In this document: positions 1-64,000 of the stretch, one piece after another
Numbering within the stretch: position 1 is the stretch's first letter
Layout: the number at the start of each line of letters is the position of its first letter
NCBI RefSeq assembly: GCF_021389935.1
Contig: NZ_CP089979.1
Span: 2,337,001-2,401,000 of the forward strand
DNA from: Fulvivirga ligni
Lineage (GTDB): Bacteria; Bacteroidota; Bacteroidia; Cytophagales; Cyclobacteriaceae
Length of the DNA stretch: 64,000 bases
Direction of reading: 5' to 3'
Notes under the pieces: generated by a model
What the model was told of the DNA's origin: nothing
Database searches by the model: none
Seen by the model: only the letters and a program-made list of their open reading frames with translations
Made by a program: the position numbers and the translations under genes

Positions 1-126
1 CTCAGGAGCTTTTTTCGAAATGAGTAAACCCCCTCTGGCTATTATTGCCAAAAGCACTAAACCGAATATGGTTAAAGGCCCCATGAACATTGTACCTCCC
101 TGAATGATAAATTCGCTAAAACTCAT
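1..126 (-). CDS. N-terminus of a membrane protein, cut by the window edge
   Basis: An open frame starts with ATG at 126 and runs off the left edge, giving 42 codons. Residues about 13-32 form one hydrophobic segment, followed by a basic stretch (residues 31-39 include Arg, Lys, Lys). A Gly-Gly before a Met/Phe-rich helix is reminiscent of the start of MotA/TolQ/ExbB channel proteins, but this is a guess from very little sequence. It is divergent from the LytS-type kinase, with about 200 bp between them. The rest of the gene lies outside the window, so the family cannot be fixed. Confidence 0.5.
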   Translation of the reverse strand, partial: MSFSEFIIQGGTMFMGPLTIFGLVLLAIIARGGLLISKKAPE

Positions 127-340
127 AATTATATTATTTCATTAAACATGCTTCAATGATAGTTCTCAAAATAAGGCGAAATATTCTTTTGCGGTCAATG
201 ACAATTTTTCATACCGAATATACATGATTCTAAATAGATAGGGCGCCACGGTGCAAATGAATGTTAAAACCCGAAGTAAACAGGTAATCTGTCTATGTTT
301 TAAGGAAAATTATGATTTTTAAGGCATCTTGCATGATTAT

Positions 341-1432
341 ATGACAATAGCTGAAGTGAAAAATAGAGTGATGACCATTGCTGCCCATATCATCTTTTGG
401 GTACTCACTTTTTTATTTTACGTCTATTATTTCGGATATAACAGCTCAGACATTACCTACGTGTGGGGCTTTGTCGGTTTTTTTATGCCTGTAACTATTC
501 TTTCTACTTATTATGTCAATTACTACCTAATACCCAGGTTTTTATTGGCAAAACGCTATTTAAAATTTGCGCTATATGCAGCATATACATTTATCATCAC
601 CTCATTTTTTGTAACTATATCCATTTTTCTAGCTTTCATCTTCTTGGCTAATTACTATGTAGATCAAATGGCTCCCCTAACAAGGAGCTACATGTTCATT
701 TTTATTGGAATTTTTATAGTTATCTTTCTCGCCACCGCCATTCGTCAGCTACAACATGCATATCAGGTGCAGGCAAAAAATAATGAGTTGCAAAACCTGA
801 TGTTAGAAGCAGACTTAAAGCTTAAAACCCAGGAGTTACAATATTTAAAAAGTCAGGTACATCCGCACTTTCTGTTCAATATGCTCAATACGCTCTATGG
901 CATGGCTTTAAAGAAGGATGATCAGTCGCCAGATACTATTCTCAGGCTGTCTAATTTACTTGATTATGTGCTTTATAGAGTAAATCAGCCCCATGTAACG
1001 CTAGGAAAGGAGTTGGAGCATTTATATGATTACATAGAACTTGAAAAGCTCAGAATTGGTAGCCTGCTGCACCTGGAAGCTGACACATCAGAGGCTGATA
1101 ATGATTTTATGATGGCTCCATTACTATTAATCCCTTTTGTTGAAAATTGCTTTAAGCACGGTGGTTATAAAGAAGGGAAACTTCATGTACGTTTGAAAGT
1201 GGAAAGTAAAGCCGATGGACTGCACTTCATGGTTAAAAATAGCGTGTCTGCTCAGGTGGAGCAAAAGGGTGGAGGTATTGGTATATTGAACATAAAAAGA
1301 AGGTTAGAGCTACTTTACGCAGATCACTACGATCTAGCCATTAAAGAGTCTGATCAATGGTTTGAGGTAAATTTGCATTTGGGTAAAATGAAGATGAAAA
1401 CTAATAAGGAGACTGAAAAGAAGGAATTATGA
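341..1432 (+). CDS. LytS-type sensor histidine kinase
   Basis: Membrane histidine kinase of the LytS/YehU class (His_kinase plus HATPase_c), partner of the regulator that follows. The first about 140 residues hold four hydrophobic helices, a short coiled linker follows, and the kinase core starts at the motif QVHPHFLFNMLN with the phospho-accepting His. The N-box reads PFVENCFKHG and the G-box GGGIGILNIKRR. Its stop overlaps the start of the response regulator by 4 bases, so translation is probably coupled. A TTG at 329 would add four residues and has an AAGG five bases upstream; I prefer the ATG at 341. The signal sensed is unknown; in Bacteroidota such pairs often sit alone on the chromosome. 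Confidence 0.9.
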   Translation: MTIAEVKNRVMTIAAHIIFWVLTFLFYVYYFGYNSSDITYVWGFVGFFMPVTILSTYYVNYYLIPRFLLAKRYLKFALYAAYTFIITSFFVTISIFLAFIFLANYYVDQMAPLTRSYMFIFIGIFIVIFLATAIRQLQHAYQVQAKNNELQNLMLEADLKLKTQELQYLKSQVHPHFLFNMLNTLYGMALKKDDQSPDTILRLSNLLDYVLYRVNQPHVTLGKELEHLYDYIELEKLRIGSLLHLEADTSEADNDFMMAPLLLIPFVENCFKHGGYKEGKLHVRLKVESKADGLHFMVKNSVSAQVEQKGGGIGILNIKRRLELLYADHYDLAIKESDQWFEVNLHLGKMKMKTNKETEKKEL

Positions 1433-2136
1433 ACTGTCTGATAGTAGATGATGAGCCCATTGCAAGAGAGGTGATCAGAACGCACCTGCAGAAGTTAAAT
1501 GATGTTCATATAGTGGCAGAATGTGCTTCTGCCATGGAGGCCTTTGCTCAGCTACACCAGGCTCAGATCGATTTGATATTTCTGGATATAAATATGCCTG
1601 AAATCACGGGGCTTTCCTTTATGAAATCATTGAGTAAAGATGTAAAAGTGATCTTTACCACTGCCTACCGCGAATATGCTGTAGATGGATTTGATCTGGA
1701 AGCAGTAGATTACCTCCTTAAGCCAATCTCTTTTGAAAGGTTATTGCAAGCGGTGTCTCGGTATTATAAAGTGGATACAAAAAAGGCTGATGACTCTGCC
1801 TCTACGAAAGAAGAGCCAAAAGATCATTTCTACGTACGTGCAGATCGTAAAATGGTTCGGGTGAATTACAGCGATATTTTATACATAGAAAGCTTCAGCG
1901 ACTATGTGAAAATTCAGACGACAGATAATACTGTTGTGAGTAGAGAGAACATTAGCAACCTAGAAAGCAGCCTTCCAACAGCTCAGTTCGTGCGGATTCA
2001 CAGATCTTATATAGTGGCTATTAATAAGATTGAGGCTTATACTCATGAAATTATTGAAATCCAGGAGAGGGAGCTTCCTATCAGCCGTAGTTATAAAGAT
2101 GAGGTGCTGCAGAAGCTTACTCAGGCAGCAGGCTGA
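1429..2136 (+). CDS. LytTR-family response regulator
   Basis: Cytoplasmic two-component regulator of 235 residues. The receiver domain (about 1-120) has the acidic pair DD at 7-8, the phospho-acceptor Asp53 in FLDINMPE, the conserved Thr in IFTTAY and Lys in LLKPIS. The C-terminal LytTR DNA-binding domain (about 135-232) has the typical core YIESFSDYVKI and the end motif RIHRSYIV. It overlaps the kinase stop by 4 bases, so the two form one operon. Its last 16 bases overlap the 3' end of the convergent glycosyltransferase gene. Target genes cannot be read from the sequence. Confidence 0.93.
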   Translation: MNCLIVDDEPIAREVIRTHLQKLNDVHIVAECASAMEAFAQLHQAQIDLIFLDINMPEITGLSFMKSLSKDVKVIFTTAYREYAVDGFDLEAVDYLLKPISFERLLQAVSRYYKVDTKKADDSASTKEEPKDHFYVRADRKMVRVNYSDILYIESFSDYVKIQTTDNTVVSRENISNLESSLPTAQFVRIHRSYIVAINKIEAYTHEIIEIQERELPISRSYKDEVLQKLTQAAG

Positions 2137-2864
2137 TACTTTTTAAACCAGCTATTGATTTTTAATTGGATAACACCAAAAAATGCTTCTTTAAAGATAG
2201 ATCCAGACATTTTTGATTTTCCACGCGTACGATCGGTGAAGATAATTGGCACTTCATCTATTTTAAAACCATACTTCATGGTGGTAAACTTCATCTCTAT
2301 CTGGAAAGCATAGCCAATGAATTTGATCTTATCAAGCTCAATGGTTTCTAATACTTTTCTTCTAAAGCATACAAAACCAGCAGTAGTGTCATTGATAGGC
2401 ATGCCGGTAATAAAGCGTACATACATACTGGCAAAGTAGCTCATCATAACACGGCCCATGGGCCAGTTTACCACATTTACACCAGTAATATATCTTGACC
2501 CGACAGACATATCATATCCACCAAGAGCGCAGGCTTCATATAAATTGATAAGATCTTTTGGGTTATGCGAAAAGTCAGCATCCATTTCAAAGATGTACTC
2601 ATAACCTTTCTCTAAAGCGAATTTAAATCCGGTGATGTAAGCAGTGCCTAAGCCTAATTTGCCTTCTCTTTCAAGCAAATGCAGTGTTCTGCCATCAAAA
2701 TCCTTCTTCTGAAGTTCTTTAACAATGTTGCCAGTACCATCAGGGCTGCCATCGTCTACTATAAGGATATCAAACTTGTGACTTAACTTAAAAACAGCGT
2801 TGATAATGAGTTCAACATTTTCTTTTTCATTATATGTAGGGATAATTACTAAGCTGTCAGTCAC
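2121..2864 (-). CDS. Dpm1-like family 2 glycosyltransferase (polyprenol monophosphomannose synthase type)
   Basis: GT-A fold glycosyltransferase that probably moves a hexose from a nucleotide sugar to a polyprenyl phosphate at the inner face of the membrane. The core has IIPTYNEKEN, the nucleotide-binding VDDGSPDGTG and the metal-binding EMDADFSHNP. The C-terminus ends after an amphipathic stretch with no membrane helices, as in the short Dpm1 class. The open frame could start upstream at 2993 or 3032, but those starts add a non-conserved tail and abut or overlap the divergent phosphatase gene. A GTG at 2864 puts the protein start right before the first beta strand, as in relatives, so I chose it. 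The donor and acceptor are inferred from the family. Confidence 0.85.
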   Translation of the reverse strand: MTDSLVIIPTYNEKENVELIINAVFKLSHKFDILIVDDGSPDGTGNIVKELQKKDFDGRTLHLLEREGKLGLGTAYITGFKFALEKGYEYIFEMDADFSHNPKDLINLYEACALGGYDMSVGSRYITGVNVVNWPMGRVMMSYFASMYVRFITGMPINDTTAGFVCFRRKVLETIELDKIKFIGYAFQIEMKFTTMKYGFKIDEVPIIFTDRTRGKSKMSGSIFKEAFFGVIQLKINSWFKKYQPAA

Positions 2865-2994
2865 TATAGAGTCGCGTTTATAAATAAAGTCGCTAAAAAT
2901 AGGAAAAGTTGAGGTAAACCAAATCAAGGGAATTTGATTTTCTTCATTTAAATCTGATTTTTGTGAGTCATTATAAACTTTAAATTCATTCATT

Positions 2995-3498
2995 TTGAAC
3001 AAGTGTATCTTCCTTGATCGTGACGGGGTCATTAATAAAGATTATGTAGATTATGTGTATACTCCAGAAAAGTGGGAGCTCCTCCCTGGGTTAAAAGAGG
3101 CACTCACATCACTGAAAAAGGCTGGTTATAAGCTGGTTATAGTTACTAACCAGTCAGGCATAGCCAAGGGTATTTACACCAGAGAACAAATGCATGAATG
3201 TCATCAGCTTATGCAGAAGCAGCTAGACTTCGCCATAGATCATATTTACTACGCGCCATGGCATGAGTCAGTGACTAACAGCCTTACCAGAAAGCCTGGC
3301 TCGTTAATGTTCGAAAAAGCTATGGCTAAATTTAATGTAGATCCTAAGCTCTCCTGGATGATTGGCGATAAGGATCGGGATTTAATACCTGCTAAAAAGC
3401 TTGGAATTAAAACTATTCAGGTAGATCACTCAGACAGTAAAAATGCGGATTATAAAGCGGCAAACTTGCCAGACGCTTTAGAAATTATATTCGGATAA
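2995..3498 (+). CDS. HAD-IIIA phosphatase, GmhB/HisB-N-like, without the zinc-site cysteines
   Basis: Haloacid dehalogenase hydrolase of 167 residues. The nucleophile motif is FLDRDGVINKDY (Asp8 and Asp10), motif II VTNQSG (Thr51), the motif III Lys lies in RKPG (Lys100), and motif IV is MIGDKDRD. This order matches D-glycero-D-manno-heptose-1,7-bisphosphate phosphatase and the HisB N-terminal domain. GmhB normally carries a Cys/His zinc loop just before RKP; here that stretch (about 85-99) has no Cys, so the zinc site is lost and the substrate is uncertain. The start is TTG at 2995; no ATG fits the conserved N-terminus. It is divergent from the glycosyltransferase and convergent with arginine decarboxylase. 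Confidence 0.8.
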   Translation: MNKCIFLDRDGVINKDYVDYVYTPEKWELLPGLKEALTSLKKAGYKLVIVTNQSGIAKGIYTREQMHECHQLMQKQLDFAIDHIYYAPWHESVTNSLTRKPGSLMFEKAMAKFNVDPKLSWMIGDKDRDLIPAKKLGIKTIQVDHSDSKNADYKAANLPDALEIIFG

Positions 3499-3502
3499 AA
3501 TA

Positions 3503-3550
3503 AAAGAGGTTGTACAAAAGTGCCTTTCAGCCTTTCTGTACAACCTCTTT
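3503..3550. terminator. Bidirectional terminator hairpin
   Basis: A perfect 14-bp inverted repeat (3503-3516 with 3537-3550) encloses a 20-nt loop. The arms end in A-runs on one side and T-runs on the other, so it can stop transcription from both converging genes, the HAD phosphatase and arginine decarboxylase. Confidence 0.85.
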
Positions 3551-3566
3551 AAGTTTATTGTTATGA

Positions 3567-4967
3567 TTACTTGTTATAACCTAAGAGCTTAAGCATAGCT
3601 TCGCTTTCCTGCTCTTCAGTAAATAACTTCGTTTCTATTTCTCCTTTGCTGTTTTTATTAATCAAAACATGCTTTGGCGCTGGAATAAGACAGTGCTGAA
3701 TACCTCCGTATCCTCCCAATGATTCCTGGTATGCACCAGTGTGGAAGAAGCCGATATACAGTTTCTCTTTTCCTTTAGGGTCTACCATTGGCATAAATAC
3801 ATCGCCTGAATGTGCTTCTGAATTATAATAATCCATACTATCACAGGTCAATCCACCCAGGTTTACTTTGTGGAACATATCATCCCATTTGTTTACTGGT
3901 AGAAGAATGTACTTTTGGTTTAGTCCCCATGCATCTGGCAGATGAGTAATGAAAGAACCATCTATCATATACCAAAGCTCCTTATCATTCTGAAGCTTCT
4001 GATCCATGATACTATAAAGTACAGCACCACTTTCACCTACAGTGAAGCTACCAAACTCAGTGAAGATATTTGGAACGGGCACATTGTTCTTGCCACAAAT
4101 CCACTTAATGTTTTCAATGATTTGCTCTACAATATACTTGTAGTCATATTCAAAATGAAGGGATGTTTTTATAGGAAAGCCACCTCCAATGTCAATGGTG
4201 TCTAACTCAGGACATTCCTTTTTAAGTTCACAATATTTAAAGATAAATCTGCTTAACTCACTCCAGTAGTAAGCAGTGTCTTTTATTCCTGTATTAATGA
4301 AGAAGTGAAGTAACTTAAGCTTAGCCTTTTTACTTGGTTTAATCTGATCGCGGTAAAGCGTATTTACATCGCTATACCTAATGCCAAGTCTTGAGGTATA
4401 AAACTCAAAGTTAGGCTCTTCATCAGCGGCTATTCTTATACCTACGTTAAACTCGCCATTTACCTTATCTTCATAGTATTCCAGCTCGTTTAGGTTATCT
4501 AATACTGGAACACAATTTTTGAAACCATCATTTAGTAAATCACTGATATACTGTTTGTAAAGAGGTCTTTTAAAACCATTACAAACCACAAAAGTATCCT
4601 TGGTTACCTTATTTTCTTCGTGCAGCTTTCTTACAATAGGAATGTCAAATGAACTTGACGTTTCTATGTGTATATCATTTTTTAATGCCTCTTCGAGTAC
4701 AAAGTTAAAATGTGATGATTTCGTGCAATAACAATACGTATACGACCCTTCATAATTATGCTTTTTCATAGCATTGCTGAAGATTTTCTTCGCGTAGTTT
4801 ATGTTTTCGCTAATCTTAGGTAAATAACTAAGCTTTAATGGAGTACCGTACTTCTCAATAATATCCATCAAAGGAACTCCGTTAAAGAACAATTCATTGT
4901 TCTCGACTTTAAATTCCTCCTGTGGGAATTCAAATGTCTGCTCTATTAAATCAATATATTTTTTCAC
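3567..4967 (-). CDS. speA: Arginine decarboxylase, fold III PLP enzyme (Bacteroidota type)
   Basis: PLP enzyme that decarboxylates arginine to agmatine in the cytoplasm, the first step of polyamine synthesis in this phylum. At 466 residues it has the length of the short Bacteroidota arginine decarboxylase, not the about 630-residue E. coli SpeA. The alanine-racemase-type barrel carries the probable PLP lysine Lys83 in CTKSSH and a phosphate-binding Gly-rich DIGGGFPIK near 260. The C-terminal beta domain has GGLTCDSMDYY with the substrate-site Cys and Asp. Diaminopimelate and carboxynorspermidine decarboxylases share this fold, so specificity is inferred from overall likeness and neighbours. 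It faces away from the guanidino-enzyme cluster across a 157-bp divergent promoter region. Confidence 0.88.
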   Translation of the reverse strand: MKKYIDLIEQTFEFPQEEFKVENNELFFNGVPLMDIIEKYGTPLKLSYLPKISENINYAKKIFSNAMKKHNYEGSYTYCYCTKSSHFNFVLEEALKNDIHIETSSSFDIPIVRKLHEENKVTKDTFVVCNGFKRPLYKQYISDLLNDGFKNCVPVLDNLNELEYYEDKVNGEFNVGIRIAADEEPNFEFYTSRLGIRYSDVNTLYRDQIKPSKKAKLKLLHFFINTGIKDTAYYWSELSRFIFKYCELKKECPELDTIDIGGGFPIKTSLHFEYDYKYIVEQIIENIKWICGKNNVPVPNIFTEFGSFTVGESGAVLYSIMDQKLQNDKELWYMIDGSFITHLPDAWGLNQKYILLPVNKWDDMFHKVNLGGLTCDSMDYYNSEAHSGDVFMPMVDPKGKEKLYIGFFHTGAYQESLGGYGGIQHCLIPAPKHVLINKNSKGEIETKLFTEEQESEAMLKLLGYNK

Positions 4968-5091
4968 ACTATAACATTAATGTATTCTAGGGGTACAATG
5001 TTACAAATTTTAACATTAGATTCTATAAACACCAAGTATGAGCGGCACATTTTTTATAAGAATGAAATTATGCAATCACAGCGCATATATT

Positions 5092-5099
5092 TAAATTTG
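5092..5099 (+). promoter_or_regulatory. Candidate -7 box TAnnTTTG for the guanidino-enzyme operon
   Basis: TAAATTTG fits the Bacteroidota -7 consensus TAnnTTTG exactly and ends 25 bases before the ATG at 5125. A clear TTTG about 19 bases upstream is not present, so strength is uncertain. Confidence 0.45.
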
Positions 5100-5124
5100 G
5101 CGTCTTGAAAATAGACACTACTAT

Positions 5125-6042
5125 ATGTTAGAGATTTATGTTAATGATGAGACTTCTAAGCTGCAGGCCGTGATCCTGGGTACAGCTAAGGGGTTTGGTG
5201 GAGTGCCTAAGTTGGAAGAGGCTTATGATCCAAAATCCATAGAACACATAAAAAACGGAACTTACCCGCAGGAAGCTGACGTGCAAGCCGAAATGGAGGC
5301 ATTTGCAACAGTACTGAAAAAGCATGGCGTGGAGGTATATAGACCGGAAGTAATAGAAGATTACAATCAGGTTTTTTCCAGAGATATTGGTTTTGTAATA
5401 GAAGATAAGTTTATAAGACCGCGCATCTTAAAAAACCGAAAAGAAGAAATTAGAGGCATACAATATGTGCTTAATAAAATAAATCCTGAGCAGCAGCTAG
5501 AGGTGCCAGAAGGTGGTAGAGTAGAGGGCGGAGATGTGATGCCCTGGAAAGACCATTTGTTTGTTGGATATTCTAAAAAAGAGGATTTTGAAGAGTATAT
5601 CGTAGCTAGAACCAACGAAGAAGGAGTTAACTTTTTACAAGAAAGCTTCCCGAATAAAAAAGTAAAGGCTTTTGAGTTAAAAAAGTCAGACACAGATCCT
5701 AAAGAAAATGCTTTGCATTTAGATTGCTGTTTTCAGCCTATTGGCGAAAATAAGGCCATTATTTACAAGGGCGGCTTTAAAAATGAAGAAGACTATCAAT
5801 TTTTAGTTGACTTTTTCGGTAAAGAAAATATTATTGAGATCACAAAAGATGAAATGTATCAGATGAACTCTAATGTATTTTCTATCAGCAAGCAGGTAAT
5901 AGTTTCAGAGCAGAGTTTTACCAGGCTTAATGCTGAGCTGGAAAAGCATGGTTTTACGGTAGAAAAAATACCTTATTCTGAAACATCAAAAATGGAAGGA
6001 CTGCTAAGGTGCTCCACGTTACCATTAAGAAGAGAAAAGTAA
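5125..6042 (+). CDS. Amidinotransferase/arginine-deiminase-fold hydrolase (DDAH-like)
   Basis: Member of the guanidino-group-modifying superfamily (pentein fold), which attacks guanidines through a Cys thioester and releases ammonia or an amine. Visible active-site residues are Asp87 in SRDIGF, Glu134-Gly-Gly-Asp137, His198 in ALHLDCCF and the C-terminal nucleophile Cys296 in LLRCSTLP. Length 305 fits the DDAH/arginine-deiminase-related group. It is not the PF04371 agmatine deiminase type. It opens a tight plus-strand run (6 bases before the next gene) divergent from arginine decarboxylase, so agmatine or arginine is a plausible substrate. Deimination of agmatine to N-carbamoylputrescine is my inference. 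Confidence 0.82.
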   Translation: MLEIYVNDETSKLQAVILGTAKGFGGVPKLEEAYDPKSIEHIKNGTYPQEADVQAEMEAFATVLKKHGVEVYRPEVIEDYNQVFSRDIGFVIEDKFIRPRILKNRKEEIRGIQYVLNKINPEQQLEVPEGGRVEGGDVMPWKDHLFVGYSKKEDFEEYIVARTNEEGVNFLQESFPNKKVKAFELKKSDTDPKENALHLDCCFQPIGENKAIIYKGGFKNEEDYQFLVDFFGKENIIEITKDEMYQMNSNVFSISKQVIVSEQSFTRLNAELEKHGFTVEKIPYSETSKMEGLLRCSTLPLRREK

Positions 6043-6048
6043 AAAATA

Positions 6049-6990
6049 ATGTCACGGCAAACTACTAGTACAATAATGATGATCAGGCCGGTGAAGTTTA
6101 GGTATAATGAACAAACGGCCGTAAATAATTATTACCAAAAGGTTTTAGATGAGTTGGACCCTGAAGAAGTGCAGGCAAAGGCACTGCAGGAGTTTGATAA
6201 TTTCGTTGAAAAACTGAGAGGCAAAGGTGTTAAGGTGATTGTGATTAACGATACACCAGATCCTGATACCCCAGACTCCATTTTCCCCAATAACTGGGTT
6301 TCCTTCCATGCTGATGGCAAAGTGGGATTGTATCCTATGTTTGCCGAAAACAGAAGGCTGGAGCGCAGAGATGATATATTAGGGGCATTGGATAATGAGT
6401 ATGGTCTTAATGTAGCAAGTATTGAAGACTTTTCTTTCCATGAAAAAGAAGATAAATACCTGGAAGGCACCGGAAGTATGATTCTGGATCGTGTAAATAA
6501 AATTGTTTATGCGGCCATCTCTCAGCGAACAGATGAGGACGTACTTGATGAGTTTTGTAGGAAATTTGCCTTTAAACCAGTAAAGTTTATTGCCAACCAA
6601 ACCGTAGAAGGAGAGCGACTGCCTATTTATCATACTAACGTAATGATGTGCGTGGCAGAAACTTTTGCAGTAATATGCCTGGATTCTATCGATGACGCTG
6701 ATGAAAGAAAAGCGGTGATTGATAGTTTAGAGGCTTCCGGCAAAGAAATTATAGAGATTACAGAAGATCAGGAGCATCATTTTGCGGGGAATATGCTTCA
6801 GGTAAATGCAGAATCAGGAGAGAAGTACCTGGTGATGTCAGAGGCGGCATATCAATCACTTACCGCCAAACAAATTTCAGCGATTGAAAAACATTGTCCT
6901 ATCATACACAGTTCTTTAGATACTATTGAGGCGTTAGGCGGCGGTAGTGCCAGATGTATGATGGCAGAAGTTTTTTTACCCGCTCACTAA
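6049..6990 (+). CDS. ctlX: CtlX-type citrulline utilization hydrolase
   Basis: Second pentein-fold enzyme, 313 residues, matching the CtlX family in the N-terminal IMMIRPVKFRYNEQTA, the PNNWVSFH block and GTGSMILDR. The catalytic set appears as Glu139 in LEGTGS, His195 in YHTNVMM and Cys303 in GGGSARCMMAE. The family name comes from a role proposed in citrulline use, and the exact reaction is not settled. It follows the DDAH-like gene by 6 bases and precedes the deoxyhypusine-synthase homologue by 28. Two different guanidine or ureido hydrolases in tandem suggest successive or alternative steps on arginine, citrulline or agmatine. Confidence 0.87.
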   Translation: MSRQTTSTIMMIRPVKFRYNEQTAVNNYYQKVLDELDPEEVQAKALQEFDNFVEKLRGKGVKVIVINDTPDPDTPDSIFPNNWVSFHADGKVGLYPMFAENRRLERRDDILGALDNEYGLNVASIEDFSFHEKEDKYLEGTGSMILDRVNKIVYAAISQRTDEDVLDEFCRKFAFKPVKFIANQTVEGERLPIYHTNVMMCVAETFAVICLDSIDDADERKAVIDSLEASGKEIIEITEDQEHHFAGNMLQVNAESGEKYLVMSEAAYQSLTAKQISAIEKHCPIIHSSLDTIEALGGGSARCMMAEVFLPAH

Positions 6991-7018
6991 TTTTGAAATA
7001 TTAAAACCAGAATAGAAA

Positions 7019-7993
7019 ATGGCTCAAAAACCCATTACAGAATTTATTGAAAAACATTATTTACATTTCAATGCCGCAGCACTAGTAGATGCTGCCAAAG
7101 GATACAAAAAGCATTTAGAAGAAGATAAGAAAATGCTGGTATCATTGGCAGGTGCTATGAGTACAGGTGAGCTAGGTAAGTCACTGGCAGAGATGATCAG
7201 ACAAGATAAGTTGCACATTATCTCATGTACAGGCGCTAACCTGGAAGAAGATGTAATGAATCTTGTAGCCCATTCACACTACGAAAGAGTGCCTCATTAT
7301 AGAGATCTTACTCCTAAAGAAGAGTGGGATTTATTAGAAAAAGGACTTAACAGAGTTACAGATACTTGTATACCTGAAGAAGAGGCTTTCAGAAGAATTC
7401 AGAAGCATATTTTTGAAATATGGAAAGATGCTGAAGAGAAAGGTGAGAGATATTTCCCTCATGAGTTCCTGTTCAAATTACTCAACTCAGGTGTTTTGGA
7501 ACAATACTATGAAATTGATCCTAAAAACAGCTGGATGATAGAAGCTGCCAAGAAAAACTTACCAATGGTAGTGCCAGGATGGGAAGATTCTACACTCGGA
7601 AATATTTTCGCTTCATACTGCCTGAAAGGTGAGCTTAAGCCTTCTACCATGAAGTCTGGTATTGAGTACATGGTATGGTTAGCTGATTTCTACACAGAAC
7701 AAGCTACAGATCAGGGGATTGGCTTCTTCCAGATAGGTGGAGGTATAGCAGGAGATTTCCCTATTTGTGTAGTACCAATGCTTTATCAGGATATGGAGCG
7801 CACAGATACTCCTTTCTGGAGCTATTTCTGCCAAATTTCAGACTCTACTACCAGTTATGGATCTTATAGCGGGGCTGTACCAAACGAGAAAATCACGTGG
7901 GGTAAATTAGATATAGATACACCAAAATATATAGTGGAATCAGATGCTACCATAGTAGCACCACTCATTTTTGGTTATGTGTTAGGATGGTAA
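7019..7993 (+). CDS. Deoxyhypusine-synthase homologue (probable homospermidine synthase, SpeY-like)
   Basis: NAD-dependent aminobutyl-transfer enzyme of the DHS family, 324 residues. In eukaryotes and archaea DHS modifies eIF5A, but bacteria lack that target. In the cyanobacterium Anabaena a DHS homologue (SpeY) is required for homospermidine. The signature region at the C-terminus reads ITWGKLD with Lys296 at the place of the catalytic lysine that forms the imine, so the enzyme looks active. Gly-rich NAD contacts are seen in GAMSTGELG and GGGIAGDFP. It lies between ctlX and a nitrilase-fusion gene (7 bases), next to arginine decarboxylase. Making homospermidine from putrescine is therefore the favoured role, inferred from context. 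Confidence 0.87.
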   Translation: MAQKPITEFIEKHYLHFNAAALVDAAKGYKKHLEEDKKMLVSLAGAMSTGELGKSLAEMIRQDKLHIISCTGANLEEDVMNLVAHSHYERVPHYRDLTPKEEWDLLEKGLNRVTDTCIPEEEAFRRIQKHIFEIWKDAEEKGERYFPHEFLFKLLNSGVLEQYYEIDPKNSWMIEAAKKNLPMVVPGWEDSTLGNIFASYCLKGELKPSTMKSGIEYMVWLADFYTEQATDQGIGFFQIGGGIAGDFPICVVPMLYQDMERTDTPFWSYFCQISDSTTSYGSYSGAVPNEKITWGKLDIDTPKYIVESDATIVAPLIFGYVLGW

Positions 7994-8000
7994 TAATTAT

Positions 8001-9542
8001 ATGACGGAGAAACAAGAAGAAAGCTCACAACACTTATTAGTCACCCGAACTTTAGAGATGGGTGACTATGACAGAATAGTTGAAATTATGCATAAATGTT
8101 ACCCTATGATGAAGGGTGACATTTGGCTGAAATCTCAAATCAAAAAACTCATTAAGATTTTCCCGGAAGGACAGATTTGCGTGGAAGATCATGGTGAAGT
8201 TGTAGCTTTTGCCCTCTCCATTATAGTAGATTACAAAAAGTATGGTGATAGCCATAGTTACGAGCAGATTATAGACGACTCTAACTTCGGTACTCATGAT
8301 GATGAAGGCGACGTGCTCTATGGTATAGATGTATGTGTAGACCCTGATTATCGTGGTATGCGCCTGGGTAGAAGGTTATATGATATGCGCAAGGAACTAT
8401 GCGAGAAGCTGAACCTGCGCTCTATCGTGGCAGGTGGCCGCATTCCTAATTACCACAAATACAAAGACGAATACACCCCAAAAGAATACATTCAGAAAGT
8501 AAGGTTCAAGGAGATTTATGATCCTGTACTTTACTTTCAAATGAGTAATGAATTTCACGTAAAAAAAATCCTTAAAAACTATATTCCTTATGATAAGGCA
8601 TCTGGTTCTTATGCGGTGCTTATAGAGTGGAATAATATCTATTTCAACGAGGAAGAAATTCATTTCGGTTCTCAGAAGAACTTTGCCAGAATAGGCGTGG
8701 TGCAGTGGCAGCTAAGGTCTGCCAGATCAGTGGCCGCCTTTTTTGAAAATGTAGAGTTCTTCGTAGATGCAGTTAGTGGCTATAAGGCTGATTTTCTGGT
8801 GTTTCCAGAGCTTTTTAATGCTCCACTAATGGCTGAGTTTAACGAAGATAATGCTGCCAAGGCCATTCGTAAATTGGCCCAATATTCCATTGAAATACGC
8901 GATAAAATGGTGGAGTATGCCGTGTCTTATAACATCAATATCATAGCGGGAAGTATGCCTATCTATGAAGATGAAAAGCTCTACAACGTAGCTTATTTAT
9001 GTAGAAGAGACGGTACTTATGAAGCCCAATACAAAATCCATGTTACCCCTGCTGAGCGCAATGACTGGGGTATGGTTGGTGGAGACAAAGTTAAGGTCTT
9101 CGAAACTGACACCGCCAAGATTGGAATTCTCATTTGTTATGATTCAGAGTTCCCGGAGCTTAGCCGTGAGCTTGCAGATCAGGGTATGGAAATCCTTTTT
9201 GTGCCTTTTGCCACAGATATGCATAATGGCTATAACCGTGTGAGAGTCTGCTCCATGGCCCGAGCCATAGAAAATGAGTGCTATGTGGTAATATCTGGTA
9301 GTGTGGGCAACCTGCCCAAAGTGGTGAACATGGATATTCAATATGGTCAGTCTGCCGTGTTTTCACCTTCTGATTTTGCCTTCCCTCATAATGCTATTGT
9401 TTCTGAGGGTACCCCAAATACCGAAAATACAATCATTGCAGATGTAGATCTTAATGACCTGAAACACCTGCATACGCACGGTAGCGTTCGTAATCTTCTA
9501 GACAGAAGAAAGGACTTGTATCAGGTGAAGTTTAAGAAGTAA
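8001..9542 (+). CDS. GNAT acetyltransferase fused to carbon-nitrogen hydrolase (YhcX-like)
   Basis: Two-domain protein of 513 residues, like B. subtilis YhcX in length and order. Residues about 10-215 form a GNAT domain with the acetyl-CoA loop DYRGMRLGRRLYD near 117-129. Residues about 227-505 form a nitrilase-superfamily amidase with the full Glu-Lys-Cys triad: Glu270 in VFPELFNAP, Lys345 in YKIHVTP and Cys379 in ILICYDSEFPE. Nitrilase-fold AguB hydrolyses N-carbamoylputrescine, so here the domain could finish the agmatine-to-putrescine route, while the GNAT domain could acetylate a polyamine. Both are inferences from the neighbours. It starts 7 bases after the DHS homologue, so it is probably in the same operon. 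Confidence 0.88.
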   Translation: MTEKQEESSQHLLVTRTLEMGDYDRIVEIMHKCYPMMKGDIWLKSQIKKLIKIFPEGQICVEDHGEVVAFALSIIVDYKKYGDSHSYEQIIDDSNFGTHDDEGDVLYGIDVCVDPDYRGMRLGRRLYDMRKELCEKLNLRSIVAGGRIPNYHKYKDEYTPKEYIQKVRFKEIYDPVLYFQMSNEFHVKKILKNYIPYDKASGSYAVLIEWNNIYFNEEEIHFGSQKNFARIGVVQWQLRSARSVAAFFENVEFFVDAVSGYKADFLVFPELFNAPLMAEFNEDNAAKAIRKLAQYSIEIRDKMVEYAVSYNINIIAGSMPIYEDEKLYNVAYLCRRDGTYEAQYKIHVTPAERNDWGMVGGDKVKVFETDTAKIGILICYDSEFPELSRELADQGMEILFVPFATDMHNGYNRVRVCSMARAIENECYVVISGSVGNLPKVVNMDIQYGQSAVFSPSDFAFPHNAIVSEGTPNTENTIIADVDLNDLKHLHTHGSVRNLLDRRKDLYQVKFKK

Positions 9543-9596
9543 TTACCGATAGTACATAAACGTAGTAGCTTTTCAGTTTTTTAGCTAAGAGTGTGT

Positions 9597-9604
9597 TAAC
9601 TTTG
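9597..9604 (+). promoter_or_regulatory. Candidate -7 box TAnnTTTG for argS
   Basis: TAACTTTG matches the Bacteroidota -7 consensus exactly, 31 bases before the ATG of argS, in the only sizeable gap (93 bp) of this plus-strand run. It suggests argS has its own promoter. Confidence 0.5.
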
Positions 9605-9635
9605 CCCGCAAATTAAGTTAACAATACGTTTATAA

Positions 9636-11429
9636 ATGAGTCTGGAATTACAACTTAAACAAGACATCTCTAAGGCATTTAGCAGCCTTTTTAATGCAGA
9701 ACTGAAAGTAGAAGATATTACTTTACAGCCTACAAGAAAGGAATTTGAAGGTTCTCATACCTTCGTATGCTTTCCTTATGCCAGGTTGTCAAAGAAAAAT
9801 CCAGAGGAAACGGCCAGGCTCATTGGCGAATATCTTAAAGAGAACGCCGAAATAGTAGCTGACTTTAATGTGGTGAAAGGCTTCTTAAACGTAGTACTTT
9901 CTGATGCCACCTGGATCTCGCTCTTCACAGATATGTGGAAAGATGAGCACTTTGGTCAGTATCCTTCAAATGGTAAAGAAGTAATGGTGGAGTATTCTTC
10001 TCCAAATACTAATAAGCCATTACACTTAGGGCATTTAAGAAATAACTTCCTGGGGTGGTCAGTAGCTGAAATACTTAAGGCCAACGGGTATGATGTGCAT
10101 AAAGTACAGATTATCAATGACCGTGGTATACACATCTGTAAATCAATGGTGGCCTGGTCTAAATTTGGTAATGGCGACACTCCAGACTCTAGCGGAAAAA
10201 AGGGAGATAAGCTGGTAGGTGATTACTATGTGAAGTTTGATCAGGAATATAAGAAAGAAATAGCTGAGTTAGTTGATGGCGGCATGGATAAAGCCGTGGC
10301 TGAAAAAGAGGCGCCCATCTTCAAAGAAGCTCAGGAATTATTAAAAAAATGGGAAGCTAAAGATCCTGAAACATACCAGCTATGGGAAACCATGAATGGA
10401 TGGGTTTATTCAGGCTTTGACGTTACTTATAATACTATGGGCGTAGATTTTGACAAGTTATATTACGAGTCAGAAACGTTCCTTTTAGGTAAAGATGAGG
10501 TGCTTAAAGGTTTGGAGCAAGGCATTTTCTTCAAGAAAGAAGATGGTTCTGTTTGGGTAGATCTTACTGATGACGGTCTTGATCAGAAGCTTTTATTAAG
10601 AGCAGATGGTACCTCTGTTTACATGACTCAGGATATTGGTACGGCTATTTTACGATTCCGTGATTTCCCTAAAATTGCCCAGCAAATCTACACGGTTGGA
10701 AATGAGCAGGAATATCACTTCAAAGTGCTCTTCATAATCCTTGATAAGCTAGGGTATGAGTGGGCAAAAGAATGCTATCACCTTTCTTATGGTATGGTGG
10801 ACTTACCTTCCGGTAAAATGAAATCTCGTGAAGGTACCGTTGTGGATGCAGATGATTTGATGCAGGAAATGACAGATACTGCCCGTCAGCATACGGAGGA
10901 ATTGGGTAAAATAGAAGGTTTTAGTGAAGATCAAGCTACTGAACTGTACCACACGCTTGGAATTGGAGCTCTAAAATACTTCCTGCTAAAGGTAGACCCT
11001 ACTAAAAGAATGCTGTTCGATCCTAATGAATCTATTCAGTTTCAAGGAAATACAGGACCATTTATTCAATATACACATGCCCGTATCTCTGCCATTTTAA
11101 GAAAAGCAGAGCAGATAGGCGTTGAGGCTACTGAGGAAGATCTTAAAAAATTAACATCGCTTCAGCCAAGTGAGAAGAACGTGATTTTCATGTTAAATGA
11201 CTACATGAAAAAGCTGGCAGAAGCCGGAGCCAACTACTCACCGGATATTATAGCGCAGTATGTTTATGACCTGGCCAAGGAATATAACCGCTTCTATCAA
11301 GAGGTGTCTATCTTTAATGAAGATGACCAAACAGCGCTGAAGTTTAGAATTGCATTCTCTAAAATAGTGGCTCAAACCATTGCTAAGGCTATGGGTGTGC
11401 TAGGAATAGTGGTGCCGGAAAGAATGTAA
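9636..11429 (+). CDS. argS: Arginyl-tRNA synthetase
   Basis: Class I synthetase that charges tRNA-Arg with arginine in the cytoplasm. At 597 residues it has the usual length. The N-terminal Add-1 domain (about 1-100) precedes the catalytic core with SSPNTNKPLHLGHLRN (HIGH motif as HLGH, residues 130-133). The second signature reads GKMKSREGT in place of KMSKS, as is common in ArgRS. The C-terminal helical DALR anticodon domain ends at the stop. It follows the polyamine cluster after 93 bp, and menA starts 10 bases after it. Its presence keeps the arginine theme but it is an essential housekeeping gene. Confidence 0.97.
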   Translation: MSLELQLKQDISKAFSSLFNAELKVEDITLQPTRKEFEGSHTFVCFPYARLSKKNPEETARLIGEYLKENAEIVADFNVVKGFLNVVLSDATWISLFTDMWKDEHFGQYPSNGKEVMVEYSSPNTNKPLHLGHLRNNFLGWSVAEILKANGYDVHKVQIINDRGIHICKSMVAWSKFGNGDTPDSSGKKGDKLVGDYYVKFDQEYKKEIAELVDGGMDKAVAEKEAPIFKEAQELLKKWEAKDPETYQLWETMNGWVYSGFDVTYNTMGVDFDKLYYESETFLLGKDEVLKGLEQGIFFKKEDGSVWVDLTDDGLDQKLLLRADGTSVYMTQDIGTAILRFRDFPKIAQQIYTVGNEQEYHFKVLFIILDKLGYEWAKECYHLSYGMVDLPSGKMKSREGTVVDADDLMQEMTDTARQHTEELGKIEGFSEDQATELYHTLGIGALKYFLLKVDPTKRMLFDPNESIQFQGNTGPFIQYTHARISAILRKAEQIGVEATEEDLKKLTSLQPSEKNVIFMLNDYMKKLAEAGANYSPDIIAQYVYDLAKEYNRFYQEVSIFNEDDQTALKFRIAFSKIVAQTIAKAMGVLGIVVPERM

Positions 11430-11439
11430 CTAAATACAC

Positions 11440-12333
11440 ATGAAAGCCTGGATTATAGCATTTAGATTAAGAACATTACCATTAGCACTTGCCAGTATCT
11501 GTATGGGTAGCTTTTTGGCTGCAGCTAATGGTTTTTTCAATGGTCTGGTATGTGCATTCTGCATACTTACTACCGTATTATTACAGATTTTATCTAACCT
11601 GGCTAATGACTACGGCGATACCATTAACGGTGCCGATAGTGCTGATAGGGAAGGCCCTTCCCGGATGGTGCAGTCAGGTGCTATCACGCTGCCAGCCATG
11701 CGCAGAGCTATCGGCCTTTTTATAGTTATGACGCTGGCTAGTGGCATCTATTTGTTATACCTTTCCTTTGGCTTTGATGTAAAAGCGTTTGCCTTTTTCT
11801 TTGTGCTAGGCCTGCTCTCCATACTGGCCGCACTGGCTTATACAGCAGGAAGAAAACCGTATGGCTACATTGGTCTGGGAGACCTTTCTGTATTGCTATT
11901 CTTCGGTCTTACCGGTGTATTGGGCTCTTATTATCTATTTGCTCAGCAGGTAAACTGGCTCTTATTATTCCCTGCACTTAGCTGTGGGTTGTTTTCAGTG
12001 GCCGTTTTGAATGTAAACAACATCAGAGATATAGAATCTGACAAGAAAGCAGGTAAATATTCAGTTCCAGTAAGACTAGGAAGGAGCAAAGCGGTGGTTT
12101 ATCATTACTTCTTGCTTACCATTGGCATTCTGTCGGCCCTGGCTTTTACAGCCTTGGAATTTCACTCATGGACCCAGCTATTGTTCATAGTGACGGTTCC
12201 ATTATTCATTGTGAATGCCAAAGCAGTAAAGAACAAAACCAAAGCTGCCGATCTTGATCCATATCTTAAACAGATGGCCATGAGCACACTGCTTTTTGTG
12301 CTTCTATTTGGTTTAGGATACCTTATCGCTTAA
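11440..12333 (+). CDS. menA: 1,4-dihydroxy-2-naphthoate polyprenyltransferase
   Basis: Integral membrane prenyltransferase of the UbiA family that attaches the isoprenoid tail to 1,4-dihydroxy-2-naphthoate, giving demethylmenaquinone. The protein has 297 residues and about eight to nine membrane helices. The first Asp-rich motif reads NDYGDTINGADSADREGP, close to the MenA pattern, and the second NNIRDIESDKKAGKYSVP. Its ATG lies 10 bases after argS, so it is probably co-transcribed. Menaquinone is the usual quinone of Bacteroidota, which fits. Confidence 0.94.
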   Translation: MKAWIIAFRLRTLPLALASICMGSFLAAANGFFNGLVCAFCILTTVLLQILSNLANDYGDTINGADSADREGPSRMVQSGAITLPAMRRAIGLFIVMTLASGIYLLYLSFGFDVKAFAFFFVLGLLSILAALAYTAGRKPYGYIGLGDLSVLLFFGLTGVLGSYYLFAQQVNWLLLFPALSCGLFSVAVLNVNNIRDIESDKKAGKYSVPVRLGRSKAVVYHYFLLTIGILSALAFTALEFHSWTQLLFIVTVPLFIVNAKAVKNKTKAADLDPYLKQMAMSTLLFVLLFGLGYLIA

Positions 12334-12405
12334 TCAGCTTCATTTCACGTATCATTTAGAATTCTTTTTACAAGTTAATTCTTCAACAACCCGTATATTT
12401 AAAGT

Positions 12406-13269
12406 ATGAGTAATACCAGGGTTGGAGCAACGGAGATAATAAAAAATTACAAAGGAGATTACACCAGTCGTCCTGATTTATTGGCTACTGAAGAGCCCCT
12501 GGAAATAAGGGTGGGCTTTGGAGAGGAGCATAACAGAAGAGAGGAAAAGCTGGCCGTAACCATGCGCACACCAGGTAATGATGCAGAACTTGCTATGGGC
12601 TTTCTTTTTACAGAAGGTATTATTACTAACGCGGAGCAGGTGGTAAGTGCCCTTCACTGTGAAAATGTGAAACCGGAGGAAAAAGGTAATGTCATTCGCG
12701 TCGAATTACACCCAGAGCACAACTTTGATCCAGCCATTCTGCAAAGAAATTTCTATACTAATTCCAGTTGTGGTGTTTGTGGAAAAAGCTCCATCGAATC
12801 TATTCATCAGCTTTGTAATTATATTGATACAGACCTTGTTATAGAAGAGAGCTACATCAGAAGTGCCCCTGAAAAGTTGAGGGCCGGACAAGATGTTTTT
12901 GAGCATACCGGAGGGCTCCATGCTGCTGGCTTGTTCGATAAGCTGGGGCAGCTATGTTTTATAAGAGAAGATGTAGGTAGGCATAACGCTATGGATAAGC
13001 TTGTAGGTACAGCACTGTCTAATTCTTTGCTACCACTGTCAGAATATTTTATATTGGTAAGTGGAAGGGCAAGTTTCGAACTGGTGCAGAAGGGAGCTAT
13101 GGCTGGTACGGCTTTAATGGCTGCCGTGGGTGCACCATCTAGTTTGGCCGTTAATCTTGCCAAGGAAACAGGTATGACTCTGGTAGGTTTTCTTAAAATG
13201 GATGGTTTTAACATCTATTCAGGCATAGAAAGGATTAACCTGCAAGCAGATAATTATTTAAAAGTTTAG
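12406..13269 (+). CDS. fdhD: Formate dehydrogenase accessory sulfurtransferase FdhD
   Basis: Cytoplasmic chaperone that passes sulfur from a cysteine desulfurase to the molybdenum cofactor of formate-dehydrogenase-type enzymes. The sulfur-carrying Cys pair is seen in NSSCGVCGKSS, and the conserved core includes GGLHAAGLFD and EDVGRHNAMDKLVG. The length of 287 is normal. It is followed by an unknown 121-residue protein and the FdhF/YdeP-type oxidoreductase with only 12 and 2 bases between them, so this molybdoenzyme is the obvious client. A TATATTTA sequence just before the ATG is close to the -7 consensus. Confidence 0.96.
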   Translation: MSNTRVGATEIIKNYKGDYTSRPDLLATEEPLEIRVGFGEEHNRREEKLAVTMRTPGNDAELAMGFLFTEGIITNAEQVVSALHCENVKPEEKGNVIRVELHPEHNFDPAILQRNFYTNSSCGVCGKSSIESIHQLCNYIDTDLVIEESYIRSAPEKLRAGQDVFEHTGGLHAAGLFDKLGQLCFIREDVGRHNAMDKLVGTALSNSLLPLSEYFILVSGRASFELVQKGAMAGTALMAAVGAPSSLAVNLAKETGMTLVGFLKMDGFNIYSGIERINLQADNYLKV

Positions 13270-13281
13270 ACTTTTAGGAAC

Positions 13282-13647
13282 ATGAAAATCAGAATAAAAG
13301 GAAATACATTAAGATTACGTTTGGCACCGGCCGAAGTAGAAGAAATAGCAAAAGAAGGGCTGGTTAGTGATAAGATTGATTTTGGTTCTAACCAATTGAT
13401 TTATTCACTGGAATCTACTCAGGAAGCGACTATGTCAGCTGATTTTAATGGCTCTTTCATAACAGTAAGAGTACCAAATACGATCATTGATAGCTGGACC
13501 AGCACTGATCAGGTGGGCTTTAACTATGAAATTCCGCTGGGAGAAGATAAAAGCCTGAGCGTATTGGTAGAGAAGGATTTTCAGTGTTTAAAGCCTCGTG
13601 CGGGTGAGGATGAATCCAAATTATATAAGAATCCATTGGCAGAATAG
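13282..13647 (+). CDS. Uncharacterised 121-residue protein of the fdhD-fdhF operon
   Basis: Small soluble protein without signal peptide or membrane helix. It opens with a basic strand KIRIKGNTLRLRL and closes with CLKPRAGEDESKLYKNP, both of which look like conserved family ends. Predicted as mostly beta from alternating hydrophobic residues. The tight placement between fdhD (12 bases) and the molybdo-oxidoreductase (2 bases) makes it a candidate assembly or regulatory partner of that enzyme. I recall similar small proteins in the same place in other Bacteroidota but cannot name a function. Confidence 0.8.
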   Translation: MKIRIKGNTLRLRLAPAEVEEIAKEGLVSDKIDFGSNQLIYSLESTQEATMSADFNGSFITVRVPNTIIDSWTSTDQVGFNYEIPLGEDKSLSVLVEKDFQCLKPRAGEDESKLYKNPLAE

Positions 13648-13649
13648 AT

Positions 13650-15938
13650 ATGAGTAAAGACGGAATAAAGGCACAACCACCGGAAGACAATAATAAACTA
13701 GAGCTTAATGACCCGAAATCAGTAGCAGGAGGGATGCCTGCCATAACATCTTCCTTGCAGCATGTGTATGGAGAGGTGGGCATTGTAGAGGGTACCAAAG
13801 CCTTACTAAAACTTAATCAGTTCGATGGGTTCGATTGTCCTGGTTGTGCATGGCCAGATCCGGATAAGCATAGATCGGTGGCTGAGTTTTGTGAAAATGG
13901 CGCCAAGGCTGTTGCTGAGGAGGCTACCAAAGCCAAGGTGAATGCTGATTTCTTTAAGAAATATTCCGTACAAGAATTGTCAGAATGGTCTGATTATGAG
14001 ATCGGTAAGAGCGGTAGGATCACTGATCCTATGGTATTAAATCCTGGTAGCAGTCATTATGAGCCTATCTCATGGGAAGGGGCCTTCAAACTGATCGGCC
14101 AGCAGCTGAATGCTTTGGGCTCTCCAAACGAAGCGATTTTTTACACCTCAGGCCGAACCAGTAACGAAGCAGCCTTTTTATACCAGCTTTTTGTACGCCA
14201 GTTTGGAACTAACAATCTGCCAGACTGCTCTAATATGTGTCATGAATCGAGTGGCGCTGGTCTTTCGGAAACAGTTGGTATTGGTAAAGGATCGGTAAAA
14301 CTCGATGATTTTTATATGGCCGATGTGATTATGATTATTGGTCAGAATCCAGGTACCAATCACCCCAGAATGCTCACAGCGTTGGAGAAAGCTAAGAAGA
14401 GCGGAGCAAAGATAGTAACGGTGAACCCGCTGCCAGAAACGGGCCTCATAGGTTTTAAGCACCCGCAGAGCCCTAAAGATATGTTGGGCTCCGCCACTAA
14501 AATAACAGATCATTTCTTGCAGGTAAGAATAAATGCAGATGTTGCCTTGCTGAAAGCCATCATGATTATGCTTTATGAAATGGAGGAGAAGGCACCAGGC
14601 ACTGTGCTTGATCATGATTTTATAGCCAATAAAACGGCAGGTTACGATGATTTTAAAGCTGACCTGGATAAGTATGATCTGCAGACTTTGATCTCACAAA
14701 CCGGATTGCAGGAGGCAGCCATCCGTGAAGTGGCTGATTTGTTAGCTAGTAAAAACAAAATTATAGTATGCTGGGCAATGGGATTGACCCAACATAAAAA
14801 TGCAGTAGATAATATTAGAGAGGTAGTAAACCTACTCTTGTTGAAAGGTAGTATTGGAAAGCCGGGAGCAGGTACCTGTCCGGTGCGTGGCCACAGTAAT
14901 GTGCAGGGAGATAGAACCATGGGCATATGGGAAAAGCTTAAGCCTGAATTTGGCGAGAAGCTGAAGGCCACTTTCAACTTTGAGCCGCCTAAAGAAGATG
15001 GATATGATGTGGTGAATGCCATAAAAGCCATGCATGAAGGAAAGGCTAAGGTGTTTTTTGCTATGGGTGGCAATTTCATTTCGGCTACGCCAGATACAGA
15101 ATACACTGCAGAGGCTTTGATGAATTGTGATTTGACCGTTCATGTGTCTACCAAGCTGAATAGAAGCCATTTGGTGCATGGGAAAACAGCCTTAATTTTG
15201 CCATGCTTGGGTAGAACAGAAAGAGATGTGCAGAATGGCGAAGAGCAGTTTGTGTCTGTTGAGAACTCAACAGGAGTGGTGCACAGTTCTAAAGGTAATA
15301 AAAGGCCTATTTCTGATCATCTCTATAGCGAACCGAAGATAGTAGCTGAGATGGCGAAACATACGCTCGGCAGCCGATCTACCGTAAATTGGGACGCTAT
15401 GGTGGCCGATTATGACCAAATTCGCGATAGCATAGAGCAAACATGTGGTGGTTTTACAGATTATAACAAAAGGGTGCGTGAGCCTGGAGGGTTTTATCTG
15501 CCTAATGGAGCTAGGGAAGGAAACTTTGCTACTAAAACCAATAAGGCAAACTTTACGGTAAACCTTCTGCCAGATTATACCTTGGAAGAAGGCCAGTATT
15601 TAATGATGACCATACGCAGCCATGATCAATACAACACCACTATCTATGGTCTGCACGACAGATATCGTGGGATACATTATAACAGGAGAGTAGTTTTAAT
15701 GAACCCGGAGGATATGAAAAGCGCAGGTATAAAAGCAAGAGATAAGGTAGACTTGATCAGTGAATATAATGGAGTGGAAAGAGTGGCGAATGGCTTCTTG
15801 GCTGTTCCGTATGACATTCCAACTCAGTGTGTTGCGACTTATTTTCCTGAAGCAAATGTATTGATACCATTTGATCAGTACGCTCGAAAGAGTAATACAC
15901 CTATTTCAAAGTCGGTAATTGTCACTTTAAAGTGTTAA
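13650..15938 (+). CDS. FdhF/YdeP-family molybdopterin oxidoreductase
   Basis: Large cytoplasmic Mo-bisPGD enzyme of 762 residues, related to the formate dehydrogenase alpha chain and E. coli YdeP. The N-terminus has FDCPGCAWPDP (Cys63, Cys66) but not a full four-Cys [4Fe-4S] motif, as in YdeP. The Mo-ligand region reads DCSNMCHESSGAG with Cys in place of selenocysteine. Cofactor-binding blocks PGTNHPRMLTALEKAKK and the late domain IRSHDQYNTTIYG with the end motif are intact. No Fe-S electron-transfer subunit is next to it, so the electron partner and substrate are open. Formate is only one possibility; YdeP has been tied to acid resistance. Confidence 0.92.
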   Translation: MSKDGIKAQPPEDNNKLELNDPKSVAGGMPAITSSLQHVYGEVGIVEGTKALLKLNQFDGFDCPGCAWPDPDKHRSVAEFCENGAKAVAEEATKAKVNADFFKKYSVQELSEWSDYEIGKSGRITDPMVLNPGSSHYEPISWEGAFKLIGQQLNALGSPNEAIFYTSGRTSNEAAFLYQLFVRQFGTNNLPDCSNMCHESSGAGLSETVGIGKGSVKLDDFYMADVIMIIGQNPGTNHPRMLTALEKAKKSGAKIVTVNPLPETGLIGFKHPQSPKDMLGSATKITDHFLQVRINADVALLKAIMIMLYEMEEKAPGTVLDHDFIANKTAGYDDFKADLDKYDLQTLISQTGLQEAAIREVADLLASKNKIIVCWAMGLTQHKNAVDNIREVVNLLLLKGSIGKPGAGTCPVRGHSNVQGDRTMGIWEKLKPEFGEKLKATFNFEPPKEDGYDVVNAIKAMHEGKAKVFFAMGGNFISATPDTEYTAEALMNCDLTVHVSTKLNRSHLVHGKTALILPCLGRTERDVQNGEEQFVSVENSTGVVHSSKGNKRPISDHLYSEPKIVAEMAKHTLGSRSTVNWDAMVADYDQIRDSIEQTCGGFTDYNKRVREPGGFYLPNGAREGNFATKTNKANFTVNLLPDYTLEEGQYLMMTIRSHDQYNTTIYGLHDRYRGIHYNRRVVLMNPEDMKSAGIKARDKVDLISEYNGVERVANGFLAVPYDIPTQCVATYFPEANVLIPFDQYARKSNTPISKSVIVTLKC

Positions 15939-16000
15939 GTTGTATTAAAGCTTTAAATGGGTATATATTGCCGGTCACTTTTTAGAGTGATGGATTTTTT

Positions 16001-19000
16001 ATGAGGAGATTTTTATTAGTTGGCATTTTCGTGGCTTTATGTCTTACCGGGCGTAGCCAGAGCTACCAGAGGTTTACCTACGGTGTAAATGAAGGCCTTG
16101 TTACTCACCTGGTAAAAACCGCTGAATTTGACTCGTTGGGCTTTTTATGGATTGGTACTGATGAAGGCTTGGTGAGATATGATGGTAGAAATTTCCAGAA
16201 TAATCTCAATGCTACACCCAGCCGTTATATCAAAGATATTGTCAATGTAAACGGTAAAACCATTGTTATAAGTGACCTTGGCCTCACTGAAATCATACCC
16301 AGGCTTGATACAGCACGGTTCAAACCGCTGGTAAGTGGAACCAGAACTATGGAAGATAGTACGCTTTGGTATCCAAAAGACCTATATCAGGATAGTCGTG
16401 AGCGTGTTTGGATCTCTGAGCCAGGCAATGTGGTGAGAATGGATAATTCTTTCAAGCGCTTCAAAAGATATAAGTTTGGTAAGGAGGATTTTTCACACAG
16501 CTTTTTCTCTTCATTTACTTTTTTTGAGATAGGTTCCGAGCTCTTCGTTACTTCTCATGTTGGCAGAGTTTTTAAGTACAATGCCGAAAAAGATTCATTT
16601 GATTTGGTCGAGTTGGAAACTAAGGTGCCAATAAATGAGGTAAATACTGCTTGCAGTTTGGCAAATATGGCGCTCATTGGTGGGAGAAATGGAGTGCATA
16701 AAATATGGTATGAGGAAGACAAATTAAGGGCTCAGCTGATTGAAAGTATTGATATCAATATCATTTCCAAAATATTCCAGGTAGATGAAGAAACCTTGCT
16801 TGTAGGGAATTTTAGTACAGAATTGTTACAGGTGAGATTGCCAGATTTTAAAGTTGAAAACAGAATTAAAGTCTTCAGAAGTAATGACATCGTAGCCACT
16901 TATGATGGAAGCATTTGGGTAAGTTCAGATGAAGGTATCGTTCTATTCAAGAGAAATTTTTTCGGAAAGATTACACCTGATAATCATTATATAGAATCTA
17001 TTGTACCTGTAGGAAAGAGCCTCTACTACAGCTACAAAGATGGCTTTTTTAAGATAACAAGGAATAAGGGAGATTACGCTCAACACAGAATACTGGAAGG
17101 TAATAATGAGTATTTTTTAAGCATTGCAGGTGACACGTCAGATCTTTTTCTAAGCAATAAATCCGAAATTCTTCATTTGCAGGATGACCAGGTGGTAGAT
17201 ACATTAAGGCTGAACAGAGGAGATAAATTTGTTTTTTATCTCTATTATGATTCAGATAAGAATCTATGGGGACAGCAGGAGGACGCTTATGGTATTACAA
17301 AGATTGATCCAGATAAAAACATCACTCAATATAGTCAAGATCAGGGGTTAGATGCACGGGTAATATGTGCTTATGAGCTAAAGAACAGCATATTCTTCGG
17401 GACTATAGGAAATAGTTCGTATCTCTATGAGTATGATAAAAGTAGCAAAAAGTTTAAAAATGTGTCCGTTCCTCTGGGATTCAACACCACCACAGAATTT
17501 GAAATAAATGATATTATTTCAAAAAATGATACCCTCTGGATGGCTTCATCCTGTGGTTTAGTCTATTATGCTAATCATGAGATTAACAGATTAAATACCG
17601 GTAGTATGACCGAGCTACCTGTAAAGGCAGTGAGCTGTGAGGGAGATTACCTTTGGCTTTCAAATACCCAAGGTGTTTTAAGAATCAATCTAAAAGATAA
17701 AAGTAACGTTATTGCTTTCAATGAAAACACAGGATTACCATCAAGATCAGGTAATAGTCAGGCACTGAGGGTGGATAATTATGGAACTAAATGGGTGGGA
17801 ACGGCTAATGGGATTTCTTATTCACTAAGCAATAATCAGGAATTTTATAAGACTAAGACTCCGATCTTGACATTCATTTTAATGAATGGTCGGGGAATAC
17901 CGTTATATGATTTGGGAAAGGAACCACTTCCGAATAAAGCCTTCCTGGAGCTAAGTGTGATATCTCTCACCTTTCCAGGCAAGCTACTCAGATATCAATA
18001 CAAATTAGATGACGCAGAAGACTGGATAGATGCAGGTGCTGAGCATTATTATACCATGACAGACCTTGAAGCAGGTGAACATGTGGTGCAAGCCAGGGTA
18101 AAGCAAAGAGGTAATTACTTATGGAGTGATCCGGCTACGTATCATTTCACAGTATCTAAACCACTGTATTTAGAGTGGTGGTTCATTTGCCTTATCATTT
18201 TTAGTGTGGCCTTACTTATAGCCATTGCCTATCAGATTTATAACCGCAGGCTCATAAGAACCAGACAGCGGTTAAATTCCCTGGTGGAGGAGCGTACGGC
18301 GCAATTAAGGCATTCTAATGATGAGTTGATGCGGACCAATAAAGAGCTTGACATGTTCGTGTACTCCGCTTCCCATGACTTAAAAGCACCGCTGTCTTCC
18401 ATGATTGGTCTGCTCAACATTTATGACATGGAAACCAGTGAGGAGGTGAGAAGAGACCTGATTTCCAGAATGCGTCAGAGCATATTTAAGCTGGATTCTT
18501 TTATTAAAGACGTCATTGCCTACTCTAAAAATTCCAGATTGGAAATCATAAAAGAACCAGTGGACTTTGATGTGGTGATTAAAGAAGTGCTGGATTCTTA
18601 TAAGTATTTGGATCACTACAATGATATTTTCTACGATATTCAGGTAGAACAGAAGTTATACGTTTCAGATAAAAATCGGATAAGAATCATATTTAATAAT
18701 CTCATTTCCAATAGTATAAGATATTGTGATCTATCCAAAGAGCGGCCTTTCATCTATATCCGAGTATCTGAAAGTTATGGTAAAATAATTATTGAGGTGG
18801 AGGATAACGGTATGGGTATATCTGACCAACACCTGAAAAGAATATTTGAGATGTTCTATCGTGCTGATGAGTCTAGTGCAGGCTCTGGATTGGGATTATA
18901 CATCGTAAGAGAGGCCATCAACCTTTTGGGAGGATATATTAATGTGGCGTCAACTCCTGATATTGGCACCACATTCATCATACAGCTGCCTAATTATAAA

Positions 19001-19006
19001 GATTGA
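16001..19006 (+). CDS. Two-component propeller sensor histidine kinase
   Basis: Membrane sensor kinase of 1001 residues. A signal peptide (1-19) leads into a periplasmic double beta-propeller (about 20-640) with repeats of the type [16 protein letters not shown]. Then come a Y_Y_Y domain (about 650-715), one membrane helix (about 725-747), a coiled segment, a HisKA domain with His792 in [10 protein letters not shown] and a HATPase domain (N-box [12 protein letters not shown]-boxes EDNGMGIS and GSGLGLYIV). It stops after the ATPase, so it lacks the receiver and AraC domains of the classical hybrid systems that sense glycans. No response regulator is adjacent. Its last 13 bases overlap the convergent zinc peptidase gene. 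Confidence 0.93.
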
Positions 19007-19827
19007 GCTTTGAAGGTATCACCATCTTCTAATTGACCGCTAACAAAGCCTTTTTTGAACCACCTTACACGTTGCTCAGAAGTGCCGTGGGTAAAGGCAT
19101 CAGGTACTACATAACCTTGGGATTTTTTCTGGAGACGGTCATCACCAATGGCGTTGGCAGCATTAAGCGCTTCTTCAATGTCTCCTTCCTCAAGCATTTG
19201 AAAATCATTTTGAGCATAATGAGCCCACATTCCGGCCAAATAGTCGGCCTGTAATTCTAGCTTTACGGATAAAGCATTATATTCTGTTTGAGATAAGGAG
19301 CCTCTCTGTGCCTGCACTTGTTTGCTTATGCCCAATAAATTTTGAATATGATGCCCCACCTCATGTGCCACAACATAGGCCATGGCAAAATCTCCTGGTG
19401 CATTCAGCTCATTTTTCATCTGCTGGTAGAAACTCAGATCTATATAAACTTTGGAGTCTGCAGGACAGTAAAATGGACCTACCGCAGCACTGGCACCACC
19501 ACAAGCAGATTGTACTGCACCAGTAAAGTAGACTAAGTTAGGTTCTTGATACACATCACCTCTCTCTTGAAACACTTCATGCCACACATCTTCAGTGTTG
19601 GCAAGCACCACACCTACCATTTCTGCTAACTCTTCTTCCTCAGCCGTAGCTTCATAACCACTGGATGAGGTGTCTTGCTGCATAAGCGCAGAAGGATCGC
19701 CTCCCATTACTAAATAAAGTATCACAAGGATAACTCCACCAATGCCGCCACCTACGGCAACTCTACCGCCTGACCGCCCTCGGCGATCTTCGATATTAGA
19801 ACTAGATCTGCGTCCACGCCATTTCAT
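18994..19827 (-). CDS. YpfJ-type neutral zinc metallopeptidase
   Basis: Membrane-anchored peptidase of the KPN_02809/YpfJ family (Zn_peptidase), 277 residues. An Arg-rich N-terminus (MKWRGRRSS) is followed by one Gly/Val-rich membrane helix (about 24-41). The zinc motif HEVGHH has His155, Glu156 and His159, and the third ligand is expected in [14 protein letters not shown] near 194. The C-terminal [17 protein letters not shown] is typical of the family. Substrates are unknown. The gene has no operon partner in the same direction nearby and its 3' end overlaps the sensor kinase gene by 13 bases. Confidence 0.92.
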
Positions 19828-19881
19828 ATGCTATAAAAGCATTTTAAGGTGGTTTTGTTTAAAACTGCCTGGTTTTAAACT

Positions 19882-19918
19882 AAAAAAGCACGGAGACTGA
19901 GGGTTTCCGTGCTTTTTT
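19882..19918 (-). terminator. Rho-independent terminator after the PKD lipoprotein gene
   Basis: Inverted repeat AAAAAAGCACGGA / TCCGTGCTTTTTT around an 11-nt loop, with A and T runs on its two flanks. It lies just downstream of the minus-strand lipoprotein gene. Confidence 0.85.
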
Positions 19919-19934
19919 TATTGTTATTTCTGAG

Positions 19935-20720
19935 TTAGTATTTCTGAACTTTGATATCCACTAATAAGCGGTCGCTATTCACAGCCTTAGTTTTAATGGC
20001 ACCTTTTCTTCCATCAGCCAGTTGAAAAAGGACTACATTTGGGATAGAGCTATTGCCAAAGCTATCTTCCGTACCATCAATAGTAAGATCAGCTAATTCA
20101 GAATCATCAGCCATAGCATCAAATTGCGTAGCATTGAAAGTTGGTTCAGATTCGTAATTAATTACTTGAGTAACAGTAGCATTAGGAACATTATAATCTT
20201 CGGCAGAAGGGCTTTCGAAGTAGTACATTGTGTTGCCCATGCTACCAAATGCAAGACCTATCGATGCTCCATTCGCCTCGGTTATCTCACTGTCTTTGTA
20301 AATTTTCCCATCTTCAAAAGAGAATAGACGGCCATAGGTATCATCACCTGCATCTAATCCAAATTCTAGGTCAGTGTACGTAACAATGGCGTTATTACCA
20401 GAAATAGTAACTGTTTGCGTCATTTGATCTTGCTCGCTACCATTGCTAGCCACTAAACTAATTTCAAGGCTACCTGTTTTATCCACTGTGATACTTGGAG
20501 CTTCGTCAGTAGAAGTTTCAAGGTTAGAACCTTCACCGAAAGTCCATACATAGGTTCCGGCATCAGTAGAGTTATTTGTTATAGTTACAGTGGCATTAGG
20601 CGCATCTCCACTTACTGTTGCAGTGAAATCAGCCACAGGAGCTTTAGTTTCATTATCGTCAGAACATGAGTAAAAAAATACTACACTTACTAAAAGTAAA
20701 AGTTTTGATAGTTGCTTCAT
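19935..20720 (-). CDS. PKD-domain lipoprotein
   Basis: Predicted surface or periplasmic lipoprotein of 261 residues. A signal peptide ends in the lipobox FYSCSDD with the acylated Cys at about 19, followed by acidic residues. A PKD-like domain (about 27-112) has the signature ADFTATVSG and YVWTFGEGS. The remaining about 145 residues are not a family I recognise; they are acidic and beta-rich. It is a single-gene unit with its own terminator. The PKD domain suggests a role in adhesion or polymer binding, without evidence for a ligand. Confidence 0.85.
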   Translation of the reverse strand: MKQLSKLLLLVSVVFFYSCSDDNETKAPVADFTATVSGDAPNATVTITNNSTDAGTYVWTFGEGSNLETSTDEAPSITVDKTGSLEISLVASNGSEQDQMTQTVTISGNNAIVTYTDLEFGLDAGDDTYGRLFSFEDGKIYKDSEITEANGASIGLAFGSMGNTMYYFESPSAEDYNVPNATVTQVINYESEPTFNATQFDAMADDSELADLTIDGTEDSFGNSSIPNVVLFQLADGRKGAIKTKAVNSDRLLVDIKVQKY

Positions 20721-20923
20721 GATTTAAAAAATTGAATAATTAAAACTTTGTTTTTTCTAAAAATATTTATGCCAGTGTATTCTTTGAAATCTGTTTAAGT
20801 AACTGGTGCTTACGGATTAAATGATATTTAATCAGGGGTTTATTGTCATATTTAATGTTATAGTTTAAGTTAATTTAATGGTATTGATTGCAACTTTTTG
20901 GTCAAATACTTTTATTTTAAAGC

Positions 20924-21502
20924 ATGAACCAAGCAGATATAAAATCAATACCCATTCATTACTCGTCTTTAGTTGCCAAGTGTAAGGAGGAAGGTTTCAC
21001 TATGCCTTCAGATATCTACATAGGTACGCTCCTTACAACATTAATTTCCTCTAAGCCAAAAGCAAGAGTACTCGAGCTGGGCACAGGCATAGGTCTGTCA
21101 CTCGCCTGGATGGTAGATGGCCTTGACGATGATGCCTCGATAATAAGTATTGATAACGATCCTAAGCTTATCGAAATAGCTCAAAGTTTCTTTGGTGAAG
21201 ATAAAAGAGTGGAACTGCTATGTGCGGATGGCACTGAATGGATCAAAAATTATCAGGGAGAGCCTTTTGATTTGATTTTTGCGGACGCCTGGCCAGGAAA
21301 ATACTCTGAGTTGAACGAAACCATCTCGATGATAAAGAAAGGCGGATTTTACATCATTGATGACATGACAGAGCAACCCAACTGGCCGGAAGGACATGCT
21401 GAAAAGGCTAAAAAGCTGGTATCCGACCTAGAGGCAAGGGAGGACTTGATAATCACTAAGATGGTATGGTCTACCGGAGTTATGATTTGTGTGAAGAAGT
21501 GA
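20924..21502 (+). CDS. Class I SAM-dependent methyltransferase (O-methyltransferase-like)
   Basis: Cytoplasmic methyltransferase of 192 residues with the Rossmann motif I VLELGTGIGLSLAW, an acidic motif II (SIDNDPKLIE), motif CADGTEW and the post-IV FDLIFADAWPGKYSE. The arrangement is close to methyltransferases of the O-methyltransferase 3 type, with a metal-site Asp pair in IIDDM. The substrate is not evident. It stands alone between the lipoprotein gene and the arginine operon, which converges on it across a 97-bp gap with two hairpins. Confidence 0.85.
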   Translation: MNQADIKSIPIHYSSLVAKCKEEGFTMPSDIYIGTLLTTLISSKPKARVLELGTGIGLSLAWMVDGLDDDASIISIDNDPKLIEIAQSFFGEDKRVELLCADGTEWIKNYQGEPFDLIFADAWPGKYSELNETISMIKKGGFYIIDDMTEQPNWPEGHAEKAKKLVSDLEAREDLIITKMVWSTGVMICVKK

Positions 21503-21508
21503 AAGATA

Positions 21509-21581
21509 ATCACCTCTTCCAAACCTCGAAGAGGTGATACAATTTTAAAAAGTAAGGCCTTATATATAACCCCGAAGGGGT
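21509..21581. terminator. Two hairpins between converging genes
   Basis: An 11-bp perfect inverted repeat (21509-21519 with 21528-21538) is followed by a short ACCCC-gaa-GGGGT hairpin (21569-21581). There is no long T-run, so they may be weak or factor-dependent terminators for the methyltransferase and the arginine operon. Confidence 0.5.
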
Positions 21582-21599
21582 GTAATTATACCACTCAGC

Positions 21600-22883
21600 T
21601 TAGCTTAAAGCCTTCTCCATTTTCTCTACAATCTTATCATTGCAAAGATTACCGATGCTTCCTTCATGAGTATGATGAACCTCTTTACTCGGTGAATATT
21701 TGCCTTCTTCAATCTCTTTACCCACTTTTTGGTAAGCCTCACGGAATGAAAGTCCATTTTGAACCTCTTTGTTCACCACCTCTACGCTGTACAAGTAATC
21801 GTATTTCGGATCATTAATGGCATCTTCGTTTACAATAATGTGCTGTAGCATAAACTCACATATCTGCAGGCATGATTTTAACTCAAAAAGGCCTGCAAAC
21901 AGGCTCTCTTTAAGAAGTTGGAAATCACGATGGTATCCACTTGGTAAGTTGTTGGTAATCAGCATTAGTTCTGTTGGTAATGCCTGTATTTTATTGCATT
22001 TACCTCTGATGAGTTCAAATACATCAGGGTTCTTTTTATGAGGCATGATGCTGGATCCTGTAGTCAGGTGAGCCGGGAAAGTAAGGAAACCAAAATTCTG
22101 ACTCATATAGAGGCAAACGTCCATAGCGAATTTTGACAATGTTCCAGCAGTACTAGCCAGAGCAAAACTCACTGACTTTTCTAATTTACCACGGCTCATT
22201 TGAGCGGCTACTGAGTTGAATTTCAGTGTACTAAATTCCATTTTCTGGGTAGTAGAAGTCCTGTTAATAGGAAAAGAACTACCATAACCAGCGGCGGAAC
22301 CCAACGGATTTTGATCAGAAATTTTAAACGCGGCATTCAAGAAATGAACGTCATCAACCAAAGCTTCTGCATAAGCGCCAAACCACATTCCAAAGGATGA
22401 TGGCATAGCTATTTGCAAGTGAGTATAGCCAGGAATTAGAATACCTTTATGCTCATTGCTCAGCGCAATAAGTCTGTCAAAAAGGTTTTTCACTAATGAT
22501 TTAATGGTGCCAATCTCTTCTTTGCAGAAAAGGTGCATATCCACTAAAACCTGATCATTTCTGGAACGGGCAGTATGGATTTTTTTGCCTGCTTCGCCTA
22601 ATTTCAGCGTGAGCTCATGCTCTATTTTAGAATGGACATCCTCAAAATTCTCATCAATGCTGAAGTTGCCTTCTTCTATATTTTTAAGAATAACTCTTAT
22701 CTCCTTATCAATGCCTTTGATGTCTTCATCTGTTAAAATGCCCACCTCATGAAGCATTTGAGCATGTGCCAGCGATCCTAAAGCATCATATTTTGCCAGA
22801 TGCAGATCGAGCTCACGGTCATTGCCTACGGTAAATTCTTCAACAGCAGTTTCTATTTTATATCCTTTGTCCCAAAGTTTCAT
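21600..22883 (-). CDS. argH: Argininosuccinate lyase
   Basis: Last enzyme of arginine synthesis, which splits argininosuccinate to arginine and fumarate. The fumarase-superfamily signature GSSIMPHKKNPD lies near 275-288, and the active-site His region HSKIEHELTLKLG and the ARSRNDQ block are present. The length of 427 is a little shorter than the usual about 460. It is the last gene of the long minus-strand arg operon and starts 3 bases after the M20 deacylase gene. Regulation is expected from the leader far upstream at 30.6-30.9 kb. Confidence 0.95.
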   Translation of the reverse strand: MKLWDKGYKIETAVEEFTVGNDRELDLHLAKYDALGSLAHAQMLHEVGILTDEDIKGIDKEIRVILKNIEEGNFSIDENFEDVHSKIEHELTLKLGEAGKKIHTARSRNDQVLVDMHLFCKEEIGTIKSLVKNLFDRLIALSNEHKGILIPGYTHLQIAMPSSFGMWFGAYAEALVDDVHFLNAAFKISDQNPLGSAAGYGSSFPINRTSTTQKMEFSTLKFNSVAAQMSRGKLEKSVSFALASTAGTLSKFAMDVCLYMSQNFGFLTFPAHLTTGSSIMPHKKNPDVFELIRGKCNKIQALPTELMLITNNLPSGYHRDFQLLKESLFAGLFELKSCLQICEFMLQHIIVNEDAINDPKYDYLYSVEVVNKEVQNGLSFREAYQKVGKEIEEGKYSPSKEVHHTHEGSIGNLCNDKIVEKMEKALS

Positions 22884-22886
22884 TCT

Positions 22887-23945
22887 TCAGTTTTTTAAAA
22901 ATCTTTCTAATAAATCAATATAGGTATCAATACCTTCTTCTATCTGCTTCACATAGATGAACTCATCGGCCGAATGTGACCGCTCTGAGTCTCCAGGGCC
23001 CAGCTTTATGCTAGGCGCATTGATCAGCGCCTGATCAGACATGGTTGGTGAGCCATAAGTCTTCATGCCCTTTTCAATGGCTATCTTGACTATCGGATGC
23101 TCCAGACTAATACCCGATGGCTTCAATCGTGTAGAACGAGCAGTAACTTCGCTCGAAGTATGTTCACTGATGATTTGCAGTATTTCTTCATGGCTGTAAG
23201 TATCTGTTAATCTTACATCAACCACAAAATGGCATTCGTCAGGCACCACATTGTGCTGAGTTCCTGCGTTTACCTGAGTCACGTTCATATGCACGGGGCC
23301 CAGAGTAGGGGAGACTTGAGCAAATTCATACTTTCTGAACCACTCAATGTCTTTTATGGCTTTATAAATGGCATTCTCACCTTCATTCCTGGCGGCATGT
23401 CCGGCTTTCCCTCTAGCTACACAGTCTAGCACCATCAGTCCTTTTTCAGAAACGGCCAGATCCATACTAGTTGGTTCGCCCACTATCGCCAAATCTATTT
23501 CACCCAAGCTGGGTAAAATGCTTTCTACACCATCTTTACCTGACACTTCTTCTTCAGCCGTGGCGGCATAGATCAAATTATGACTTAAGCCTTCCTGATC
23601 ATAAAAATGAAGGAATGTAGCTAGCAACGAAACTAATGGTCCGCCAGCATCATTACTGCCCAGTCCATAGAGTTTTCCATCAATCACCTCCGCTAGATGT
23701 GGGTCTCTGGTGTAGCTGGCATTTGGCTTTACTGTATCATGATGAGAGTTGAGTAAAAGTGTGGGTTTGTCTGCCGAAAAATGCTTATTCTTCGCCCAGA
23801 CATTGTTTTTGCTTCGCTCACAGGCAATACCCCTTCCATTCAAAAATTCTTCCATGAGATCAGCTGTTTTATCCTCTTCTCTGGAAAATGATGGAATGTT
23901 AATCAGGGATTTCAGTAAGCTAATCGCTTCTTCTGTTAAACTCAT
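22887..23945 (-). CDS. argE: M20 peptidase-family deacylase, N-acylcitrulline/N-acylornithine deacylase (ArgE-like)
   Basis: Zinc hydrolase of 352 residues that should remove the acyl group from N-acylcitrulline. Motifs are LNSHHDTVKP (His68-His69-Asp70) and ATAEEEVSG with the catalytic Glu pair near 127-130. The dimerisation domain lies at about 170-275 and the C-terminal His motif in ERSHSADEFI. It overlaps argB by 4 bases. Because the operon encodes an N-acylornithine carbamoyltransferase, the natural substrate is probably N-acetyl- or N-succinyl-citrulline and not acetylornithine. The acyl group cannot be read from this sequence. Confidence 0.9.
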   Translation of the reverse strand: MSLTEEAISLLKSLINIPSFSREEDKTADLMEEFLNGRGIACERSKNNVWAKNKHFSADKPTLLLNSHHDTVKPNASYTRDPHLAEVIDGKLYGLGSNDAGGPLVSLLATFLHFYDQEGLSHNLIYAATAEEEVSGKDGVESILPSLGEIDLAIVGEPTSMDLAVSEKGLMVLDCVARGKAGHAARNEGENAIYKAIKDIEWFRKYEFAQVSPTLGPVHMNVTQVNAGTQHNVVPDECHFVVDVRLTDTYSHEEILQIISEHTSSEVTARSTRLKPSGISLEHPIVKIAIEKGMKTYGSPTMSDQALINAPSIKLGPGDSERSHSADEFIYVKQIEEGIDTYIDLLERFLKN

Positions 23946-24715
23946 AACAAGCTGGTACCTAATGGTGATGTCAAATTCAAAGCATGTTTTACGGTTACGT
24001 TCACGCCTTGTCTTTTGGCAAGAAAAGCATTGTCAAGCTTTGGTATCATGCCTTGATGAATAACACCATCATCCTTTAATTGCTGAAAGTGAAGATAATT
24101 CAACTCACGGATGAGCGTGTTGTCATCTTCAACATCCAATAAAACACCATTTTTTTCGAAGCAATATATCAGCTCAGTATCATAACCTTCAGAAAGAGCT
24201 ATGGCCAAAGAAGAGGCCATGGTATCGGCATTCGTATTAAGCAAATGCCCCTGATTATCATGGGTTAAGGCACAGAATACTGGCACTAGTCCGCCATCTA
24301 TCAGGTAGCTTAGTCTCTCGGTATTGATATGGGAAGTATCTATATCACCAACAAAGCCATAGTCAATGTCATTGACAGGCCTTTTATTGGCAGGAATAGT
24401 ATTGGCATCCGCTCCGGTTAGCCCAATGGCATCGGTACCATAGCTTTGCAGAATGGCTATTACGTTTTTGTTCACTAATCCACCATACACCATAGTAACT
24501 ACTTCCAGGGTAGCGGCATCAGTAATGCGCCTGCCATCCACCATTTGAGTAGGTATTTTTAATCTTTTAGAAATGTCAGACGCAATTTTACCACCTCCAT
24601 GGACTAAAAGCTTAGCACCCTCCAGCTGACCAAACTCTTTAAGTACAGTTTGTAACATTTCGGGGTCATCAATTACGTTTCCTCCTATTTTTACTATGGT
24701 TAGTTTGGGCTTCAT
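23942..24715 (-). CDS. argB: N-acylglutamate kinase
   Basis: Amino-acid kinase that phosphorylates N-acetyl- or N-succinyl-glutamate, second step of arginine synthesis. 257 residues, with the N-terminal phosphate-binding VKIGGNVID, the LVHGGGKIASD motif, substrate contacts in DGRRITDAATLEVV and the NTNADTMASSLA block. It lacks the N-terminal helix found in arginine-inhibited hexameric forms, so feedback inhibition at this step is less likely. It overlaps the genes on both sides by 4 bases (argF' upstream, argE downstream), which indicates translational coupling. Confidence 0.95.
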   Translation of the reverse strand: MKPKLTIVKIGGNVIDDPEMLQTVLKEFGQLEGAKLLVHGGGKIASDISKRLKIPTQMVDGRRITDAATLEVVTMVYGGLVNKNVIAILQSYGTDAIGLTGADANTIPANKRPVNDIDYGFVGDIDTSHINTERLSYLIDGGLVPVFCALTHDNQGHLLNTNADTMASSLAIALSEGYDTELIYCFEKNGVLLDVEDDNTLIRELNYLHFQQLKDDGVIHQGMIPKLDNAFLAKRQGVNVTVKHALNLTSPLGTSLL

Positions 24716-25647
24716 AGATTTTCTAAAATTTCCTTCAACACGGCCTGTGCGGCATATTCTCTATTTTTTGCTTCCTGATAAACAATAGAATTGTCTATTA
24801 CGTCATCAGTGGCTATTACATTTCTTCTTATAGGTAAGCAATGCATAAACTTACCATTGTTTGTGAGCGCCATTTTTTCTGAAGTGATTCTCCAGTCTTC
24901 TTTCACCTCAGGTTTTTCACCATAATGGTGATAGCTGCTCCAGTTTTTTGCATAAATAATATCAGCCCCACTAAAAGCTTCCTCCTGATCATGCGTAACG
25001 TTAGCTCCAGCCATAAATTCATCGGCCAGTTCATACCCTTTTGGGCAGGCTATAGTGAGCTCTGCATCAGTTACTTTTACCCACTCGGCAAATGAATTAG
25101 GTACTGCCTGAGGCAAAATACGTGGATGTGGAGCCCAACTTAATACTACCTTTGGTTTTTTGACGCCAATTTCCTCAATAGTCACTAAATCAGCCAATGA
25201 TTGCAGCGGGTGGCGTGTTGCCGACTCCAGGCTTACAATGGGCACATCACTATATTTTATGAAGTTAGATATTACTTCTTCGTTATAATCTGAATCTCTA
25301 TCCTTAAGGCCAGGGAAGGTTCTTACACCCAGTATATCCACATACTGGCTCATCACTTTCACCGCGTCTTTAATATGTTCCTGACTGTCACCATCCATCA
25401 CGGCTCCGTCATTAAACTCTATCTTCCAGCCGTCCTTATCAATATTCATGTTGATCACATTCATACCCAGGTTCATGGCCGCCTTTTGGGTACTCATCCT
25501 TGTCCTTAAGCTGGGGTTGAAGAATACCAACCCCATGGTTTTGTTTTTTCCTATCTGGTTAGAAAATGGATCTTTTTTTAATTCTAATGCTTTTTTAACT
25601 AACCCTTTCGGGTCTTCTGTGTCCTTAACGGATATGAATTGCTTCAT
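24712..25647 (-). CDS. argF': N-acylornithine carbamoyltransferase (ArgF')
   Basis: Carbamoyltransferase of 311 residues of the acetyl/succinyl-ornithine class, which carbamoylates the acylated intermediate before deacylation. The carbamoyl-phosphate motif reads FNPSLRTRMSTQKA instead of the STRT of true ornithine enzymes, and WAPHPRILPQAVPNSFAEW and MHCLPIRRN are typical of the class. The residue that separates acetyl (Glu) from succinyl (Pro) enzymes aligns, from memory of the Bacteroides fragilis enzyme, with Gln89 in DSQEHIKDA, so it has neither. Its start overlaps argD by 23 bases. Confidence 0.92.
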   Translation of the reverse strand: MKQFISVKDTEDPKGLVKKALELKKDPFSNQIGKNKTMGLVFFNPSLRTRMSTQKAAMNLGMNVINMNIDKDGWKIEFNDGAVMDGDSQEHIKDAVKVMSQYVDILGVRTFPGLKDRDSDYNEEVISNFIKYSDVPIVSLESATRHPLQSLADLVTIEEIGVKKPKVVLSWAPHPRILPQAVPNSFAEWVKVTDAELTIACPKGYELADEFMAGANVTHDQEEAFSGADIIYAKNWSSYHHYGEKPEVKEDWRITSEKMALTNNGKFMHCLPIRRNVIATDDVIDNSIVYQEAKNREYAAQAVLKEILENL

Positions 25648-26785
25648 CAGCCTTTACTTTTGCTATTGCTCTATTTAATTTCTCTATAAACAAATTAGCA
25701 TCATTTTCACTTAGACTCAAAGGTGGAAGTAATCTAAGTACATTGGGATTGGATGCTACACCCGTAAAAACATGCTCCTCTTGCAGTAGCACCTGCCTTA
25801 ATTTTTTAATTGGAAAATCAAACTCAAGGGCTATCATGAGTCCTCTTCCCCTTATTTCTTTGATCTCCGGGATCTCTATGAATTTACTAAAAAAATAACT
25901 TCCTAGGTGTGAGGCGTTTGTAATTAATTTTTCACTTTCCATCACCTCTAACACCGCCAGGCCTGCCGCACATGCCAAATGGTTGCCTCCGAAAGTAGTG
26001 CCCAGTTGCCCATGCTTGGCTTCAAACTTAGGACTTATCAGCACGCCACCGATTGGAAACCCATTACCCATTCCTTTTGCCACCGTAATAAGGTCTGGTT
26101 TAATGTTAGCATATTGATGTGCGAAGAACTTACCAGTTCTCCCATATCCTGACTGAACTTCATCCAGAATAAGGATGGCATCATATTCCTCGCAAAGCTG
26201 CTTTAAGTTTCTAAGGAACTCATCATCAGGTAAATGTATTCCACCAACACCTTGAATTCCTTCAATAATAACAGCACAAACATTTCCTTTGTTTAACTCA
26301 GTTTCTACCGCATCAAGATCATTCAGCTCCACGAAAGTGGTGTTTGTAGTCTTGTTTACAGGAGCAATGTAATTGGTATTATCCGTAACAGAAACTGCTG
26401 CTGAAGTACGACCGTGAAAAGCCTTTTTGAATGCGATCACTCTACTTTTGTTAGTATGAAAAGAAGCCAGTTTTAAGGCGTTTTCATTGGCTTCAGCCCC
26501 GGAATTGCATAAAAAAAGGTCATAATCTTCATAACCTGAGAGTTGACCTAACTTTTGAGAGAGTTCTTTTTGAATTGGTATCTGCACTGAATTAGAGTAG
26601 AAACCTAGGTTCTGCAGCTGCTCGCTAATTTTCTTTACATAAACGGGGTGTGAATGACCAATGGAAATTACAGCATGACCGCCATAATAATCCAGGTATT
26701 CAGTGCCGTTGCTATCTATAATTTTACACCCTTCTGCTTTTACAGGCTCTATGTCCAGGAGTGGATAAACGTCAAATGGGTTCAT
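25625..26785 (-). CDS. argD: N-acylornithine aminotransferase
   Basis: Class III PLP aminotransferase, 386 residues, which converts N-acylglutamate semialdehyde to N-acylornithine. The PLP lysine is Lys237 in LITVAKGMGNGFPIG, with the cofactor Asp in LILDEVQSGYGRTG, FCNSGAEAN-type phosphate contacts (FLCNSGAEANENAL) and the ring-stacking block AFHGRT. It overlaps proC by 4 bases and argF' by 23. The family also includes ornithine and succinylornithine aminotransferases; the operon settles the pathway. Confidence 0.94.
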   Translation of the reverse strand: MNPFDVYPLLDIEPVKAEGCKIIDSNGTEYLDYYGGHAVISIGHSHPVYVKKISEQLQNLGFYSNSVQIPIQKELSQKLGQLSGYEDYDLFLCNSGAEANENALKLASFHTNKSRVIAFKKAFHGRTSAAVSVTDNTNYIAPVNKTTNTTFVELNDLDAVETELNKGNVCAVIIEGIQGVGGIHLPDDEFLRNLKQLCEEYDAILILDEVQSGYGRTGKFFAHQYANIKPDLITVAKGMGNGFPIGGVLISPKFEAKHGQLGTTFGGNHLACAAGLAVLEVMESEKLITNASHLGSYFFSKFIEIPEIKEIRGRGLMIALEFDFPIKKLRQVLLQEEHVFTGVASNPNVLRLLPPLSLSENDANLFIEKLNRAIAKVKADEAIHIR

Positions 26786-27591
26786 GATTTTTTCATTTTG
26801 TTAATTCGATCATAAGAAGTAACCAAACCTTTGATAAGGGCGGAGCTAAGTCCATTATGCTCCATCTCATTAAGTCCGGCAATGGTACACCCTTGAGGAG
26901 TAGTTACTCTGTCTATTTCCTGTTCTGGGTGGCTGTCGCTGCCGTCTAGCAGGCTAGCGGCTCCAAGGCAAGCTTGAACAGCTATCTTCTGAGCATCTTC
27001 AGCATCAAAGCCCAACTGCACGCCACCTTGTGTGGTAGCTCTGATGAAACGCATCCAAAACGCAATGCCGCTGGCACATACTACTGTGGCCGCTTGCATT
27101 AGGTTTTCTTCTATGACCATGGTCTTTCCTACGCAGTTAAAGATGGTTTGTACAGCGTCTAACTGCTTTTTACCAGCTGCATTATAAGCTATGCAGGTCA
27201 TGGACTGCCTTACGGCAATGGCCGTGTTGGGCATGGCCCTTATAATCGGAAATTGAAAGCCAACCATATTCTCTATCTCTTCAATAGCGATAGCAGTTAT
27301 TACTGAAATGAGCGTGTGCTTGTCCTGATCTAACGCAGGCTTCACCTCATTAACCACATCAGCTAACTGCCTGGGCTGCACAGCAAATATTACAATGTCC
27401 GCCTTTTCTACAGCCTCCTTATTATTGGTAGTAACCGTAGTAGATTTATGGCTAATGTCTTTTATGCTGCTAAGGTCCCTTCTGGTAAGAATAGCCTGAT
27501 TAGTTTCCAGTAAGCCACCGGCTTCCAGACCCTTATAAATGGCTAATCCTAAGTTTCCTGCTCCAAGAATGGCTATGGTTTGCTTTTGCAT
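26782..27591 (-). CDS. proC: Pyrroline-5-carboxylate reductase
   Basis: NAD(P)H-dependent reductase that makes proline from pyrroline-5-carboxylate, 269 residues. N-terminal Rossmann motif AILGAGNLGLAIYKGL, the RAMPNTA block, and the C-terminal signature VTTPQGCTIAGLNEME with the substrate-binding Thr-Pro-Gly-type loop. Its place inside the arginine operon, with 4-base overlap to argD and 2 bases after argC, is notable. Proline and arginine share glutamate as precursor, and ornithine can feed proline through glutamate semialdehyde. The upstream leader peptide contains both Arg and Pro codons, which fits joint control. Confidence 0.93.
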   Translation of the reverse strand: MQKQTIAILGAGNLGLAIYKGLEAGGLLETNQAILTRRDLSSIKDISHKSTTVTTNNKEAVEKADIVIFAVQPRQLADVVNEVKPALDQDKHTLISVITAIAIEEIENMVGFQFPIIRAMPNTAIAVRQSMTCIAYNAAGKKQLDAVQTIFNCVGKTMVIEENLMQAATVVCASGIAFWMRFIRATTQGGVQLGFDAEDAQKIAVQACLGAASLLDGSDSHPEQEIDRVTTPQGCTIAGLNEMEHNGLSSALIKGLVTSYDRINKMKKS

Positions 27592-27593
27592 GG

Positions 27594-28568
27594 TTAGAAT
27601 AAGTTAGCTTTTAGTTTTAATCCTGTGCTTTGGTCAAGGCCAAACATCAGGTTCATATTTTCGACCGCCTGGCCAGAGGCTCCTTTTAAAAGGTTATCTA
27701 TAATGCTGGTAATCAATATTTTGTTTTTGTGTTTCTCTACACTTACCAGAGCATTATTAGTATTAATCACCTGCTTTAGATGAATGCCTTGATCTGTTAC
27801 TGTAGTGAAAGCAGCATCTGCATAAAACTCCTGATAAAGCTTGAGCGCATCACTAGCAGAGCCTTCAAAAGTGGTGTATACAGAAGCCAGAATACCTCTT
27901 GAGAAATTACCTCTTACCGGAATAAAGTTGATATCCTGATCAAAGGCAGGTTGAAGACTTTTTACACTTTCCGTAATTTCTACAAGATGCTGATGTTCAA
28001 ATGCTTTATAGATGGACACGTTATTGTTTCTCCAGCTAAAGTGGGTAGTCGCTCCTGGAGCCTGACCGGCACCGGTAGAACCCGTAATGGCATTTACATG
28101 AACCTCATCTTTTAGTAAACCGGCCTGAGCTAAAGGTAGTATGGCTAGCTGTATAGCAGTAGCAAAGCAACCTGGATTAGCTATGTTTTTAGCGGAAGTT
28201 ATTTTTGACTTGTTTAGTTCTGGTAAGCCATAAACAAACGTTCTGTCATCCCACTGAGCCTTTGTCTGATGTCTGAAATCCTGACTAAGGTCAATGATTT
28301 TAGTTTGAGCATTGAAAGTGTGGTGATCTAAAAATTCTCTGGATTTACCATGTCCCTGACAAAGAAATACAACATCAGTTTCTTTGATTTCGGCACTGAA
28401 CTTTAGATCCGTTTGCCCCAGTAGGTCATCGTGAACACTGGTAATGTCGCGCTCGGCCTGACTGTTGCTATATAAATATGTGAGTTCAATATCAGGGTGG
28501 TTGATCAGGATTCTGATAAGCTCCCCAGCAGTATAACCTGCTGCCCCGATAATTCCTACTTTGATCAT
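27594..28568 (-). CDS. argC: N-acyl-gamma-glutamyl-phosphate reductase
   Basis: NADPH-dependent reductase giving N-acylglutamate semialdehyde, 324 residues. Rossmann start VGIIGAAGYTAGELIRIL, catalytic Cys134 in NPGCFATAIQLA, and the His region of GNFSRGILASVYT. Its ATG lies 166 bases after argG, the only long gap in the operon, which is filled with three related palindromes that may process or attenuate the message. Downstream proC follows after 2 bases. Confidence 0.95.
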   Translation of the reverse strand: MIKVGIIGAAGYTAGELIRILINHPDIELTYLYSNSQAERDITSVHDDLLGQTDLKFSAEIKETDVVFLCQGHGKSREFLDHHTFNAQTKIIDLSQDFRHQTKAQWDDRTFVYGLPELNKSKITSAKNIANPGCFATAIQLAILPLAQAGLLKDEVHVNAITGSTGAGQAPGATTHFSWRNNNVSIYKAFEHQHLVEITESVKSLQPAFDQDINFIPVRGNFSRGILASVYTTFEGSASDALKLYQEFYADAAFTTVTDQGIHLKQVINTNNALVSVEKHKNKILITSIIDNLLKGASGQAVENMNLMFGLDQSTGLKLKANLF

Positions 28569-28604
28569 TTCTTATTGGTTTTGTTGATGTTAAGGCCTGC
28601 AAAA

Positions 28605-28722
28605 GGTTGTGCTGACACAAACCTCAGCTATACCTTGGCTTTTTAATTTAGATGCGGTTCGTGAAGACACGAACCTAGGCTTTAAGGTTTATTTGGCCAA
28701 TGTTTGTGTCTCCACAAACATT
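28605..28722. repeat. Three copies of a GTTYGTG...CACRAAC palindromic element between argG and argC
   Basis: Copy A (28605-28623) is GGTTGTG-ctga-CACAAACC with one base missing from the left arm. Copy B (28656-28675) is GGTTCGTG-aaga-CACGAACC, a perfect 8-bp stem. Copy C (28699-28722) is AATGTTTGTG-tctc-CACAAACATT, a perfect 10-bp stem. Read on the other strand, copy C matches B (GTTTGTGGAGACACAAAC against GTTCGTGAAGACACGAAC). They look like one interspersed hairpin element present three times. Confidence 0.75.
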
Positions 28723-28734
28723 CAACATCATTAT

Positions 28735-29928
28735 TTATAATTCATTTACAGCGTAAAAGATCTTAGTCTGATTTGCCAATATTTTGGTAAATCCTTTCAC
28801 ATCTTCTCCGCTCCAGCCTTTGTTCATTTCTCCGTAGTTACCAAACTTAGAAGTCATTAAATCATGCTCAGATTCAATGCCTTGCAAAGCAAATTGGTAT
28901 GGGCTTAGCTTCATGTGCACCTTTCCTGTTACAAACTGCTGAGTGTCTTCCATGAACTTTTCAATGTTACGCATCACGGGATCAAGATATTGTCCTTCAT
29001 GCATCATCATGCCATACCAGCTGGCTAGTTGCTCTTTCCAGTGCTGCTGCCACTTGGTGAGTGTATGTTTTTCAAGTAGGTGGTGCGCTTTGATCAATAA
29101 AATTGGTGCTGCTGCCTCAAATCCTACTCTTCCTTTTATACCAATAATAGTGTCACCCACGTGTATGTCTCTTCCAATAGCATATTCACTAGCTACTTTA
29201 TTTAATAGCTGAATAGCTTTGGTAGGAGCCATGCTTTCGCCATCTACGGCTACAATTTCACCCTCTTTAAATTCTAAAGTAATGCTTTTAGGTTCCTTGT
29301 TTACTAACTGACTTGGGTAAGCCTCTTCTGGTAATGCATTTTTAGAAGTAAGCGTTTCTGCTCCACCCACGCTGGTTCCCCAAAGGCCTTTGTTGATAGA
29401 ATATTTCGCTTTCTCCCAGTTCATTTCCACCCCGTGAGATTTCAAATAATCGATCTCCGCTTGTCTGGATAGCTGAAGGTCACGGATAGGAGTGATGATC
29501 TTCGCTTCAGGGGCCATAATGTTGAAAACCAAATCAAAACGAACCTGATCATTACCTGCACCAGTACTACCATGAGCGATATATTCTGCTCCATGTTCTT
29601 TGGCGTACCTGGCTATGGCCATGGCTTGAAATACCCTCTCTGCACTTACAGATAGAGGATATGTGTTGTTTTTTAGTACGTTACCAAAAATAAGGTATTT
29701 GATAGCTTTTTGATAGAACTCATCTACCACATCAATGCTTTCATGATGCGCTACTCCAAGTTCCAAAGCATGTTTTTCAATTGCTTTAAGCTCTTCCTCA
29801 CCGAAGCCACCAGTGTTTACAAGCACCGAATGAACTTCAAGGTTCAGTTCGTGTTTTAAATATTTTACACAATAAGTGGTGTCTAGTCCACCACTAAAAG
29901 CTAAAACAACTTTACTTTGGTCAGCCAT
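28735..29928 (-). CDS. argG: Argininosuccinate synthase
   Basis: ATP-dependent ligase that joins citrulline and aspartate, 397 residues. The PP-loop motif VVLAFSGGLDTTYC is at the N-terminus, with HGSTGAGNDQVRFD and the tetramerisation tail present. Its start overlaps the GNAT gene by 28 bases. It is the second gene of the operon although it acts next to last, an order common in Bacteroidota arg operons. The 3' side carries a set of palindromic repeats before argC. Confidence 0.96.
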   Translation of the reverse strand: MADQSKVVLAFSGGLDTTYCVKYLKHELNLEVHSVLVNTGGFGEEELKAIEKHALELGVAHHESIDVVDEFYQKAIKYLIFGNVLKNNTYPLSVSAERVFQAMAIARYAKEHGAEYIAHGSTGAGNDQVRFDLVFNIMAPEAKIITPIRDLQLSRQAEIDYLKSHGVEMNWEKAKYSINKGLWGTSVGGAETLTSKNALPEEAYPSQLVNKEPKSITLEFKEGEIVAVDGESMAPTKAIQLLNKVASEYAIGRDIHVGDTIIGIKGRVGFEAAAPILLIKAHHLLEKHTLTKWQQHWKEQLASWYGMMMHEGQYLDPVMRNIEKFMEDTQQFVTGKVHMKLSPYQFALQGIESEHDLMTSKFGNYGEMNKGWSGEDVKGFTKILANQTKIFYAVNEL

Positions 29929-30605
29929 GATAAATTTTTAGAATTTTTAGGGTCTTGATTATTAATTTTTAATTTAATTTTTCCTTTCAAACGGTCAGCA
30001 CCATCTTTTAAAAAGCCTGTGAAGCGCTGCCATCTTTCTTCTTTACTGGCTTTAGCTACGCCACTTTTTGCTTGCTTGGCAGGATCATAGATCATGCCTG
30101 TGCATAGACAGTGAGCTCTGTTTGTACGGGTAAGAATGTCGTAGTTTTTACAGCTCTGACAGCCCTTCCAGAAGTCTTCATCAGTAGTAAGCTCAGAGAA
30201 AGTGGTTGGTTTGTAACCTAGTTCTGAGTTAATCTTCATTACTGCTAAGCTGGTAGTGATACCAAATATCTTTGATTCAGGATATTTCTTTCTGGATAGT
30301 TTAAAGATCTCATCTTTAATACGTTTGGCTAAACCAGTATTTCTGAAATCGGGGTGCACAATTAAGCCTGAGTTAGCCACATATTTACCATGTCCCCATG
30401 TTTCTATGTAGCAAAATCCTACGGGTTGATCGTCAGAAACAGCGATTACGGCTTTTCCTTCCATCATTTTGGCGCTCACGTATAATGGTGAACGTTTTGC
30501 AATACCGGTTCCGCGCTGGGCAGCAGCGGTTTCCATCATGTTGCAAATTTCTTCGGCGAAACGCAAATGCGTTTCATTAGCTATTGTGAGTTTTACTTCC
30601 GACAT
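29901..30605 (-). CDS. GNAT acyltransferase heading the arg operon (candidate N-acylglutamate synthase)
   Basis: First gene of the arginine operon, 234 residues. A GNAT core (about 5-135) has the acyl-CoA loop RNTGLAKRI near 89-97. After it comes a Cys cluster, CQSC and CLC (Cys149, 152, 166, 168), that may bind a metal, then a basic tail. Bacteroidota lack classical ArgA, and acyltransferases in this position have been assigned as the missing N-acetyl- or N-succinyl-glutamate synthase; the operon otherwise has every step from glutamate to arginine except this one. Whether acetyl- or succinyl-CoA is used is open. The ATG at 30605 follows a 110-base stretch after the leader reading frame. Confidence 0.85.
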   Translation of the reverse strand: MSEVKLTIANETHLRFAEEICNMMETAAAQRGTGIAKRSPLYVSAKMMEGKAVIAVSDDQPVGFCYIETWGHGKYVANSGLIVHPDFRNTGLAKRIKDEIFKLSRKKYPESKIFGITTSLAVMKINSELGYKPTTFSELTTDEDFWKGCQSCKNYDILTRTNRAHCLCTGMIYDPAKQAKSGVAKASKEERWQRFTGFLKDGADRLKGKIKLKINNQDPKNSKNLSWLTKVKLF

Positions 30606-30715
30606 TATTGAAAATCGAAATTATATTTGTGAATGCCTTGCGGCAAAAATTTAAAATAGGAAATAATAAAAAGATATGTGTGTGCACGATGGGACGTACC
30701 CCCGGCTAGATGCTA

Positions 30716-30823
30716 TTACCCCAACAGGGGCCTAAATGGCCTAAACCTAAGCACAGGAGTATACACAACCGCAGCTGGAGAAGCCGGGCTATTCATGGGT
30801 GTATATGTGCTTGAGTTAATCAT
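30716..30823 (-). CDS. Candidate leader peptide of the arg operon (35 codons)
   Basis: A short frame from ATG 30823 (inner ATG at 30796) to TAA 30716, about 110 bases before the first arg gene. The C-terminal third reads VLRFRPFRPLLG, with three Arg codons (all AGG) at 26, 28 and 31; six Pro are spread along the peptide. The operon makes arginine and contains proC. The message before the Arg codons folds into a strong hairpin, and a U-rich stretch follows the frame. This is the layout of ribosome-dependent attenuation. The inner start fits better if transcription begins near 30825. It is too short for codon statistics, so the call rests on position and content. Confidence 0.55.
   Translation of the reverse strand: MINSSTYTPMNSPASPAAVVYTPVLRFRPFRPLLG
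30749..30812. promoter_or_regulatory. Long hairpin within the arg leader region
   Basis: The arm at 30799-30812 pairs with 30749-30755 plus 30760-30766: 14 base pairs interrupted only by a 4-base bulge (30756-30759). A smaller GC-rich hairpin sits inside. On the minus strand it ends just before the first Arg codon of the leader peptide. The TGTGC in its 3' arm can also pair with GCACA at 30685-30681, next to the T-rich stretch, so two exclusive folds are possible. A plus-strand small RNA in the same place cannot be excluded. Confidence 0.55.
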
Positions 30824-30829
30824 TTGCAT

Positions 30830-30861
30830 CAAAGGTTAAAAACTTATTTGGATTTACCAAA
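30830..30861 (-). promoter_or_regulatory. Candidate promoter of the arginine operon
   Basis: On the minus strand TTTG (30861-30858), 19 bases, then TAaccTTTG (30838-30830), the Bacteroidota pattern with one extra base in the -7 box. Predicted start near 30825, just before the leader frame. The -33 box lies inside the palindrome at 30841-30867. Confidence 0.4.
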
Positions 30862-30867
30862 TAAGTT
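30841..30867. promoter_or_regulatory. 11-bp perfect palindrome between divergent promoters
   Basis: AACTTATTTGG-ATTTA-CCAAATAAGTT. It covers the -33 region of the arg promoter candidate and touches that of the TPR gene, so it could be an operator. T-runs lie near it on both strands, so a terminator for a plus-strand RNA is the alternative. Confidence 0.5.
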
Positions 30868-30895
30868 GAAGTTTTTTAATTTTTCTTAAACTTTG
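30866..30895 (+). promoter_or_regulatory. Candidate promoter of the TPR gene
   Basis: TTG at 30866-30868, 18 bases, then TAaacTTTG (30887-30895), about 40 bases before the ATG at 30936 region. The -7 box has one extra base against TAnnTTTG. Confidence 0.35.
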
Positions 30896-30947
30896 TTCGT
30901 TAGACTGTGTAGTTGATTAAAAGTCACACGTTTGAATGTTAAATAAT

Positions 30948-31439
30948 ATGAAATATTTTATTGCCCTTTTTATTGTAATATCTTCTACCATAGTAAGTCA
31001 TGCTCAATCGGCTGATGATTTGCTGGATAAAGGTTATGATGAATATTCTAATGGGAATTTTGAAGCTGCCATAAAACTTTTTGAACAAGCCGTTGAAAAA
31101 GATGATTCTAACGCAGAGACATTCTATTTGATAGGTGTCTGTAAATCGCAGCTGAATGAAAATGATGATGCTATTACATATTATGATAAAGCTATAGCCC
31201 TTAAGCCCGCATATGCCGAAGCATTTTATGAAAAAGGTTACTCATATTTCATTATGAATAAATATACAGAGGCTATCACTGAGTTTTCCAGAGCACTGAA
31301 AATTAAGCCAGACTATGTGGAAGCATGGCTCAACAGAGGCAGTATCTACTGCATTATGGGCGAGGGCGTGAAAGCGAAAAATGACTGGGATGAGGCCCGA
31401 TCTCTTGGAGCCGAGTTTCCAGAGCAGGAGTGTAACTAA
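30948..31439 (+). CDS. Exported TPR-repeat protein
   Basis: Small periplasmic or membrane-associated protein. A signal peptide of about 20 residues (KYFIALFIVISSTIVSHAQ) precedes four tetratricopeptide repeats covering nearly all of the mature part, for example EYSNGNFEAAIKLFEQAVE and MNKYTEAITEFSRALKIKP. TPRs bind partner proteins; no catalytic domain is present. An in-frame ATG at 30936 gives four more residues (167 in total); the one at 30948 starts directly before the signal peptide and is preferred. It is divergent from the arg operon and its stop is one base from the convergent mannanase gene. Confidence 0.88.
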   Translation: MKYFIALFIVISSTIVSHAQSADDLLDKGYDEYSNGNFEAAIKLFEQAVEKDDSNAETFYLIGVCKSQLNENDDAITYYDKAIALKPAYAEAFYEKGYSYFIMNKYTEAITEFSRALKIKPDYVEAWLNRGSIYCIMGEGVKAKNDWDEARSLGAEFPEQECN

Positions 31440-31440
31440 A

Positions 31441-33123
31441 TCACTCCTTTAATATTTTTCTGTTGACGATCTGGTTATCCTGAATCATTCGGATAATATA
31501 AATGCCTGATTCTAAGCTAGTCATATCTATGGTTTGGCTGGCTTGTGGATCAAATATATCCTGCAACACCTGACCTTGCATGCTTATGAGCTGTATCCGG
31601 TTAGTACTGGAAAGTAGCTCTACTGTTAAATTGGCATGAACGGGATTAGGATAGATTTTAAATGAAGGTATTCCGTCAATAGCAGTAATTTGCTCTTCCA
31701 CGTTCGGTTGATTAACATAGGTAGCAATGTTGGGTAGTTCATCCAAAGTGATTACATAATCATGGTTAAATACTTCCACCAAATGACTTTGAGTGTTATA
31801 GTTGCCATCTTTAATAAAGCCACCTTCCCAGGTGCAAAACCAGTTCCAATAGGCACCTTCATTTTCTAAATCAGTAGGGGTAGGGATAGTACCCGTCTCA
31901 GACAGCGTAACGATTTTCTCTCCATTAAACTGAGCTACGATATTATCAAACATGCTAAAGCTTGTACTATAGTTGCCAGGGCTTAAATAAATATCAGCAC
32001 CAACAATGTCCACATATTCATCCCCTGGATACCAGTTCATGGCATTCTCAGAGTCTGTGGTGGTCCACACCCAGATCAGATTATTAATGCCGTGATAGTT
32101 GATCATTCGATCAAACATTACTCTCCAGAGCCATTTGCATGGTTCGGGGCCTTTTGCTCCCCACCAAAACCATTCGCCTTCAGCCTCATGAAGCGGCCTG
32201 AACAGTACCGGAATGTTAGCTTGTTGCAGGGTTTTGAGCTCTTGTGCTATTACATCTATATCTCGAATTAATAGTTGGTATTCCTGAGAATTACTGTTAT
32301 TCATGGCGATAGAGACATCAAAGGTGGTGGCATAGGTATAGAAGCCGCGCCACCATTCTTTATCTACCTGATCAATCAAATCTTTTGGGGCATTCCAATG
32401 CCAGCAAGCAGTGACAATTCCACCTTGATTATGCCAATCAATAATATCCTGGGTTTCATTAGAAGAGGCACCATGCTCTACTCTGGAAGGGGAGTAGTCA
32501 ATGAAATCAAAACCTCTCACCGCAGGGAGCTTTCCGGTAACTTGCTGAATATGTTGAATGTTAGATAAATCACTGCCCTGCTGCCCTGATAGTATTTTAG
32601 ATCCATAAATATCTCCCAGGTAGGCATATAGCCTTTTGGTAATATCTGCGGCGTTAGTTGTAACTAGTGTAGGTGAAATATTATCGAAATCTGCGGGGGC
32701 GGTGCTTTCTAAAGATATATAATCCACGTCTGTCCAGCCCCAGAAATGTTGGATAGCTATAGTATTGACACCCTGATTAAGCTGGACTTTACCAAAGGCT
32801 TTTGTTTTAAACGTGGCAGAAGTTTCAAACTGCATACTGCCTACGTTTTCACCATTGATAATGATATAATTTTCTTTATAGCTATCGGCAGCGTAACCTA
32901 CTGATAAAGTGTACAGACCAGCTTGGTTCATGTTTACCTCGATGGCCAACATGTCTCCTTCCTGATCAAAGCCAGTGACATAGCCATTGCCAGAGTAGCC
33001 ACTTCTGCTGTTGCCAACATGAGTACCTGTTAATATTCCTGTCTCTGCTTCCACTCGTTGTCCGTAAACGTAGGTGGAGAGAATTAATAATACGATAGTT
33101 AATGAGGGTATAGGTGATTTCAT
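31441..33123 (-). CDS. Secreted GH26 beta-mannanase with CBM and type IX sorting tail
   Basis: Secreted endo-acting mannan hydrolase of 560 residues. A signal peptide (1-21) is followed by a CBM35/CBM6-like beta-sandwich (about 22-140) starting RVEAETG. The GH26 barrel (about 160-470) has the acid/base Glu313 in FRPLHEAEGEWFWWG and the nucleophile Glu409 in TLSETGTIP. The last about 75 residues form a type IX secretion sorting domain (FKIYPNPVHANLTVELL to the Lys-rich end). The protein should cross the outer membrane by T9SS and be released or anchored. No SusC/SusD pair or other glycosidase is nearby, so it is a stand-alone gene. Confidence 0.93.
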   Translation of the reverse strand: MKSPIPSLTIVLLILSTYVYGQRVEAETGILTGTHVGNSRSGYSGNGYVTGFDQEGDMLAIEVNMNQAGLYTLSVGYAADSYKENYIIINGENVGSMQFETSATFKTKAFGKVQLNQGVNTIAIQHFWGWTDVDYISLESTAPADFDNISPTLVTTNAADITKRLYAYLGDIYGSKILSGQQGSDLSNIQHIQQVTGKLPAVRGFDFIDYSPSRVEHGASSNETQDIIDWHNQGGIVTACWHWNAPKDLIDQVDKEWWRGFYTYATTFDVSIAMNNSNSQEYQLLIRDIDVIAQELKTLQQANIPVLFRPLHEAEGEWFWWGAKGPEPCKWLWRVMFDRMINYHGINNLIWVWTTTDSENAMNWYPGDEYVDIVGADIYLSPGNYSTSFSMFDNIVAQFNGEKIVTLSETGTIPTPTDLENEGAYWNWFCTWEGGFIKDGNYNTQSHLVEVFNHDYVITLDELPNIATYVNQPNVEEQITAIDGIPSFKIYPNPVHANLTVELLSSTNRIQLISMQGQVLQDIFDPQASQTIDMTSLESGIYIIRMIQDNQIVNRKILKE

Positions 33124-33239
33124 AGCGGTAATTCTTATACCTAATTATAAGTATATGCTATGACAACCAATAGGATCATTGTCTCATTTACGAGACTATG
33201 GAGGTATGCCCTTTAACAAAGTTATATTTACCCTGCTTG

Positions 33240-33722
33240 TTACAGAGGTTTAAATTGCTCAAAGGTCTCTTTACATGAATAACAATGATGAATAGAGCGA
33301 CAAGCGGTGGGGCCAAAAGGGGACCTCAGCTCAGTATTTGTACTACCGCAATTGGGACACTCTATATTGGTGAGGATATCTATATCAAAGATGAGGTTAT
33401 GTTTAGGGGGAGGAGCCAGACCGAAATCTTTGAGTGCTTTACGTCCTTTTTCAGAGATGAGGTTAGAGTTCCAACTTTTCTCAAACGAAACTTCCACGTC
33501 TACATAATCAATACCATAGCTATTTAAAGTCTCGATGATATCCTGCTTCATATAGTCAATGGCCGGGCATCCGGTAAAAGTAGGAGTGATGGTAACTTTT
33601 ACCCTATGATGATCAATGTCTATGTCGGTAATTACTCCGAGGTCTACCAGTGATAAAACAGGTATTTCAGGATCTTTCACCTGCTCCAGCCATTCTAAAA
33701 TATTTTCCTTGGTATGTATCAC
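33240..33722 (-). CDS. paaD: Phenylacetyl-CoA epoxidase subunit PaaD
   Basis: Assembly protein of the phenylacetyl-CoA monooxygenase, 160 residues. An MIP18/DUF59 domain (about 5-95) with DPEIPVLSLVDLGVI is followed by a four-Cys zinc-ribbon-like tail, CPNCGS and CYSCKE. In other bacteria PaaD is needed for Fe-S or diiron assembly of the complex and not for catalysis itself. It is the last gene of the paaABCD run, 37 bases after paaC. The reductase gene paaE is not in this run. Confidence 0.93.
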   Translation of the reverse strand: MIHTKENILEWLEQVKDPEIPVLSLVDLGVITDIDIDHHRVKVTITPTFTGCPAIDYMKQDIIETLNSYGIDYVDVEVSFEKSWNSNLISEKGRKALKDFGLAPPPKHNLIFDIDILTNIECPNCGSTNTELRSPFGPTACRSIHHCYSCKETFEQFKPL

Positions 33723-33759
33723 TAAGAGGTCAAACGCTTTAAGATAAAAGTAAGTTCAA

Positions 33760-34512
33760 TTACCATTCCGCAGTAGGATCGATTTTGAAAACTTCAGACA
33801 TTTCATCTAAAAGAGGCTGCAAATGTTCCGTGTGATGCCCAAATCTTCCTCCGTAAATGGCTGCAGGATCTGAGGTAGGTAGTTTCAGCTCTGTTTGAGC
33901 AATAACCTTCCTGATCTTTTCTTCCCACATTTCTTTTAACTGTTTTTCACCAGCAAAGATACCTTCATCAATGAGAACTTCTTCCATTGGTGACGGTTCA
34001 AAGATGCCTAAAGCAAAAGGATAAGCCTCATTAAGGGAAGACTGTAGTCTTAATATGCTTTCTTCAGTGGCTGTGCCTAATTGATTAATCCAGGTGTTGG
34101 CATGCATAGAATGATACCTGATTTCACCCTGAATCTTCCGGGCTAACTGAGCCAGAGGCTCGTATGTAGAGTTAGCAAGTAGTTCAAACCTGACACTTTC
34201 AGCCGTGTCAAACAGAAAATGGCGGATAAGACTAAAATCATACTCTCCATTTGGAAGCTCTACTAGCTGGCAGTTTTTGAACTTCTCCGCTGATCGCATA
34301 AAGGCAATCTGATCAGGATCTTCTTCTCCTAAATCGTTTAATAATTGATAGAGCGAATGACTTTGACCAATCTTATCCTGAGCCATGGAAGAAAATGCAA
34401 TGTCTTCTTCCAAAATAGGACCCATTCCTGTCCACTCACTATTTCTATGTCCTATAATTAGCTGATCATCAGCTATTTTATATAATAACTCTTTTAATGC
34501 TTCAGTATTCAT
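33760..34512 (-). CDS. paaC: Phenylacetyl-CoA epoxidase subunit PaaC
   Basis: Structural ferritin-like subunit of the phenylacetyl-CoA 1,2-epoxidase, 250 residues, mainly helical. The N-terminal ALKELLYKIADDQLIIGHR and the helix with FLFDTAESVRFELL match PaaC, which pairs with PaaA but has lost the full set of diiron ligands. It follows paaB after 3 bases. The family assignment rests on overall likeness and on the neighbours. Confidence 0.93.
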   Translation of the reverse strand: MNTEALKELLYKIADDQLIIGHRNSEWTGMGPILEEDIAFSSMAQDKIGQSHSLYQLLNDLGEEDPDQIAFMRSAEKFKNCQLVELPNGEYDFSLIRHFLFDTAESVRFELLANSTYEPLAQLARKIQGEIRYHSMHANTWINQLGTATEESILRLQSSLNEAYPFALGIFEPSPMEEVLIDEGIFAGEKQLKEMWEEKIRKVIAQTELKLPTSDPAAIYGGRFGHHTEHLQPLLDEMSEVFKIDPTAEW

Positions 34513-34515
34513 GCT

Positions 34516-35127
34516 TTAAGCTCTAGATTCTTTAAAAGCTTTGATTTTGTCTGCTGCCTTATAGGCAATGGCGTCTCTAAATTGCTTTTCAGGCAAGGTG
34601 CTCCAAATGATCTGGTCTTCGTCTGAAGAGAAAAGTATATCGCTGGTTTTGATAACCCACACATTATAAACAGGCTTCTCTTCGATGAAGGCTGGCTTGG
34701 CCATAGCCAAAGCTTCTTGAGGGTTTCTGGCTTCTACAGAGCCTACACGCTGGTGCTGTTTTCCTCTTTTCATCAAATGAAAAAACTCATATTCCTCAGC
34801 TTCTCCTTCTTTAGGAAATTCATCTGAAATCAAACTATACAGATTAGTCTCATCTTCGGTAGTATCTGTAACGAAAACATTCCTGGTTTCCACAACAAAA
34901 AGTCCGGAGCAAGTCATTCGCCTGCTGTATTGTTCTTTAGCAAAAATAAAGGCCATATCAGCATTAGGAGCATGCACAATGCCTTCATGCTGATATGGTT
35001 TATCTTCTTTCAGCTGGGTGAATACCTCATAAGTACCAAACTGATCTAGTGGTACTTTACGAGTAAGCCCGGCAGGGTGATCTTCTATATTTAAACGTTG
35101 TACTCGTGGGTCTAACGAATCCTTCAT
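34516..35127 (-). CDS. paaB: Phenylacetyl-CoA epoxidase subunit PaaB, internally duplicated
   Basis: 203 residues, about twice the about 95 of E. coli PaaB. Two PaaB-like units can be seen: the first from YEVFTQLKEDKPYQHEG to FVVETRNVFVT (about 32-88), the second from YEFFHLMKRGKQHQRVG to NVWVIKTSDILF (about 112-167). Both keep the pattern of a beta hairpin, an Ala-rich helix (APNADMAFIFAKEQYSRR; ARNPQEALAMAKPAF) and a final strand. PaaB bridges the PaaAC heterodimers, so a fused dimer would change how the complex is held together. It lies 87 bases after paaA and 3 before paaC. Confidence 0.9.
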   Translation of the reverse strand: MKDSLDPRVQRLNIEDHPAGLTRKVPLDQFGTYEVFTQLKEDKPYQHEGIVHAPNADMAFIFAKEQYSRRMTCSGLFVVETRNVFVTDTTEDETNLYSLISDEFPKEGEAEEYEFFHLMKRGKQHQRVGSVEARNPQEALAMAKPAFIEEKPVYNVWVIKTSDILFSSDEDQIIWSTLPEKQFRDAIAYKAADKIKAFKESRA

Positions 35128-35214
35128 ACTCTTATAAATAGCTTAGTCTTCAAAGTTGTTTTATAAATATTATTTTTGCAATCGTTTACGAAAGCAGTTA
35201 AATAAAAACTTTGA

Positions 35215-36202
35215 CTAGGCCAGTGGAGTAACGTACTCTGTTTTTGGTTGTAAAAGTGCCTGGCGAACCCATTGCCCTCTTTCCTCTGCCACTCTTCTCA
35301 CTGCCAGTCTTTCTTTATTGCATGGTCCATCACCATTGATTACCCTTTTGAATTCATTCCAATCAGGTTCAGTATATTCCCACGTTTTTGTTTCCGGGTT
35401 CTTTTTAAGCTTAGGGTCAGGAATAGTAAAACCTAGTTCCCAAATTTTGGGCACATACATATCTAAAAACTGATTTCTACAATCGTCATTAGAAGACATT
35501 TTTACTTTCCATTTCATGAGCACCTCTGTGTGAACCGAAACTTTGTCTGGTGGTCCGAAGAAATGCATCATAGGTCCCCACCATCTGTCAATGGCTTCCT
35601 GCATCATATTACGCTGAATTTCAGATCCGGTGGCCATGTGAATAACGCAGTGATGTCCATATTTCAAGTGGAACGATTCTTCCGCACAAATCCTTTCCAG
35701 GGCTCTGCAATAAGGGCCGTAGCTGCCTCTGGCGTTTGCTAATTGGTTAACGATAGCTCCAGCATCTACGAGCCATGAGATAAAACAGGCATCTGCCCAG
35801 GTAAAGGTAGGGTAGTTAAATATGTTAGAATATTTTGATTTGCCGTCTAGCAAATCATCGATCATCTGCTCTCTGGATTTTCCTAAGGTTTCAGCGGCCG
35901 CGTATAATAATTGTGCGTGGCCTACTTCATCCTGGACCTTGGCCATAAGCGCTAGCTTTCTTTTTAAAACCAGGCGCTCTGGTTATCCATGTGCCTTCAG
36001 GTAGTGCACCTATGATTTCACTGTGAGCATGTTGCTCTATCATTCTGATCAGCTGCTTGCGATAAAGTGCAGGCATCCAATCACTTGGTTCAATTTTTTC
36101 CCCTCTCTCAATTCTGGCTTCGAACTCAGCTAATTTTGCGGGATCTTCGTTTTCTAGCCCTTCGAATTTTGTTGATTCAAAAGTGTTTCCTCCTCCGTAC
36201 AT
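35215..36202 (-). pseudogene. paaA: Phenylacetyl-CoA epoxidase subunit PaaA, split by a one-base frameshift
   Basis: Catalytic diiron subunit, here read in two frames. The N-terminal frame (36202-35927) ends soon after [13 protein letters not shown] and ITRAPGFK. The second frame (from 35946) begins [10 protein letters not shown] and keeps [10 protein letters not shown], the second ligand motif. Removing one base from the five-base run at 35961-35965 joins them as [17 protein letters not shown], the sequence expected of PaaA, for a product of about 328 residues. So the insertion is in a homopolymer. It may be a sequencing error, a recent mutation or slippage-prone site. All other paa genes are intact, which favours an error or very recent event. 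Confidence 0.88.
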
Positions 36203-36246
36203 ATTAAAGTTATTTTGTTGCTTTTAAGTTACAATAAAATAATGAT

Positions 36247-36834
36247 TTATTTCGTTTGGAGACCGTCAATCAGCATATCAGCCAGCTGATTTCCTAGTTC
36301 TATGGGCTCTATAATTCCGGAAGGATCATACCAGTGTGGCATCCAGTTTAAAGAGGAAAAAAGAGTCATTACGGCCAATTTGGTATCTAGTTTTTTAAAT
36401 TCACCAGATTTAATACCGCCCTCTATAATCTTCTTGAACCGGTTTATGTAATTGATTCTAAGTAATAAAAAGGCTTTAAGGTGAGGATCGCTAAGGTGCC
36501 TGTGTTCATTCATGAAAACTGCTGAAGCAGTAAGCTCCTGAGCCATCACCTGAATGTGACCAAGTATGCCTAGTCTTAATTTTTTAGAAAAGGAATTATC
36601 CGCTTTTTCCACCTCTTCTAAAGAATTTCTAAACTTTTCAGCCATGTCAAAGCATAAATGCTGAAGAATTTCTTCCTTAGATTTAATGTGAGAATAGAGG
36701 CTGGCTGCTTCAATGCCTAAGGCATTGGCGAGGTCTCTCATGGATGTAGCTGCATAACCTTTTTCTTTAAAAAGCTCAGCTGCTGTACGTATTACTTGTT
36801 CCTTTCTACTTAGGTTTTCTGTTCCAACCATCAC
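36247..36834 (-). CDS. TetR/AcrR-family regulator, probably of the paa genes
   Basis: DNA-binding repressor of 195 residues. The N-terminal helix-turn-helix (about 12-58) reads RTAAELFKEKGYAATSMRDLANALGIEAASLYSHIKSKEE in parts, the classical TetR pattern; the C-terminal domain has the WMPHWYDPSG segment seen in PaaR-like and fatty-acyl TetR members. It lies 44 bases upstream of paaA in the same direction, so it probably heads the operon. By analogy with PaaR it would sense phenylacetyl-CoA; no operator palindrome could be fixed by eye. Confidence 0.88.
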   Translation of the reverse strand: MMVGTENLSRKEQVIRTAAELFKEKGYAATSMRDLANALGIEAASLYSHIKSKEEILQHLCFDMAEKFRNSLEEVEKADNSFSKKLRLGILGHIQVMAQELTASAVFMNEHRHLSDPHLKAFLLLRINYINRFKKIIEGGIKSGEFKKLDTKLAVMTLFSSLNWMPHWYDPSGIIEPIELGNQLADMLIDGLQTK

Positions 36835-36899
36835 ACAAAAATAACGATTATTGCTTTCGATGGAAGTAATTTACTAGTTTTAGGGCAAAATTTTGGTGT

Positions 36900-37406
36900 A
36901 TGACATTTAAGAGCCCGGAGGAATTTCACAATAAAACAGGTTTTATCTTTCACGGAATGCTGGCTTTGCCGTTGGCAGTCTTTGCATATCTCTTTCTGGA
37001 AATTAAGAATAATCATATGAACCCGGTCTTGCAAGATGGAACCATTACCATGGCTATTTTAATAGCTGTCCCCATCTTATCAGCCATCATATTTTGGGTA
37101 GGTTTCAAGCGCTTCAGAAGAGCTTCTAAAGATATTAAAGGAGTGCCTTTGGCAGAGAAGCTGTCGTTATATTATGACTGTACTATTAAATTTTACATGT
37201 CCTTAGGGTTGGCCTCTGTGCTCTTGGTGACGGGCTTATACTTAACCACATCGGCCGTTTTTATTCTTGGCTACGTATTTTTGCTCTTTTTTATGTCATT
37301 ACATAGGCCTACGCCTCAAAAATACGTGAAAGACATACCATTGACGGAACAAGAGAGGCAGGTAATCCTAAATAAAGGACGCTTCGAGGACCTGGAGAAT
37401 ACCTGA
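36900..37406 (+). CDS. Four-helix membrane protein of unknown function
   Basis: 168 residues with four hydrophobic segments at about 15-33, 45-65, 98-113 and 115-135, and a charged C-terminus rich in Lys, Arg and Glu. The loop after the second helix is basic (GFKRFRRASKDIK). I do not recognise a characterised family; many Cytophagales carry small proteins like this. The gene is divergent from the TetR gene (65-bp gap) and has no operon partner. Confidence 0.75.
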   Translation: MTFKSPEEFHNKTGFIFHGMLALPLAVFAYLFLEIKNNHMNPVLQDGTITMAILIAVPILSAIIFWVGFKRFRRASKDIKGVPLAEKLSLYYDCTIKFYMSLGLASVLLVTGLYLTTSAVFILGYVFLLFFMSLHRPTPQKYVKDIPLTEQERQVILNKGRFEDLENT

Positions 37407-37416
37407 TAAGTCTACA

Positions 37417-37506
37417 TTAACTAATCATAGGCTGTGCATTGGTGCTTAAAATAATGATGAGTACCACTATTAGACCAATGATCACGGTTAAGGTTCTTTT
37501 ATTCAT
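37417..37506 (-). CDS. Possible 29-residue single-helix membrane peptide
   Basis: A short frame from ATG 37506 to TAA 37417. It begins with a basic MNKRT, followed by an uninterrupted hydrophobic helix (about 6-22, rich in Ile, Val and Leu) and a short polar tail. The composition is that of small membrane proteins or a bare signal anchor. It overlaps no other gene and lies between a membrane protein gene and a glycosyltransferase gene. There is no homology known to me, so it could be chance. Confidence 0.35.
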   Translation of the reverse strand: MNKRTLTVIIGLIVVLIIILSTNAQPMIS

Positions 37507-37640
37507 AGTAGGTTAGGTGGTTTATTATTTTAGACAACAGCTTTGTGATAAAGGTTGCTTTGCCTTCGGAAATAATTTTAGGAGGCAAGTTATGAGTCAT
37601 TTTTGGCTAATAATGATAGGCTAATCCTATATTTGCCTCT

Positions 37641-38915
37641 ATGGGTAAAGTTTTAATTATAACTTATTATTGGCCTCCTAGTGGTGGTAGCGGAGTTCAG
37701 CGATGGCTAAAGTTTACAAAGTATCTTCCTGAATTTGGTTGGGAGCCATTCATATTCACCCCTGAAAACCCATCATTTGAGGTCAAAGATGAAAGTCTGG
37801 TAAACGATATCTCTGATGAGGTGGAAGTTATAAAAATGCCCATCTGGGAGCCGTATTCTGTGTTGGATAAGTTCAAGAAAAAAGGACAAAGCCAACAGAG
37901 TGATATGGTGAAAAAAAATGGCAAAGGTTTCATGAGCAAGCTCATGTTATGGACCAGAGGCAATTTGCTGATACCTGATCCTAGAAAATTTTGGGTGAAG
38001 CCCTCAGTAAAAGTTCTGGGAGATATTCTGTCGTCTAATGGTATAGACACCATCATTACTACTGGTCCGCCCCATAGTATGCATTTAATTGGTCTAAAAC
38101 TCAAGGAAAAATATGGTGTAAAGTGGCTGGCGGACTTTAGAGACCCCTGGACACAATGGGACCTTTTCGATAACTTCTACCTAAGTAAATGGGCAAGAAA
38201 TAGGCATGCCGCATTGGAAAGAAAGGTGTTGCAGCGGGCTGATAGGGTTATCTCAGTAAGTAATCATTATGCTGCAGATCTTGCAAAACTAGGTGGGAGA
38301 AAAGTGGAAGTGATCACCAATGGCTTTGATGCAAGCGAATTTGAAAAACATAGCCACCTCCAACCTGAGGAGTTTGTCATCCGTCATGTAGGTGTAGTAG
38401 ATGAACTTAGAGATCCAAGGCCATTATTACAGGCTGTAAAAGAATTGAAATCTGAAGGCAAGGGCTTTCGGGTGGAATTTATAGGCAATATTAACCAAAC
38501 GCTGAGGAGCGAGATAGAGGAGGATGCTTATTTAAAAGAGCTGGTAAGTATAAAGCCATATATTCCTCATTCAGAGGTGCTTAAGGTTTATAGACAGTCC
38601 GCAGTGTTACTTTTAATACTCGCACATTCGCAAAATGCTCCTGGTAATATACCAGGGAAGTTATTTGAATACCTTGCGTCACAGAGGCCAATATTGGCTA
38701 TTGGTGCAACCGATGGTGATTCGGCTCAGATTATTAAGGAAACAGGGGCAGGTGTAACATGCAGGGCTGAAGATACTGAACAGATTAAGAAGTCACTAGA
38801 AGATATGTATGATCAATTCTTAGCTGGAAATGTAAGTCATGAAGGTGATGTGAAGGCTTATTCTAGAAAAGGATTGACTCAGAAGTTGGTTGGGGTTTTA
38901 GATTCGATCATGTGA
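37641..38915 (+). CDS. Family 4 glycosyltransferase
   Basis: GT-B glycosyltransferase of 424 residues, acting at the cytoplasmic membrane face in surface-glycan assembly. The N-terminal domain begins VLIITYYWPPSGGSGVQRW, typical of a GT4 subgroup next to capsule and LPS genes. The C-terminal domain holds the donor site with VEFIGN, KPYIPHSEVLKVYRQS and the E-x7-E-type PGKLFEYLASQRPILAIG. The sugar is not evident. It converges on the minus-strand glycan block, with a long palindrome between. Confidence 0.9.
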   Translation: MGKVLIITYYWPPSGGSGVQRWLKFTKYLPEFGWEPFIFTPENPSFEVKDESLVNDISDEVEVIKMPIWEPYSVLDKFKKKGQSQQSDMVKKNGKGFMSKLMLWTRGNLLIPDPRKFWVKPSVKVLGDILSSNGIDTIITTGPPHSMHLIGLKLKEKYGVKWLADFRDPWTQWDLFDNFYLSKWARNRHAALERKVLQRADRVISVSNHYAADLAKLGGRKVEVITNGFDASEFEKHSHLQPEEFVIRHVGVVDELRDPRPLLQAVKELKSEGKGFRVEFIGNINQTLRSEIEEDAYLKELVSIKPYIPHSEVLKVYRQSAVLLLILAHSQNAPGNIPGKLFEYLASQRPILAIGATDGDSAQIIKETGAGVTCRAEDTEQIKKSLEDMYDQFLAGNVSHEGDVKAYSRKGLTQKLVGVLDSIM

Positions 38916-38967
38916 TTTCAGGATATGAAGCGAATTTTGACTTCATAGATCAATGCTTGAGTATGTG

Positions 38968-39013
38968 TTTAGTATCTATTGAAACAGTGATCATTGTATT
39001 AATAGATACTAAA
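38968..39013. repeat. 46-bp near-perfect palindrome between converging glycan genes
   Basis: Arms TTTAGTATCTATT (38968-38980) and AATAGATACTAAA (39001-39013) are a perfect 13-bp inverted repeat. The 20-base centre is itself nearly palindromic around TGATCA. There are no T-runs at the ends, so it is either a factor-independent bidirectional stop of an unusual type or a protein-binding site. Confidence 0.65.
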
Positions 39014-39045
39014 GCGTATTTAAATTGAGAACGAGACAAACTAAA

Positions 39046-39708
39046 CTAGCTTTTCATGCATACTATACCGAAGTTTGGTGCATAGTATCTTCTAATTTTA
39101 TACATCATTCTACTAATTCCAGTAAGTATTTTGCTTGTAAAAGTTTTGGGAGCTTCGTGTTCTTTAATCCAAGCAAAGTCAGAGATTTTCAACCCACTTC
39201 TATCTAAAACCTCAAACATTACATAAGGATCTAGATAGCAGGTGTGCTCTACGTTAATAAAAGGCCGCTTAAAGAAAAATATATTTAAAATTTGCCTGAA
39301 ACTGAATGGATTAGGTGTGGTGATGACCATTTTACCTCCAGGTTTCAGATGCTTTGCGTAAAATTCCAGAAATATATTGACATCACTTACATGTTCAATA
39401 ATGTCTCCCATTACTATCACGTCAAAATGATGTGCATTTGTTAATTCAGTGGTGTGAAAAATATTATAACCAGCTTTTTTGACTTCGATAATTTTTTCTT
39501 CATTAATATCAACGCCAACAACATTGTCAGAATGTTGACAGAGTATACCATGAAGCCATGAATTCGACTTGTTATCAATGGCTTGCCCTATACAGCCAAC
39601 ATCCAGCACTGAACTTTCTTTTGAAAATTGCTTTAAAATAAAATCTTTTTTGTTTTCAATGGATCCTTGAAGGATGAAGTTATTTAGAAGATGCTCTTTA
39701 TCAGTCAT
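39046..39708 (-). CDS. Class I SAM-dependent methyltransferase of the glycan block
   Basis: 220-residue methyltransferase of the Methyltransf_11/23 type. Motif I is SVLDVGCIGQA with an unusual Ile-Gly-Gln in place of the normal Gly-x-Gly, motif II VVGVDINEEKI, and DVIVMGDIIEHVSD is the UbiG-like motif. A late helix PGGKMVITTPNPFSF is typical of glycan and quinone methyltransferases. It overlaps the preceding glycosyltransferase gene by 8 bases and is the last gene of the block. A sugar O-methyl group on a surface glycan is a fair guess. Confidence 0.85.
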   Translation of the reverse strand: MTDKEHLLNNFILQGSIENKKDFILKQFSKESSVLDVGCIGQAIDNKSNSWLHGILCQHSDNVVGVDINEEKIIEVKKAGYNIFHTTELTNAHHFDVIVMGDIIEHVSDVNIFLEFYAKHLKPGGKMVITTPNPFSFRQILNIFFFKRPFINVEHTCYLDPYVMFEVLDRSGLKISDFAWIKEHEAPKTFTSKILTGISRMMYKIRRYYAPNFGIVCMKS

Positions 39709-40582
39709 TGGATTTGTTTAAAAAATTAAAGATAGCCATTCTCAATTTTAATGGTATAAGAAGCCTTAGGATGTGCCTTACTTGATGTTTTATTTCTTTG
39801 AAAGATTGAAAGTTTAAAAGCTTATTGCTTACTCCAAAGTCACTTTCTATATCGCTGATTCTTTTAACCGATCCACGCATAAAATTCACCATATTTCCCT
39901 CATGAATGATCTGTGCCCATAAAGGTCTTTCCTGAATTTGGATGGTTGAGGAGATATTTAAATAATCTCCATGTTTTTTATTATAAACTCCAAGGGCTTT
40001 ATCTGTTTGTTCAATTAAAGAGACGAAAGGCCCATCTTTCAATGTTAAGGTAGTGATAATTTGAATTTTGTTCTCTGAATTTAAATTAAAACAATAACCC
40101 TTTGCCAAATTAATTGGAGTGTTGTGAACAGGGATGAAGTGGTCTTTAATGGTTAATGAGGCTTCTGTGTGAAGACTGTCATCATTATCTAGTCTGGTGG
40201 TTATGATATAAGGTTTGTTGGGAGAGTAGGCTTTAATATCCTGATTAATTTCTTTCATAAAGTGATTATAGCTGGGTTTATAAATAGGAGTGAAAAACTC
40301 CAAATCTGTTTCCCATTTGCTTATTTTTTGCTTATATGCCTCAGGGGTGTTTTCATCAAAATATACGAGCCATTTAAAATCCTTTTCTGTTTGATTTACA
40401 ACGGAAGGTAAACAAAAGGCTTCAAATAGATTGAATCGTTCTTTCAGCCATTGTTCTGTTTGTACCTCACGATTTTCACGATCCCTTGTCCATAGAGCAT
40501 CTATAACGCTGCTGGTCGAGGTTACTTTCAGATTGAAACGGGTGATAATAAGGTGTTGAAATGGTAAATTAGGAGAAGACAT
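39701..40582 (-). CDS. Rhamnosyltransferase-like glycosyltransferase (PF11316 type)
   Basis: 293-residue protein of the putative rhamnosyl transferase family. Its opening HLIITRFNLK, the block WLKERFNLFEAFCLPSV, the NQTEKDFKWLVYFDENTP segment and the metal-binding ITTRLDNDD are the family marks. No membrane helix. It overlaps its downstream neighbour by 8 bases and touches the upstream glycosyltransferase gene by one base, so they form one unit. The donor sugar is inferred from the family name only. Confidence 0.82.
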   Translation of the reverse strand: MSSPNLPFQHLIITRFNLKVTSTSSVIDALWTRDRENREVQTEQWLKERFNLFEAFCLPSVVNQTEKDFKWLVYFDENTPEAYKQKISKWETDLEFFTPIYKPSYNHFMKEINQDIKAYSPNKPYIITTRLDNDDSLHTEASLTIKDHFIPVHNTPINLAKGYCFNLNSENKIQIITTLTLKDGPFVSLIEQTDKALGVYNKKHGDYLNISSTIQIQERPLWAQIIHEGNMVNFMRGSVKRISDIESDFGVSNKLLNFQSFKEIKHQVRHILRLLIPLKLRMAIFNFLNKSND

Positions 40583-41634
40583 TATGATTGAAATGTTGAA
40601 AGAAATGACTGGGAGAAAACTTCATTGCTATATGGTATATAATGTTCTATGCATCTGTCATACGCTTTTTTATATTGCTCAAAGCTGAAATCCTCAAAAT
40701 CATCATAAAAAAATCCACAGCCGCTTTCTATAAGTTCTTTAGTAGTTTTTCTTTGATTACCTAAGATAGGTATTCCCATGGCCATGTAATCTATGTCTTT
40801 ATTTGCATTTTGCTCGCTGTAACTCTTATGCGGCTCCTGGATAAGGCTTACCCCTAGTAGATTAAAATCTTTTCTGAGTTCAAATAATTTCGTCTTTAAC
40901 TCCATAGCTTCAAAATTGCCAAGATATGTACAAAATGTAGATTCTTCTACTTTTTTAGTGATGTAGTGATCCTTTATTATACCACATACAAATAGTTGTC
41001 TTTTTTGTCTTTCAAGGAACTCAAAAAAATCAGGAGCTATTTTTTCTTCTCTGAGTTGACCTAAATATAAATAAGCAAAAGGTAAGTTTTCCTTGGGCTG
41101 GGTTACATTACCTTCCAAGGGAGATGTATAAAATATTAGTTTGGAGTGAGGGAGTAGTTTTAATAGAGATTTTGAATTGACAATGGTTGCTTTTACCTGC
41201 TTTGAGAGCTTAAACTCCAGATTAAAAAAAAGATGATGCAATATCTTTTTGCACCGCTTTAGGATTATGTTACGTTTAGATAACTCATAAACATGGTAAG
41301 TGACATCATGATTCAACGTTTGGTAAACGCATTTGGATCTAATGTGCCTGGGAAGGAAAATAAGTGGCAAAAAGACTTGAAGCCCATAAAGGAAGATTAG
41401 GTCATAGCTTTGATGCTTCTTTTTAAGAATTTCAAAGGCTTTGAAATTAATGAATTTTAAAAAGAATAGACTCAACAACTTTTGTTTAAAATCTAATGTA
41501 GAATTTCCACAATGTATAATTTCTGTTTTGAATCCCTTTTCTGATAAAATTTGATTCTCAAATTCCAGCCGTGCATGTTTAGTTCCTTTGGGATAGTTGG
41601 TGATTATGAGAATTTTTGACCCAATCGAATCCAT
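40582..41634 (-). CDS. Glycosyltransferase-like protein of the glycan block
   Basis: 350 residues, GT-B-like. The N-terminus KILIITNYPKGTKHAR resembles GT4 starts, and the C-terminal half has a donor-site-like pattern with LYLGQLREEKIAPDF, the loop DIDYMAMGIPILGNQR and GCGFFYDDFEDF. It lacks a clean E-x7-E motif, so the activity is less sure than for the other transferases. It follows the FkbM gene by 2 bases. Low GC content matches the rest of the block. Confidence 0.72.
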   Translation of the reverse strand: MDSIGSKILIITNYPKGTKHARLEFENQILSEKGFKTEIIHCGNSTLDFKQKLLSLFFLKFINFKAFEILKKKHQSYDLIFLYGLQVFLPLIFLPRHIRSKCVYQTLNHDVTYHVYELSKRNIILKRCKKILHHLFFNLEFKLSKQVKATIVNSKSLLKLLPHSKLIFYTSPLEGNVTQPKENLPFAYLYLGQLREEKIAPDFFEFLERQKRQLFVCGIIKDHYITKKVEESTFCTYLGNFEAMELKTKLFELRKDFNLLGVSLIQEPHKSYSEQNANKDIDYMAMGIPILGNQRKTTKELIESGCGFFYDDFEDFSFEQYKKAYDRCIEHYIPYSNEVFSQSFLSTFQS

Positions 41635-41636
41635 GG

Positions 41637-42548
41637 TTATGATTTATAAGCTCTTAAAACTCCCCTTCTTAGATATGGTTTCACAAAGTTATTGTCAAAA
41701 TAAAAAAGCATGTAATTATCAGTTGTTCTACTTGAATAGCTTTTGTTTTTAAAGTACTGGGTAAACATGTGCTCATCTTCTTGTTTATGGTAAGTGCAGA
41801 TGGCTATTTTGGTTTTGGTGTTTTTATCACTTAATGTTTTATCGAAACCTTTAAGAAGATTCATTTCTTCACCGTCGACATCAATTTTAACAAAATCTAT
41901 TGGGCCATATTCTTTGACAATATCATCTAAAGAAATAGAATTATCTCCCGTGGAGGACGTAACGAATTTATTAAAGATGGTTACTTTATTGCCCCATGGC
42001 TTAAAGGTGTGTTCCAGAGCTTCAATCCATAATGGATCAGTTTCAAATATGTATATTTTAGAGGCCTCTTCCACTGCATCCAGTGAAAACGAAGCTTCTG
42101 CTGACCCAGCTTCTACCACTACGTCTTTTGGTTCAATCTTAAACAAGCTGTCAGTATATCTGTGAGGTGACTCGGGATCTTGCTCAATGGTTAGACCTCT
42201 ATACATCTTATGAATTTTTTCCGAAGACATAGTTCGTTTGAAATACAGCCTTTTGCTATTATGAATGACGTATTTAAGGCCTGACTCCACATCTACCTGA
42301 ATATCAATATTAAGATCTTTATACTTATCCTGATAATTCCCTGGAAAAACTGTAAGTCCATTTTTTTTCAAATATTCAAGGGCCTTATACTCCTCATTGC
42401 TAAGTGAAGCTTTAGCTTCCAGATATGAGATTACCTTTTTGAAAATTATCTTTCTATGAATTTTAGTAAAAATTGGGACTAAGCCAGTCCTTACAAATTT
42501 TGGAGTTACTGAATGATAAATTTTTTGAGCTTTAGAAAATGCGGACAT
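41637..42548 (-). CDS. FkbM-family methyltransferase
   Basis: 303-residue SAM methyltransferase. The Rossmann motif I is DVVVEAGSAEASFSLDAVEE, an acidic motif II follows (YIFETDPLW), and the FkbM core reads IDFVKIDVDGEEMNLLKG. These enzymes O-methylate sugars or polyketides; in this glycan block a sugar is likely. Three bases separate it from the flippase gene. The N-terminal 100 residues are basic and amphipathic and do not match the catalytic core, perhaps a membrane contact. Confidence 0.87.
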   Translation of the reverse strand: MSAFSKAQKIYHSVTPKFVRTGLVPIFTKIHRKIIFKKVISYLEAKASLSNEEYKALEYLKKNGLTVFPGNYQDKYKDLNIDIQVDVESGLKYVIHNSKRLYFKRTMSSEKIHKMYRGLTIEQDPESPHRYTDSLFKIEPKDVVVEAGSAEASFSLDAVEEASKIYIFETDPLWIEALEHTFKPWGNKVTIFNKFVTSSTGDNSISLDDIVKEYGPIDFVKIDVDGEEMNLLKGFDKTLSDKNTKTKIAICTYHKQEDEHMFTQYFKNKSYSSRTTDNYMLFYFDNNFVKPYLRRGVLRAYKS

Positions 42549-42551
42549 GTT

Positions 42552-44036
42552 TTATTTCTTCTTGGAAAAACCCACTCTATGAAAGAATGACAGAATTAAT
42601 TGATTTATTTCAACGGAAATTTTACTGAAAAAAATTAAGCCAACAAAAAGAAATACTAATATGGTTGATTTAATGAAACTATCTATCCAAATAGATTGAG
42701 TTTTTGGAATTGCAAGAGCAATTCCAACCACAGCAATAATAATGATAATGCCTTTCAAGTAATTTAAATCAAAGGGACTAAGATTCATTTTTATTTTAAG
42801 AAAAGCATATTTTAATAAGTTGAAAACGGTAATCGAAAATGCCGTGGCAAATGCAGCTCCTTCTACGCCATACATGGGTATTAGATACATGTTGCTAACA
42901 AAGGTAAGAGCTAGTAAAACGCATGACAAAATGGTGTCTACCCGGAAGAAACTGCTGTTTAAAATGATTGGGCCATTCATGCCGAAGGCAGTATCTATAA
43001 CTTTCGCCCCGCCCAAGAAGAGAAATATATAGAAGCTATCTTTGTAGGATGGAGGTAAAAATTGAATAATTAAATTATAGTTGATAGCAATTAAAACAAA
43101 AACAACAGACCCTAAAATGAGTTGATTGAGAGCAGTTTTTTTATATAGTAAGATTAGGCTTTCAATATCATTTCTTTTAGCGGCATCTGCTAAAAGTACG
43201 GAAACAGTTCTGGAAATGGCTTGAGAAGGCACCAATATCACAGTACTCATGTTAAATGCAATGGCGTAAATAGCAACCTCATCTAGTCCAATATATTTGC
43301 CCACCATCAGTATATCTAGCCTATTTATAAGATAGAAGGAAATGCCGCTTGCAATAGTGAAAACCCCAAACCAGCCGATAGTAGAGGCATTATCCACCAT
43401 TAATGTTTTCAGATTAAAGCTAAGATTAAACTTCTTTAAATAAAGCAAATAGCCCGCACAGATGATTGTGATGAAGATTTGAGCTCCAACATAAAGAAAG
43501 AGAAAAGCGGTTATATCAATCCACTCAAAGTAGTATAATATTACTATTGCTAACCATGCTATTCTTAAAACAATAAAATTGAGAAAGACAACAAATACAT
43601 TTTTGAAGATTACTCTCAAATAGGCATCAAATAAATTGAAAAATACTAATGCAATGACATAAGGGACGAGTAAATAGGAGTATTCTACAAATAAGGAAGA
43701 TTTTTCAGAGTACATCTCCAAAAAGTGCTCTCGGAATATGAATATGGCAATACCTATGATGGTTAATCCGAGTAAGGATAACACGAGGCCAATGGATAAA
43801 ATTACATTTTTCTTAAAATCCTTAAAGTAGGGTGAGAAACGGATTATAACATTATCACCCCCTAAAATTGCAAACTGAGCAATGACCGCAGAAGCTGAAG
43901 CAAGAATTCGAGTTAAACCAAATTGCTCTTCGCTCAAAATGTTAGGGAAAACAATGATAGTATTTACATATCCTAAAACTATTCCCACATAAAGAATGAT
44001 GGTAAACTTGACACCACTTTTACTAACTACGCCCAT
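42552..44036 (-). CDS. Wzx-type oligosaccharide flippase
   Basis: Integral membrane protein of 494 residues with about 13-14 helices, of the polysaccharide biosynthesis/MOP superfamily. The N-terminal ITIILYVG-type helix, the conserved LARILASASAVIAQFAILG-like segment and the repeat of six-helix halves identify it. It would flip lipid-linked glycan repeat units to the periplasm. It is the first gene of the AT-rich minus-strand block and its start lies about 60 bases from the ruvC stop. No Wzy polymerase or ligase gene is present in this window. Confidence 0.9.
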   Translation of the reverse strand: MGVVSKSGVKFTIILYVGIVLGYVNTIIVFPNILSEEQFGLTRILASASAVIAQFAILGGDNVIIRFSPYFKDFKKNVILSIGLVLSLLGLTIIGIAIFIFREHFLEMYSEKSSLFVEYSYLLVPYVIALVFFNLFDAYLRVIFKNVFVVFLNFIVLRIAWLAIVILYYFEWIDITAFLFLYVGAQIFITIICAGYLLYLKKFNLSFNLKTLMVDNASTIGWFGVFTIASGISFYLINRLDILMVGKYIGLDEVAIYAIAFNMSTVILVPSQAISRTVSVLLADAAKRNDIESLILLYKKTALNQLILGSVVFVLIAINYNLIIQFLPPSYKDSFYIFLFLGGAKVIDTAFGMNGPIILNSSFFRVDTILSCVLLALTFVSNMYLIPMYGVEGAAFATAFSITVFNLLKYAFLKIKMNLSPFDLNYLKGIIIIIAVVGIALAIPKTQSIWIDSFIKSTILVFLFVGLIFFSKISVEINQLILSFFHRVGFSKKK

Positions 44037-44099
44037 AAATTACTTTTGGTATTGCCAGCAAATATATGAGTTTGACGAAAGGAGTGATGCATTTTTAGC

Positions 44100-44669
44100 T
44101 TATTTCACCCTCCCCGGATTATCACTAATAAACGCTTCCCAACTTTTAGCTTTCTTAGTAACTAAGCTGCCGCTCTGGAAGTGATGACATACCGCTACGG
44201 CCAGTGCATCGGTGGCGTCTAAGAGTTTAGGCACTTCTTTGAAGTTTAATAGTGTTTTAAGCATGTTAGCTACTTGTTCTTTGGAGGCGTTACCGTTGCT
44301 GGTAACGGACTGTTTCACTTTTTTAGGGGCATACTCTGTAATGGGAATATCTCTGGAAAGGGCGGCTGCCATGGCTACTCCTTGGGCTCGGCCTAGTTTT
44401 AGCATGGATTGAACGTTTTTTCCAAAAAAAGGTGCTTCCAGTGCTACTTCATCAGGATGAAAATCGTCAATAATACTGATGATACGCTCAAAGATTTTCT
44501 TGAGTTTTAGTTCATGGCCTGAGTATTTAGAGAGATGGATGACTCCGAATTGTAGTAAGGTGATTTTTTGCCCTATGACAGTAATGAGACCATAACCCAT
44601 AACATTGGTACCCGGATCAAGCCCTAAAATAATTCGTTCCCTTTCTGATTTTTTCTCTAATTTGCCCAC
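44100..44669 (-). CDS. ruvC: Holliday junction resolvase RuvC
   Basis: Endonuclease that resolves Holliday junctions with RuvAB, 189 residues. Four acidic catalytic positions are visible: Asp in ILGLDPGTNVMGYG, Glu in EVALEAPFFG, and the pair in LLDATDALAVAVCHH. The best start is GTG at 44669, 10-18 bases from the divergent membrane-protein start. It lies upstream of the glycan flippase in the same direction, but base composition jumps at the boundary, so co-transcription is unsure. Confidence 0.95.
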   Translation of the reverse strand: MGKLEKKSERERIILGLDPGTNVMGYGLITVIGQKITLLQFGVIHLSKYSGHELKLKKIFERIISIIDDFHPDEVALEAPFFGKNVQSMLKLGRAQGVAMAAALSRDIPITEYAPKKVKQSVTSNGNASKEQVANMLKTLLNFKEVPKLLDATDALAVAVCHHFQSGSLVTKKAKSWEAFISDNPGRVK

Positions 44670-44686
44670 CGGTGCAATTTAGGTAT

Positions 44687-45634
44687 ATGGCGTGGGTTAA
44701 AAAAGCTTCCTCTAAGGTTATAATTATGAACTTAATAAAGCTGGTGGTGCTTTTTGGTATCCTCATCTTTATCTACTATAAGTTTAAAGACCATCAGATA
44801 GAACTTGCCGATGCTGTTTATCATCTCCAAAATAAGTTTTCGGAGAATCCAATTATCTTAATTGTCGTGGTTTTGCTAATGCCTCTGAACTGGGGGGTAG
44901 AAGCGTTGAAGTGGAAAGTGCTGATAGGGCAGTTGGCCACTTTTAAAGAAGCTTTTAAAGGAGTTTTGCTTGGTCTTAGCCTAAGTTTTATAACTCCTCA
45001 TGGTCTGGGAGATTATTTCGGTAGAATGTTCTACTTGCAAAATGAAGAAAGGCATCATTACATCGGTAATGTTTTGGTAGGGCGTATATGCCAAATGATT
45101 CCTACATTGATGTTTGGTATGGTCGGTTTGCAATACGTTTGGTTTAAGGAAAAAGGCTTGTTCGTTATCATAGTTATTTCATGTATTTCAGTAATAGTAA
45201 TGCTCCTTTTTCCTTTAAGGAAGATCGTTTTAAGGCTTTTAACCAAGATTAAAATAGTGAGGCAGTTGTTCATTGGGTTAGCGGATAACAGCTTTCAATC
45301 CATCTTGTCTGTTTTAACACTGTCCTTTGTCCGATATCTAATTTTTACTTCACAGTTTTTGTTGTTGCTCACCCTCTTCGTTCCTGAATTAGACATTTAT
45401 ACACTTTTTGCAGGTGTTTCTTGGATTTTTCTGGCTAAGTCCATTATTCCCACCTTCAATTTCTTAAGCGATCTAGGGGTTCGTGAGGGTTCAGCTTTAT
45501 ATTTCTTCGAAAATTATAATGTTGATCTATCTCTAATTTTTAGTGCCAGTATAGCTCTGTGGCTTGTCAATATCTTGGTGCCAACCGTTATTTCTACACC
45601 TTTAATCTTTAAAACAAAAGGAGGCCGATCGTGA
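44687..45634 (+). CDS. LPG-synthase-TM-region / UPF0104 membrane protein
   Basis: Integral membrane protein of 315 residues with about eight helices, of the family of lysylphosphatidylglycerol synthase transmembrane regions (AglD/MprF-N-like flippase domains). The block LLGLSLSFITPHGLGDYFGR and the late LSDLGVREGSALYFF segment are family marks. GTG at 44672 would add five residues; I prefer ATG 44687. Its stop overlaps the glycosyltransferase start by 4 bases. Members of this family move or handle lipid-linked molecules, which fits the envelope genes downstream. Confidence 0.85.
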   Translation: MAWVKKASSKVIIMNLIKLVVLFGILIFIYYKFKDHQIELADAVYHLQNKFSENPIILIVVVLLMPLNWGVEALKWKVLIGQLATFKEAFKGVLLGLSLSFITPHGLGDYFGRMFYLQNEERHHYIGNVLVGRICQMIPTLMFGMVGLQYVWFKEKGLFVIIVISCISVIVMLLFPLRKIVLRLLTKIKIVRQLFIGLADNSFQSILSVLTLSFVRYLIFTSQFLLLLTLFVPELDIYTLFAGVSWIFLAKSIIPTFNFLSDLGVREGSALYFFENYNVDLSLIFSASIALWLVNILVPTVISTPLIFKTKGGRS

Positions 45635-46743
45635 CTATATTAATAGGAGTGATTATAGGCTTTTATGCTATTCTTATTTTTGCTTTGGTCATTGCCTGGG
45701 GCCGCCTACCAGCTTTTAATGATGAAGGTAATTGTACGTCTTCATTCAGTATAATTATCCCCTTTAGAAATGAAGAAGACAACTTACCTCAGTTATTAAA
45801 AGCACTTTCTTCTATCGATTACCCTTCTGAAAAATTTGAAGTTATCTTCATCAATGATCATTCTACGGACCAAAGTGTTGATATTATTAGCAAATTTACT
45901 GAATCAGCTTGGTTTAAGATCAAATGCTATGATTTGGAAGCCACTAAAACAGGAAAGAAGGCCGCTTTGAACTTTGGTATTAATAATGCGGGTCATGATT
46001 ATATTCTGACCACTGATGCCGATTGCTCTTTTTCTAAAAACTGGCTAAGAAGTTATAATAGAATATATCAGCAAGGTGATGCTCAGATGGTTACAGGGCC
46101 AGTGGCCTTCTATGATGAAAAATCATTTTTTCAAAGGCTTCAATCTATGGAGTTTGCCTCATTAATAGGCACCGGAGCCTCAAGTCTGCAACTTGGAATT
46201 CCTAACATGTGCAATGGGGCTAACCTAAGTTTTAGCAAGTCAGCCTTTTTTGCTGTTAGCGGATACGCAGGAAATGATAAAATAGCCAGTGGTGATGATG
46301 AGTTCCTCATGCATAAAATTTATCAACAGTTTGATGGTAAAGTTTTCTTTAACAAAAGCAATGATGCTGTGGTAAATACGTTTCCATTGCGGAGTTGGAG
46401 AGATTTTTATCATCAAAGGAAGCGGTGGGCAAGCAAATGGAAGAGCTACGGCAGGGTGTCTACCGTTATTACGGCACTTTTTGTAGCAGTCTTTAATCTT
46501 TGTATGCTACTGGCTTACAGTTTCTTACTGGTGAATTGGTCGGGTAATAGTTGGCTTATTGTTCCCATAATTTTTAAAGTTATAGCGGAAGGTATATTCT
46601 TGTATTTGGTGATGAAATTTTCTGGAAAACGGTTCTATTTTCTTCATTTCATAATTTTAGAATTATCTTATCCTTTCTATGCATTATTTTTCGGAATAGC
46701 TGCTAACTTTGGCTCATACACCTGGAAGGGCAGAAGACACTGA
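45631..46743 (+). CDS. Membrane family 2 glycosyltransferase
   Basis: 370 residues: an N-terminal membrane helix, a GT-A domain with IIIPFRNEEDNLPQLL, FINDHSTDQSVD, TTDADCSF and the HQRKRWASKW motif of processive-type GT2 enzymes, then three to four C-terminal helices. The start is GTG at 45631, overlapping the previous stop. A product such as a glycolipid or an exported glycan is likely. The sequence is a distant relative of the second GT2 in this run (48654), suggesting related steps. Confidence 0.9.
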   Translation: MTILIGVIIGFYAILIFALVIAWGRLPAFNDEGNCTSSFSIIIPFRNEEDNLPQLLKALSSIDYPSEKFEVIFINDHSTDQSVDIISKFTESAWFKIKCYDLEATKTGKKAALNFGINNAGHDYILTTDADCSFSKNWLRSYNRIYQQGDAQMVTGPVAFYDEKSFFQRLQSMEFASLIGTGASSLQLGIPNMCNGANLSFSKSAFFAVSGYAGNDKIASGDDEFLMHKIYQQFDGKVFFNKSNDAVVNTFPLRSWRDFYHQRKRWASKWKSYGRVSTVITALFVAVFNLCMLLAYSFLLVNWSGNSWLIVPIIFKVIAEGIFLYLVMKFSGKRFYFLHFIILELSYPFYALFFGIAANFGSYTWKGRRH

Positions 46744-46808
46744 TCTCAATTCTCTTTTATACCTTTATTTACTATCTTGTGAAATGAGGCGAAGGCGATA
46801 ATTTTTTC

Positions 46809-48029
46809 ATGGAGACATTATCTTTACAGAACAAGTACAACTTAAAAGAGCTGGAGCTTAACGCTCTTTTGGAGATCACACAGGCTATTAATAATAACCT
46901 ACCTGAAAGATCTTTGTATAAAATTTATGATTTTACCCTTCGTGCTAATCTGAATATCCGAAGGCTTGCCTTGTATGTGCTTGATGAAGCATGGGATTGT
47001 AAAGTGAGCTATGGTACCTCCATAAACTGTTTTGAAACACCTGTTCCCCCTGAGTTTTTAGAGCTCAATGCCGTATCTACTATAGATAAATCCAGAGATG
47101 ATATTTTCGGTGAGTTTGAATATATAGTGCCCGTGAGCCACAAATCGGCCATCTTGGCCTTGGTGTTTGTGGGAGATATTGATGAAGAAGATGAGTCTAT
47201 GAAAAAGAGCAGCATGCGCTTTATTCAGGCTTTGAGCAATATCATCATTGTGGCTATAGAGAATAAAAAGCTAGCGAGACAGCAACTAGAGCAGGAAGCC
47301 CTTCGTAAGGAGCTTGAAATTGCTAGTGATGTACAGCAGTTTCTCTTTCCTGAGCAGCTGCCTTATGGTATTAGACTGAAAGTGGAGGCTAGTTACTTGC
47401 CTCATGATAGGGTAGGGGGTGATTACTACGATTATATTCCTATTAATAAAAACCAATTTCTGATTTGTATTGCGGATGTATCCGGAAAAGGAATACCTGC
47501 GGCATTAATGATGTCTAATTTTCAGGCTTCGTTACATACTTTGATCAGGCAAACCGGTAATTTAAGAGAAATTGTAAACGAGCTCAACTACCATGTGCTT
47601 GAAAACGCCAAGGGAGAGAAATTCATAACCTTCTTCGCTGCTATTTATGACCATACCTTGAAAACATTGGTTTATGTAAATTCTGGTCATAATCCGCCCA
47701 TGCTAGTTGATAAGAAAGGGAATATCCAGCTTTTAGAAGATGGATCAACTGTATTAGGCGCTATTCATCCATTACCTTTCTTAAACGAGGGCTTTATAAC
47801 GGATCTTGAAGATTTTCTGATATTCTGCTATACTGATGGTCTTACCGAAACGGAAAGTGAGTCTGGTGAAGAGTTTGGAATGGAACGTCTTATGAGCTAC
47901 CTCGAGGAAAATGGAGACAGAGACCTGAAACGCATTCATCAGGATATAATCATAGATTTAGATACGTTCAAAGGGAAAAATGGCTATCGAGATGATATTA
48001 CCATGCTTTCTTGCCGCATAGAATCTTAA
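46809..48029 (+). CDS. SpoIIE/RsbU-type PP2C serine phosphatase with GAF-like domain
   Basis: 406 residues without membrane helices. An N-terminal GAF-like sensor (about 10-165) and a short coiled coil (about 155-180) lead to a PP2C-type SpoIIE domain (about 190-405) with ASYLPHDRVGGDYYDYI, CIADVSGKGIPAALMMS, VYVNSGHNPP and the end YRDDITMLS. The metal-binding Asp residues are all present. Such phosphatases act on anti-anti-sigma factors or other switch proteins; no STAS or anti-sigma kinase gene is adjacent. It sits between envelope genes, 65 bases after one and 4 before the next. Confidence 0.92.
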   Translation: METLSLQNKYNLKELELNALLEITQAINNNLPERSLYKIYDFTLRANLNIRRLALYVLDEAWDCKVSYGTSINCFETPVPPEFLELNAVSTIDKSRDDIFGEFEYIVPVSHKSAILALVFVGDIDEEDESMKKSSMRFIQALSNIIIVAIENKKLARQQLEQEALRKELEIASDVQQFLFPEQLPYGIRLKVEASYLPHDRVGGDYYDYIPINKNQFLICIADVSGKGIPAALMMSNFQASLHTLIRQTGNLREIVNELNYHVLENAKGEKFITFFAAIYDHTLKTLVYVNSGHNPPMLVDKKGNIQLLEDGSTVLGAIHPLPFLNEGFITDLEDFLIFCYTDGLTETESESGEEFGMERLMSYLEENGDRDLKRIHQDIIIDLDTFKGKNGYRDDITMLSCRIES

Positions 48030-48033
48030 TTTT

Positions 48034-48657
48034 ATGTTTTTGCACAAAACGCCTTTGGTTCTAAAGTGGATTTATCCGCAGCTTACCTGGTCTAAACCCA
48101 CCAAAGAAAAAGTGCTCTACCTTACCTTTGATGATGGCCCTATTCCTGATCTAACTGAATTTATCATTGCTACTCTAAATTCATTTAATGCTAAAGGTAC
48201 CTTCTTTTGCGTGGGCGATAACATTAGAAAACATAAGGAAATAGCTGAAAGAGCAATTGAAGCAGGGCATAGTTTGGGAAACCACACCTATAATCATATG
48301 TGTGGCTGGAAAACTGAACTCGACACTTATATTAATAATGTTAATTCTTGCCAGCAGGAGCTAGAAGATTTAGGCGTGAAAAATACTTTGATGAGACCTC
48401 CATATGGTCAGATAAGTAGAAAGCAGATTTCAGAATTAAAAGACAGATTTGATATTACTATGTGGGATGTTCTGAGCGGTGACTTTAGCTCTAAAATTAC
48501 TCCAGAGGTCTGTCTAAATAAGAGCATCAAAGCTACTCGAAATGGTTCTATCGTGCTCTTTCATGATAATATAAAGGCAGAGAAGAATATGAAATACGCT
48601 TTGCCTCGCTACCTGGAGCATTTTTCTAAACTTGGATATGCCTTTAAAACACTATGA
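48034..48657 (+). CDS. Polysaccharide deacetylase (NodB-fold)
   Basis: 207-residue carbohydrate esterase family 4 enzyme. The motifs are in order: LTFDDGPIPDLTEFI (catalytic base and metal Asp), GNHTYNHMCGW (metal His pair), RPPYGQISRKQ, WDVLSGDFSS and IVLFHDN. It is just the NodB domain, without signal peptide or anchor, which suggests it acts in the cytoplasm on a precursor or is exported by other means. It overlaps the following glycosyltransferase gene by 4 bases, so deacetylation and glycosyl transfer probably belong together. Confidence 0.92.
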   Translation: MFLHKTPLVLKWIYPQLTWSKPTKEKVLYLTFDDGPIPDLTEFIIATLNSFNAKGTFFCVGDNIRKHKEIAERAIEAGHSLGNHTYNHMCGWKTELDTYINNVNSCQQELEDLGVKNTLMRPPYGQISRKQISELKDRFDITMWDVLSGDFSSKITPEVCLNKSIKATRNGSIVLFHDNIKAEKNMKYALPRYLEHFSKLGYAFKTL

Positions 48658-49736
48658 TGATTGTAGAATCTCTTCTTGTAGGTGCTATCTCAATTGTACT
48701 ACTGATAGACTTCTTGCTCATTATTTTATGGAAACCTAAGTCTCCTGAAGCCACAAAAGAAACCCCGCCATTGGTTTCTGTATTAATTGCTGCCAGAAAT
48801 GAAGAACAGACAATTCAAAGATGTCTGGATGCCACCCTCCAACTGAATTATCCTTCAGACAAGCTAGAGATACTCGTCGGAAACGATGGTTCTACAGATG
48901 CCACTTACACTTTAGCCCGTGCCTATGCTAAAAAGTATCCGCACATTAAAGTGTTGAATATTACGGAAACTAAAGGATTAGCCAGGGGCAAGGCTAATGT
49001 GCTGGCTCATTTAGCCTCAATAGCACAAGGTGATTATTATTTCATTACAGATGCTGATACTGCCGTGCCGTCTACTTGGATTCATGCCATGCTGGAGGGT
49101 TTTAGCTCTAATACGGCTATAGTTACGGGTGTCACGGGTATCCAACATTCATATTTGCAGAATACAGACTGGCTATTTGCTTTAGGAATGGTGAAAGTGA
49201 TCACTGACTTAAATCAGCCCGTTACCAGCATGGGTAATAATATGGCCATTATTAAAGAGGCGTATTTAAGCGTTGGTGGCTATGAAAATATTCCATTTAG
49301 CATCACAGAAGATTTTGAACTTTTCAAGCAGGTGAGAAAAAAGGGGTATCATGTAGAGCAGTTATTTAATACAGGCGTTTTGGCATATTCCTTACCAGCC
49401 TCTAGTGTTCATCAAATATTAAATCAGCGTAAAAGGTGGATGAAAGGAGCTGTTCAGCTGCCCTTTAGTATCGTAGCTCTGCTTTTTTTTCAGGCACTTT
49501 ATTTTCCAGGCATTGTAACGCTGGCTATTTTTCAGTGGAAAGCAGCACTCTTGCTCATGTTCCTGAAAATTATTTTACAATCCATCTTTATTTTAAGAGT
49601 AAAGGCCACTTTAAGAATGAAGACAAATCCTTTGAAATTGGCTTTCTACGAGGTTTATTCCTTCCTTTTATCAGTTTCTTCATCAATTTTCTTTTTGTTG
49701 CCTGTAAAGACAGTTTGGAAAGGGCGGAAATATTAA
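48654..49736 (+). CDS. Membrane family 2 glycosyltransferase, second copy
   Basis: 360 residues with one N-terminal helix, a GT-A domain (SVLIAARNEEQTIQRC, VGNDGSTDATYT, ITDADTAVPSTW, NQRKRWMKGAVQL) and about three C-terminal helices. It resembles the transferase at 45631 in layout. It overlaps the deacetylase gene by 4 bases. With the deacetylase and the UPF0104 protein it could build an aminosugar-containing glycolipid; this is an inference from the gene order. Confidence 0.9.
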   Translation: MMIVESLLVGAISIVLLIDFLLIILWKPKSPEATKETPPLVSVLIAARNEEQTIQRCLDATLQLNYPSDKLEILVGNDGSTDATYTLARAYAKKYPHIKVLNITETKGLARGKANVLAHLASIAQGDYYFITDADTAVPSTWIHAMLEGFSSNTAIVTGVTGIQHSYLQNTDWLFALGMVKVITDLNQPVTSMGNNMAIIKEAYLSVGGYENIPFSITEDFELFKQVRKKGYHVEQLFNTGVLAYSLPASSVHQILNQRKRWMKGAVQLPFSIVALLFFQALYFPGIVTLAIFQWKAALLLMFLKIILQSIFILRVKATLRMKTNPLKLAFYEVYSFLLSVSSSIFFLLPVKTVWKGRKY

Positions 49737-49778
49737 CTTTGGAAGCTGTGACTTTTTAAAACGTTTTAAATTATAGAA

Positions 49779-50555
49779 TTGAATATGCCTGAATTTGCTG
49801 ACAGCCATGCACACATTTATGCAGAGAAGTTTAAAAATGATCTGCCAGATGTTTTAGAGCAGTCTTTTGAAAATGGTGTAAACAAAATTTATATGCCAAA
49901 CATAGATCATACTTCTATAGATGATATGCTTGAGATAGAAAACAAATATCCTGAAAACTGTTTCGCCATGATGGGGCTTCATCCCTGTTCGGTAAATAAG
50001 GATTTTGAGAAGGAGCTATATATCGTGGAAGAGTGGTTAGCAAAAAGAAAATTCTGTGCTATAGGTGAAATGGGGACAGACCTTTATTGGGACAAAACCT
50101 ATTGGGAGCAGCAGAAAGAGGCGTTTAAGATACAGGTGGAATGGGCAAAGAAATACGAGCTCCCCATAGTAATACATTGTAGAGAATCTATAGATGAGAC
50201 TATAGAAATGGTAGAAGAGTTAAAGGATGATCGTTTAACCGGCGTGTTTCACTGTTTTACAGGCTCTGCAGAACAAGCTAAAAGAATCACAGAATTAGAC
50301 TTTTATTTAGGAATCGGGGGAGTAAGCACTTTCAAAAATGGAGGAATGGATACAGTAATTCCTGATCTGGATTTGAGTACTTTGCTATTGGAAACAGATA
50401 GTCCTTATTTGGCACCAACACCACATAGAGGAAAAAGGAACGAGCCGTCATTCATACCTTTAATTGCTGAGCGGGTGGCTTCTTTAAAATTATGTGAGGT
50501 AGATGAGGTGGCAGAGGTGACTACAGGAAACGCTAAAAAGCTATTTGGGGTATGA
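49779..50555 (+). CDS. TatD-family metal-dependent hydrolase
   Basis: 258-residue TIM-barrel hydrolase. Metal and active-site motifs are ADSHAHIYAEKF (His pair), GEMGTDLYWDKT (Glu), VIHCRES (His), FHCFTGS (His) and LETDSPYLAPTPHRGKRNEP (Asp). The family includes DNases and D-aminoacyl-tRNA deacylases. It overlaps the asparaginase gene by 4 bases, a pairing I recall from other Bacteroidota. Confidence 0.94.
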   Translation: MNMPEFADSHAHIYAEKFKNDLPDVLEQSFENGVNKIYMPNIDHTSIDDMLEIENKYPENCFAMMGLHPCSVNKDFEKELYIVEEWLAKRKFCAIGEMGTDLYWDKTYWEQQKEAFKIQVEWAKKYELPIVIHCRESIDETIEMVEELKDDRLTGVFHCFTGSAEQAKRITELDFYLGIGGVSTFKNGGMDTVIPDLDLSTLLLETDSPYLAPTPHRGKRNEPSFIPLIAERVASLKLCEVDEVAEVTTGNAKKLFGV

Positions 50556-51622
50556 GAGACTATTCAAAGATAAATATTATCACATCTGTACCCAAAGAGC
50601 CTGAGGCCTCGATACTCATTATATATACAGGCGGTACTCTAGGTATGGTTCATGATAAAAATGGAGCGCTGATACCTTTTGATTTTAGCTCTATCCTGGA
50701 TCATGTGCCGTCTTTAAGACAATTGGAGCTTAATCTTACGGTGATTTCATTTGAAAAACCTACTGATTCGTCTAACATCAATCCTGATGATTGGAACATG
50801 ATAGGGCAGATGATACATGACCATTATCATGAGTTTGATGGTTTTGTGGTGCTACACGGTACAGATACCATGGCCTTTACAGCTTCAGCGATGAGTTTTA
50901 TGCTTGAGAATCTGGATAAACCAGTAATATTTACCGGTGCCCAGTTGCCTATTTCATCATTGAGATCAGATGCACGTGAAAACCTGATTACTGCGATAGA
51001 AATAGCTTCTTCAAGAATAAATAATAAACCTATTGTTTCAGAAGTGTGCATCTATTTTGATTATGTATTGCTTAGAGCCAATAGGAGTAAAAAGGTAGAA
51101 AGCCTTCATTTTGATGCTTTTCAATCTGAAAATTACCCTGTGTTAGCAGAGTCTGGGGTAGTTATCAATTACCATCATGCCGTGATTAAGAGCTTTCAGT
51201 CTGAGAAAGATTTGATTTTGCACAATAAATTCGATCGCAATGTAGTTATACTCAAATTGTATCCTGGTATTACTGAGGATGTTGTGCGAGTGATAACACA
51301 GATTCCAAATTTAAGAGGAATTGTGATGGAAACGTTTGGCTCCGGCAATGCCCCAACCTCTCCTTGGTTTATCGAATTGTTAAGAAAAGCGATAGAGAAA
51401 GGGGTGACGATTTTAAACGTTTCCCAGTGCCCTGGAGGACGGGTAGTGCAAGGAAGATATGACACCAGCCAACAATTACAGAGGATTGGTGTTATTGAAG
51501 GGGCCGATTTAACGCTGGAATCGGCAATAAGTAAGTTGATGCTCATATTAGGAGAGGAGCAGGATATAGAGATTATCAGAAAAAGATTAATGGAGCCAAT
51601 AAGCGGTGAATTGACGCTATAA
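50552..51622 (+). CDS. ansA: Type I L-asparaginase
   Basis: Cytoplasmic asparaginase of 356 residues, converting asparagine to aspartate and ammonia. Nucleophile Thr in IIYTGGTLGM and second Thr in VVLHGTDTMAFTASAMSFM, with the C-terminal domain SQCPGGRVVQGRYDTS typical of AnsA. There is no signal peptide, in line with the type I form. Last gene of the plus-strand envelope run; the tRNA-Ser gene follows after 90 bases. Confidence 0.94.
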   Translation: MRDYSKINIITSVPKEPEASILIIYTGGTLGMVHDKNGALIPFDFSSILDHVPSLRQLELNLTVISFEKPTDSSNINPDDWNMIGQMIHDHYHEFDGFVVLHGTDTMAFTASAMSFMLENLDKPVIFTGAQLPISSLRSDARENLITAIEIASSRINNKPIVSEVCIYFDYVLLRANRSKKVESLHFDAFQSENYPVLAESGVVINYHHAVIKSFQSEKDLILHNKFDRNVVILKLYPGITEDVVRVITQIPNLRGIVMETFGSGNAPTSPWFIELLRKAIEKGVTILNVSQCPGGRVVQGRYDTSQQLQRIGVIEGADLTLESAISKLMLILGEEQDIEIIRKRLMEPISGELTL

Positions 51623-51712
51623 TAAACATTATTAAATTTATTTTATGCTTGCATAAAGCGTTTTTTATTGATTTATTTGTGCTTCTTGCGGAGCGAAAGG
51701 CTGTGCGAAACT

Positions 51713-51800
51713 AGAGAGGTGACCGAGTGGTTGAAGGTGCTCGCCTGGAAAGTGAGTGTGCCCCAAAAGGGTACCGGGGGTTCGAATCCCTTCCTCTCTG
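51713..51800 (+). tRNA. tRNA-Ser(GGA)
   Basis: Cloverleaf of 88 nt. The acceptor AGAGAGG (51713-51719) pairs with CCTCTCT (51793-51799), with discriminator G at 51800. The anticodon stem CTCGC/GTGAG holds the loop CTGGAAA with anticodon GGA. A long variable arm, typical of serine tRNAs, and the T-loop TTCGAAT are present. The 3' CCA is not encoded. Confidence 0.95.
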
Positions 51801-51889
51801 CTAACATTTAATTTTATCTAACTTTAAACTATAAATTGTAATCGTTAAACAATCTCTGCAAAACTGAGAAATATTTTAAAACTTGAATT

Positions 51890-52729
51890 ATGAAAAAACT
51901 ATTTACATTATTGGCGCTCGTAGGGGTTCTTACCCTTGGATATCAGGCTAAGGCTCAAGATGAGTCTATGGATACAGATACTTCGTCAACAACCGTAGAT
52001 TCTACCGTAGCTGAAGAACCAGAACCAGTGGTAGAAGAGCCAACAGTTGTTACCGAAACTGCAGTGGAAGACGAGGCCACAGAAGATTTGTCTTTTCATC
52101 AAACAATAAAAGAAAAATTCATTGAAGGTGGTGTTGAGTGGATGACGCCAGTATTAATTTGTTTGATCTTAGGTCTTGCTATTGCTATAGAGAGAATTAT
52201 CACTCTTAATATGGCTACTACCAATACCGATAAATTATTAGCTAACGTTGAAGATGCTTTAGCTAACGGTGGTATCGAAGCTGCTAAGGAAGTTACTAGA
52301 AACACTAGAGGTCCTGTAGCATCTATCTTTACTCAAGGTTTAATGAGAATGTCAGAAGGTATCGAAATGGTTGAGAAGTCAATCATCGCTTACGGTTCTG
52401 TTGAAATGGGTAGACTAGAAAGAGGTTTAGTTTGGATATCTCTTTTCATCGCTCTTGCTCCAATGCTTGGTTTCACCGGTACTGTAATTGGTATGATCGG
52501 AGCATTTGATGCTATCGAGGCAGCTGGAGATATCTCTCCTCAAATTGTTGCTAACGGTATCAAAGTAGCACTTTTAACAACAGTAGCTGGTCTATTTGTA
52601 GGTATCATCCTTCAAATATTCTATAACTACTTAGTATCTAAAATTGATTCTTTAGTTAACCAAATGGAAGATGCTTCTATCAGCTTGGTTGACTTACTAG
52701 TGAAGCATAAGCTTACAGGAAGAGCTTAA
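51890..52729 (+). CDS. MotA/TolQ/ExbB proton-channel protein with acidic N-terminal extension
   Basis: 279 residues. A signal peptide or first helix (4-22, ending AKAQD) is followed by an acidic Thr/Val/Glu-rich linker (about 23-75). Then come three membrane helices in ExbB order, with LAPMLGFTGTVIGMIGAF (about 202-219) as the signature. It should form the pentameric proton channel that drives an ExbD/TonB-type force module in the inner membrane. The codon use and even third positions suggest high expression. A 108-residue membrane protein and two ExbD genes follow, all closely spaced. Confidence 0.93.
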   Translation: MKKLFTLLALVGVLTLGYQAKAQDESMDTDTSSTTVDSTVAEEPEPVVEEPTVVTETAVEDEATEDLSFHQTIKEKFIEGGVEWMTPVLICLILGLAIAIERIITLNMATTNTDKLLANVEDALANGGIEAAKEVTRNTRGPVASIFTQGLMRMSEGIEMVEKSIIAYGSVEMGRLERGLVWISLFIALAPMLGFTGTVIGMIGAFDAIEAAGDISPQIVANGIKVALLTTVAGLFVGIILQIFYNYLVSKIDSLVNQMEDASISLVDLLVKHKLTGRA

Positions 52730-52769
52730 TTGTTGAAATCAATTTTAGTACTTAATATAATTAAATGAT

Positions 52770-53096
52770 ATGGATACTTTTATAAATATTGCCTTATGGG
52801 TTGCAATGGGTATGGTAGTAATAGCTGCTTTGGCTTCTATCTTCCTTCCGTTGATCAACTCTTTAAGCAACCCTAAATCATTGCTAAAAAGTGCTATAGG
52901 TGTTGTTGCATTACTAGTGTTGTTCTTAATCGCATGGGCAATATCTGGTAATGAAGTTACAAACACATATGTTAATTTTGGTCTAGATGCTACCGGTTCT
53001 AAATTAGTTGGTGGCTGCCTTATTCTTATGTGGATATTGCTAGTTATTGCACTTATTGGTGTAATAGTTTCTGAAATTAATAAAGCAATTAAGTAA
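52770..53096 (+). CDS. Small three-helix membrane protein of the ExbBD operon
   Basis: 108 residues with three hydrophobic segments (about 5-28, 42-62, 80-103) and short polar loops. It has no known catalytic motif. Its stop overlaps the ATG of the first ExbD gene by one base, so it is translated with it. Its place between ExbB and ExbD suggests a structural or regulatory part of the channel. The function is unknown to me. Confidence 0.85.
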   Translation: MDTFINIALWVAMGMVVIAALASIFLPLINSLSNPKSLLKSAIGVVALLVLFLIAWAISGNEVTNTYVNFGLDATGSKLVGGCLILMWILLVIALIGVIVSEINKAIK

Positions 53097-53677
53097 TGGC
53101 TAAAAGACAAAGAGAAGAGCCTCAAATTAACTCAAGCTCGATGGCTGACATCGCTTTCTTACTGTTGATCTTCTTCTTGGTTACCACTACTATAGCTAAT
53201 GACAGAGGTCTTAGTCTTCAACTTCCTCCAAATCCTGAAGATATTGTGGATGTTGATGTTAAGATTCCAGAAAGAAATCTTTTTAAGATTCTGGTAAACT
53301 CCTCTGATAATCTATTGGTAGAAGGTGAGCCTCTAGAAGATGTGTCAGCTATTAGAGAGATGATTAAGGAATTCGTGCTTAATGAAGGTAAAGATCCTAC
53401 AAGCTCTGATAGTCCTAAAGAAGCAATTGTTTCTTTTAAGACCGATAGAGGTACTAGTCAGGAGATGTTCATTAAGGTGTTAGATGAGATTCAGGGTGCA
53501 TATTACGATATGTACGCTGATAGAATTGGTGTAACCAATGAGAGATGGAGAGAGATTGCTAATGATCTTTCTGATCCTGAGAATAAGAGATTGTATGATC
53601 AAGGTAGAGGTTTGAAAGATGGTGCTTTGGAATTCCCAATGAACATCTCAATAGCTGATCCTTCAAAAACTAACTAA
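53096..53677 (+). CDS. exbD: ExbD/TolR-family protein (first copy)
   Basis: 193 residues with one N-terminal membrane helix holding the proton-relay Asp in SSMADIAFLLLIFFLVTT, then a periplasmic domain. The periplasmic part is longer than in E. coli ExbD (141 residues), with an extra segment around 100-185. It precedes the second ExbD by 6 bases. The two may form the heteromeric dimer inside the ExbB pentamer. Confidence 0.93.
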   Translation: MAKRQREEPQINSSSMADIAFLLLIFFLVTTTIANDRGLSLQLPPNPEDIVDVDVKIPERNLFKILVNSSDNLLVEGEPLEDVSAIREMIKEFVLNEGKDPTSSDSPKEAIVSFKTDRGTSQEMFIKVLDEIQGAYYDMYADRIGVTNERWREIANDLSDPENKRLYDQGRGLKDGALEFPMNISIADPSKTN

Positions 53678-53683
53678 GGAGAT

Positions 53684-54145
53684 ATGTCTAAATTTAAGAA
53701 AAAAGCAAATACGAAACAGGAAATACCTACTTCTGCTTTACCAGATATTATCTTCATGCTCTTGTTCTTCTTCATGGTAACAACCGTAATGAGAGAAGTA
53801 ACAATAAATGTAAAACAAAGAATACCTGAAGCTACTCAGCTGAGAAAGCTACAACGTAAATCTCTTGTAAGTTACATTTATATCGGAGAGCCTAAGAAGG
53901 CATCTGAGTTTGGTAGCGAACCTAAAATTCAAATTAATGATGCTTTTGCTGACCCTAAGGATATCATCCAGTGGGTGAATGAGCAAAAGGATGAATTAGC
54001 TGAGAATGAAAGAGATCAGCTTACCATCGCCATGAAAGTGGATGAGGAAGCTAAGAGAGGTTTGGTTTCAGACGTAGAAATAGAATTGCGTAAGGCAAAT
54101 GCTAGAAAACTGCTTTACACTACTCTACAAAGTTCAGAAGATTAA
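53684..54145 (+). CDS. exbD: ExbD/TolR-family protein (second copy)
   Basis: 153 residues, one membrane helix with the Asp in TSALPDIIFMLLFFFMVTTV, then a periplasmic domain of normal size. Sequence differs clearly from the first copy, so the two are old paralogues, not a recent duplication. A strong terminator follows at 54172, closing the operon. No TonB gene is present here, so the energy is passed to a partner encoded elsewhere. Confidence 0.93.
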   Translation: MSKFKKKANTKQEIPTSALPDIIFMLLFFFMVTTVMREVTINVKQRIPEATQLRKLQRKSLVSYIYIGEPKKASEFGSEPKIQINDAFADPKDIIQWVNEQKDELAENERDQLTIAMKVDEEAKRGLVSDVEIELRKANARKLLYTTLQSSED

Positions 54146-54171
54146 TTAGATTTCTAAATCTTTGAGAATAT

Positions 54172-54208
54172 AAGGGCTATTTGCTTTACGCAATAGCCCT
54201 TTTTTTTA
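54172..54208 (+). terminator. Rho-independent terminator of the ExbBD operon
   Basis: AAGGGCTATT and AATAGCCCTT form a 10-bp stem, extended inside by GC pairs with one bulged T, followed by a run of eight to nine T. Confidence 0.92.
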
Positions 54209-54218
54209 TTATAACCCG

Positions 54219-55535
54219 ATGGAGCTTAACAATAAGAAAATTATCAACGGCTGGTGTATGTATGACTGGGCTAACTCAGTATATTCATTAGTAATCACCT
54301 CAGCTATATTTCCAGTTTATTATGACGCCGTTACCACCACAGACGGACCCCAGGGGGACATGGTGGAGTTTTTTGGATTACATCTAAAAAACTCTGTGCT
54401 GTATGCCTGGTCGCTGTCATTTTCGTTTCTATTTGTTGCCTTCATTTTACCCTTACTTTCTGGTATAGCAGATTATGCCGGCAAGAAGAAGCTGTTCATG
54501 AAAATATTCATGTACCTCGGCGCATCGGCCTGTTTGGGGTTGTACTTTTTTACAGGCAAGGTGAACATAGAATTGGCCATTATTTGTTCTGTATTGGCCA
54601 GTGTGGGATACTCTTCTAGCTTGGTATTTTATGATGCCTTTTTGCCTGAAATAGCTTCTGCCGATAGGATGGATAAGGTAAGTGCGAAAGGATATTCTTT
54701 GGGGTATATAGGAAGTGTTATTTTGTTGATTGTAAATATATTGATGATCAATCAATATGAGGTCTTTGGATTTGAAAGTGATACAGGAGCAGTGCGGTTT
54801 TCTTTCTTAACCGTAGGCTTATGGTGGATAGGGTTTTCACAATTCACTTTCTTGAGATTACCTGATAATGTATTTAAAAGGAAATCTGATAAAGGATGGC
54901 TTACAGGAGGCTACAAGGAGCTGAAGAAGGTTTGGAATAGCCTTGGAGAGCAAAGGGTGCTGAAAAGGTTTTTATGGGCCTATCTTTTCTATAATATGGG
55001 GGTGCAAACCGTGATGTATCTGGCAGCTACGTTTGGTTCTAAAGAATTGAAGCTCGAAGGAAAACAATTGATAGGCATTGTATTAATTATTCAACTAGTG
55101 GCCATAGCTGGTGCCTATCTATTTGCCTATATATCTAAGGTACGAGGAAATAAACTTTCGCTGATGGTTATGATTGGCATCTGGATAGTCGTCTGTCTTG
55201 GCGCTTATTTTGTTACTAATGTTGAGCAGTTCTTTGCGTTGGCTTTTGTAGTAGGCTTGGTAATGGGAGGTATACAATCACTTTCAAGGTCCACTTACGC
55301 TAAACTTATCCCTGAGAACAGCATTGATCATACTTCGTACTTCAGCTTTTATGATGTTACCTTCAATGTTTCTATTGTAATCGGTACACTGGCGTATGGT
55401 GCAATAGAGCAGATAACAGGAAGCATGAGAAATAGCACCTTAGCACTGATGCTCTTTTTTATTATAGGGATGATCTTTTTACTATCGGTAAAGATGCCTC
55501 ACCTTAAAAATGACGCTACCAAAGCTGACAGTTAA
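54219..55535 (+). CDS. MFS transporter, UMF1/Atg22-like
   Basis: 438 residues with about twelve membrane helices. The opening KIINGWCMYDWANSVYSLVI is the mark of the UMF1 family, and GLVMGGIQSLSRSTYAKLIP is the second-half signature. Substrates are not known; fungal Atg22 exports amino acids from the vacuole. The gene follows the ExbBD terminator directly, and its stop overlaps the convergent permease stop by 4 bases. Confidence 0.92.
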   Translation: MELNNKKIINGWCMYDWANSVYSLVITSAIFPVYYDAVTTTDGPQGDMVEFFGLHLKNSVLYAWSLSFSFLFVAFILPLLSGIADYAGKKKLFMKIFMYLGASACLGLYFFTGKVNIELAIICSVLASVGYSSSLVFYDAFLPEIASADRMDKVSAKGYSLGYIGSVILLIVNILMINQYEVFGFESDTGAVRFSFLTVGLWWIGFSQFTFLRLPDNVFKRKSDKGWLTGGYKELKKVWNSLGEQRVLKRFLWAYLFYNMGVQTVMYLAATFGSKELKLEGKQLIGIVLIIQLVAIAGAYLFAYISKVRGNKLSLMVMIGIWIVVCLGAYFVTNVEQFFALAFVVGLVMGGIQSLSRSTYAKLIPENSIDHTSYFSFYDVTFNVSIVIGTLAYGAIEQITGSMRNSTLALMLFFIIGMIFLLSVKMPHLKNDATKADS

Positions 55536-57322
55536 AAGAAAACTTCTTTGAATAGAAATACGATAATAGTGGTTGATAATCCTAGATAGATCAGAGTCAC
55601 TGGTAATCCTATCTTTAAGAAATCCTTAAAATTATATCCACCTGGTCCATAGATGATCAGGTTAGTCTGATAGCCTACAGGTGTTAAGAAGGCAGCGGAG
55701 GCAGCAAAAGCAAGCCCGAGGTAGAACGGAGCTGCATCTAGCCCTAGTGAGCTTGTAATGGCCAGTGTAAGAGGAAATGCTATTGATACTGCTCCCACGT
55801 TAGTAATGAAGGAGGTCAAAATGGTGGTGATCAGCATAATACCGCACAGAATAGCAATGGGGCCATAGGGTTGTAATAGGCCGAGAACATATTTGGCTAC
55901 AAACTCACCTGTTCCCGTACCAATGATAACTTCACCTAATGCAAGAGATAGTACAAGTATTGACACCAGATTGACGTCCAAATCCCTTTTAATGTTCTTC
56001 ATAGTAATGAGCCTCATCGAGATCATTAAAGTGAAGATGATTAGTAGAGATACAAACAGTGAGAAGACTTGTGTAACGGCTAATAAGGCTACTACAGCCA
56101 AAATGACCATGAGTTTGTAAGAGTTCTTCTTATTGGGTTCTATTTCTTTGTTTTCCCCTGTAATGACATATAAGTCTTTATACATGTCGACTCGGTCATT
56201 AAAGTTGTTTCCAACATATAGAAGAAGTACATCACCAGCTTTAATTGACATTCGACCGATCTTTCCGCTTAGTTTTTCACCATTTCTGTGAACGGCTACC
56301 ACGGCTGCGTCATATCTTTCACGGAAGTTAGAGCTCTTAATAGTCTTTCCTATAAGGCTGCTATTGGCACTTACTACACTTTCAACCACCTGGACCTTTC
56401 CGTTGGTGTTAGGGGACAGTTTCTCAGGTAATTCTACACCTATATCCGTTAAGGTAAGATCCACGATGTTATCCGTATTTCCTGCAAAGATCAAAACATC
56501 GTTAGCAATGATTTTTTCCTTTGGAGTAACAGGAGAAATGATCTGATTGTCTCTCACTATTTCTACAAGATAAACGCCATTAAGGTTTCTAAGGCCACCT
56601 TCGGCCACAGTTTTACCAATTAATGGACTATTGTCGCTTAGTCGTTTTTCAATTAGATATTGCCTTTTATTGGCTTGGAATTTTTCAATAAAATCAGTGT
56701 GATCTGGTAATAAATATTTACCAAAGAAGCCAATAAATAATACACAAACAAGGGCCACAGAAGAGCCGGTGATGAACAGTGACCAGGTGTCTAATCCTGT
56801 AATATTTCTTTCTGTTAAAAAACCATTTAAAACCAGCGTGGTAGATGTACCAATGATCGTAATCATACCCCCGATAATGGTTGAGTAGGATAGTGGTATA
56901 AGCAGTTTTGACGGTGATATTTTATTCTTTTTTCCCCAATTGAATACATAAGGTGTAAGTAAGACAACTACGGGAGTGTTATTTACAAATGATGATAGTA
57001 TCGCTACCTTACTCATCATGCTAAATAGGAATCCTCTGTAGGTCTTTGCCCGTCCAAATACTTTGTTTAAGAATATCTCAATATTGAAGTTACTTCTGAT
57101 GCCGGCCGTAATTAAAATTAGAAGTACTACACTTGCGATGGACTGATTAGAAAAACCTTCCAATACCTTTGCCGGCGTAAGTGTTCCAAACATTACAAAA
57201 ATGATAATAGCAAACAGGAAGCTTACCGCTGGTTTCACTACTTCCAGATAAATGGCTATGAAAAGTATTAAAATAATGCCGAGTACAAAGTAAGGCTGGA
57301 AATCTGCAGGGATTATGTTCAT
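55532..57322 (-). CDS. SLC13-family permease with two RCK-C domains
   Basis: 596-residue inner-membrane anion symporter (ArsB/NhaD superfamily). An N-terminal set of helices (about 1-200) includes SFVNNTPVVVLLTPYVF, two TrkA_C/RCK_C domains lie in the middle (about 215-300 and 310-385), and a second set of helices closes with SFITNVGAVSIAFPLTLA and LTPVGYQTNLIIYGPGGY. The two NTP-rich turns are the SLC13 signature. Sulfate, dicarboxylate or similar anions are likely. The RCK_C domains suggest ligand gating. Confidence 0.93.
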   Translation of the reverse strand: MNIIPADFQPYFVLGIILILFIAIYLEVVKPAVSFLFAIIIFVMFGTLTPAKVLEGFSNQSIASVVLLILITAGIRSNFNIEIFLNKVFGRAKTYRGFLFSMMSKVAILSSFVNNTPVVVLLTPYVFNWGKKNKISPSKLLIPLSYSTIIGGMITIIGTSTTLVLNGFLTERNITGLDTWSLFITGSSVALVCVLFIGFFGKYLLPDHTDFIEKFQANKRQYLIEKRLSDNSPLIGKTVAEGGLRNLNGVYLVEIVRDNQIISPVTPKEKIIANDVLIFAGNTDNIVDLTLTDIGVELPEKLSPNTNGKVQVVESVVSANSSLIGKTIKSSNFRERYDAAVVAVHRNGEKLSGKIGRMSIKAGDVLLLYVGNNFNDRVDMYKDLYVITGENKEIEPNKKNSYKLMVILAVVALLAVTQVFSLFVSLLIIFTLMISMRLITMKNIKRDLDVNLVSILVLSLALGEVIIGTGTGEFVAKYVLGLLQPYGPIAILCGIMLITTILTSFITNVGAVSIAFPLTLAITSSLGLDAAPFYLGLAFAASAAFLTPVGYQTNLIIYGPGGYNFKDFLKIGLPVTLIYLGLSTTIIVFLFKEVFF

Positions 57323-57407
57323 GGGTTTAGCATAAAGTTAAATCAATTTTTTAGGTAAACATCTGGTTTTGGTTCGTTGAGAATTTTGATTTAACTAATT
57401 TTGAACG

Positions 57408-57851
57408 ATGGTTACTTTAAATCTCCCCAAATTTGATTGTAATATCAGAAAAAACGAGGGGAAAGTTGAAATTTTTGACGTCATAAGGAAAAAATATATT
57501 GTGTTAACACCCGAAGAATGGGTGAGGCAGCATATTATTCATTTTTTACTTAATGAAAGAGGATATCCCCGGTCTTTGTTTAGGGTGGAATCCGGTCTTA
57601 AATATAATAAGAGGCAAAAGCGCTCTGATGTGCTGGTCTATAATAGAGAGGCGAGGCCATTTCTTATTGTAGAGTGTAAGGCGCACGATGTTAAAATAAC
57701 TCAAGCTGGGTTTGATCAGGTGGCGGTATATAGTAAGCAGTTAGATGTTGACTTTTTGGTAGTGACTAACGGAATTAATCACTTCTGCTGTAAACTCAAT
57801 AGAGAATCATCTCAGATGGAGTTTATAGATGATATACCATTCTATGAATAA
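57408..57851 (+). CDS. Stand-alone HSDR_N (type I restriction R-subunit N-terminal) domain protein
   Basis: 147 residues with a PD-(D/E)xK nuclease core: Asp74 in RSDVLVY, then Glu89 and Lys91 in FLIVECKAH. It is like the N-terminal nuclease domain of type I HsdR but without the helicase part, and no hsdM or hsdS is near. Such single-domain proteins are conserved in Bacteroidota and are probably housekeeping or repair nucleases instead of restriction enzymes. Catalytic residues are intact. It is monocistronic and ends in a bidirectional terminator. Confidence 0.88.
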   Translation: MVTLNLPKFDCNIRKNEGKVEIFDVIRKKYIVLTPEEWVRQHIIHFLLNERGYPRSLFRVESGLKYNKRQKRSDVLVYNREARPFLIVECKAHDVKITQAGFDQVAVYSKQLDVDFLVVTNGINHFCCKLNRESSQMEFIDDIPFYE

Positions 57852-57879
57852 AAAAAAGCCGCTAACAGCGGCTTTTTTT
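57851..57879. terminator. Bidirectional terminator
   Basis: AAAAAAA-GCCGCT-aac-AGCGGC-TTTTTTT, a 6-bp GC stem extended by seven A-T pairs, between the HSDR_N gene and the converging ald gene. Confidence 0.95.
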
Positions 57880-57892
57880 GGGTTGTTATTAT

Positions 57893-59008
57893 TTAGTTAA
57901 GAAATTTCTCAACATCTGTATATTCAAGGTTGAAGGCTTCGCCCACAGCTTTGTAAACGATCTCTCCTTTAATTACGTTAAGTCCTAGCTTTAATTCCTG
58001 ATTATCAGCACAAGCTTTCTTCCATCCTTTGTTTGCTAGTTGTAATGCATATGGTAATGTTGCATTAGTAAGCGCTAGGGTAGAAGTGTAAGGAACAGCG
58101 CCAGGCATGTTAGCTACACAGTAATGAAGTACATCATCAATTACATAAGTAGGGTCTTCATGCGTAGTAGGCTTACAAGTCTCAATACATCCACCCTGAT
58201 CTACTGCTACGTCTACAAGTACCGTTCCTGGTCTCATATCTTTTAGCATGTCTTTAGTGATCAAGTGGGGAGCCTTAGCACCAGGTATAAGTACAGCACC
58301 TACAATAAGGTCATGAGTACCAATAAGTTCTCTGATGTTATATTCGTTAGACATGAATGTGTTAACGTTAGCAGGCATTACATCATCTAAGTATCTTAAT
58401 CTTGGTAAGTTAAGATCCATGATAGTAACGTCAGCTCCCATGCCAGCAGCCATTTTAGCAGCGTTAGTACCTACTACACCACCTCCTAAAATTAATACTT
58501 TAGCAGGTCTTACTCCTGGTACACCACCAAGAAGAATACCTCTTCCTTTAAGTGGTTTCTCTAGGAATTTAGCACCTTCCTGAATCGCCATTCTTCCGGC
58601 TACCTCAGACATAGGTATAAGTAGTGGTAAGCTTCTGTCAGCTTTTTCTACTGTTTCGTAAGCCAAACATACCGCTTTGCTTTCAATCATGGCCTTAGTT
58701 AAAGGCTCATATGAAGCGAAATGGAAATAGGTGAACACTAGCTGATCTTCTTTAATGAGCTTGTATTCAGCTTCTATTGGTTCCTTTACCTTCATGATCA
58801 TCTCAGCGATGTCATATACTTCTTCAATAGTAGGTAAAGTGGAGGCACCTGCTGCAATGTATTCAGCATCTATGAAACCACTTCCTTCTCCAGCGGTTGC
58901 CTGAACGTACACTGTGTGACCTGCCTTTACTAATTCCTGAGCTCCTGCAGGAGTTAGCGCTACACGATTTTCGTTGTTCTTAATCTCTTTTGGTACACCT
59001 ATTATCAT
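57893..59008 (-). CDS. ald: Alanine dehydrogenase
   Basis: NAD-dependent enzyme of 371 residues that interconverts alanine and pyruvate plus ammonia. The start MIIGVPKEIKNNENRVALTP is diagnostic, followed by the substrate-site Lys in MIMKVKEPI and His in VFTYFHFAS. The Rossmann motif is VLILGGGVVGTNAAKMAAGMGA. The C-terminal VDVAVDQGGC and YCVANMPGAVPYTST blocks are in place. It is a single gene converging on the HSDR_N gene; a 303-bp promoter region lies between it and the E1 dehydrogenase gene. Confidence 0.97.
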   Translation of the reverse strand: MIIGVPKEIKNNENRVALTPAGAQELVKAGHTVYVQATAGEGSGFIDAEYIAAGASTLPTIEEVYDIAEMIMKVKEPIEAEYKLIKEDQLVFTYFHFASYEPLTKAMIESKAVCLAYETVEKADRSLPLLIPMSEVAGRMAIQEGAKFLEKPLKGRGILLGGVPGVRPAKVLILGGGVVGTNAAKMAAGMGADVTIMDLNLPRLRYLDDVMPANVNTFMSNEYNIRELIGTHDLIVGAVLIPGAKAPHLITKDMLKDMRPGTVLVDVAVDQGGCIETCKPTTHEDPTYVIDDVLHYCVANMPGAVPYTSTLALTNATLPYALQLANKGWKKACADNQELKLGLNVIKGEIVYKAVGEAFNLEYTDVEKFLN

Positions 59009-59311
59009 TTCATAAACAGTTTAATAAGGGCTACAAATATAGGAAGTACATAGGCATTAAATGTTGGTTTTGTATATATAAAATCAAGTAATTAAAGAAA
59101 TAAAAATTAAATTTTAATTAATTTTATTAAGGCAAAATAATATTCTGCTTTTCCTGTCTAAACTTTATTTTTCATCCACTTATGGGGCTTCTCATCTTTG
59201 TAAATGGAAGATCATTTTGATTTCGGTAATTTGAAACGATCTCTTTTTTGGTTATTTTTGTTATGATTTAGAAAAAAAGTGTACATGGACTAAACTTTAA
59301 AAATAAGCGAT
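59009..59311. other. Divergent intergenic region ald / E1 dehydrogenase
   Basis: Very AT-rich 303-bp spacer with no convincing reading frame. It contains an AT-rich tract near 59090-59130 (rich in AATTAA) and the strong plus-strand promoter described at 59230-59260. I saw no riboswitch-like or palindromic operator structure in it. Confidence 0.6.
59230..59260 (+). promoter_or_regulatory. Promoter with full Bacteroidota consensus
   Basis: TTTG (59230-59233), exactly 19 bases, then TATTTTTG (59253-59260), an exact fit to TTTG-N19-TAnnTTTG. Transcription should begin near 59265, about 47 bases before the TTG start of the E1 gene. Confidence 0.75.
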
Positions 59312-61717
59312 TTGAGCACTACTGATATTATTAAGAAAAGCACGAAGAAGAAGACTGAGGTTATTGCAGATTACAGGTTGGCTTGTCAAAGTAGAGAAGC
59401 TAGCTTATTAGGCAGAAAAGAGGTTTTCATGGGGAAAGCTAAGTTCGGCATTTTTGGGGATGGTAAAGAGGTGGCTCAGATAGCCATGGCGAAAGTTTTC
59501 CAGGATGGTGATTTTAGATCTGGTTATTACAGAGATCAAACGTTCATGCTGGCCATTGGCGAGCTTACTTTGGAGCAGTATTTTGCACAATTATATGCCC
59601 ATACCGATGTGGAGGCAGATCCTGCTTCAGCTGGTCGTTTAATGAACGGGCACTTCGCCACCAGAATGCTGGATGAGAATGGCGAATTAAAGGAGCTTAG
59701 TAAGCATAAAAACAGTAGCGCTGATATTTCACCTACTGCAGCTCAAATGCCAAGATTAGTTGGTTTGGCTTACGCATCTAAATTGTTTAGACAAAACAAA
59801 GGTCTTCATAAATATAAAAATCTATCTATTAAGGGTAACGAGGTGGCTTTCGGAACCATAGGAAATGCTTCTACATCCGAAGGTATTTTTTATGAGTCCA
59901 TAAACGCTGCTGGTGTACTACAAGTGCCAATGTTGGTGGCTGTGTGGGATGATGATTATGGAATATCAGTACCTCAGGAATATCACACTACTAAAGGAAG
60001 TATTTCAGAAGCCTTAAAAGGATTTCAAAGAGAAAATGGTAGTAATGGATATGAGATATTCACTGCTAAAGGTTGGGATTACACAGGCCTGATAGATACA
60101 TTCATTAAAGCATCTAAAGTCTCCAGAGATGAGCATGTACCTACCTTGGTTCATGTTAAAGAAGTAACGCAACCACAAGGGCACTCTACTTCAGGTTCGC
60201 ATGAGAGATACAAGTCTAAGGAGAGATTAGAGTGGGAAAAGGATCATGACTGTATTAAGAAAATGCGGGAGTGGATACTTGAAAATGATTTAGCCACCTC
60301 TGCGGAACTAGATGAAGTAGAAAAAGAGGCGAAACAATTTGCTAAAAACGCGAAGAACTCAGCTTGGAAAGCATTCAACGAGTCTTTAAAAGCTGACGAA
60401 AAAGAGGCGTTAGAGCTTTTAACAGAAGCAATTCACGAAAGTGCTCATAAAGAGGCGCTTCAAAATATTAGAAACGGTCTTAAAAATGCACTTAATCCTA
60501 TTAGAATGGACAGTGTAAGAGCTGTGAAGAAAGCTCTCCGTTGCATTAGAAAAGAAAACATCTCTACCAAGGCAAAATTACAAGACTGGGTAAAAAGAGT
60601 AGCTGCTGATAATTTTGAGAATTTCAGTTCTAACCTTCATAGTCAGTCGGCACAGGCAGCCATGAATGTGCAGGTGGTAGATCCAGTATATAATGATGAT
60701 AGCCAGCTGGTTGATGGAAGGGAAGTATTGCAGGCTTGTTTTGACAATGCTTTAGCAAGAGATCCAAGAGTACTTGCTTTTGGCGAAGATGTAGGTAGAA
60801 TCGGAGATGTGAACCAGGCTTTTGCTGGCTTGCAGGAGAAGTACGGCGAATTAAGAGTTACAGATACTGGGATTAGAGAGGCTACGATTATAGGGCAGGG
60901 TATTGGTGCAGCGCTTAGAGGTTTAAGGCCAATCGCTGAAATTCAGTATCTTGACTATTTGATCTACGCTATCCAGATCATGTCTGATGACTTGGCTACA
61001 TTGCAATACAGAACCAGAGGTGGTCAAAAAGCACCATTAATTGTAAGAACAAGAGGGCATAGATTAGAAGGTGTTTGGCACGCAGGGTCTCCTATGGGTA
61101 TGATTCTTCATAGTTTGAGGGGGATGTACGTGTTGGTGCCTAGAAATATGACCCAGGCAGCTGGTTTTTATAACACACTACTTCAGTCTGACGATACGGC
61201 ACTAATTATCGAGTGTCTGAACGGATATCGATTAAAAGAAAGAATACCAGAAAATATTGGTGAATTTACGGTGCCTTTAGGTCAGCCAGAAGTGCTAAGA
61301 GAAGGTAGTGATGTAACGATCGTTACCTACGGTTCTATGTGTAAGATAGTGATGGAGGCCGCTGATCAACTTAAAGAATACGATATTTCTTGCGAAGTGA
61401 TTGACGTGCAGACCCTATTGCCATTTGATATTAATCACACCATAGTAGAATCTTTGAAGAAGACAAATCGAGTTATTTTTGCAGATGAAGACGTGCCAGG
61501 TGGAGCTACGGCATTTATGATGCAAAAGGTGCTTGAAGAGCAAAATGGATACGCTTACTTAGATAGCAAGCCAGTTACACTTGCTGCGAAAGAGCACAGG
61601 CCTGCTTATGCTTCTGATGGTGATTACTTCTCTAAACCAAATACAGAAGATGTATTTGATGTGGCTTACACCATCATGTCAGAGGTAAATCCTGAAAGAT
61701 ATCCTGAGATATATTAA
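59312..61717 (+). CDS. Fused E1 alpha/beta of a 2-oxoacid dehydrogenase (branched-chain type)
   Basis: 801-residue thiamine-diphosphate enzyme in which the alpha chain (about 15-345) and beta chain (about 475-800) are one protein, joined by a helical linker. The TPP motif of the alpha part is in FGTIGNASTSEGIFYESINAA with DDDYGISVP, and the beta part begins REVLQACFDNALARDP with AFGEDVGRIGDVNQ. It would decarboxylate branched-chain 2-oxoacids or pyruvate and pass the acyl group to an E2 encoded elsewhere. The start is TTG at 59312; no ATG precedes the conserved part in frame. The fused form is usual in Bacteroidota. Confidence 0.93.
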   Translation: MSTTDIIKKSTKKKTEVIADYRLACQSREASLLGRKEVFMGKAKFGIFGDGKEVAQIAMAKVFQDGDFRSGYYRDQTFMLAIGELTLEQYFAQLYAHTDVEADPASAGRLMNGHFATRMLDENGELKELSKHKNSSADISPTAAQMPRLVGLAYASKLFRQNKGLHKYKNLSIKGNEVAFGTIGNASTSEGIFYESINAAGVLQVPMLVAVWDDDYGISVPQEYHTTKGSISEALKGFQRENGSNGYEIFTAKGWDYTGLIDTFIKASKVSRDEHVPTLVHVKEVTQPQGHSTSGSHERYKSKERLEWEKDHDCIKKMREWILENDLATSAELDEVEKEAKQFAKNAKNSAWKAFNESLKADEKEALELLTEAIHESAHKEALQNIRNGLKNALNPIRMDSVRAVKKALRCIRKENISTKAKLQDWVKRVAADNFENFSSNLHSQSAQAAMNVQVVDPVYNDDSQLVDGREVLQACFDNALARDPRVLAFGEDVGRIGDVNQAFAGLQEKYGELRVTDTGIREATIIGQGIGAALRGLRPIAEIQYLDYLIYAIQIMSDDLATLQYRTRGGQKAPLIVRTRGHRLEGVWHAGSPMGMILHSLRGMYVLVPRNMTQAAGFYNTLLQSDDTALIIECLNGYRLKERIPENIGEFTVPLGQPEVLREGSDVTIVTYGSMCKIVMEAADQLKEYDISCEVIDVQTLLPFDINHTIVESLKKTNRVIFADEDVPGGATAFMMQKVLEEQNGYAYLDSKPVTLAAKEHRPAYASDGDYFSKPNTEDVFDVAYTIMSEVNPERYPEIY

Positions 61718-62457
61718 TTGACACGAATGTCCTGAAGAGTAAATTCAGGACTTTCTACTACATTGCTAGGATTGCCTTCTCGGTCATAAATAAATACTCG
61801 AAGCCTTAGTGTTTCGCTCTGGAATTTATCATTGAATGCAATCTCGGCAATGGCGTACCTGATAGAGCCCTCAAGCGGACTTGGTTTGCTGAGGTCATCA
61901 GAAAGAATAGGAAACCTGCCACTGAAGGTGGTGCTGCATTCTAACTCCGTTCTTTCATTATAGTCACGGAATTCTCCATTTTCCTTAATTTGTAGTTGGA
62001 TGATGAAGTTGTTGTATCTCTGATTGAACTCATAGTAGACAGTGTCGTTTACTTGAACTTCTACACCGTCAATTCTCCTTAACGTTGGATTGATGTCGTA
62101 ATTAAGACATATAAAATCTCCGCTATAAGGAGGTAAGCCTAAATCATCTGCATCAGAAAAAGTTGCTAATTCATCAGGTAGTACGTCAAATTGCGGGTCA
62201 AACCTTTGACCTGATTTATTGAAATATATCTTATTGCTGAAGGGGTAGTTACTTTCTTCAGGGCCTAAACCTACATCGCCGTCGCCATCTTCAAAGTCAA
62301 CACTCACAATTAGAGAGTCTGCATCAGGAAAATTTCCAAGTTTAAACTGAACGTAGTTAAAGTCTATATGCGGTTGATCAGGGTAGTTTGGAGCATCAAA
62401 ACATGAGCTGGCTGTAAGGCCAATAGTAATTATAAGAAGTAAAGTGTTTATCTTCAT
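61714..62457 (-). CDS. Lipoprotein of unknown function
   Basis: 247 residues. Signal peptide with lipobox TASSCFDAP (Cys19) and a mature part rich in Asp, Asn and aromatic residues. An acidic segment SVDFEDGDGDVGLGPEES (about 50-67) looks like a calcium-binding loop and is common in Bacteroidota lipoproteins. Predicted beta-rich. The 3' end overlaps the convergent E1 gene stop by 4 bases; the divergent LuxE-like gene starts 43 bases upstream. The function is unknown. Confidence 0.85.
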   Translation of the reverse strand: MKINTLLLIITIGLTASSCFDAPNYPDQPHIDFNYVQFKLGNFPDADSLIVSVDFEDGDGDVGLGPEESNYPFSNKIYFNKSGQRFDPQFDVLPDELATFSDADDLGLPPYSGDFICLNYDINPTLRRIDGVEVQVNDTVYYEFNQRYNNFIIQLQIKENGEFRDYNERTELECSTTFSGRFPILSDDLSKPSPLEGSIRYAIAEIAFNDKFQSETLRLRVFIYDREGNPSNVVESPEFTLQDIRVN

Positions 62458-62500
62458 GGCGTGGTTTTATAAGCACAATTGTACTAAAATTAACTAACGA

Positions 62501-63496
62501 TTGAATTCTTTTAAAAGTTTTTCAAAACAAATATTTGATTTACAGCCTTCAGGTTTTGAAACATTAACTTTAGAAATATTCAAATACCAGGCCGAAAATA
62601 ATGAGGTATATAAAAACTATTTGAATCATTTAAAGATTCAGCCAAAGGATGTGAATCAAACATCTGATATACCATTTTTGCCTATCTCATTTTTTAAAAC
62701 TCAAAATGTAATTACAGGTAGCTGGCAACCTTCCGGCTATTTTGAAAGCAGCGGTACCACAGGACAAAGTACCAGTAAGCATGCGGTATATGATGAAGTG
62801 TTTTACCTGAAAAATACAGAGAAAATATTCAATCATTTTTACGGACCATTGGAGGGGTATCATTTTCTAGCCTTGTTGCCTGCATATCTTGAAAGAACTG
62901 GCTCTTCGTTAGTTCTAATGGCTGATTATTTCATCAAGGAGTCGGGGTCAGATATGAGTGGGTTTTACCTCAATAATTTGGATGCTCTGGTGAGTCAAAT
63001 CGAAGCTATTCGCAGGAGGGAGGATGGTAGGCAGATTGTTCTTTTAGGTGTTTCGTTTGCTTTGCTGGACCTGGCTGAGGAATACAACTGCGACCTTTCA
63101 GATGTAATAGTTATGGAGACTGGAGGGATGAAAGGCAGAAGGAAAGAAATGATTCGGGCAGAATTGCATCAGGTATTAAAAAGTAGTTTCAATACACATT
63201 CGGTGCATTCAGAATATGGTATGACAGAGCTTATGTCGCAGGCTTATTCAGACGGTGATGGTAAGTTTAAAACACCACCCTGGATGAGGATAGTGCTACG
63301 TGATTTAAATGATCCTTTTGATTTAAAATCTGGTAGAAGGTCTGGAGGGATCAATGTGATAGACCTGGCTAACTTCCACAGCTGTGCGTTCATTGAAACT
63401 CAGGATATAGGTAGTTATGTGTCTGATGATGAGGTAGAAATACTGGGCAGATTTGATAATTCTGATATCCGTGGCTGTAATTTAATGGTAAGTTAA
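62501..63496 (+). CDS. LuxE/PaaK-like acyl-protein synthetase
   Basis: 331-residue protein of the acyl-adenylate-forming class related to LuxE. The phosphate loop reads YFESSGTTGQSTSKH, the second motif METGGMKGRRKEM, and the third HSEYGMTELMSQAYS, matching the conserved cores of adenylating enzymes. LuxE activates fatty acids for luminescence, but no lux genes are near. Bacteroidota homologues often lie with small acyl-carrier or O-antigen genes. The start is TTG at 62501, 43 bases from the divergent lipoprotein start. Confidence 0.87.
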   Translation: MNSFKSFSKQIFDLQPSGFETLTLEIFKYQAENNEVYKNYLNHLKIQPKDVNQTSDIPFLPISFFKTQNVITGSWQPSGYFESSGTTGQSTSKHAVYDEVFYLKNTEKIFNHFYGPLEGYHFLALLPAYLERTGSSLVLMADYFIKESGSDMSGFYLNNLDALVSQIEAIRRREDGRQIVLLGVSFALLDLAEEYNCDLSDVIVMETGGMKGRRKEMIRAELHQVLKSSFNTHSVHSEYGMTELMSQAYSDGDGKFKTPPWMRIVLRDLNDPFDLKSGRRSGGINVIDLANFHSCAFIETQDIGSYVSDDEVEILGRFDNSDIRGCNLMVS

Positions 63497-63596
63497 GTTA
63501 TTGTTTTATTGCTAGGTAAATTCATATTTATTTTGAATATTACGATTTAGTTTAATACATTTGATTCGCGTTGTACATTGTTAAATCATCTTTATT

Positions 63597-63728
63597 ATGA
63601 AATTTAGACTGCTTTTAGTGCTTTTAGTTGTTTTTGGATTGTCTGCTTGTAGCCAATATACTTGCCCTACATATTCTAAGAAGGATGTAGAGAAAAAAGA
63701 AAACACTATTAGTCAGGAGAAAATATAA
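63597..63728 (+). CDS. Tiny lipoprotein (43 residues)
   Basis: ATG 63597 to TAA 63728. Signal peptide MKFRLLLVLLVVFGLSACS with the lipobox LSAC (Cys18), leaving a mature peptide of 26 residues rich in Lys, Glu and Ser. The length and composition match the small lipoproteins that Bacteroidota place in the envelope. It is followed by two hairpins, so it is a single-gene unit. Too short for family assignment. Confidence 0.75.
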   Translation: MKFRLLLVLLVVFGLSACSQYTCPTYSKKDVEKKENTISQEKI

Positions 63729-63738
63729 TTCTGCTTTT

Positions 63739-63810
63739 TTCTAGGTCATATGGCCTAGAATTTACAGTTTTTTGAAAAATATTTAATCACACCCCTCAAG
63801 GTGTGATTTT
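63739..63810 (+). terminator. Palindrome and terminator after the tiny lipoprotein gene
   Basis: A 22-bp near-perfect palindrome centred on CATATG (63739-63760) is followed by a second hairpin with arms AATCACACC (63785-63793) and GGTGTGATT (63800-63808) and a short T-run. The second is the likelier terminator. Confidence 0.65.
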
Positions 63811-63841
63811 ATTCTTTATACCGTGTTCACTTTAATTTTTG

Positions 63842-63874
63842 ACTGTATATTTTAGTGGAAATTAAATATACAGT
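63842..63874. promoter_or_regulatory. 11-bp inverted repeat in front of the adenine deaminase start
   Basis: Arms ACTGTATATTT (63842-63852) and AAATATACAGT (63864-63874) with an 11-base spacer. The right arm ends 3 bases before the ATG at 63878. A TAATTTTTG sequence (63833-63841) directly upstream resembles a -7 box, so the repeat would cover the transcription and translation start. Confidence 0.5.
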
Positions 63875-63877
63875 GAT

Positions 63878-64000
63878 ATGCATAAAATTGAAGGCAAGAT
63901 AGTAGATGTAGTCAATAGAAGAATCTTTGAAGGCAGCATCTCTATTGAATCAGGTAAAATTACAGAGGTAAATGAGCATCCTGTAAGTGACGCTCGTTTC
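63878..64000 (+). CDS. ade: Adenine deaminase, N-terminus (cut by window edge)
   Basis: 41 codons from ATG 63878 to the right edge. The start reads KIEGKIVDVVNRRIFEG, then SISIESGKITEV, typical of the N-terminal beta-sandwich of adenine deaminase of the amidohydrolase superfamily. The metal-binding barrel lies outside the window, so the call rests on the N-terminus only. A palindrome lies over the expected promoter. Confidence 0.7.
   Translation, partial: MHKIEGKIVDVVNRRIFEGSISIESGKITEVNEHPVSDARF

Follow-up and report, generated by a model that had tools for sequence, protein, structure and literature searches.

Conserved arginine-codon leader frame and covarying hairpins ahead of the arginine operon of Fulvivirga ligni and its relatives

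Results

The window, that is, the whole 64,000-nt stretch of DNA analysed here, is part of the 6.5 Mb genome of Fulvivirga ligni, and the arginine feature found in it lies on the minus strand. Family searches and the sequence as read gave a nine-gene operon in the order GNAT-argG-argC-proC-argD-argF-argB-argE-argH:

29901..30605, minus strand: GNAT acetyltransferase, operon gene 1 (family search)
28735..29928, minus strand: argG (family search)
27594..28568, minus strand: argC (family search)
26782..27591, minus strand: proC (family search)
25625..26785, minus strand: argD-type aminotransferase (match to the argD subfamily model, with a score below its cut-off)
24712..25647, minus strand: argF-type carbamoyltransferase (name read off the sequence, no family search)
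23942..24715, minus strand: argB-type kinase (name read off the sequence)
22887..23945, minus strand: argE-type deacylase (name read off the sequence)
21600..22883, minus strand: argH-type lyase (name read off the sequence)

The top named match of the GNAT gene was from Fulvivirga marina (74% identity; very near records were possibly omitted), and its product may be the acyl-glutamate-forming enzyme of the arginine pathway, possibly with a metal site. All nine genes were matched in the same order in eight of 20 regions fetched from relatives; the remainder had fewer, and one region was short. An alignment of the operon-head GNAT with 16 relatives showed invariant cysteines at C64, C148, C151, C165 and C167.

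The following elements were located ahead of the operon:

30830..30837, minus strand: putative -7 promoter box AACCTTTG (consensus TAnnTTTG), 6 nt 5′ of the ATG of the 35-codon leader
30716..30823, minus strand: leader ORF MINSSTYTPMNSPASPAAVVYTPVLRFRPFRPLLG, 35 codons plus stop (ORF translation, peptide search and relatives' alignment)
30799..30817, minus strand: 5′ arm of hairpin H0 (fold and covariation; native vs swapped partner segments of the Fulvivirga group, z -5.3)
30744..30766, minus strand: 3′ arm of H0, ending at the first Arg codon (fold and covariation)
30719..30730, minus strand: hairpin H1, CCCC-TGTT-GGGG, over the last codons and adjoining the stop (sequence; position kept, little covariation)
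30687..30705, minus strand: hairpin H2, loop UACGU at 30694-30698, stem imperfect here (loop pattern and relatives' alignment)
30606..30686, minus strand: stretch from H2 to the GNAT start (G-poor, with C over G, in relatives)

The gap between the leader stop and the GNAT start (30605) is 110 nt, as stated in the original prediction, which had placed an operon for arginine synthesis, proC included, about 110 bases after a leader frame. The three AGG codons close to the end of this frame and the six Pro codons overall, also part of that prediction, are present at minus 30823-30716, and the peptide ends in RFRPFRPLLG. A shorter frame of 26 codons had been suggested from an inner ATG, which proved not to be conserved in the relatives' alignment. 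Another in-frame ATG two codons upstream would yield 37 codons; the relatives' alignment favours the 35-codon start.

TAnnTTTG is the -7 consensus of the phylum according to passages of two reports (PMC9723704, PMC7366714). The TTTG of this box was present 0-9 nt 5′ of the leader ATG at all 13 Fulvivirga-group loci (exact TAnnTTTG at three of 13). A TTTG box was also found 5′ of the leader ATG at 11 of 17 Flavobacteriia-type loci (exact at nine of 17) and at four of 11 Spirosoma-like loci (exact at none). At loci that use the TTTG box, transcription would begin a few bases 5′ of the leader ATG. A transcription start downstream of 30716, which had been named as a finding that would speak against a leader, is not suggested, the promoter being predicted 5′ of the frame.

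When the 26-residue peptide was used as query, syntenic matches came from seven relatives, with E values from 3e-6 to 5.6. Regions upstream of GNAT genes were then compared, from the 44 of 58 genomes (F. ligni included) that gave a match and from the 80 named loci that ranked highest among at least 589 candidates. Pooling gave 121 distinct regions, the duplicates L120, L129 and L181 being dropped before counting. The sampled loci belong to Bacteroidota and neighbouring groups, and argG was inside the fetched stretch in 94 of them; many loci without argG are short fetched stretches. An upstream frame with at least three Arg within its last 14 codons was present at 75 of the 94 argG-containing loci; dinucleotide shuffling, repeated 20 times, gave a mean of 12.2 and a maximum of 18. 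Chance would thus account for about 12 of the 75, and some passing loci look doubtful. The 35-codon frame ahead of the operon is real and conserved. In the same tail count Pro came second after Arg (34 loci vs 10.1 in shuffles), Ala (14 vs 6.5) and Thr (16 vs 8.4) also beat all shuffles, and eight other residues did not.

This count by frame and stop was used in place of a reverse-complement control. Arg richness on the reverse complement could not serve as a control (63 forward vs 67 reverse of 120) because runs of CGN codons encode Arg on both strands. A stricter count, four Arg in 12 residues, picked up only three of the 17 loci that come from genomes close to that of the window, where most leaders have three Arg. 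The 19 argG-containing loci that missed the Arg criterion include eight of ten loci that we take, from record names, to be of Bacteroidales type; L018, L030, L152 and L161 missed it despite a visible H2. Examples of the conserved tail are RIRAARPLAGI, RFRPIRPLLG, FTPTRRRP, HTTPFRFRSERTI and VLRIPRRR, and the remainder of the peptide varies from group to group. The leaders of the Balneola- and Rhodothermus-type loci L154, L177, L189 and L190 end in IPRRR, and by eye these loci carry a hairpin at the H2 position without the conserved loop.

The choice of Arg codons in the leader tails (n = 292: AGG 111, CGC 71, CGG 43, CGT 37, CGA 24, AGA 6) was compared with that in argG of the same loci (n = 828: CGC 218, CGT 186, CGG 142, AGA 132, AGG 79, CGA 71). 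AGA makes up half of the Arg codons of the window, yet only six of 292 in the leader tails vs 132 of 828 in argG. Codon bias in attenuator leaders is known, and the explanation offered for it in part of one source is selective charging of isoacceptors (PMC1183508).

Of the 67 leaders retained after 22 of 89 had been removed by hand, 59 have at least one Pro among the five residues preceding the Arg cluster, and all four Pro codons occur. This Pro is often preceded by Thr, Ala or Ser. Sensing of tRNA-Pro, which the original prediction had raised as a possibility, may or may not accompany this; in a comparison with proC, the operons of L258, L266 and L269 had a clear leader and no proC match.

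The fold of the window's leader taken alone is unremarkable (z -1.66, with 12 of 200 shuffles as stable), so the evidence for the leader is comparative. Covariation was tested by comparing native with swapped partner segments in three groups of loci, and relatedness can inflate the resulting z values. The Fulvivirga group comprised 13 loci, 11 of the 13 own-genus loci and two of the family, with L018 and L026 left out for their divergent leaders; 15 Flavobacteriia-type, 13 Spirosoma-like and ten other loci were chosen for recognisable elements. H0, in which the start of the leader frame pairs with the bases directly before the Arg codons, and H2 gave the strongest pairs in the Fulvivirga group (z -5.3 and -5.1, respectively). 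Inner H0 (z -5.1), H2 (z -4.0) and outer H0 (z -3.0) stood out in the Flavobacteriia-type group; the Spirosoma-like group showed H2 (z -4.3), with H0 absent from its covarying pairs. The comparison across relatives, set beforehand as a test of the prediction, showed conserved Arg codons with Pro residues near them, and covariation of H0 and H2. The stem predicted ahead of the Arg codons is present, 30744-30766 pairing with 30799-30817, and covaries in relatives.

The same cannot be said of the alternative partner proposed for its 3′ arm. GCACA is present at 30685-30681, but the pairing is absent among the strongest covarying window pairs listed, and only L002-L004 of the 13 aligned loci have an ACAC-type sequence there. 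The scan of the three groups found no competing structure matching H0 or H2 in strength. Besides these hairpins there were weaker pairs with z of about -3.2 to -3.8. One of them joins the 5′ arms of H0 and H2 in the Fulvivirga group (z -3.8), and another joins the Arg-codon region to sequence closer to the GNAT gene in the Spirosoma-like group (z -3.6); they are insufficient for claiming a competing structure, which may nonetheless exist. Readings of the region as a plus-strand RNA (ordinary fold, z 0.40), a repeat element (the region was matched once in the genome) or a DNA operator (stem sequence changes while pairing is kept) were rejected. An antitermination site of the boxB/boxA kind known from rRNA leaders was considered as a further candidate; a search of the F. 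ligni genome for 16S returned nothing.

H2 was recognised in 32 of 44 regions (F. ligni included), 58-151 nt before the GNAT start, with loops UAYGY in 30, UAAGU in one and CAUGU in one. Selection of the sites required the loop pattern and three or more pairs next to it, and the invariance of the loop and the inner pairs are therefore partly built in. Among the 31 distinct sequences, 89.9% of cells pair vs 48.8% in shuffles and seven of seven pairs show two-sided changes; the four outer pairs, which were not used in picking, pair in 102 of 124 cells. A model built from these sites (R1) was run on both strands of 77 named loci (266,903 bases) and gave 21 matches at E ≤ 5, all on the plus strand at locus positions 1309-1458, immediately 5′ of the GNAT gene; the F. 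ligni copy was missed by R1 at E up to 10. A Flavobacteriia-type variant has the loop UGNGU in all 18 loci given.

The spacing of these elements is regular. The first base of the H2 loop lies 32-37 nt past the H1-opening Arg codon in 50 of the 51 chosen loci: 34-35 in the 13 Fulvivirga-group, 34-37 in the 15 Flavobacteriia-type, 32-34 in the 13 Spirosoma-like and 32-37 in nine of the ten other loci. The exception, L062, has 25, where the pattern hit an earlier TATGC and a UACGU loop lies 10 nt further on. The distance from the first Arg codon to H2 is less regular. The leader stop lies 2-21 nt 5′ of the H2 stem in the 39 leaders measured. At L140 and L150 the Arg leader frame extends into H2, and its stop falls at the H2 3′ arm or directly behind it. 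From H2 to the GNAT start there are 48-56 nt in 15 of 15 Flavobacteriia-type loci, and a varying 91-159 nt in the Spirosoma-like group.

A role for H2 in leaders at large was rejected, the other loci searched being practically without it. The 20 hisG regions yielded a single chance-like hairpin (L087, at -306), and 19 of 21 ilvD loci examined had none. A single chance-like case (L097) appeared among 26 homoserine dehydrogenase loci, a weak test, as fused genes are still coding 1500 nt upstream of the domain. The H2 model gave 49 hits at E up to 10 on 15 genomes, 13 of them the arg site, which was the best hit in 13 of the 15; the arg H2 of all 15 genomes was in the model, and the search thus tests uniqueness, not presence. 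Eleven of the 36 non-arg hits were examined and ten lie inside longer ORFs; that of L242 is intergenic, ahead of an opposite-strand gene.

Terminator-like sites were rare before the arginine operons. A scan of 200 nt found them in 15 of 121 arg regions, one strong, vs 16 of 19 hisG regions, 13 strong (one of 20 hisG regions, L075, was removed from these counts); an earlier scan of 150 nt for arg and 200 nt for his gave 12 of 121 vs 16 of 19. The sole strong arg site, L069, has no visible leader, and the F. ligni arg region (L002) was not among the terminator-like sites in the 200 nt scan. The site coincides with H1 or H2 in six of the 15 regions, a U-rich stretch following H2 in L063, L136 and L147 and H1 in L017, L019 and L180; in the last three H1 could be a weak terminator. 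The U-rich tract predicted after the hairpin in F. ligni was found at about 30672-30646 in interrupted form. The 40 nt after H2 are generally pyrimidine-rich, with 3-9% G and 13-40% C in 69 loci. The last 60 nt before the start hold C 13.3 and G 7.4 in the 121 arg regions, C 9.2 and G 9.9 in 55 uncurated ORFs of the window, and C 10.5 and G 9.4 in 19 hisG regions. An excess of C over G marks Rho sites, and the tract after H2 is a possible one. As an indication of Rho this is weak, and a start region without structure could give a similar picture.

A poly-His leader (at least four His in 12 residues) was present in 14 of the 19 hisG regions. Upstream of hisG in the F. ligni genome itself (L076, C1:5145594), the His leader MNLSVNKYHHHHHHFNIDLMHGRYMF is followed by an intrinsic terminator, which looks like a classical his attenuator. 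Since the his operon has a poly-His leader and a terminator, control by leader peptides is at home in this lineage.

Discussion

The frame with its Arg codons, the covariation of H0 and H2, the regular spacing and the scarcity of intrinsic terminators all emerge from comparison of the loci. It is very probable, judging from the sequences, that the arginine leader, read by ribosomes, is the sensor. As to the whole account, we lean slightly towards a ribosome-mediated arginine attenuator that senses Arg-tRNA and acts through early, non-canonical, perhaps Rho-type termination; the pausing, the direction of control and the role of Rho are what we infer in it. The transcript would probably begin a few bases before the leader ATG, and a ribosome would follow RNA polymerase while translating the leader. 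Under a shortage of charged tRNA-Arg, this ribosome would pause on the terminal Arg codons and H0 and H1 would stay open; during the pause H2, which begins some 25-28 nt past the H1-opening Arg codon, could fold, and the arg operon would be transcribed. When arginine is plentiful, the ribosome would reach the stop, usually close to H2, and depart, and H0 and H1 would close. The RNA beyond would then be untranslated, and transcription would most likely end early in the G-poor tract with C over G, in a Rho-type manner. With no competing structure found that equals H0 or H2 in strength, the model lacks a step connecting ribosome position with output. Of the original prediction, the Arg leader peptide with a stem before its Arg codons is supported by conservation and covariation, and GCACA as the switch partner is not supported.

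It is conceivable, though with little confidence on our part, that H2, with its UNNGY-type loop 32-37 nt from the H1-opening Arg codon, is a new RNA element that serves only the arginine operon; it would read ribosome position and might bind a factor shielding the transcript from Rho. The near-constant distance from H2 to the GNAT start in the Flavobacteriia-type loci, as if the initiation region mattered, would rather suit a leader that governs translation or stability of the mRNA and not termination, pausing at Arg codons choosing between a cut or silent and an intact RNA, as with orf34 and speF; for orf34, passages of one report describe Arg codons that sense arginine and an effect on mRNA decay (PMC6386406). 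The variable distance in the Spirosoma-like group speaks against it, as does the covariation scan, in which no strong pair joined H0 or H2 to the GNAT start region in any of the three groups; the one weaker pair, in the Spirosoma-like group (z -3.6), joins the Arg-codon region to sequence closer to the start. We consider this reading unlikely.

Classical attenuation, with mutually exclusive hairpins and an intrinsic terminator for which H1 or H2 would serve in a weak form, could draw on the generally pyrimidine-rich sequence and on the U-rich stretches after H2 or H1 at six loci. Yet no strong alternative partner was found for any arm, and the contrast with the hisG regions, in which strong terminators abound while the one strong arg site is leaderless, renders it quite improbable. 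The conservation of Pro beside the Arg cluster is not required by the attenuation model. With four Pro codons in use, it is the residue that is kept and not the codon, which would fit ribosome arrest by the nascent Pro-Arg peptide, for which arginine or charged tRNA would be a co-signal, and not slow decoding alone. Other parts of the peptide differ among groups, however, and the biased choice of Arg codons points to decoding; peptide arrest is the reading to which we give least credit.

Accounts of arginine operons usually centre on the repressor ArgR. A leader-peptide device in Cytophagales, Flavobacteriia and some neighbours would explain arginine sensing there, and the arg leader would allow attenuation that lacks an intrinsic terminator to be studied, together with a conserved hairpin, H2. 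Rfam gave no family match for the leader and, within the window, only a tRNA elsewhere; a further Rfam search gave three matches, all far below cut-off. The leader peptides had no NCBIfam match and one Pfam match below cut-off, to a yeast repeat. The original prediction knew of no described leader of this kind; literature searches, which found no such arginine leader in Bacteroidota, do not contradict it, and the tables of PMC9723704 may hold one. Passages of that report give clues for leader peptide attenuation ahead of amino acid operons in Flavobacterium psychrophilum, and parts of other sources mention leader-like small ORFs in B. thetaiotaomicron (PMC7366714) and describe uORF candidates in other phyla (PMC8632094).

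A candidate cis-regulatory RNA of Bacteroidetes, Bacteroid-trp (RF01692), is named in part of PMC2864571. By its name it belongs to trp genes, unlike the arg leader, and its covariance model matched none of 19 genomes of the order, F. ligni included; a match was obtained in Bacteroides ihuae among 14 control genomes. In attenuators of the trp, his and leu type, the operon is preceded by a short ORF that carries codons for the amino acid being made. The arg leader resembles them as a short ORF with cognate codons before a biosynthetic operon, and differs in that an intrinsic terminator is rare and no strong competing hairpin was found. The his leader of the same lineage is likewise a short frame with consecutive control codons ahead of a biosynthetic operon, but it ends in a strong intrinsic terminator and, bar the chance-like L087, is without H2. 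Another relevant case is orf34, the speF leader of Salmonella. It controls polyamine synthesis, belongs to another phylum and has its sensing Arg codons, 12 and 13, in a conserved DUF2618 domain, for which seven arg leader peptides gave no Pfam match at E up to 10. Like the arg leader, it is an upstream ORF in which Arg codons sense arginine, and, as part of the same report states, its translation interferes with Rho-dependent termination (PMC6386406).
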